DNA of 20,557 nucleotides from a virus. Each line of letters opens with the position of its first letter. Positions within the stretch are counted from its first letter, which is position 1. Positions 1 through 20,557 of the stretch are shown piece after piece. Both the position numbers and the translations under genes were made by a program. The notes beneath the pieces were generated by a model. The model was not told the origin of the DNA. It did not search any database and was given only the letters and a program-made list of their open reading frames with translations. The stretch spans positions 1-20,557 of the IMG/VR virus record IMGVR_UViG_3300023202_000291. One strand, written 5' to 3'.

Positions 1-120
1 TGGCTCAACCCCGAACGGCCAGACCAGAAGCGCGAAGGCCATGGGGACGCCGACGCGCTCCCCCACAAAGCTGGCGGCGGCGGCCCCATGGCCGGCCAGC
101 CGCTCCAGATGGCCGCCTGA
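1..120 (+). CDS. Possible 3' end of an unidentified gene cut by the window edge
   Basis: Frame 1 is open from the first base to a TGA at 118-120 and encodes about 39 residues, ending in MAGQPLQMAA. Most of its third codon positions are G or C, as expected of a coding frame in this genome. It would end 100 bases before the tRNA on the same strand. The peptide is Gly/Pro/Ala-rich and not recognised. A leftward frame over the same bases is also open and equally GC-biased, so the true strand is uncertain. Confidence 0.25.
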   Translation, partial: WLNPERPDQKREGHGDADALPHKAGGGGPMAGQPLQMAA

Positions 121-220
121 ATGCCAAACAAGAGGCGACAACTACGTTGACAGACGCCGGACACGACCGACCGCACGCTCTTGCAACGGTCAAGACTTTG
201 CGAGTACGACCATGGCCAAG

Positions 221-310
221 GGAGAGGTGGCCGAGTGGTCGAAGGCGCACGCCTGGAACGCGTGTAGACGGGCAACCGTCTCCAGGGTTCGAATCCCTGT
301 CTCTCCGCCA
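221..310 (+). tRNA. tRNA-Ser (anticodon GGA)
   Basis: A 90-base class II tRNA with encoded CCA. The acceptor strand GGAGAGG (221-227) pairs with TCTCTCC (300-306) with one G-U pair, followed by discriminator G and CCA. The anticodon stem CACGC/GCGTG encloses the loop CTGGAAC, giving anticodon GGA, which reads UCC/UCU serine codons. The long variable arm (GACGGGCAACCGTC) is typical of tRNA-Ser, and the T-arm GGGTTCGAATCCC is canonical. tRNA genes are common insertion points for mobile elements, and the genes to its right look element-borne, but I found no second copy of the tRNA 3' end in the window by eye. Confidence 0.97.
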
Positions 311-635
311 CCATCCCTGTTACGAATACGGACAGGCGCCCCTCTTGGCGCGAAAATGGTCGTGTTTTCAAAGGGCTTTGTCTCCCCCATACGAACCTCT
401 GAGACTGCGCGCCTGGCCCGTTCCGGGCTCTGAACGGCCTTTCGTCTCTGTTCGGGCGAACCTCGTTGAATTCGGTTCGGTCGAATTTTTCCACGCATTT
501 CCAATGGCCTGAGTTTCCACCCCGCCAAAACTTCGGTCCTTGTGTTGATCCCCTTCGAGAGGAACAGAGCCGCAACACGCGAGAGGCGCAGCCGCTGGGT
601 GCGCTGGCCGAATGGCGCGTAGCGATGACGGTGCT
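311..635. other. Non-coding stretch between tRNA-Ser and helicase gene
   Basis: I see no convincing gene here. A short GCGCC/GGCGC hairpin at 336-351 and an AT-rich stem AATTCG/CGAATT at 469-487 followed by a T run could end transcription from the tRNA; both are weak. The 3' end of the leftward helicase gene faces this region. If the element entered next to the tRNA, its left attachment junction would be expected in or near this stretch, but no repeat marks it. Confidence 0.5.
469..490 (+). terminator. Weak terminator-like hairpin with T run
   Basis: AATTCG (469-474) and CGAATT (482-487) form a six-pair stem around a seven-base loop, with the run of T continuing to 490. The layout is that of an intrinsic terminator for rightward transcription from the tRNA-Ser gene, but the stem is AT-rich and short. 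Confidence 0.3.
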
Positions 636-2474
636 CTAAGCTTGCCGAAGGCGAACTCGAAGCGGGTTTGCGTAATCACCGTTCCCATCCCAAAGCCGTC
701 GTGCGCGAACGGATATGGCGGAAAGGAACGGGTTGCGAAGATCGGTTTCACCAGCGAGAATGATGAGGTGCGCTTGAGCACGGGACGCAGCAACGTTGAT
801 GAGCCGACGACCGGTCTCGCTGTTCAGAAACGGGCTCCCAGCATCGACGGGATCGAATATCACGATCTTTCGCTCGCTACCCTGTGCTCGGTGGACTGTA
901 CTGACACGAACTTCCTTCTGCCCCTGGCGTCCAAGCATCGACCTTATGAGAGCGCGCTGAGCGCGAAACGGTGTAAGGATCAGGATGTCGTCCGCTTCAA
1001 CGTAGGATCCGAGCAGCTCGTGGACCGAAGCGGCAATGATCTCGGCGGATGCAAAACGGATCTTGCCATTGTACTTCTTCGACCAGGTCGCGTCGCCTGC
1101 ACGGTCGTCTATGAGCACACGCGGTATCTCTCGACCATCGAGATACCATGGAGAACGAGCTCGCTTCCATTCCGGATCTCGAGCGGCTTTCCGGCATACA
1201 ATGAGCTCGCCACCGTAGAATGTGTGCGAGACTATATCGCAGACGCCTTGACACATCCGCGATTGCTCATTGAGGAAGACGCTGGGAGCATCCTTGAAGA
1301 CGTCAAACGCTGTCTTGCCTAGGATCGCTTGCGTTGACAGATCGTCGCTTTGGACGATCGGAGCAAGCTGTTGCGGGTCTCCAGCAAACGTGGCGCATTT
1401 CGCGACGCTGGCGACCATCAGAGCCGCCGGCAACATGATCTGACTGGCTTCATCAGCGATTGTGAAATGCCACGCCCCAACGCCGGGGTTCGCGATGCTG
1501 TCGAAGTGGCGGAATAGGGAGTTGGCCGTAATCGCGACCACGCGCGAAGAAGCTGAGATGTGCGCGACATCCGTCTTCAGCTTGGCTCGCGCAGTCTCCA
1601 GTTTCTCTTTCCAGGCGACGTAGCGCTCGATGTCGTTCTTCGAAGGCTCCTCGAGCTCCAGCATGCTGATTTCCAGCGACGCCTCATAGATGCCCTGCGC
1701 GAGCAAGTGTTCACGACCACGGAATTTTTGCGTGTCGAAACGGGAACCGATCCGCTTCATCGATTGTCGGAGATCGTCACGCCCAATTCGATTCAGCCAG
1801 TCATCCGCGGCAATCAGCGCTGAATCAACTGCCGTGTTTGTTGGGCCGCTGACAAGGATCTTCGCGTTCCTGAACCTGGTAAGCAGATACGCTATCATGC
1901 CCCCAATCGTGAACGTCTTGCCAGTGCCAGGCGGCCCATGAAGCAATCCCAAGCGATTCAAGGGCAACGACACAGCCTGCTCCTGCCGAGCGCGGAGCAT
2001 GGAAAAGTCGGCGGGAAGTGCCTTCGTTTCCGCTGCGGGCTCTTTCTCACTCCGGCGTAGAGCCGCTGCAGCTTTTTTCCTGGTTGGCTCCCGCTGCCAC
2101 AACTCTATGAGTGGCGTGATGAAGTCCTGGGGATAAAGAGTGACGCGCTCATCGGCGTCTGGCAGTGGACCTTGGACGAACCGAAGGGCGAACTCGCCCT
2201 TGTCGGGGTCGACAACAACGACCTCCCCTCGACCGCTGCTCTGGCCATACCAGACAGCGCGTGACCCCTCGAGGCTATCATCAAGTGCTGCGCTTGAACG
2301 TCCATCTCGCATGGGTTCAACGGCCAGTATGACGAGATTTCCTTGCCGCCGTGAGGACAGGACTTTGAAGGGCAGCCCGCGCTGCGCGGCTGTTCGCTCA
2401 TCTTCAAGAGCAGAAAGGATCTTATCCGCGGTGATCGCCATCAGCATTCCAACTTGAAGGCCAAGGATCAGCAC
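636..2474 (-). CDS. SF1 (Upf1/Dna2-like, AAA_11/AAA_12) DNA/RNA helicase
   Basis: A 612-residue ATP-driven helicase of superfamily 1. Visible motifs in order: Walker A GPPGTGKT (about 180-187), motif II DEAS (341-344), motif III GDPQQL (365-370), motif IV region NEQSR (402-406), motif Va TPFRAQ (501-506), motif V VSTVHRAQGSE (524-534) and motif VI NVAASRA (560-566). The first 150 residues are an unrecognised accessory region, and no nuclease domain is visible. A GTG start at 2474 has AGGAAGAGG just upstream; ATG codons at 2447 and 2441 are alternatives. It lies alone between the tRNA and the integration module, reading towards the tRNA, so it looks like cargo rather than phage replication machinery; an antiphage role is possible but unproven. 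Confidence 0.9.
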   Translation of the reverse strand: MLILGLQVGMLMAITADKILSALEDERTAAQRGLPFKVLSSRRQGNLVILAVEPMRDGRSSAALDDSLEGSRAVWYGQSSGRGEVVVVDPDKGEFALRFVQGPLPDADERVTLYPQDFITPLIELWQREPTRKKAAAALRRSEKEPAAETKALPADFSMLRARQEQAVSLPLNRLGLLHGPPGTGKTFTIGGMIAYLLTRFRNAKILVSGPTNTAVDSALIAADDWLNRIGRDDLRQSMKRIGSRFDTQKFRGREHLLAQGIYEASLEISMLELEEPSKNDIERYVAWKEKLETARAKLKTDVAHISASSRVVAITANSLFRHFDSIANPGVGAWHFTIADEASQIMLPAALMVASVAKCATFAGDPQQLAPIVQSDDLSTQAILGKTAFDVFKDAPSVFLNEQSRMCQGVCDIVSHTFYGGELIVCRKAARDPEWKRARSPWYLDGREIPRVLIDDRAGDATWSKKYNGKIRFASAEIIAASVHELLGSYVEADDILILTPFRAQRALIRSMLGRQGQKEVRVSTVHRAQGSERKIVIFDPVDAGSPFLNSETGRRLINVAASRAQAHLIILAGETDLRNPFLSAISVRARRLWDGNGDYANPLRVRLRQA

Positions 2475-2580
2475 GGGCCTCTTCCTGCAAGCAGGATAGA
2501 TCGGGATCGCAAATCACCGCAATCAAAAGAAAATCGCTGCCGCACTTGGTTGACGTCTTTAGTCGCCAAAATGCTCAGCT

Positions 2581-2961
2581 TCAGTCGAATACCCGCGCCG
2601 GTTGCTCGTCCCACGGCAGGGATGCCACGAAGCACAGGTCATAGATGCTGATGGTCGAGGGCTCGCGGTGGATGACAAGCCGCTCGAGCACCTCGGGCGC
2701 CAGCCATGCGAGGCGCAGGAGGCGGCTGACGTAGCGGTCGGAGAGGCCCTCGTCGGCGGCCAGATCGGCGAGCGTGGCGACGTCGCTGCGTTCCAGCCGC
2801 TGCCGCCAGCCCCATGCGCGGCCGATGGCCCGCAGGAGGTGGGGATCCTGCCCGCGGTCCATGGCGGCCTCGACGTGCTTCGGCGGAAGGATCCGGGGAC
2901 GACCACCGCGACGGCGGAGCTCGAGGGGGATGTGGACGCGAAGGGTCTCGGGCTCGGGCAT
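2581..2961 (-). CDS. Small HTH (ParB/KorB-like) protein of the recombinase operon
   Basis: A 126-residue protein with an Arg/Pro-rich N-terminus and a central helix-turn-helix-like stretch (TLADLAADEGLSDRYVSRLL, about residues 61-80) that resembles the HTH of ParB/KorB proteins. Its ATG at 2961 overlaps the TGA of the serine recombinase (ATGA), so the two are probably translationally coupled. Similar short proteins accompany DUF2924-type recombinase operons in alphaproteobacteria, as far as I recall. A role as DNA-binding accessory factor, for example in directionality of integration or excision, is inference. Confidence 0.75.
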   Translation of the reverse strand: MPEPETLRVHIPLELRRRGGRPRILPPKHVEAAMDRGQDPHLLRAIGRAWGWRQRLERSDVATLADLAADEGLSDRYVSRLLRLAWLAPEVLERLVIHREPSTISIYDLCFVASLPWDEQPARVFD

Positions 2962-4283
2962 CAGGCGACCTCCTTCTTCGGCGGGGCCATCAGCGCAGCG
3001 ATGGCGCCGAGGCCGTCGTGGCGCAGGTCGATGGCGAGCCCCGCCTCGCTGACGGTGATGCGCGCGACCAGTAGCTGGACGATGCGCGCCTGCTCGGCCG
3101 GGATGAGCGCCTTCCACAGGTCGTCGAACTGCGCCAGCGCGGCAACGACGGTGGTTTCGTCGAGATCGGGACGGTCCTTCCGCACCGCCCGCGCTGTGCG
3201 CGCCGCCACCTCGGGCGTGCGCAGCATGCGACGGATTTCGCCGATCACCGCCTCCTCGACCATCGCACCCGGCAGGCGCTGCGGCCCGCGCAGCTCGGCC
3301 GCTGGGCGTTTTCGGATAACGTCCATCGAGGTGTAGTAACAGTAGCGCTTGCCCTTCCGCTTGGTGTGGTGGGGCGTCATGGCGGCACCGGTCTCGGTGA
3401 AGATCAGCCCGCGCAGGAGCGCAGGCTGCGCCGTTCGCGCCACCGCCGCCCGCGCCACGCGGTTGTTGGCCATCACGGCATGCGCCTCGTCCCACAGCTT
3501 CTGGTCGATGATCGCCTTATGCTCGCCTGGATGGACCTCGTCCTTGTGCACGGCGAGGCCGAGATAGACCTTGTTGTGCAGGAATTTCAGCAGGTAGCCC
3601 CGGTCGAACACCGCGCCGCGTTTGGTGCGGATGCCGCGCGCATGCAATTCCTTCAGCACCTGCGCGGTGGAACTTGACCGCGCATAGAGGCGGAAGATCG
3701 TCAGGACGTGCTCGGCCTCGGCGGGCTCGATCACCAGCTTGCGGTCCTTGACGACGTAGCCAAGCGGCACCGGACCGCCCATCCACATGCCCTTGCGGCG
3801 CGAGGCGGCGAACTTGTCGCGGATGCGTTCGCCGATCACCTCGCGTTCGAACTGGGCGAAGCTGAGCAGGATGTTCAGTGTCAGCCGCCCCATGGACGTC
3901 GTGGTGTTGAAGGACTGCGTCACCGAGACGAAGGTGACGCCTTGGCGGTCGAAAATCTCCACCAGCTTCGAGAAATCCATAAGAGCGCGGCTGAGGCGGT
4001 CGATCCTGTAGACCACGACCACGTCGATCAGCCCGGCCTCGATGTCGGCGATCAACTGCGCCAACGCGGGCCGGTCCAGCGTCCCGCCCGAGAAGCCGCC
4101 ATCGTCATAGCGGTCGCGCAGCGCCACCCAGCCCTCGGCGCCCTGCGAAGCGATGTAGGCCTCGCAGGCCTCACGCTGGGCGTCGAGGCTGTTGAACTCC
4201 ATGTCGAGCCCTTCCTCGCTCGACTTGCGGGTGTAGATGGCGCAGCGCAAGCGGCGGACGGGTTCGGGCTTCGCACGGCTCAT
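2961..4283 (-). CDS. Large serine recombinase (phage/element integrase)
   Basis: A 440-residue site-specific recombinase. The N-terminal resolvase-type catalytic domain (about 13-160) shows YTRKSS, with Ser21 the likely nucleophile, SLDAQREA, and YRIDRLSRAL with the conserved arginines. A Recombinase (PF07508-like) domain follows (KRGAVFDRGYLLKFLHNKVYLG), then the usual zinc-ribbon position (LLRGLIFTETGAAMTPHHTKRKGKRYCYYT), where the Cys pairs are missing, and a C-terminal helical region. The ATG at 4283 overlaps the stop of the DUF2924-type gene. This family carries out integration between attP and attB without high homology. It is the only integrase visible and is probably that of the element to its right. 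Confidence 0.93.
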   Translation of the reverse strand: MSRAKPEPVRRLRCAIYTRKSSEEGLDMEFNSLDAQREACEAYIASQGAEGWVALRDRYDDGGFSGGTLDRPALAQLIADIEAGLIDVVVVYRIDRLSRALMDFSKLVEIFDRQGVTFVSVTQSFNTTTSMGRLTLNILLSFAQFEREVIGERIRDKFAASRRKGMWMGGPVPLGYVVKDRKLVIEPAEAEHVLTIFRLYARSSSTAQVLKELHARGIRTKRGAVFDRGYLLKFLHNKVYLGLAVHKDEVHPGEHKAIIDQKLWDEAHAVMANNRVARAAVARTAQPALLRGLIFTETGAAMTPHHTKRKGKRYCYYTSMDVIRKRPAAELRGPQRLPGAMVEEAVIGEIRRMLRTPEVAARTARAVRKDRPDLDETTVVAALAQFDDLWKALIPAEQARIVQLLVARITVSEAGLAIDLRHDGLGAIAALMAPPKKEVA

Positions 4284-4780
4284 GGGCGGGCCTCCGCGCC
4301 ATGGGCCAGCCCGAAGAACTTCCACCCGTTCCAGTGACTGCCGGTGATCGCGCGCACCGCGGCCGAGAGCGACTTGAAGCGCCGCCCCTGCCATTCGAAG
4401 CCGTCGGTCAGCACCGTGACGACCTGCTCCTCGCCCTGCCATTCGCGCACCAGCTTGGTGCCGGGGATTGGGCGGCGGGGATCCGCAATCAGCGGGCCCG
4501 GCGTCCCCGAGGCGACCTCGGCCGCCAGCGCGTCCAGCGTGCGGCGCGTGGCGGGCTTGATGCCACCATGGGCGAGTTCCTGGATGCGGTAGCCGATCCG
4601 CAGCTCCAGATTCCCGCGGCTGGCGTTCGGCGCGGGCTCGCCGAACATGACCCGCCACTTGCCCTGCAACTCGGGCACTGTCATTGCCTTCAGCGCCGCC
4701 AGTTCGGCAAGGACGTCGATCCCCTCGGCCTGGCCCGCAAGCGCGGCCTTCGCGCCTGACTTCCTTGTGTTTTTCCTCAT
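4280..4780 (-). CDS. DUF2924-type protein
   Basis: A 166-residue basic protein with the features I associate with DUF2924: a segment on FGEPAPNASRGNLELRIGYRIQELA (residues about 46-70, split here only for naming), a GTKLVREWQGEEQVVTVL strand pair, and a C-terminal FEWQGRRFKSLSAAVRAI stretch followed by GSHWNGWKFFGL. The C-terminal part resembles a small DNA-binding module found in several phage-linked proteins. It overlaps both neighbours by ATGA and always seems to sit directly upstream of this type of serine recombinase, which suggests a partner role in recombination. Its biochemical function is not known to me. Confidence 0.88.
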   Translation of the reverse strand: MRKNTRKSGAKAALAGQAEGIDVLAELAALKAMTVPELQGKWRVMFGEPAPNASRGNLELRIGYRIQELAHGGIKPATRRTLDALAAEVASGTPGPLIADPRRPIPGTKLVREWQGEEQVVTVLTDGFEWQGRRFKSLSAAVRAITGSHWNGWKFFGLAHGAEARP

Positions 4781-4995
4781 GCATCGTCTCCAACTCGGTT
4801 TTGCACCTGTCTCCGACGACGGCGTCTGAGGGCGAGAATGTCCAGCGAACTGTCTCCGTCGAGCGGAGACTTTTCGTTCGATTCCTGTGGGTTGGTGCGC
4901 ATAATGGCGTCGGCGAGGATGGCGGCCAGCTCCGCCAGCCGCTCATCGGTGGTGAGCGTCTCGGCGGGCGGCGCGAAGGCGATGTCGTCTTGCAT
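4777..4995 (-). CDS. Small protein leading the recombinase operon
   Basis: A 72-residue protein (MQDDIAFAPPAETL...) ending in a very basic stretch (LRRRRRRQVQNRVG). The ATG at 4995 is chosen because GGAGG stands 10 bases upstream; a GTG at 5034 would add 13 residues but has no ribosome-binding site. Its stop overlaps the next gene by ATGA. Size, charge and position suggest a DNA-binding accessory factor, possibly a recombination directionality factor, but no family is recognised. Confidence 0.65.
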   Translation of the reverse strand: MQDDIAFAPPAETLTTDERLAELAAILADAIMRTNPQESNEKSPLDGDSSLDILALRRRRRRQVQNRVGDDA

Positions 4996-5128
4996 GGGGA
5001 GCGAACCTCCTGAGGCGATTTGCTCCGTGTTCACCGCTCGCGGCGATGGATTTCAAGTCAAAACAAGGGGTTGTCGAAAGGGGGAGTAGCTTTGCGCAGC
5101 AGGTCGTGCATGTTGCGCTGGTGTTCAC

Positions 5129-5157
5129 TTGACGCTGAATTCTAGAAAAGCTTGATT
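5129..5157 (+). promoter_or_regulatory. Weak promoter candidate for the 5209-6597 gene
   Basis: TTGACG (5129-5134) is followed after 17 bases by TTGATT (5152-5157). The -35 is good and the -10 poor. It reads towards the lower-GC gene that follows. Confidence 0.2.
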
Positions 5158-5208
5158 CATTGAAGGCGATAGCCCGCCAACGGTTGTGAACCTCAGCGGA
5201 ACCGGACG

Positions 5209-6597
5209 TTGATCCCCCTGTCACTATTCACATTGAAAGGTCAGAAATTGGTATTGAAGGATCATGTTCGACGGCGGCGCCGGTTGGTGCCGCCCTTGCT
5301 TGCAATGATGGGGCAGAACTACTCGCCATACTCTTGGGCGACGCAACTTGTTCCGGAGTTCTTCTGGTTATCAATCTTGACCCGTGAGTTTGGGATGCAA
5401 GACGGCGTCGAAGCTGCCCAAGTCTTAGGGAAAACCGCCAGCGACACGAGCTCGAAAGATCCTAAGCCACTTTTTGCGAAACTTTCCTCATTCTCCGAAC
5501 TAAGCCCAGAGGAGGGAGAGGAAGTAACGCATAAAATCCCATCCTGCATTTTGGAACGATTGAGAACTGCGCTGGAGCCAGTTTCTGCGATTTGGCCAGA
5601 TTTTCCACTCGCTTTTCTGGGTATTTCATCTGCACAAAGTTCAAGCGTGGCGCTTGATAAGATCTCCGATATCCTTGAGGCATTGTATGATAGGCGCGGA
5701 AGAGATGCCACGCTAGCTGTGACCACGGCGGCCTACCTCGGCCTGACCCAGGGGCGAATTGTTCTTGCATCCGAAATGGCGACAAAGGCAGAAGAGGCTC
5801 TCCGGGATATAGAGAAATATCCATCCACCCATGAATCGCGGGCAGCTGGAGCGTTCTTCAGGGCCATGGCGCCAATGTTCCTGCTTGGCGACAATGGTGC
5901 TGGCGATCAAAAACTTAGCAATTGGGCCGCGTCCTTTTGGGAAACAATTTCTGATTTAGGTGGCTGCATCGGGAAGCACCAAGATATTCCAGAGCTTCCG
6001 GAAGTGACTGAGGGGATCGAAGGCTTCATTATTGCATATAGGCATTTTGCCAACAAGGATGTCAGATCGAGACAGGCCGCTTGGAAGATTGACTTGGGAA
6101 ACGTTGAGGAGCAGCAAGTTCTGCTTGCCCTCCTTGCGCGTCAAGCGACTCTGGCTATCGAAATCGTGTCGGCGCCAAGCACCTGGAACCCAAATGTTGC
6201 ACCTGTATTGCTTCGCGCAATGGCAGATGTTCACATCACACTTGTTTGGCTTCTCGGTGATCCAAAAGTCAGGGTCCCGATGTATGTGTCCGATGGGCTG
6301 GGAGCGATAAAATTGGAGATTGCGCATCGGGAGGAGGAGATAAAACGCAACCCAAGCGCGGCAGCTGACGAGCACAACGCTTACACCGAATGCCTCAAGA
6401 ATTGGCTTGAATCGCAGAGGCTTGAGTTTCTGGTAGAGGTTAACCTTGGGAGCTGGTCTGGAAAGAATACAAGAATAATGGCTGAAGAGGCGGGCTGTAT
6501 CGATTTCTACAACTATGTTTTCCAGCCATTTAGCGCAGCGGTCCATTCCTACTGGTCGCATGTGGGCAGGATCAATGTAGAATATTGCGAGAACTGA
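5209..6597 (+). CDS. Unidentified cargo protein, possibly DUF5677-like
   Basis: Up to 462 residues. No ATG begins the frame: TTG at 5209, or TTG at 5248 with AAAGG seven bases upstream (449 residues), are likely; the basic stretch KDHVRRRRRLVPPLLAMMG looks like a real N-terminus, which argues against the first ATG at 5305. The protein is mainly helical and soluble. The region RQATLAIEIVSAPSTW through LLRAMADVHITLVWLLGDP (about 313-352) resembles DUF5677, a family of unknown function sometimes found near defence genes; the assignment is tentative. GC content and third-position GC are clearly lower than in flanking genes, so it was probably acquired separately. It diverges from the integration operon and is not coupled to any neighbour. 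Confidence 0.75.
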   Translation: MIPLSLFTLKGQKLVLKDHVRRRRRLVPPLLAMMGQNYSPYSWATQLVPEFFWLSILTREFGMQDGVEAAQVLGKTASDTSSKDPKPLFAKLSSFSELSPEEGEEVTHKIPSCILERLRTALEPVSAIWPDFPLAFLGISSAQSSSVALDKISDILEALYDRRGRDATLAVTTAAYLGLTQGRIVLASEMATKAEEALRDIEKYPSTHESRAAGAFFRAMAPMFLLGDNGAGDQKLSNWAASFWETISDLGGCIGKHQDIPELPEVTEGIEGFIIAYRHFANKDVRSRQAAWKIDLGNVEEQQVLLALLARQATLAIEIVSAPSTWNPNVAPVLLRAMADVHITLVWLLGDPKVRVPMYVSDGLGAIKLEIAHREEEIKRNPSAAADEHNAYTECLKNWLESQRLEFLVEVNLGSWSGKNTRIMAEEAGCIDFYNYVFQPFSAAVHSYWSHVGRINVEYCEN

Positions 6598-6633
6598 TCT
6601 CATAATTTCCACTTCCTGCCCATCTTGCCCTCA

Positions 6634-6804
6634 TTAGAACCCGACACTCATTGGTGTATCCTCGCGGCAAAATATCTTAGAAAGACACTTTCCGCGTTCG
6701 ATGATGCACTGCAACTCGGGGAACTGCCGTGTGAGTCCTTTCTCGTAGTTGTAGATGCTTTTTCGGAAAGAACTGAATCGGATGAAGGGGAAACCTCTGG
6801 CCAC
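6634..6804 (-). pseudogene. Possible small ORF or gene remnant
   Basis: A leftward frame is open for about 70 codons and ends at a TAA at 6634-6636. A GTG at 6804 could start a 56-residue peptide beginning VARGFPFIRF and ending CREDTPMSVGF; there is no clear ribosome-binding site. The composition matches the lower-GC gene before it rather than the phage genes after it. It could be the tail of a broken gene or chance. Confidence 0.22.
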
Positions 6805-6857
6805 GGTTCCGATTGATTCAATTAGTTGAGAATACGGGTGTGTGTCGGCAGCCGGCT

Positions 6858-7589
6858 TCAATGTCGCATCGACCGTAGCACCATCCCATCGGTCTCCAGC
6901 CGCAGCGTCGCCCGCCACAACGGCGTCTTCATGAACACCGCGTTCTCGAACCGATAGCTCGGCGTTCCTCGCTCTTGCTGTAGAAGTCCCGCCCAACAGA
7001 GCGGGCGCAGCACCTGGATGTAGAGCTGGCCCATCACATCGTCATAGCGCGGGACGGGCCCTTCCTCGGGCTCGCCGAAAAGCACGCGGCGAAGGTGGGC
7101 GCCAGTGGCGCCGTCCTCGGTCTCGGTGTTCAGGACGTTAAGGAAAACGTCCCAGTTGCCGAGGATCGGCACGTCGTCGAACCGCGACATGCTGGCGTGG
7201 TTGATCCGGAACAGGAAGAACGGGACGACCGTGCCGAAAATCCGGCCTGGATGGCCCGTCAGCGCCTGGCCGGTCTTGGTCAGGCGGAACTCACCCTTGT
7301 AGTGCCGCCCGAGCTTCATCGCGATCATCAGGTCGTGCAGCACCGTGAGCGGGGCGAAGTCAGGCTCGTTCAGTACCTTGTTGACGGCGAAGAGGTCCGC
7401 CTCGGTGTGGCCGGGCCAGTCGAACTCGGCCGCGGCCCAATGCACGAATACCCGCTTGAACGCCTTGGACGGCGTCAGGGGGATGCCGCCGTGTTCGCCG
7501 ATCCAGGCGAAGGTCTTCTCGACACCACGTAGCAGCGGCGAGAACGCCAGCGCCGGATCGGCATCGTCGATTTCCCGAAACGCGATCAC
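6858..7589 (-). CDS. Unknown protein cotranscribed with the repressor
   Basis: A 243-residue protein that I do not recognise. The middle part (about 85-115, LHDLMIAMKLGRHYKGEFRL then TKTGQAL) looks like a winged-helix fold, and the C-terminal part (PLCWAGLLQQERG...YRFENAVFMKTPLW) like a second one. It starts with GTG at 7589, one base after the repressor stop, with GGGAG seven bases upstream, so it is the second gene of the repressor transcript. The location suggests a function kept in the lysogenic state, such as immunity, partner regulation or superinfection exclusion; this is inference. Confidence 0.8.
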   Translation of the reverse strand: MIAFREIDDADPALAFSPLLRGVEKTFAWIGEHGGIPLTPSKAFKRVFVHWAAAEFDWPGHTEADLFAVNKVLNEPDFAPLTVLHDLMIAMKLGRHYKGEFRLTKTGQALTGHPGRIFGTVVPFFLFRINHASMSRFDDVPILGNWDVFLNVLNTETEDGATGAHLRRVLFGEPEEGPVPRYDDVMGQLYIQVLRPLCWAGLLQQERGTPSYRFENAVFMKTPLWRATLRLETDGMVLRSMRH

Positions 7590-7590
7590 C

Positions 7591-8268
7591 TCAGATCTCC
7601 CGCGCGAACCAACGGATGCGGCCGACGATGTGGATCTCGTCGGCCGTTCTTTCGTATTCGGGGTAGTGCTTGTTGTCGGAGATGACGCGCACCGCGGGCG
7701 GGTCGCTGTTCGGGATGTGCTCGAGTCGCTTGGCGACCAGTCCCAGCCCGTCGTCCAGCACGAAGATGCCGGGCGGGTTGGGGGCGCGGCGGGTCATGTC
7801 GACCAGCACGGCATCGCCGCTCAGCAGCGTCGGCGCCATGCTGTCGCCCTCCACATGCATGATGCGCAGTTGAGACGGGCTGGCCTTGAGCTTGTGGCGG
7901 ATCCACGATTGGCGGAAGTGATAGACACGGCCGGGGGTGTCACCGTCTTCCGTCACGACCGCGCCGCCGCCCATCGCGGGGCGCGGGGTGGCGTGCGCGA
8001 TGGCCACGAAGGCATCGTCGGGATTGTCCACAAAGGGGGGCGTTCCCTCGACCTCGCCGATACCGTGGATCAGCCAGTCGCGGTCCACCTTCAGAACTCG
8101 GGCGACCTCGGCCAGTCGGTCGAGGCCCGGGCGCGCGGAGCGGCCGCGCAGGATGTCGTAGACGAAGGAGCGGTGTACGCCGGCCATCTCGGCGACATGG
8201 GCAGGCGTCAGGCCGAGCTGATGGGCGCGGGCCCGCAGGCGTTCGGCCAGGGTGTGCTGCTCGGTCAT
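7591..8268 (-). CDS. CI/LexA-like transcriptional repressor (XRE HTH + S24 peptidase)
   Basis: A 225-residue phage repressor. The N-terminal XRE-type helix-turn-helix (about 6-65) contains LTPAHVAEMAGVHRSFVYDI. The C-terminal S24 domain (about 115-225) has the expected Ser nucleophile in EGDSMAPTL (Ser143) and Lys in GLVAKRL (Lys180), in the fold used for dimerisation and self-cleavage. No Ala-Gly or Cys-Gly bond is visible between residues 70 and 112, where cleavage would occur. The start at 8268 follows GGGG four bases upstream and the recognisable domain begins here, although the frame is open further. It diverges from the gene at 8378 and probably represses that promoter and its own. Confidence 0.93.
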   Translation of the reverse strand: MTEQHTLAERLRARAHQLGLTPAHVAEMAGVHRSFVYDILRGRSARPGLDRLAEVARVLKVDRDWLIHGIGEVEGTPPFVDNPDDAFVAIAHATPRPAMGGGAVVTEDGDTPGRVYHFRQSWIRHKLKASPSQLRIMHVEGDSMAPTLLSGDAVLVDMTRRAPNPPGIFVLDDGLGLVAKRLEHIPNSDPPAVRVISDNKHYPEYERTADEIHIVGRIRWFAREI

Positions 8269-8278
8269 GTTTTCCCCA

Positions 8279-8312
8279 AGGATATGTGGATGAAATAGGA
8301 TAAAACAGGATT
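8279..8312. promoter_or_regulatory. Candidate repressor operators: three AGGAT(A/T) repeats
   Basis: AGGATA at 8279-8284, AGGATA at 8297-8302 and AGGATT at 8307-8312 are direct repeats. The second overlaps the -10 of the repressor promoter and the third lies in its spacer and against the -35 of the opposing promoter. The last two are 10 bases apart, about one helical turn. The layout fits binding by the adjacent repressor to control both directions. Confidence 0.45.
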
Positions 8313-8328
8313 GATGCGGACCCGTCAA
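8300..8328 (-). promoter_or_regulatory. Promoter of the repressor operon
   Basis: On the minus strand TTGACG (8328-8323) is separated by exactly 17 bases from TTTTAT (8305-8300). Transcription would start near 8293, about 25 bases before the repressor ATG at 8268. Confidence 0.55.
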
Positions 8329-8339
8329 GCGATTAGAAC
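8311..8339 (+). promoter_or_regulatory. Promoter candidate of the divergent early gene
   Basis: TTGATG (8311-8316) and TAGAAC (8334-8339) are separated by 17 bases. It faces the repressor promoter across the same DNA, so the two probably exclude each other. The first gene start is at 8378. Confidence 0.4.
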
Positions 8340-8377
8340 AAAACCTAAACAATCGCACATGGGACTCGGGGGACCGG

Positions 8378-9061
8378 ATGGAGATCGAGAAGTCGTATTT
8401 CACCCTGCCGGAGATCCTCGAGCGCTGGTCCATGTCCGAGGCGGACCTCGTCTACCTGGCCGAGAACGACCAGCTGCGTCTGTCGATCCGGGTGTTCAAC
8501 CTGCCCGTCGAACTCGGTGACTACGAGGAGACGCCGGAGGGGGAGCGATTCTCCGTGCCCTTCGAGCGGGGGCCGTTCAACGGGCTCCTGGATCTCCACG
8601 CCCATGACGTCTTCCAGCTGTTCCGGCATGGCGAGGTGAAGCTCAGCCGCTTCCGCTCGCACAAGGCCGACTATGCCTGCCTGACAGGGGAGCGAGAGCT
8701 CATCACCGTGCGGCAGCGCGATCTTTTCCTCAGGCGGGACGAGCGTGACCGCTTCGAGGCCGAGACGGGATTTGCCGGAGCGGCTGCCGGACCACGACCC
8801 GGCGCGTTCCATGCCTCCGCCGACTACCAGGATGTCCGCTGCAACGGTCAGCACTTCCGGCTGGGTGCGATCCAGGCGCAGGCCGTGCGCGCGCTGCACG
8901 AGGCTGCCGGGCGCGGCGAGCCTTGGCAGAGTGGCAAAGCGATCCTCGCCGCCGCGGGCTCGCGCAGCCTCAAGATGTCCGATGTCTTCAAGTCGAAGAA
9001 GAACTGGCGGCTGCTGATCGAATCGGACGGCCGCGGCGCCTATCGCCTGCTCGGGCTCTGA
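8378..9061 (+). CDS. Unknown protein divergent from the repressor, possible regulator
   Basis: A 227-residue protein of unrecognised family. The N-terminus (FTLPEILERWSMSEADLVYLAEN, residues 8-30) looks like a small HTH, and the C-terminal part (about 160-227, with AIQAQAVRALHEA, SGKAILAAAGS and KNWRLLIESDGRGAYRLL) like a winged helix. The ATG at 8378 has GGGGGA five bases upstream. As the first rightward gene opposite the repressor it occupies the place of cro-type or early activator genes in lambda-like phages; a regulatory role is inferred from position and the HTH-like ends only. Confidence 0.82.
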   Translation: MEIEKSYFTLPEILERWSMSEADLVYLAENDQLRLSIRVFNLPVELGDYEETPEGERFSVPFERGPFNGLLDLHAHDVFQLFRHGEVKLSRFRSHKADYACLTGERELITVRQRDLFLRRDERDRFEAETGFAGAAAGPRPGAFHASADYQDVRCNGQHFRLGAIQAQAVRALHEAAGRGEPWQSGKAILAAAGSRSLKMSDVFKSKKNWRLLIESDGRGAYRLLGL

Positions 9062-9129
9062 GCCCGCGCCATCCCTCCCATCCGCGTGCCCACCCCATCC
9101 CCTGCGGTGGGATGCGCCGGGGGATGAGA

Positions 9130-9147
9130 GGGGGATGGCGATCCCCC
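9130..9147 (+). terminator. Strong GC hairpin without T run
   Basis: GGGGGAT (9130-9136) and ATCCCCC (9141-9147) form a perfect seven-pair stem with a GGCG loop, 70 bases after the stop of the upstream gene. The lack of a following T tract makes intrinsic termination doubtful. Confidence 0.3.
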
Positions 9148-9168
9148 ACAGAGCCGTTCTCCCTTGGA

Positions 9169-9198
9169 TTGAAAGGCTCCTGACAATCCCACTCCAAT
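9169..9198 (+). promoter_or_regulatory. Weak promoter candidate for the early operon
   Basis: TTGAAA (9169-9174) and TCCAAT (9193-9198) are separated by 18 bases, about 65 bases before the ATG at 9263. Both boxes are imperfect. Confidence 0.22.
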
Positions 9199-9262
9199 CC
9201 TGACGACATCCCCTCGCGGGATTTCGCATCGTGCTCCCGACAAACGACACCGGGAGACGACG

Positions 9263-9469
9263 ATGCAGCAGAAGACCTGCCTCACACAAAAGGAACTCGC
9301 GCGGCGCTGGACGATCTCGCACCGCACGCTCGAGCGCTGGCGATGGGCCGGGGAAGGCCCCGCCTACATGAAACTCGGCGGCCGGGTGGTCTACCGGCTC
9401 GAGGACATCCTCGCCTTCGAGAAGGACCAGCTCACGCACACCGCCGACAGCGCGCGGGGGGCGGCATGA
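9263..9469 (+). CDS. Excisionase/MerR-like HTH protein (HTH_17 type)
   Basis: A 68-residue DNA-binding protein. It is nearly all one domain: LTQKELARRWTISHRTLERW is the helix-turn-helix and GEGPAYMKLGGRVVYRLEDI the wing typical of HTH_17/excisionase proteins. GGGAGA lies six bases before the ATG. It opens the rightward early operon, and its stop overlaps the next start (ATGA). Related small proteins act as excisionases or as transcription regulators; which applies here cannot be told, though a serine integrase would normally use a different kind of directionality factor. Confidence 0.85.
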   Translation: MQQKTCLTQKELARRWTISHRTLERWRWAGEGPAYMKLGGRVVYRLEDILAFEKDQLTHTADSARGAA

Positions 9470-9831
9470 TGGAGCGCCGTTCCGCCATCCACGGCAGCCG
9501 GGTCGTGTCGATCTTCGGCGCCGCCGGTCCCGCGCTCGACGAGGTGGGGCTGTCCGCCTGGATCGCGCAGGCCGCCCCGGGCGAGGCGCTGGTCTACCAC
9601 CGCGGCTTCCTCGCCGTCGACGCCACTGGGGCCGTCTCGAACCTCACGCCCGAGCGCCAGCGCACCCTGCGCGGTGTCGCTGCCGCTGCGCTGCGTGCCG
9701 CCGAGCAGCGGCTCGTCCACCTCGTGCAGGCCCGGCTTGGCCCCGACCATTTCGCCTACATCGCCGTCGCCCGGCCGAAGCCCGGTCCTGCCGGCGCCGC
9801 CCTTTCGATGCGCCTCCTCGAGGCCGCCTGA
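9466..9831 (+). CDS. Unknown early phage protein
   Basis: A 121-residue protein of unrecognised family starting at one of two adjacent ATGs (9466 or 9469) that overlap the stop of the HTH gene; GGGGGG precedes them. It has an N-terminal alpha/beta part (VYHRGFLAVDATGAVSNLTP, about 45-64) and a helix rich in Ala/Arg (LRGVAAAALRAAEQRLVHLV). No catalytic motif or membrane segment is visible. Its place in a coupled early operon suggests a small phage accessory protein. Confidence 0.75.
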   Translation: MMERRSAIHGSRVVSIFGAAGPALDEVGLSAWIAQAAPGEALVYHRGFLAVDATGAVSNLTPERQRTLRGVAAAALRAAEQRLVHLVQARLGPDHFAYIAVARPKPGPAGAALSMRLLEAA

Positions 9832-9857
9832 CCCTATCCCCAATCACGGAGGCCCCC

Positions 9858-10346
9858 ATGCCATTCCCGCAGAACACCCCCAGTATCGACGAGTTGATCA
9901 ACCTGCCCGCAGGCGAGATCGCCCAGCTTCCGGTCGAGCTACTGGCCGCAATGCAGCACGAGATCGACGCTGCCGCGAAGCAGATGAAGGCCGTCACCGC
10001 GCGCTTCTCGGCGGCCCTCGAGGTCCGTTACGCTGCCCGCGCCGCCGAAGCCCGCCGCGCTTGCGACAAGGATATCGGCACTGTCCGCCTTGCCGATGGC
10101 GATTTCACCGTGGTCGCCGATCTGCCGAAGTGCGTCGAATGGGACCAGGCCCAGCTCGCCGCCATGGTCGAGCGCATCCGCGCCGCCGGCGACGACCCAT
10201 CCGAATACGTCGAGATCAGCTTCAAGGTGCCCGAACGCGCCTATGTCGCGTGGCCCGAGGCGATCCGCCAAGGCTTCGAACCCGCCCGAACCGTGAAGAC
10301 CGGCGCGCTGAAGATCGCGATCCTGCCGCAGGAGGACCGCGCGTGA
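9858..10346 (+). CDS. Unknown early phage protein before the recombinase ATPase
   Basis: A 162-residue protein with a helical N-terminal half (about 25-75, likely coiled coil: ELLAAMQHEIDAAAKQMKAV) and an alpha/beta C-terminal half (DGDFTVVADLPKCVEWDQAQ...EYVEISFKVPERAYVAWPE). GGAGG stands six bases before the ATG. The stop overlaps the GTG start of the Sak4-like ATPase. Proteins of this build often sit next to phage recombination ATPases, so a helper role in recombination is plausible, but no family is recognised. Confidence 0.82.
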   Translation: MPFPQNTPSIDELINLPAGEIAQLPVELLAAMQHEIDAAAKQMKAVTARFSAALEVRYAARAAEARRACDKDIGTVRLADGDFTVVADLPKCVEWDQAQLAAMVERIRAAGDDPSEYVEISFKVPERAYVAWPEAIRQGFEPARTVKTGALKIAILPQEDRA

Positions 10347-11233
10347 GCCTCCCCATCATCACGGCCGATCAGCGGCTGGCCGAGACTCGGGGCATCAAGG
10401 GCGTGATCTTCGGCCCCTCCGGGATCGGCAAGACCAGCCTGCTCTGGACGCTGGAAGCCTCGACCACGCTGTTCTTCGACCTCGAGGCGGGCGACCTCGC
10501 CATCGAGGGAATGCTCATCGACGTGGTCCGGCCACGGACCTGGAAGGAGTGCCGCGACTTCGCGGTCTTCATCGGCGGCCCGAACCCGGCGCTCCGGCCC
10601 GAACAGCCCTACAGCCAGGCGCATTTCGACGAGGTGTGCGGCCGGTTCGGCGATCCGCGCGTCCTCGCCAAATACGACACCGTCTTCATCGACTCGATCA
10701 CCGTGGCCGGGCGGCTCTGCTTCCAGTGGTGCCGCGGGCAACCGGAGGCGCACTCGGAAAAGACCGGGAAACCCGATGTCCGCGGCGCCTACGGGCTTCA
10801 CGGGCGCGAGATGATCGGCTGGCTGACCCACCTCCAGCACACGCGCGGCAAGAATGTCTGGTTCGTCGGGATCCTCGACGAGAAGCTCGACGACTTCAAT
10901 CGCAAGGTCTTCGTCCCGCAGATCGACGGCTCGAAGACCGGGCTCGAGCTGCCCGGCATCGTCGATCAGGTCATCACGATGGCCAGCTTTCCGGACAAGC
11001 TGAACCGGCCTCAGCGGGCTTTCGTCTGCCAGACGCTGAACCCGTGGGACTACCCGGCCAAGGACCGCTCCGGCCGCCTCGACCTGGTCGAAGAGCCTCA
11101 TCTCGGCCGGCTGATGGAGAAGATCCGCGGCCCGCTGATCCCTGCGGAACGGCGGCTGACATATTCGCCGCCGCAGCTGCCCCCACCGCCCGGTCCGACG
11201 GCGACCGACACCCATGCCTATCCCACCAACTGA
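10343..11233 (+). CDS. Sak4-like RecA-fold ATPase (phage single-strand annealing/recombination)
   Basis: A 296-residue P-loop protein with Walker A GPSGIGKT (24-31) and Walker B DTVFIDSI (112-119), in a compact RecA-core arrangement. Phage ATPases of this size and layout include Sak4-type recombinases, which bind single-stranded DNA and usually work with a phage SSB. The start is a GTG at 10343 overlapping the upstream TGA, with a perfect GGAGGA six bases before it. The tail is proline-rich (SPPQLPPPPGP). The neighbouring possible SSB and the exonuclease further down support a recombination function. A DNA-packaging or general AAA role is the alternative. Confidence 0.82.
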   Translation: MSLPIITADQRLAETRGIKGVIFGPSGIGKTSLLWTLEASTTLFFDLEAGDLAIEGMLIDVVRPRTWKECRDFAVFIGGPNPALRPEQPYSQAHFDEVCGRFGDPRVLAKYDTVFIDSITVAGRLCFQWCRGQPEAHSEKTGKPDVRGAYGLHGREMIGWLTHLQHTRGKNVWFVGILDEKLDDFNRKVFVPQIDGSKTGLELPGIVDQVITMASFPDKLNRPQRAFVCQTLNPWDYPAKDRSGRLDLVEEPHLGRLMEKIRGPLIPAERRLTYSPPQLPPPPGPTATDTHAYPTN

Positions 11234-11246
11234 AAGGACCCGAGCC

Positions 11247-11852
11247 ATGTCCGGTCTCTGGAACGACTTCAACGACGCGCAAAGCAACACCAACCTCATC
11301 CCCAAGGGAACGCTGGCCAAGGTGCGCCTGACCATCCGCCCCGGCGGTTTCGACGACCCGTCGCAGGGCTGGACCGGGGGCTATGCCACCCGCGGTTCGA
11401 CCGGGGCTGTCTACCTCAACGGCGAGTTCACGGTCACCGAAGGCCAGTACGCCCGGCGCAAGATCTTCACACTGATCGGTCTCTACAGCCCCAAGGGTCC
11501 GGACTGGGCCAACATGGGCCGCAGCCTCGTGCGCGGCATGTTGAACTCGGCGCGCGGGATCTCGGACAAGGATCAGTCCCCGCAGGCGCAGGCGGCGCGG
11601 AGGATCGGCGGTTTTGCCGATCTCGACGGGATCGAGTTCGTCGCCCGCATCGACGTCGGCAGCGACGCCATGGGCGAGGAGAAGAACGAGATCCGCGCCG
11701 CGGTCACGCCCGACCATCGCGACTACGCGCAGGTCATGGGGCTGGCGGCGCAGCACGGCTATCAGCCACCCGCGCAGCCCGCCCCACAGCAGCCGGTGCA
11801 GCAGCCCGCGCAGTCCGCGCCAGTCCCCAGTCGTCCCGCCTGGGCGCAGTGA
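11247..11852 (+). CDS. Possible phage ssDNA-binding protein
   Basis: A 201-residue protein of no certain family. The front part (about 1-155) is beta-rich with repeated aromatic strands (GGYATRGSTGAVYLNGEFTV, RRKIFTLIGLYSPKG) and could be an OB-like fold; the last 40 residues are a flexible Pro/Gln tail (QPAPQQPVQQPAQSAPVPS). That build, and its position right after a Sak4-like ATPase, recalls phage SSB proteins. It lacks the acidic DDDIPF-type tip of classical SSB, which is instead approximated at the end of the protein at 13545-13973. AAGGA lies eight bases before the ATG. Function is inferred from layout and context. Confidence 0.72.
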   Translation: MSGLWNDFNDAQSNTNLIPKGTLAKVRLTIRPGGFDDPSQGWTGGYATRGSTGAVYLNGEFTVTEGQYARRKIFTLIGLYSPKGPDWANMGRSLVRGMLNSARGISDKDQSPQAQAARRIGGFADLDGIEFVARIDVGSDAMGEEKNEIRAAVTPDHRDYAQVMGLAAQHGYQPPAQPAPQQPVQQPAQSAPVPSRPAWAQ

Positions 11853-11859
11853 GGGCGCG

Positions 11860-13548
11860 ATGCTCCTCCGTCCCCGCCAGAAACTCTTCGTGGAGCGCAG
11901 CCTCGCTGCGCTCTCGACCCGCGACAACACGCTGGGCGTGGCGCCCACGGGCGCGGGCAAGACGATCATGCTCTCGGCCGTCACCGGCAATATGACCGGG
12001 GACGGCGCCAGGGCTTGCGTGCTCGCCCATCGCGACGAGCTGACCAACCAGAACCGGGCGAAGTTCGCCCGGGTCAATCCCGGCATCGGCACATCCGTCG
12101 TCGATGCCACCGCCAAGTCCTGGGACGGCCAGATCACCTTCGCCATGGCGCCGACGCTGGCGCGGGCCGCCAATCTCGCGGCCATGCCGAAGCTCGATCT
12201 TCTGGTCATCGACGAGGCGCATCACGCGGTAGCCGAGAGCTACCGCCGCATTATCGACCGGGTGCGCGACGCCAATCCGCAGGCCCGGGTTTTCGGCGTC
12301 ACGGCGACACCCAACCGGGGTGACCGGAAGGGGCTGCGCGAGGTCTTCGACAACGTCGCCGACCAGGTCCGACTGAGCGAGTTGATCGCCTCCGGCCACC
12401 TCGTGCCGCCCCGGACCTTCGTCATCGACGTGGGCGTGCAGGACGAGCTGCGTTCTGTGCGCAAGACCATGTCGGATTACGACATGGCCGAGGTGGCAGA
12501 GATCATGGACCGCGCGCCGGTCACGGACGAGGTGATCCGCCACTGGAAGGAAAAGGCGGGCGACCGGCAGACCGTGGTTTTCTGCTCGACCGTCGCCCAT
12601 GCCGAGCATGTGACGGAGGCCTTCCGCGAGGCGGGCGTTCCGGCCGCGCTCATCACCGGCACGCTCGAGGCGGGCGCGCGCAAGGGGATCCTTGACGCCT
12701 ATGCCGCCGGTCGCGTCCGGGTCGTCGTCAATGTTGCGGTGCTGACCGAGGGGTGGGATCACCCGCCGACCTCCTGCGTTGTCCTGCTGCGGCCGAGCTC
12801 TTACAAGTCCACGATGATCCAGATGGTCGGGCGCGGCCTGCGCACCGTCGATCCGGCCGAGCATCCCGGCATCGTCAAGACCGACTGCATCGTGCTGGAT
12901 TTCGGGACGTCGAGCCTGACCCACGGCACGCTGGAACAGGACGTCGATCTCGACGGCCACACGCCCTTGGGCGAGGCGCCGACGAAGACCTGCCCGGCCT
13001 GCGCCGCCGACATTCCTCTTGGCTCCCGCGAATGCCCGCTCTGCGGCGAGCTGTTGGTCGAGCCCGCGGACGAGGCACAAAGCCAGGAGGCCGGGACCGG
13101 CAGCCTGTCCGGGTTCGTCATGTCCGAGATCGACCTCCTGAATCGGTCGAGTTTCGCCTGGGAAGACCTATTCGGCGACGACGCCGCGCTCATGGCGAGC
13201 GGGTTCGGCGCCTGGGGCGGCGTATTCTTCCTCGAGGGCCGCTGGCATGCCGTGGGCGGGGCGAAGGGACAGCCGACCTGCCTTCTTGGGGTCGGCGATC
13301 GCACCGTCTGCCTCGCGCGGGCCGACGACTGGCTGAACACCCACGAGAGCGACGAGAGCGCCTTCAAGTCGAAGCGCTGGCTGACCCAGCCGCCGACGGA
13401 GAAACAGCTGCAATACCTCTCGTCCGAACAGCAGCAGGATTACGGGCTCACCCGCTACCGGGCGTCTGCGCTGATCACCTTCCAGTTCAATCGGCGCGAC
13501 ATCCGGCGGCTCGTGATGTCGGCCGCGCCCGAGCGGAGGGCGGCGTGA
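11860..13548 (+). CDS. SF2 DEAH-box helicase with zinc finger
   Basis: A 562-residue superfamily 2 helicase. Motifs: Walker A APTGAGKT (28-35), DEAH (118-121), TATP (148-151), and motif VI QMVGRGLRT (321-329) after NVAVLTEGWD (291-300). Next comes a zinc-finger-like Cys set CPAC...CPLC (378, 381, 392, 395), then about 165 extra residues (GGVFFLEGRWHAVGG...) with no recognised fold. It starts at ATG 11860, eight bases after the stop of the previous gene, with GAGGG just upstream. Helicases of this type unwind or remodel DNA in phage replication and recombination. Confidence 0.93.
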   Translation: MLLRPRQKLFVERSLAALSTRDNTLGVAPTGAGKTIMLSAVTGNMTGDGARACVLAHRDELTNQNRAKFARVNPGIGTSVVDATAKSWDGQITFAMAPTLARAANLAAMPKLDLLVIDEAHHAVAESYRRIIDRVRDANPQARVFGVTATPNRGDRKGLREVFDNVADQVRLSELIASGHLVPPRTFVIDVGVQDELRSVRKTMSDYDMAEVAEIMDRAPVTDEVIRHWKEKAGDRQTVVFCSTVAHAEHVTEAFREAGVPAALITGTLEAGARKGILDAYAAGRVRVVVNVAVLTEGWDHPPTSCVVLLRPSSYKSTMIQMVGRGLRTVDPAEHPGIVKTDCIVLDFGTSSLTHGTLEQDVDLDGHTPLGEAPTKTCPACAADIPLGSRECPLCGELLVEPADEAQSQEAGTGSLSGFVMSEIDLLNRSSFAWEDLFGDDAALMASGFGAWGGVFFLEGRWHAVGGAKGQPTCLLGVGDRTVCLARADDWLNTHESDESAFKSKRWLTQPPTEKQLQYLSSEQQQDYGLTRYRASALITFQFNRRDIRRLVMSAAPERRAA

Positions 13549-13973
13549 ACGATGTCGCGCAAGTCTCATCCCCGCCCGCAGAGGCTGCGGATCGACCGGG
13601 CCGTGATCGCCTCTGGCATCCGCGCCCAGTGCTCTGCGCTGTCTGCACCGCGCGCACCCGCGGCTTTGGCTGGTTCGATCCCTACCGTCCGCGCCCAACC
13701 CGCACCCGCCGCTGGTTCTGCTCCATGGGCTGCCAGGCGGCCTTCACCCGCAAAGCAAAGAGAGGATTGAGCATGGTCGATTTCACCGAAGAGGAGACTC
13801 AGGCGCTACCCGCCGTCATGCGCGCGCTCGCCCCCGAGATGGAGCGGATCGGCTGGGACCGGCCGTTGGGCCAGCTGACGCAGAACGACATGCACCGGCT
13901 GATCGTCACCACCATCGAGGCGTTCTGCGCCGAGATGGCCGAGATCGCCGCGGAGTCGGAGATCCCGTTCTGA
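13545..13973 (+). CDS. Zinc-finger protein with SSB-tip-like C-terminus (DUF6511-like)
   Basis: A 142-residue protein. The first half has a zinc-binding set, CAVC at about 31-34 and FCSMGC at about 62-67, with an aromatic stretch RGFGWFDPYRP between them; I associate this with DUF6511, tentatively. The second half is helical and ends EIAAESEIPF, close to the acidic DDDIPF tip by which SSB recruits repair and replication enzymes. It begins with GTG at 13545 overlapping the helicase stop, with GGAGG five bases upstream, and its stop overlaps the next ATG. It may be an adaptor linking the nuclease or helicase to other factors; this is inference. Confidence 0.85.
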   Translation: MNDVAQVSSPPAEAADRPGRDRLWHPRPVLCAVCTARTRGFGWFDPYRPRPTRTRRWFCSMGCQAAFTRKAKRGLSMVDFTEEETQALPAVMRALAPEMERIGWDRPLGQLTQNDMHRLIVTTIEAFCAEMAEIAAESEIPF

Positions 13974-14740
13974 TGCTGGACTTCAACAAGCGGCCCTCTA
14001 CGGGCGAGCGGATCAACGCCGCCGTGGATGCCGCGCTCGAAACCGACCGCGCGGCAACGCCGCCGCGCGACTATCTGGGCGCGTCTCGGCTTGGGCACGC
14101 CTGCGAGCGCGCGCTGCAGTTCGAATTCGCGGGCGCTCCGAAGGACGAGGGCCAAGACTTCTCCGGCCGGTCGCTGCGGATCTTCGCGATCGGGCACCAG
14201 CTCGAGGATCTCGCCATCCGCTGGCTGCGGGCGGTGGGGCTCGATCTCTACACCCGCAAGGGCAACCGCCCGGACGGCGAGCAGTTCGGCTTCTCGGTCG
14301 CCGGGGGCCGCATCCGCGGTCATGTCGACGGGATCGTCGCCGAGGCCCCGGCGGCGCTGGGGCTGCGCACCCCGGCGCTCTGGGAGTGCAAGACGATGAA
14401 CGCGAAGAACTGGCGCGAGACGGTGGCCAAGGGCGTGACCGTCGCGAAGCCGGTCTATGCCGCGCAGATCGCGCTCTACCAAGCCTACATGGAAGCGACG
14501 GTGCCTGGCATCAGCGCGAACCCCGCGCTGTTCACCGCGATCAACAAGGACACGGCCGAGCTGCACCACGAGCTCGTGCCCTTCGATGCCGACCTCGCGC
14601 AGCGCATGTCGGACCGCGGCGTCCGGATCCTGCGGGCGACCGACGCGGGCGAGCTGCTCCCGCGCATCGCCGCCAATCGCGACTTCTTCGAATGCCGGTT
14701 CTGCCCGTGGGCCGAGCGCTGCTGGAGCCTGCCGGCATGA
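13973..14740 (+). CDS. Cas4/RecB-like PD-(D/E)XK exonuclease with likely 4Fe-4S cluster
   Basis: A 255-residue nuclease. The PD-(D/E)XK core is visible as GHVDG (Asp119) and LWECK (Glu138, Lys140), followed by AAQIALYQAY (Gln165, Tyr169), the RecB-family QxxxY motif. Four cysteines suited to a 4Fe-4S cluster are present: Cys44 in GHACERAL and Cys241, Cys244 and Cys250 in the C-terminal CRFCPWAERC. This is the Cas4/AddB pattern. No CRISPR array or cas1/cas2 lies nearby, so it is best read as the phage exonuclease that resects ends for recombination with the Sak4-like ATPase. It overlaps both neighbours (TGATG and ATGA). Confidence 0.88.
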   Translation: MLDFNKRPSTGERINAAVDAALETDRAATPPRDYLGASRLGHACERALQFEFAGAPKDEGQDFSGRSLRIFAIGHQLEDLAIRWLRAVGLDLYTRKGNRPDGEQFGFSVAGGRIRGHVDGIVAEAPAALGLRTPALWECKTMNAKNWRETVAKGVTVAKPVYAAQIALYQAYMEATVPGISANPALFTAINKDTAELHHELVPFDADLAQRMSDRGVRILRATDAGELLPRIAANRDFFECRFCPWAERCWSLPA

Positions 14741-17028
14741 GCGACGACAACATCATCCATTTCAATCCCTGGCGGGATTTCAACGACGCGGCACCTCTGG
14801 CCGATCCCTTCGCGGTCGAACCGGACGCGGGCCAGATCGCGCGCTTCGTCGATGTGGTCTTTGGCTATTCCGACGGGCTGATCCCGGTTCGCGGTTTCGT
14901 CGACAAGGGTCAGGGCAAGGATGGCCGGCCGCACAACATCTGGATCGAGGCGGACGCCACCGCGCCCGAGAAGCTCGCCACCTTCGCCGGCTGGGCCGCG
15001 CGCGAGGGGGCTGCGGTCTACGTCATCCCCGGCACTGTCGCGGAAACGGGCCAGGCCCGCGCCGCGGATGTCCTGCAGATGCAAAGCCTCGTGGTCGATC
15101 TCGACTCGGGCGACATCCCGGCCAAGCTTGATCATCTGGTCCACCACCTCGGGCGCCCGACGCTCACCGTCGAGAGCGGCGGGCGCACGCCCGAGGGCGC
15201 GACCAAGCTCCATGTCTGGTGGAAGCTGACCGAACCCGCGGAGGGTGCCGATCTCGCCCGGCTCTGCCAGCTTCGTGGCGAGATCGCGCTGAAGGTGGGC
15301 GGCGACACGCATTTCCGTTCGGCCCACCAGCCGATCCGCGTGCCCGGCACCGTCTATCACAAGGGCGGGCTCACCCGGCTGGTGCAGATCCGCGAGGCGA
15401 CAGAGCGCGAGGTCGATCTCGCCGAGATGGCTGAGCGCGTCACCGACATGCCGCCCATGCCCGGCGTCGGCATGGCCACGGCCGAACCCCGCGAGAAACC
15501 CGCCATCGACGACGTGCTGGTGACCCCGGTGCGCGAGGGCGGCACGGACGACTGGTCCCGCTTCGAGGGCGCCTCGGCCGCCATCGGCTATTTCCTGCGG
15601 CTAGTCCACGAGGGCCGGATGTCGATGGACGAGGGCTGGACGGCGATCTGCGGCTACAACGCTGCGATGCTCCGCCCGTCATGGCCGCTCGACCGGCTGA
15701 AGCGCGAGACAAACCGGCTGTGGGAGCTGCACATCAAGCGGCACGGGCCGCCGCTGATCCGCCTCGACAGCGGAGCGCCCACGCAGACGGACTTGCCGAC
15801 CTTCACTCTCGGCGCATTGCTCGATGACACGAGCCCGATGCCCGACGACATCATCGGCCCGCGCGTGCTGACGCCGGGCGGGCTCCTAGTGCTGGGCGGC
15901 GCGCCCAAGGTGGGCAAGAGCGACCTGCTGATCGCACTGCTCGTGCACATGGCGGCGGGCGTGCGCTTCCTCGGCTTCACCCCGCCCCGGCCGCTGCGGA
16001 TCTTCTACCTGCAGGCCGAGATCCAGTATCACTACCTGCGCGAACGCATGCAGCAGATCGGCCTGCCGCCCGAGCTGATCGCCGACGCGCGCGACAACCT
16101 GGTCGTCACGCCGAAGCTGCGCATGCTGCTCGATGCCGAGGGCAGCGCGCGGGTGGCTGAGGCGATCAGGGCCGCGTTCCCCGACGAAGCTCTCGACATC
16201 CTTTGCATCGACCCGATCCGGAACCTCTTCGACGGCGGCCCCGACGGCGGCGGCGAGAACGACAACGCTGCGATGATGTTCTTCCTGAAGGACCGGGTGG
16301 AGGTGCTGCGCGACCACGTCAACCCGGACTGCGGCGTGATCCTCGTCCACCACACCAAGAAGCTCTCGAAGCACCAGGTGAAGGAGGATCCGTTCCTTGC
16401 GCTCTCTGGTGCCAGCGCGCTCCGAGGTTTCTACACCACCGGCCTGATCCTGCACCGGCCCGAGGAGGACTCGACCCAGCGCCGCCTCGAGATCGAGCTG
16501 CGCAACGGCCCCGCGCTGCCCGCGAAGCTAGTCGACAAGGTCAAGGGCACATGGGTCGAGATCAACCCGATGAACGAGCGGCTTGTGCGCCCCGAAGTCG
16601 GCGTGAAGCATGACGCCGAGCGCGATCGCAAGCGGGACGTGATCCTCTCGATCCTGCTCGAGGAGGCGGCCGAGGGTCGGCTCTACACCATCAACCAGTT
16701 CGCTGAGGCCTTCGAGAACAAGGGCGGTCTGGGTGGCAAGGACACGATCCGCGACCGGATCGCGGTGCAGGCCACCAAGGGCGCCATCAAGTTCATCCGC
16801 GACGGCGCGCCCTACGGCCTCGGGCCTTCGCGCTCGCGCTTCGGATACCTCTGCGTCGAGGGGATGGTCATGCCCACGGACGGCGAGGATGTCGATCCGG
16901 CGACCGGAGAGGTCACCCCCGCCAGCATCGCAGTGCTGCCCACCCACTACAAATCGCCGCAGACCGGGGCGCTGCTCGAGGTCGAGAACCCTCAGGTCTG
17001 GGTCTATCCGGAGGGGGAACGGCCATGA
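14737..17028 (+). CDS. Primase-helicase fusion (AEP-type primase + RepA-like AAA helicase)
   Basis: A 763-residue replication protein. The N-terminal part (about 30-220) resembles archaeo-eukaryotic primases: LVVDLDSGD with the catalytic-like Asp121 and Asp123, TVESGGRTPEGATKLHVWW, then RSAHQPIRVPGTVYHKGG. The centre (about 360-620) is a RepA/AAA_25-type hexameric helicase core with Walker A GAPKVGKS (388-395), Walker B ILCIDP (488-493) and VILVHHTKK (534-542). The last 100 residues are probably a winged helix. The ATG at 14737 overlaps the exonuclease stop. Such fusions start replication at an origin, and the repeat region right after the gene is a natural candidate for it. No polymerase is encoded in the window. 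Confidence 0.9.
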   Translation: MSDDNIIHFNPWRDFNDAAPLADPFAVEPDAGQIARFVDVVFGYSDGLIPVRGFVDKGQGKDGRPHNIWIEADATAPEKLATFAGWAAREGAAVYVIPGTVAETGQARAADVLQMQSLVVDLDSGDIPAKLDHLVHHLGRPTLTVESGGRTPEGATKLHVWWKLTEPAEGADLARLCQLRGEIALKVGGDTHFRSAHQPIRVPGTVYHKGGLTRLVQIREATEREVDLAEMAERVTDMPPMPGVGMATAEPREKPAIDDVLVTPVREGGTDDWSRFEGASAAIGYFLRLVHEGRMSMDEGWTAICGYNAAMLRPSWPLDRLKRETNRLWELHIKRHGPPLIRLDSGAPTQTDLPTFTLGALLDDTSPMPDDIIGPRVLTPGGLLVLGGAPKVGKSDLLIALLVHMAAGVRFLGFTPPRPLRIFYLQAEIQYHYLRERMQQIGLPPELIADARDNLVVTPKLRMLLDAEGSARVAEAIRAAFPDEALDILCIDPIRNLFDGGPDGGGENDNAAMMFFLKDRVEVLRDHVNPDCGVILVHHTKKLSKHQVKEDPFLALSGASALRGFYTTGLILHRPEEDSTQRRLEIELRNGPALPAKLVDKVKGTWVEINPMNERLVRPEVGVKHDAERDRKRDVILSILLEEAAEGRLYTINQFAEAFENKGGLGGKDTIRDRIAVQATKGAIKFIRDGAPYGLGPSRSRFGYLCVEGMVMPTDGEDVDPATGEVTPASIAVLPTHYKSPQTGALLEVENPQVWVYPEGERP

Positions 17029-17504
17029 TCGCCCCCGCAGATCGTTCCGCGCAGAATTGCGCAGGGACCAGTTTGACCCAGATGCGGGGCCTTGCCGAAA
17101 CTGCCCCGCCACCCTCACGCAGAAGCGCGCATGCATCCGATGTGGCCAGTTTCGGCCCGCTTCCGAAACTGCCTCTTCAGGATTGCGCTCGGACCGCAAC
17201 GGCTACGCTGCACCCAGTTTCGGCGGGGTCAGCCGCAAGCGCACCCCCGCAACTGGAATTCCCTATGCCCGTCAGTGTGTTGATGCGGTTTTCCAGTTTC
17301 GGGGGTGAAACCACCCCCTACGGGGGTGGGGGGAGAACGCCGCAGGCGGGTTCTCCCACGCCCACCCCCAGGGGTTTCGCGCGCGATGCCTGCCCACGCG
17401 CCAACCTTCCGATCCGACGACGGCGACCCCGTACCGCCAAGCACCAGACCGCCGTCGTCTTCCACCCGAGCAGCCAACCAGAAGAGGAGACCACCCATGG
17501 CTGA
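17025..17504 (+). CDS. Doubtful ORF across the repeat region
   Basis: An open frame of 159 codons begins with an ATG overlapping the primase-helicase stop (ATGA), with GGAGG about 10 bases before it, which favours translation of at least its start. The predicted peptide is Pro/Ser/Arg-rich without structure, its third-position GC is lower than in sure genes, and it runs through the inverted repeats and hairpins into the next gene. An alternative frame shows two CxxC pairs. It may be a leader peptide or chance. Confidence 0.2.
   Translation: MIAPADRSAQNCAGTSLTQMRGLAETAPPPSRRSAHASDVASFGPLPKLPLQDCARTATATLHPVSAGSAASAPPQLEFPMPVSVLMRFSSFGGETTPYGGGGRTPQAGSPTPTPRGFARDACPRANLPIRRRRPRTAKHQTAVVFHPSSQPEEETTHG
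17069..17302. repeat. Seven alternating CAGTTTCGG sites: candidate replication origin or control region
   Basis: The 9-mer CAGTTTCGG occurs forward at 17147-17155, 17215-17223 and 17294-17302 and reversed (CCGAAACTG) at 17095-17103 and 17163-17171, all exact. Degenerate copies lie forward at 17069-17077 (CAGTTTGAC) and reversed at 17247-17255 (CCGCAACTG). Read in order, the seven copies strictly alternate in orientation. The two exact reverse-to-forward distances are both 52 bases, about five helical turns. The array directly follows the primase-helicase gene and overlaps no sure coding sequence. Iteron-type origin or a multi-site operator are the main readings. Confidence 0.6.
17311..17329 (+). 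other. Perfect GC hairpin beside the alternating repeats
   Basis: CCACCCCC (17311-17318) and GGGGGTGG (17322-17329) form an eight-pair stem with a three-base TAC loop. It begins nine bases after the last CAGTTTCGG copy. No T run follows. It could be a rho-independent-like pause, an origin structure, or an RNA element ahead of the resolvase gene. Confidence 0.5.
17331..17357 (+). other. Second GC hairpin beside the alternating repeats
   Basis: GGGAGAAC (17331-17338) pairs with GTTCTCCC (17350-17357); the 11-base loop can pair further as GCC/GGC. It starts one base after the first hairpin ends, so the two would stack. It lies 140 bases before the resolvase start. Confidence 0.5.
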
Positions 17505-18033
17505 CATGACTCTCGCCACACACTGCCGCGAGGCAATCCCCGATCTGCCGCCCGCTGTCCGGGCCAACCGCGCGATGCTGGCGCTCGACCTCGGCACCGC
17601 CACGGGCTGGGCGCTGCACGGCATCGACGGGCTGATCACCTCCGGCACGGTGTCGTTCCGCCCGGGCCGCTTCGACGGTGGCGGCATGCGGTATCTCCGC
17701 TTCACCAACTGGCTGACCGAGATCGACCGCCTGTCTGGGCCCGTCGCGGCGATCTGGTTCGAGGAGGTCCGCCGCCACGCGGCCACCGACGCGGCCCATG
17801 TCTATGGCGGGCTGATGGCCACGCTGACCGCATGGGCCGAACTCCGCGGCATTCCCTACGAGGGCGTCCCTGTCGGCACGATCAAGCGCCACGCCACCGG
17901 CAAGGGCAACGCTCCCAAGGAGGCGATGATTGCCGCGGCCCGCGCCCGCGGTTTCAGCCCCGCCGACGACAACGAGGCTGACGCCATCGCCATTCTGCTC
18001 TGGGCGCTGGAGACCAAGGGGGGCCTGCAATGA
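17497..18033 (+). CDS. RuvC-like Holliday junction resolvase
   Basis: A 178-residue RNase H-fold nuclease. The first catalytic Asp is in MLALDLGTATGW (Asp31), acidic residues follow in AIWFEEV (Glu89/Glu90), and the last acidic cluster is DDNEADAIAILLWAL (Asp158, Asp162), in the order of RuvC. The lysine/threonine segment GVPVGTIKRHATGKGNAPKE fits the DNA-contact region. The ATG at 17497 follows GAGGAGA about six bases upstream; ATG 17506 is an alternative. It would cut branched intermediates from recombination and replication before packaging, matching the recombination genes upstream. Its stop overlaps the next start. Confidence 0.87.
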   Translation: MADMTLATHCREAIPDLPPAVRANRAMLALDLGTATGWALHGIDGLITSGTVSFRPGRFDGGGMRYLRFTNWLTEIDRLSGPVAAIWFEEVRRHAATDAAHVYGGLMATLTAWAELRGIPYEGVPVGTIKRHATGKGNAPKEAMIAAARARGFSPADDNEADAIAILLWALETKGGLQ

Positions 18034-18227
18034 GGCGGTTTCCCCGTGGCTATGGCGGCGAGCGCCGCGACCCCGAACAGGTCAAGCGCGACGGCTGGAA
18101 GGAGCAACGCGTGTTCGCAGTTTCCCTTGACGACCAGAGACTTACTTGGCCTGAGCGGGAGCTGGTGAGGCAACTCGGCGAGCGTCTCTATGGCGCGCGC
18201 CCAACACAACGAGAGGTGAGGAAATGA
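18030..18227 (+). CDS. Small unknown protein
   Basis: A 65-residue basic protein (MRRFPRGYGGERRDPEQVKRD...), not recognised. The N-terminal 20 residues are Arg/Gly-rich and the rest helical, with QRLTWPERELVRQLGERLYG as a likely helix pair. GGGGGG lies six bases before the ATG, and the gene overlaps both neighbours by ATGA, so it is translationally coupled between the resolvase and the DUF6362-type protein. Confidence 0.75.
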   Translation: MRRFPRGYGGERRDPEQVKRDGWKEQRVFAVSLDDQRLTWPERELVRQLGERLYGARPTQREVRK

Positions 18228-18652
18228 CCCATTGGACACCAGCCGACGTGGAGGCACGGCTCGCCGAATCCGGAATGATCCTGCGCCGTCTGCCCGAGCC
18301 CCGGCGCAACGGATACTTCAGCACATGGCCCGAGATCGTCCACGGTTTTGCCGACAAGGTGGGCCAGGAGCCGAAGCCCATGCGCGTCTCGCCCTCGCCG
18401 CGGGACATCGCGCGGATGGAGGAGACGCTGACCTGGACGAACTGCCTCGAGCCCATCGACGGCAAGATCGTCTGGATGAAGGCGCATGACGAGCGCTGGA
18501 AGAACATCTGCTGGCACGTCGGTCTCTGCCACGCCGCTGCGCATCAGCACTGGCGCTACGGGCTGTCGCTGATCGCGCTCAACCTCAACAGGCAGCCCTT
18601 CAACCGGAAACTGCCGATCCTCGAGATCATCAAGCTGGCGCGCAGCCTGTAG
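18224..18652 (+). CDS. DUF6362-type protein
   Basis: A 142-residue protein matching what I recall of DUF6362: it begins WTPADVEARLAESGMILRRL, continues with PRRNGYFSTWPEIVHGFADK and an SPRDIARMEETLTWTNCLEP core, and ends with a helix-turn-helix-like WKNICWHVGLCHAAAHQHWR. The HTH resembles those of sigma factors and phage antiterminators. GAGG precedes the ATG, which overlaps the previous stop. As the last gene before a structured non-coding region, it may control late transcription; that is inference from the HTH and the position. Confidence 0.87.
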   Translation: MTHWTPADVEARLAESGMILRRLPEPRRNGYFSTWPEIVHGFADKVGQEPKPMRVSPSPRDIARMEETLTWTNCLEPIDGKIVWMKAHDERWKNICWHVGLCHAAAHQHWRYGLSLIALNLNRQPFNRKLPILEIIKLARSL

Positions 18653-18665
18653 GAAAGTCTCGTGT

Positions 18666-18728
18666 AGAGGGTTTTCGCGCAGACAAAAACGCCTCTCCCG
18701 GGCTAGAAAGTGGATATACTCGGGAGAG
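18666..18728 (+). promoter_or_regulatory. Two mutually exclusive hairpins (attenuator-like)
   Basis: AGAGGGTTTT (18666-18675) can pair imperfectly with AAAACGCCTCT (18686-18696), and CTCTCCCG (18693-18700) pairs perfectly with CGGGAGAG (18721-18728). The CTCT bases belong to both stems, so only one can form at a time. This starts 14 bases after the DUF6362-type gene. No T run follows the second stem, so classical attenuation is uncertain. Confidence 0.35.
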
Positions 18729-18784
18729 ACGCGCGCGGCGCGGTCCCGAGCGAAACCATCCTTTCGTTGGCAGGTCCGTTGAAA

Positions 18785-18809
18785 AAGGAAAGGCGCTGAT
18801 CCTTTCCTT
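18785..18809 (+). other. Perfect nine-pair hairpin
   Basis: AAGGAAAGG (18785-18793) and CCTTTCCTT (18801-18809) flank a seven-base loop. The stem is symmetric in purines and pyrimidines. No following T run is seen. Confidence 0.5.
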
Positions 18810-18991
18810 GCGGGCCGCTGTCCGCCGCTTGCAAGCCCCTCGGCCGAGTTCGCGGTTCCTTCTGCGCAACATTCGTATGCTGGCGGGCGAAGCGCGGGAC
18901 TTCGCCAGCGACAGGGCCGGATTTTTGGGAAGCCAGCCAGAATCCGGATCCACTCGCCTCCCGCACTAACCCCAATGAACGCTGGCCCTCT

Positions 18992-19062
18992 GGCCGGATA
19001 CCCTGGATGCCGCTGGACCCTGCGTGGAGTCCAGCCCGGCATCCAGTGTCCGGAGTCCGGCC
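18992..19062 (+). other. Nested hairpin of about 70 bases upstream of the methyltransferase
   Basis: The core stem is CTGGATGCCG (19003-19012) with CGGCATCCAG (19037-19046), ten perfect pairs. Inside it CTGGAC (19013-19018) pairs with GTCCAG (19029-19034). Outside it GGCCGGA (18992-18998) pairs with TCCGGCC (19056-19062). It ends 33 bases before the ATG at 19096, so a transcript would place it in the 5' leader. Confidence 0.6.
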
Positions 19063-19095
19063 AACATCCACCTGAACATCGGAAACCGCCCGCCC

Positions 19096-20472
19096 ATGAC
19101 GCTGAGCTTCGCCCCCGAGCGGATCGAAACCTGGCCGCTGGCCAAGCTCCAACCCTACGCAAAGAACGCGAAGGCGCATGGCGCGGACCAGGTCGCCAAG
19201 ATCGCCGCCAGCATGGCCGAGTTCGGCTGGACCGTGCCCTGCCTCGTCGGCGAGGACGGCGGGCTGATCGCAGGGCATGGGCGCGTGCTGGCCGCGACGC
19301 AGCTCGGGCTGACCGAGGCGCCGGTCATTGTGCTGGGGCATCTGACGGAGGCGCAGCGCCGGGCGTACCGGATCGCGGACAACAAGCTGACGGAACTCGG
19401 CACCTGGGACGAGGCGCTGCTGTCGGCCGAATTGAACGACCTGCTTGCCGAGGACTTCGACCTGTCGCTGGTCGGGTTTTCCGACGGCGAACTGGACAAG
19501 CTGCTGGCCTACGTCGCGGAAGACGACGGTGAAGAAGGTGGCGCCGGGGGCTGCGTGCCCCCGGTGACCATCCCCGAGCCGCCGCGCAATCCGGCGTCGC
19601 GGACGGGCGATCTGTGGATCCTCGGCGACCATCGGCTGCTCTGCGGCGACAGCACCAGCGCGGCCGATGTCCGCCGCCTGATGAATGGCGAGCGGGCGAT
19701 CCTGTTCGCGACCGATCCGCCGTATCTCGTCGACTACGACGGCTCGAACCACCCGACGCGGAACAAGGACTGGTCCGCCTCCTACGGCACGACCTGGGAC
19801 GACAGCTCGCAGGGCGCGGAACTCTACGACGGCTTCATCTCGGCGGCCGTGGCCGAGGCCATCACCGAGGACGCCGCCTGGTATTGTTGGCACGCTTCCC
19901 GCCGCCAGGCGATGCTCGAGGCCTGCTGGGAGAAGGCGGGCGCCTTTGTCCACCAGCAGATCATCTGGGTGAAGGACCGCGGGGTACTCACGCGGTCGCA
20001 CTACCTCTGGAAGCATGAGCCCTGCTTCATGGGCTGGCGCCGCCCCAACCGCCCGCCGAAGGTCGCCGAGCAGACGCTGCCCTCGACCTGGGAGATGCCG
20101 TCCTTCGCCAAGGACGAGCGGCCCGACCATCCGACGCCGAAACCGCTCGACGCGTTCGGCATCCCGATGCGCCAGCACGTCGCCCGCGGCGGGCTTTGCT
20201 ACGAGCCGTTCTCCGGCTCCGGCTCTCAGATCATGGCGGGCGAGGCCAACGGCCGCCGCGTCTTCGCAATGGAAATCAGCCCCGCCTATGTCGATGTCGC
20301 CGTCGAACGCTGGCAGGCCGACACGGGGCGCGAGGCAATCCTCGATGGCGACGGTCGGACCTTCGCCGAGGTGAGAACCGAGCGGCTCGGCAACGACGCC
20401 GGCGCCCCGGCCGATACGCCGGACACGGACGCCGCCCCCGAACCCGCGCGAAAGCGCAAGACCGCCGCGTGA
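19096..20472 (+). CDS. ParB-domain DNA methyltransferase (DPPY, adenine-type)
   Basis: A 458-residue fusion. Residues about 10-105 form a ParB/Srx-like domain (WPLAKLQPYAKNAKAHGADQ, then LIAGHGRVLAATQLGL). The methyltransferase follows, with motif IV TDPPY (206-210), HPTPKP (345-350) and the SAM-binding motif I YEPFSGSGS (369-377); motif IV before I places it with beta-type N6-adenine or N4-cytosine enzymes, and DPPY favours adenine. The C-terminal 40 residues are an acidic then basic tail. The ATG at 19096 fits the start of the domain better than GTG 19024, which lies inside the hairpin. No restriction enzyme lies beside it, so it is probably a solitary phage enzyme for evading host restriction or for regulation. 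Confidence 0.93.
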   Translation: MTLSFAPERIETWPLAKLQPYAKNAKAHGADQVAKIAASMAEFGWTVPCLVGEDGGLIAGHGRVLAATQLGLTEAPVIVLGHLTEAQRRAYRIADNKLTELGTWDEALLSAELNDLLAEDFDLSLVGFSDGELDKLLAYVAEDDGEEGGAGGCVPPVTIPEPPRNPASRTGDLWILGDHRLLCGDSTSAADVRRLMNGERAILFATDPPYLVDYDGSNHPTRNKDWSASYGTTWDDSSQGAELYDGFISAAVAEAITEDAAWYCWHASRRQAMLEACWEKAGAFVHQQIIWVKDRGVLTRSHYLWKHEPCFMGWRRPNRPPKVAEQTLPSTWEMPSFAKDERPDHPTPKPLDAFGIPMRQHVARGGLCYEPFSGSGSQIMAGEANGRRVFAMEISPAYVDVAVERWQADTGREAILDGDGRTFAEVRTERLGNDAGAPADTPDTDAAPEPARKRKTAA

Positions 20473-20477
20473 CATGC

Positions 20478-20557
20478 ATGACCTGGCTTTACCTTCCTCC
20501 GGACGCGCTTCCGGAGCCGGAGACGCATGCCTCTTCGGCCTCTCCCTCTGCTCCGGC
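20478..20557 (+). CDS. Start of a possible further phage gene, cut by the window edge
   Basis: An ATG at 20478, six bases after the methyltransferase stop, opens a frame that continues past the edge (MTWLYLPPDALPEPETHASS...). Its beginning recalls small proteins common in alphaproteobacterial prophages, but I do not know their function. A second frame from the ATG at 20474 is also open, so the assignment is uncertain. Confidence 0.4.
   Translation, partial: MTWLYLPPDALPEPETHASSASPSAP

Follow-up and report, generated by a model that had tools for sequence, protein, structure and literature searches.

The question raised by this locus is what a single gene of unusually low GC content is doing between the integration and regulatory modules of a temperate phage, and whether it could serve in defence against other phages. 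The window, which here means the whole virus record of 20,557 bases that was analyzed, holds a 462-aa open reading frame (ORF) at positions 5209-6597 on the plus strand. The GC content of this ORF is 0.513 and its GC3 is 0.541. In segments of the same length (1389 bases) taken from the same record with the stretch 5000-6900 excluded, the lowest GC value was 0.573 and the mean was 0.667 (sd 0.031, n = 15,878), which agrees with the visibly different base composition reported in the initial annotation. The GC3 values of the other listed genes of the window are mostly 0.82-0.91, the helicase gene at 636-2474 being likewise low (0.63). Since homologous genes in relatives have a GC content of 0.536-0.589, the low value is partly a trait of the family. 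The ORF was also described as having no ATG start, and it indeed opens with TTG, which is the first possible start of the frame in the relatives L002 and L004 as well; the start codon in L003 is ATG, and in L006 an in-frame ATG lies further upstream. As far as can be judged from the sequence, the non-ATG start appears to be real. A promoter and terminator scan of positions 4900-6900 returned one promoter-like site, with more such sites in shuffled sequences, and 0 terminators.

The surrounding modules are those of an integrating phage. A tRNA-Ser(GGA) gene (221-310, plus strand) is the probable integration site, the homology to the prophage record L124 starting at position 294, inside the 3' end of the tRNA. 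It is followed on the minus strand by a gene for an SF1 helicase (636-2474, GC 0.579) with the Pfam domains AAA_11/AAA_12, the helicase part of which resembles MkoA (E 3.9e-40). This helicase gene, located between the tRNA and the recombinase, is 95% identical in L023 and L124; L102 has only ~1.2 kb at this position, which therefore may be a second cargo slot. The minus-strand operon at 2581-5034 includes genes for a large serine recombinase (2961-4292, where 4292 is an arbitrary first codon and the true start is nearby; Pfam Resolvase, E 2.9e-38, and Recombinase, E 2.5e-14), a DUF2924 protein (4280-4780; PF11149, E 8.2e-45), and an 85-aa ORF that opens the operon (4777-5034), is near-identical in L107 and L124, and borders the slot described below. 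On the other side, the minus-strand operon at 6858-8268 encodes p243, a conserved 243-aa phage protein (6858-7589) on the opposite border of the slot with 36 relatives in IMG/VR and no Pfam, PHROG, or PADLOC match, and a repressor with helix-turn-helix and S24 domains (7591-8268; Pfam HTH_3 and Peptidase_S24; PHROG 4, E 3.6e-39); p227 of the window likewise had no PADLOC match. The gene of interest stands alone between these two operons, as the initial annotation had stated. A megablast search with the whole window gave no match among phage records and matched 12 plasmid records, none of them covering 80% of the window; the best was from Shinella, with 43% covered, and the tRNA region was nearest to Pseudorhodobacter in the same plasmid search. 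We place the probable host of this temperate phage no lower than the class Alphaproteobacteria.

What occupies the same place in related prophages was analyzed at 116 loci, of which 80 were found via the recombinase (the best 80 of 550) and 36 via the 243-aa flank protein; 9 records were present in both groups, so that 107 records were distinct, and both flanks of the slot were visible in order in 30 of them. In these 30 records the distance from flank to flank was 277-362 bp in 18, 733 and 740 bp in 2, and 1.7-4.3 kb in 10, compared with 2077 bp in the window. Among the insert-free records, L105 is a close relative, with 94-95% identity in the DUF2924 protein and in the 61 recombinase residues that it holds. 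The homology to this empty site stops at 5082 and restarts at 6858, and the unit that distinguishes the window from it, a segment of 1775 bp (5083-6857, GC 0.511), is thus larger than the ORF itself. The recombinases of the other insert-free records are 57-60% identical to that of the window in 12 cases and 61-63% in 5, and most of the 18 therefore represent another lineage of the module. In the ten compared relatives with a recombinase identity of at least 76%, the junctions are sharp, homology being lost at 5076-5117 on the left and at 6855-6879 on the right (L022 contributing to the left junction alone). A different arrangement was observed in L116 and L031, where ~2.3 kb (15137-17409 of L116) separates the genes for DUF2924 and the recombinase, which are adjacent in the other records compared; this gap is another insertion place of the same module.

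Eight filled slots were scanned with PADLOC, and four of them gave matches, one of which was partial. The fillers were IetA/IetS in L107, PD-Lambda-4_A (E 5e-265) in L102, PDC-M01A/B in L130 (PDC being the PADLOC label for candidates), and, in L100, a protein of 374 residues that matches NsnA over residues 15-233 only (E 1.5e-35) and contains a Pfam GmrSD_N domain. These models match fillers of the very same slot; the proteins are unrelated to the DUF5677 protein of the window. From translations only, the slots of L124 and L116 hold an AAA protein near-identical to that of L107 and a similar protease gene, the protease of L124 being shorter (676 vs 816 aa), and L101, outside the 30 records with both flanks, carries IetA. 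The other four scanned slots gave no PADLOC match: L111 (10846-12636, 596 aa), L128 (10923-12688, two proteins that look membrane-like by eye), L024 (6969-8716), and L099 (10744-12114), as was the case for the 399-aa filler of L022 (7903-9102), a record without p243 and also outside the 30. Among these unmatched fillers, which are candidates for new defence systems, a Pfam domain (Schlafen AlbA_2) was recognized in that of L099 only.

The comparison shows a variable slot, insert-free in many relatives and occupied by known or candidate defence systems in others. The proposal of the initial annotation that this is a cargo gene at an accessory or defence site is well supported by this content, the site being empty in the close relative L105 as well as in 17 records of more distant phages, and occupied by other genes elsewhere. 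The location is the strongest evidence for a role in defence. A comparable arrangement is described by Rousset et al. 2022 (PMC9122126) for defence hotspots in P2-like phages and P4 satellites, where a fixed slot of a temperate phage likewise holds antiviral systems that differ between relatives; the phage group of the window differs in its serine recombinase and DUF2924 protein, in the position of the slot, and in the flanking genes.

The second line of evidence is the protein family. The tentative assignment to DUF5677 made previously was confirmed by a Pfam search, in which residues 304-453 matched positions 3-156 of the 166 in the profile PF18928 (E 8.8e-17), with 62.1 bits vs a gathering cut-off of 27.1. 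The protein thus shares with DUF5677 its C-terminal domain and differs in having an additional N-terminal half of ~260 residues, which is common to DitA and is a separate gene in some relatives. Almost the entire protein (residues 15-454) matched the PADLOC model PDLC03826 (DitA) over profile positions 5-425 of 486 (E 2e-15), and no match was found in PHROGs or NCBIfam at E<=0.1. DitA belongs to the two-protein anti-phage system Aditi (DitAB), whose other member, DitB, is represented in PADLOC by the model PDLC03827. Both the name and the two-gene make-up of Aditi are reportedly due to Millman et al. 2022.

The kinship with DitA was also examined through proteins intermediate between the two. 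L136 (genome G481) is a strong DitA match (E 1.2e-57), to which the window protein aligns by BLASTP with E 1e-8 and 25% identity over 315 columns; an hhalign comparison of the close family with L015, a protein sharing 53% identity with L136, gave a probability of 98.5%. Three DitA-like proteins and three relatives of the window gene, aligned without the window's own protein, have 27 invariant columns, and by eye the window protein has R, D, G-x-G, K-L, G-x-W, R-x-M-A, S-x3-H-x2-W, and C-x-N among the invariant positions. DitB (PDLC03827, E<=1) was found in 0 of 8 searched sets consisting of the window and seven genomes or records of relatives, and in 0 of 5 genomes of a second set, G356 being common to both; the control of this search was positive in 1 of 14 genomes. 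By these comparisons, the window protein is a distant relative of DitA, a homologue without DitB in the sets searched. With no DitB turning up in the window or among the relatives' genomes examined, the gene was not classed as an Aditi system. It had been suggested that this may be an undescribed immunity gene, which holds in that no DitB stands alongside, but not in that the protein is DitA-like and Aditi has already been described.

Relatives of the gene are rare and phylogenetically scattered. The close ones (41-45% identity) are from Rhizobium indicum (on a plasmid), Mesorhizobium, Rhizobium multihospitium, a Caulobacteraceae bin, and a Bradyrhizobiaceae bin, and the more distant ones include an Acidobacteria bin. 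The gene was detected in 4 of 397 genomes drawn from one order, in 2 of 385 drawn from the class, where the DitA model was used, and in 2 of 398 drawn from the phylum; these draws are samples of larger groups, and G002 is present in all three. One relative was found in the plasmid search and none by tblastn among 50,697 phage records; scans of viral_contigs, which need short conserved peptides and may omit very near records, also returned no relatives. In two of the four relatives with scanned neighbours, defence genes lie near the homologue. In L004 (Rhizobium multihospitium, gene at 7986-9551) it is part of an island with Gabija and PifA genes: GajA (E 2.1e-194) and GajB (E 2.3e-174) are encoded upstream of it and separated from it by two ORFs (381 and 777 aa), and PifA (E 1.2e-76) is its downstream neighbour. 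In L007 a DUF262 protein (PDC-M55C) and a type I methylase are encoded nearby. The scanned neighbours of L003 and L006 (two proteins each) gave no PADLOC match. Two further genes were seen next to members of the family: a 216-aa gene of L003 (7351-8001), without a Pfam or PADLOC match, has a 4-base overlap with the start of the DitA-like gene and is possibly its partner in that lineage, and a 265-aa gene of L143 (4853-5650), DUF3800-like by eye, lies just upstream of the N-terminal half at 5665-6048.

Taken together, the low-GC, probably foreign gene is most likely a phage-borne defence gene, because of its kinship with DitA and because the slot holds other antiviral genes or nothing in related prophages. 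Whether the copy in the window is functional is a separate question. An in-frame TGA (6595-6597, plus strand) lies within the C-terminal motif C-x-N-P-x-H, which is seen in DitA-like relatives and is intact in 11 of 11 aligned relatives, and takes the place of its Pro codon. Behind this stop, the frame stays open for 72 codons to the next one at 6814-6816 (chance 0.034 at this composition), and the resulting tail remnant (6598-6816, plus strand) shares 27-33% identity with the tails of six relatives, including an incomplete one. Compared with L004, 20 of 63 tail residues are identical; for the 200 columns that precede the stop, the figure is 104 of 198. Because the stop falls within a motif intact in all these relatives, the window copy is, on this alignment, truncated. 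The initial annotation had placed a real plus-strand ORF at 5209-6597, but these coordinates cover a truncated gene whose frame runs 72 codons past the TGA; the stop within the conserved motif was missed, and the copy may therefore be inactive. Aditi and the window gene are alike in that DitA is homologous to the window protein over residues 15-454; the latter differs in having no DitB, in its location in a prophage, and in the loss of the C-terminal tail from the window copy.

The strongest rival reading is a decaying remnant of former defence cargo, inactivated by the nonsense codon and carried neutrally until the slot is refilled, a reading to which we give serious weight while judging it somewhat short of an even chance. 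It is favoured by the sense codon that every one of the aligned relatives has at this position, by the Arg residues of most relatives' tails, which are missing behind the window's stop, and by the open tail itself, which suggests that the loss was recent; the copy was perhaps recently inactivated. The 462 codons before the stop, by contrast, are intact, with an identity over the last 200 columns of 49-53% to the full-length relatives L002, L003, L004, and L006 (overall 40-44%) and of 47% to the incomplete L005 (39% overall), and little of the Pfam domain is missing. The Arg residues behind the motif are absent from L139 too, and their loss alone is therefore no proof of decay. That the truncated copy still works is conceivable, at slightly less than even expectation, and intact copies of the gene exist in relatives.

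Less probable is a cargo gene with some other function in the lysogen, such as host fitness, superinfection exclusion at entry, or a prophage-stabilising toxin. PADLOC gave no match for several of the slot's fillers, and DUF5677 is named in a paper that, going by its title, concerns the severity of Salmonella cases, but the homology to DitA and the matches of other fillers and of some relatives' neighbours to defence models speak against such a role, which we regard as improbable. Readthrough of the TGA, or its decoding as an amino acid, so that the full-length protein is also made, is very unlikely: the open and alignable frame behind the TGA would fit, but TGA ends 12 of the 14 other genes checked in the window and so is not reassigned, and the 66 bases from the TGA onward fold worse than shuffles (z +1.21). 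Recoding and selenocysteine insertion were set aside accordingly, TGA being the usual stop here with no stable RNA structure following. A conserved core gene of the phage, the finding that would have spoken against the initial annotation, can be dismissed, since the low-GC gene was found by tblastn at 0 of the 116 related loci, including the 30 records in which both flanks are visible.

The preferred reading, a defence gene carried by the phage, can be stated with reasonable though not high confidence as follows: an alphaproteobacterial temperate phage has an anti-phage exchange slot that holds a single DitA-like gene, the intact form of which would respond to a competing phage. In the slot between the recombinase and repressor operons, anti-phage systems would be exchanged; the intact protein would probably be expressed weakly from its TTG start in the lysogen and would respond to infection by a competing phage. 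The N-terminal helical part may sense or restrain, and the C-terminal DUF5677 part, with its conserved Arg, Asp, Lys, His, Trp, and Cys residues (among them R336, D351, K368, H446, and C460 in window numbering), may be the effector that halts the infection, a shutdown of the cell (abortive infection) being the most likely means. Two cooperating domains are suggested by the gene structure of relatives, the N- and C-terminal halves being separate overlapping genes in L007 and L014, lying in two frames in L016, and standing apart in L143 with transposase-like ORFs (by eye) in between. The division into sensor and effector together with the abortive mode is speculative, and we hold it to be rather unlikely in this exact form.

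Structure prediction offers the effector idea no support, because the two AlphaFold models, with mean pLDDT values of 54.7 and 53.5, were too poor to use. Foldseek returned nothing at E<=0.001 for either of them, and VIA-align, applied to the first poor model only, gave no match with Z of at least 8; FAT-type four-helix bundles appeared near Z 5 among unrelated rows, as in 3gm1_A (Z 5.0, rmsd 3.7, 108 aligned), and no weight is given to them. Among solved structures searched by sequence, the close alignment had no match at E<=1, and the wider alignment (E<=10) had three, with E 0.34-2.1. HEPN ribonucleases have a four-helix fold and the motif R-x(4-6)-H; the lone string of this form seen by eye, RAMADVH, is not conserved, its His being Phe or Tyr in aligned relatives, and on this motif an assignment to the HEPN ribonucleases was set aside.

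Through this analysis, a low-GC ORF that had no label becomes an antiviral candidate open to testing, and a slot for the exchange of defence genes is located in a group of serine-recombinase prophages; those of its fillers that match no model are promising as new defence systems. Aditi is listed among the systems of unknown mechanism in a passage of a review (PMC12926258), and DitA-type proteins that occur without DitB, as suggested here, would simplify working out the role of DitA. In more general terms, and tentatively, at a little under even odds, the DitA-like DUF5677 proteins may be a one-gene antiviral system without DitB, carried on mobile elements of Alphaproteobacteria and others and built from two separable halves that are fused or overlapping, and the slot may be an untapped source of new systems, such as the fillers of L111, L128, L024, and L099.

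Follow-up and report, generated by a model that had tools for sequence, protein, structure and literature searches.

Here, we report an array of short repeated sites lying immediately downstream of a primase-helicase gene in a virus record of 20,557 nucleotides (IMG/VR record IMGVR_UViG_3300023202_000291; its whole length is called the window below). Judging from comparison across related phages, this array is very probably a (pro)phage replication origin, with the enzyme encoded immediately upstream as its initiator. Across more than 250 related phage loci we count at least 15 distinct site words. An iteron-like origin read by the primase-helicase had been proposed in the initial annotation, and this part of the proposal is strongly supported by the comparison, specifically by the position of the array, its concerted change with the tail of the enzyme, the IHF-like sites and the hairpins. 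The further suggestion that an alternating site order marks a new origin type is not supported: the order is not strict here, and the same enzyme is accompanied by other orientations in other clades.

Sites of the array

The array occupies positions 17069-17302 of the window and consists of five exact copies of CAGTTTCGG and three degenerate ones:

17069-17077, + strand: site 1, degenerate, CAGTTTGAC
17079-17087, + strand: site 2, degenerate, CAGATGCGG, two mismatches
17095-17103, - strand: site 3, exact CAGTTTCGG
17147-17155, + strand: site 4, exact CAGTTTCGG
17163-17171, - strand: site 5, exact CAGTTTCGG; the best conserved site, exact in 47 of 50 class-A loci
17215-17223, + strand: site 6, exact CAGTTTCGG
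17247-17255, - strand: site 7, one mismatch, CAGTTGCGG; most relatives carry an exact copy
17294-17302, + strand: site 8, exact CAGTTTCGG

The initial annotation had listed seven sites; its five exact copies and two degenerate ones (17069 and 17247) stand, and the overlooked copy at 17079 makes an eighth. At this position relative L126 carries an exact CAGTTTCGG, and class C has an exact or one-mismatch AAGTTGGGA. The site order in the window is + + - + - + - +. Since site 2 is forward, like site 1, the strict forward/reverse alternation described earlier fails in the window, and it is absent from other clades as well (class D, for example, reads - - + - - - + - - +). The two 52-base spacings (17095 to 17147 and 17163 to 17215) had been given correctly and are conserved in relatives.

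The clustering of the 9-mer exceeds chance, as had been claimed, the best 7-mer count of the array in the window being higher than in all 200 dinucleotide shuffles. No exact CAGTTTCGG occurs outside 17069-17302 in the 20,557-base record. Among the 50 class-A loci, the density of exact words is 14.0 per kb in the array vs 0.016 per kb elsewhere (approximately 900-fold), which answers the concern that the 9-mer might be equally dense elsewhere. A chance origin of the repeats is ruled out by the shuffles together with the scarcity of the words outside arrays. GC skew has no clear inflection at the array in the window, a point that counts against an origin. Between the sites there is a weaker second repeat, CAGNATTGCGC-like (17052-17069, 17120-17137 and 17178-17195), and the arrays of relatives have such repeats too.

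Related loci and their words

Searches with the primase-helicase yielded at least 160 loci (the best 80 per search, of roughly 600 or more IMG/VR matches), which provided 155 analyzable arrays, the window among them. At least 40 further arrays were collected, plus at least 66 from relatives with a TOPRIM-type primase. The best 7-mer surpassed all 100 shuffles in 114/155, 25/40 and 65/66 arrays, respectively. In the 155 arrays, the sites begin directly 3' of the primase-helicase stop codon and their positions are constant within each class. Related loci keep both the repeats and their spacing: CAGTTTCGG recurs at constant offsets from the stop codon (66-, 118+, 134-, 186+, 218-, 265+) in all loci that have an enzyme at least 94% identical and enough downstream DNA, and in many loci at 74-79% identity.

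Other words occupy the same place in other loci (CTTCCTCAT, CTTTGTCAT, TTCGTCCTC, CAACTCCTC, CAGAATCCG, CAGATTTCG, CAGATTCCG, CAAATTTGA and AAGTTGGGA), and the 40 further and 66 TOPRIM-type arrays add AAAACCGG, TGTTTTGA/AAACACGG, AGTTGGCA, CAGAATGCA, AGATTGCA and AAAACCTC. Across classes an array comprises 5-12 sites over 180-280 bp, in some classes mostly in the same direction, and the words are nearly absent outside arrays in the fetched loci. Alignments of class D (CAGAATCCG) and class E (CAGATTTCG) reveal ten common site positions (22-, 43-, 54+, 63-, 81-, 88-, 137+, 158-, 170-, 216+), and the sites of class A (CAGTTTCGG) and class C (AAGTTGGGA) correspond with a shift of about 3 nt. Words are swapped in concert at fixed alignment columns, a behavior that fits the sites of one protein and not RNA stems or coding repeats.

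This concerted change bears on whether the alternating words could instead be the stems of a structured RNA. The copies at 17147 and 17163 would pair as a 9-bp stem around a 7-nt loop, and strong hairpins follow downstream. However, RNA stems diverge pair by pair, whereas here all copies of the word change together; in addition, the mostly same-direction copies of some classes do not suit stems, and an Rfam search of the window gave a tRNA as its sole match. On the grounds of the concerted change and the Rfam result, we dropped an RNA structure of the array, which we consider highly improbable, in favor of protein sites.

The main exception to this pattern is the CCTAACTCA class, 41 AEP loci with the helix residues KHT (e.g., L022, L073, L139), where word counts gave no clear array; the origin may be organized differently in these loci. 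Several of them have a AAGACTTCATGAAGTCTT palindrome, and a perfect IHF site is present in 31/31 of the class. Some genomes contain two modules, either with the same word (L100/L103 and L121/L132) or with different words (L093/L095 and L110/L147). As co-resident prophages of both kinds exist, avoidance via incompatibility is not evident from these lists, which were read by eye. Among known phage and plasmid records, the only protein matches were Wolbachia phage WO, three Manatee Spring Caudoviricetes and a few plasmid records.

The primase-helicase and its C-terminal tail

The enzyme encoded upstream of the array has three recognizable parts, of which the last is predicted from structural models:

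14737-17028, + strand: primase-helicase gene, 763 aa, with an AEP primase (about aa 30-240), a RepA-type RecA-like helicase (AAA_25, about aa 356-543) and a predicted C-terminal winged helix
16612-16869, + strand: predicted winged-helix domain (about aa 626-711); this part covaries with the word of the array
16738-16779, + strand: predicted recognition helix (aa 668-681), in which residues 668-670 vary between word classes

Pfam identifies AAA_25 in the primase-helicase (E=6.8e-21), while its RepB_primase match (E=0.06) is below the cut-off. Foldseek matches the N-terminal domain to the S-2L PrimPol (6zp9) and to RSF1010 RepB' (3h20/3h25; for 3h25, E=6.2e-7 and TMt 0.68), and the helicase region to RecA-like folds including RSF1010 RepA (1nlf/1olo), the latter in a low-confidence part of the model. 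At full length the model is poor (pLDDT 66), much of it being of low confidence, and the AlphaFold model of the C-terminal domain has a pLDDT of 87. Nearly all of the best structural matches of the tail are winged-helix domains (Z up to 6.7), with middling fold scores; Pfam gave no significant winged-helix match for the tail, and a PDB sequence search returned no informative match. Taken at face value, these models suggest that one polypeptide may combine the roles of RSF1010 RepA, RepB' and, through its tail, RepC.

Covariation of the tail and the word

In a nearest-neighbor test on the 42 loci that remained after removal of near-duplicates, the word was predicted at 0.76-0.87 from aa 621-758 and at 0.10-0.22 from aa 1-500, vs about 0.11 after shuffling (chance). 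The columns most informative on the word (I652, N653, K668, D669, Y693, S698, P713) lie mainly in predicted helix 2, helix 3 and the wing of the winged helix. At the DNA level, the covarying unit runs from ~400 nt before the end of the gene through the array to about 100 bp past it, with association declining on both sides. Natural recombinants display the same pairing: enzymes that are 92-100% identical over aa 1-560 and differ in the tail also differ in the word. L113 and L064 show 100% identity across aa 1-560, with differences confined to the later part of the tail, and have CAGTTTCGG and AAGTTGGGA, respectively; L094 and L008 are 97% identical over aa 1-560 vs 58% in the tail, with CTTCCTCAT and CAGTTTCGG. 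Both the covariation and these natural swaps are consistent with the C-terminal domain being the specificity determinant.

Because tail and array are neighbors, one crossover moves both, and linkage therefore contributes to the covariation. If linkage were the whole explanation, another protein would read the array, and word and tail would covary merely as co-recombining neighbors; the tail is indeed the nearest coding sequence, and the association weakens with distance on both sides. Yet the association is high over ~400 nt of the gene and then drops where the predicted winged helix starts, the most informative residues fall within predicted DNA-contacting elements, and word and tail are paired in this way in two families whose primase domains are unrelated. 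Both where the informative residues lie and the finding of the pairing in a second family speak against pure linkage, to which we give little credence.

The sites could also act as a multi-site operator, through which the tail or another regulator would control the RuvC-like gene and later genes and not replication. Such a role would suit sites placed between two co-directed genes, with alternative-pairing hairpins coming next, and winged-helix domains are common among repressors. Nevertheless, the fetched loci essentially lack the word outside the array, the domain that covaries with it is part of a primase-helicase fusion, and so many sites over such a span, with IHF sites among them, look more like an origin. 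We regard an operator as unlikely, if slightly less so than linkage alone.

IHF sites and downstream hairpins

Three further elements accompany the sites in the window:

17273-17285, - strand: IHF-like site, CATCAACACACTG, two mismatches to WATCAANNNNTTR; perfect in the arrays of many relatives
17311-17369, + strand: A-loop-A'-B-A element, CCACCCCC / TAC / GGGGGTGG, inner hairpin, CCACCCCC
17416-17459, + strand: second hairpin, GACGACGGCG...CGCCGTCGTC

The perfect IHF consensus WATCAANNNNTTR is found in 63/155, 14/40 and 20/66 arrays, the shuffles averaging 0.8, 0.5 and 0.3, respectively. This amounts to 97 of 261 arrays vs about 1.6 in shuffles, and the background frequency is 22 in 4,807 sequence windows (0.5%). 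The IHF sequence does not change from word to word, in line with recognition by a host protein.

In the A-loop-A'-B-A element, A' can pair with either copy of A, and the two pairings are mutually exclusive. The element occurs in nearly all loci and in every class but K (145/150 in a restricted search run without a shuffled control; 143/152 vs 18 expected in a broader search in which iterons were counted too). A is spelled differently from class to class (CCACCCCC, CCCCATAC, CACCCC, TACCCC), with A' complementary to both copies throughout. No T run follows the element in the window, which makes an intrinsic terminator unlikely; it could be a priming (ssi-like) hairpin or an RNA switch.

Short sites in multiple copies, and IHF, are likewise features of partition, packaging and recombination systems, so that a parS-like partition site, a packaging site or a recombination site might be considered in place of an origin. 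Here, however, both the linkage and the covariation are with a primase-helicase, and the array has no Par, terminase or recombinase gene next to it. We rate these roles as low as that of a structured RNA.

Returning to the origin reading, we infer binding, melting, priming and origin activity as follows. The C-terminal winged helix (about aa 626-711) would bind each copy of CAGTTTCGG, gathering several enzyme molecules across about 240 bp, and IHF would bend the DNA between the sites. Once loaded, the RepA-type helicase domains would unwind the duplex, and the AEP (RepB'-like) domain at the N-terminus would synthesize the first primers, perhaps at the hairpins 3' of the array. Tail and array would be exchanged as one specificity unit, a change of tail being accompanied by a change of all copies of the word.

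A second family with a TOPRIM-type primase, including phage WO

Primase-helicases of the TOPRIM type, including RepA of phage WO, have a homologous tail and an array in the corresponding place. This sister family combines Toprim_2 with AAA_25. In phage WO RepA (P0003) and an Eleftheria plasmid protein (P0004), a TOPRIM-like N-terminus is joined to the homologous tail, with the array directly downstream; the TOPRIM match is significant for P0003 and below the cut-off for P0004. The array in phage WO is the following:

5667-5880 of L304 (HQ906665), both orientations: candidate origin, AAGTTGGCA/AAGATGGCA directly after RepA

It includes AATCAATAGCTTA, a perfect IHF consensus, and a small CCTCCTATATAGAGG hairpin. 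If our reading holds, the replication origin of phage WO is predicted to lie directly after RepA; in one WO genomics paper (PMC9203015), passages that speak of an origin are about the Wolbachia chromosome. Degenerate WO relatives (L306, L307, L308) lack a AAGTTGGCA/AAGATGGCA array in the sequence that was fetched.

Within the TOPRIM family, the word again varies together with the first residues of the recognition helix: ERT with AGTTGGCA, NRT with AGATTGCA and KRT with AGAATGCA. One member, L358, has the word CAGAATCC and the residues GLGGR in common with class D. A common specificity by descent was not upheld in this case, the tail being merely 54% identical to that of class D.

We lean toward a broader interpretation, held with less assurance than the origin itself, in which the winged helix, the array and the A-loop-A'-B-A element form a mobile specificity cassette of AEP and TOPRIM primases in proteobacterial phages. 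The at least 15 words on fixed positions would then represent candidate mutually orthogonal origins, in several classes with a reading frame kept open without protein-like constraint.

The joint change of specificity in an initiator and its origin is puzzling, since all sites have to change simultaneously. With more than 250 paired enzyme/array examples, these phages offer a large natural catalog of matched pairs, in which recognition-helix residues and word are readable side by side and natural chimeras (L113/L064) serve as ready-made domain swaps. If the cassette interpretation is true, the words on fixed positions constitute a natural dataset for a recognition code. For Rhodobacterales and related hosts, compact orthogonal replicons would also make a useful toolkit.

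Comparison with known replication modules

Literature searches found no description of this primase-helicase/array system. In SaPIs (Ubeda 2007, as cited in PMC7581432), Rep uses its C-terminal domain to recognize an iteron origin that lies downstream of the rep gene; SCCmec Cch2 resembles SaPI Rep (PMC7581432). The pri-rep-ori modules of SaPIs and PICIs, as described in PMC7581432 and PMC6092414, likewise have an initiator helicase, sometimes fused to a primase, with the origin directly 3' of the gene; here too, an iteron array is directly 3' of the putative initiator gene. The helicases of SaPI Rep are related to D5/Primase_Cterm or DUF927, whereas ours is RecA-like RepA/AAA_25. PICI origins have two iteron sets around an AT-rich region, in contrast to the both-orientation sites interspersed with IHF sites described here.

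The helicase of P4 alpha belongs to SF3, unlike the RepA-type AAA_25 of our enzymes, sister family included. P4 alpha unites primase, helicase and an origin-repeat-binding winged helix in one polypeptide, and its primase is of the TOPRIM type (PMC4234260), whereas the enzyme in the window has an AEP-like fold and TOPRIM is found in the sister family. pRN1 ORF904, in which an AEP primase, a helicase and a winged helix are combined and the origin is located just 3' of the gene, is similar as well, but it has an SF3 helicase and a stem-loop origin without iterons (PMC4234260), as opposed to iterons and a RepA-type helicase.

RSF1010 has RepA, RepB' and RepC, oriV iterons and ssi hairpins (PMC4234260). 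By Foldseek, the enzyme described here resembles them in a predicted RepA-type helicase fold and a predicted RepB'-type primase fold, and the order of iterons followed by hairpins is as here; RSF1010 uses three separate proteins, while in our system there is one polypeptide whose putative binder is the fused C-terminal winged helix. In Vibrio PLEs, RepA_N/origin pairs have been repeatedly swapped and function only with their cognates by experiment, and the DNA-binding domain and origin covary as in our arrays (PMC8263062). PLE RepA_N differs in lacking a primase/helicase, in its N-terminal binding domain and in the few specificities known (PMC8263062). On the best reading of these comparisons, the system appears to be organized like SaPI/PICI rep-ori and P4 alpha/ori, yet assembled from RSF1010-type RepB'/RepA domains. 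It stands apart from the SaPI, P4, pRN1 and PLE systems in helicase family, array layout and number of words.

Open frame across the array and neighboring genes

The array is spanned by an open frame that leads toward the next gene:

17025-17504, + strand: open frame across the array, with an ATG overlapping the primase-helicase stop (ATGA)
17498-18033, + strand: RuvC-like gene (MADMTLAT...LALDLGTATGWAL), named from sequence motif alone

In classes A, C, D, E, F and G and in the TOPRIM family, the ATGA overlap is present and the frame is open through the array, with about 0 stops vs 0.35-3 in the two other forward frames. It often joins the RuvC-like gene in frame (32/50 in class A, 47/66 in the TOPRIM family); in the window, one extra G breaks it (GGGGGTGGGGGG vs GGGGGTGGGGG in L009). 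Classes H, I, J, K and L are mostly without an ATGA start. Codon-position GC and divergence provide no sign of protein constraint on this frame, the divergence at the three codon positions outside the words being 0.31, 0.27 and 0.33. The weak coding bias noticed earlier over the array was confirmed (GC3 0.60 vs 0.85 in the enzyme gene). Protein repeats were rejected as an explanation of the sites, which are found in all three frames while codon positions diverge almost equally.

Elsewhere in the record, the tRNA gene matched by Rfam is located at 221-307, close to one end, and an ORF at 2961-4277 is serine-recombinase-like by sequence motif. Both are putative signs of an integrated element.
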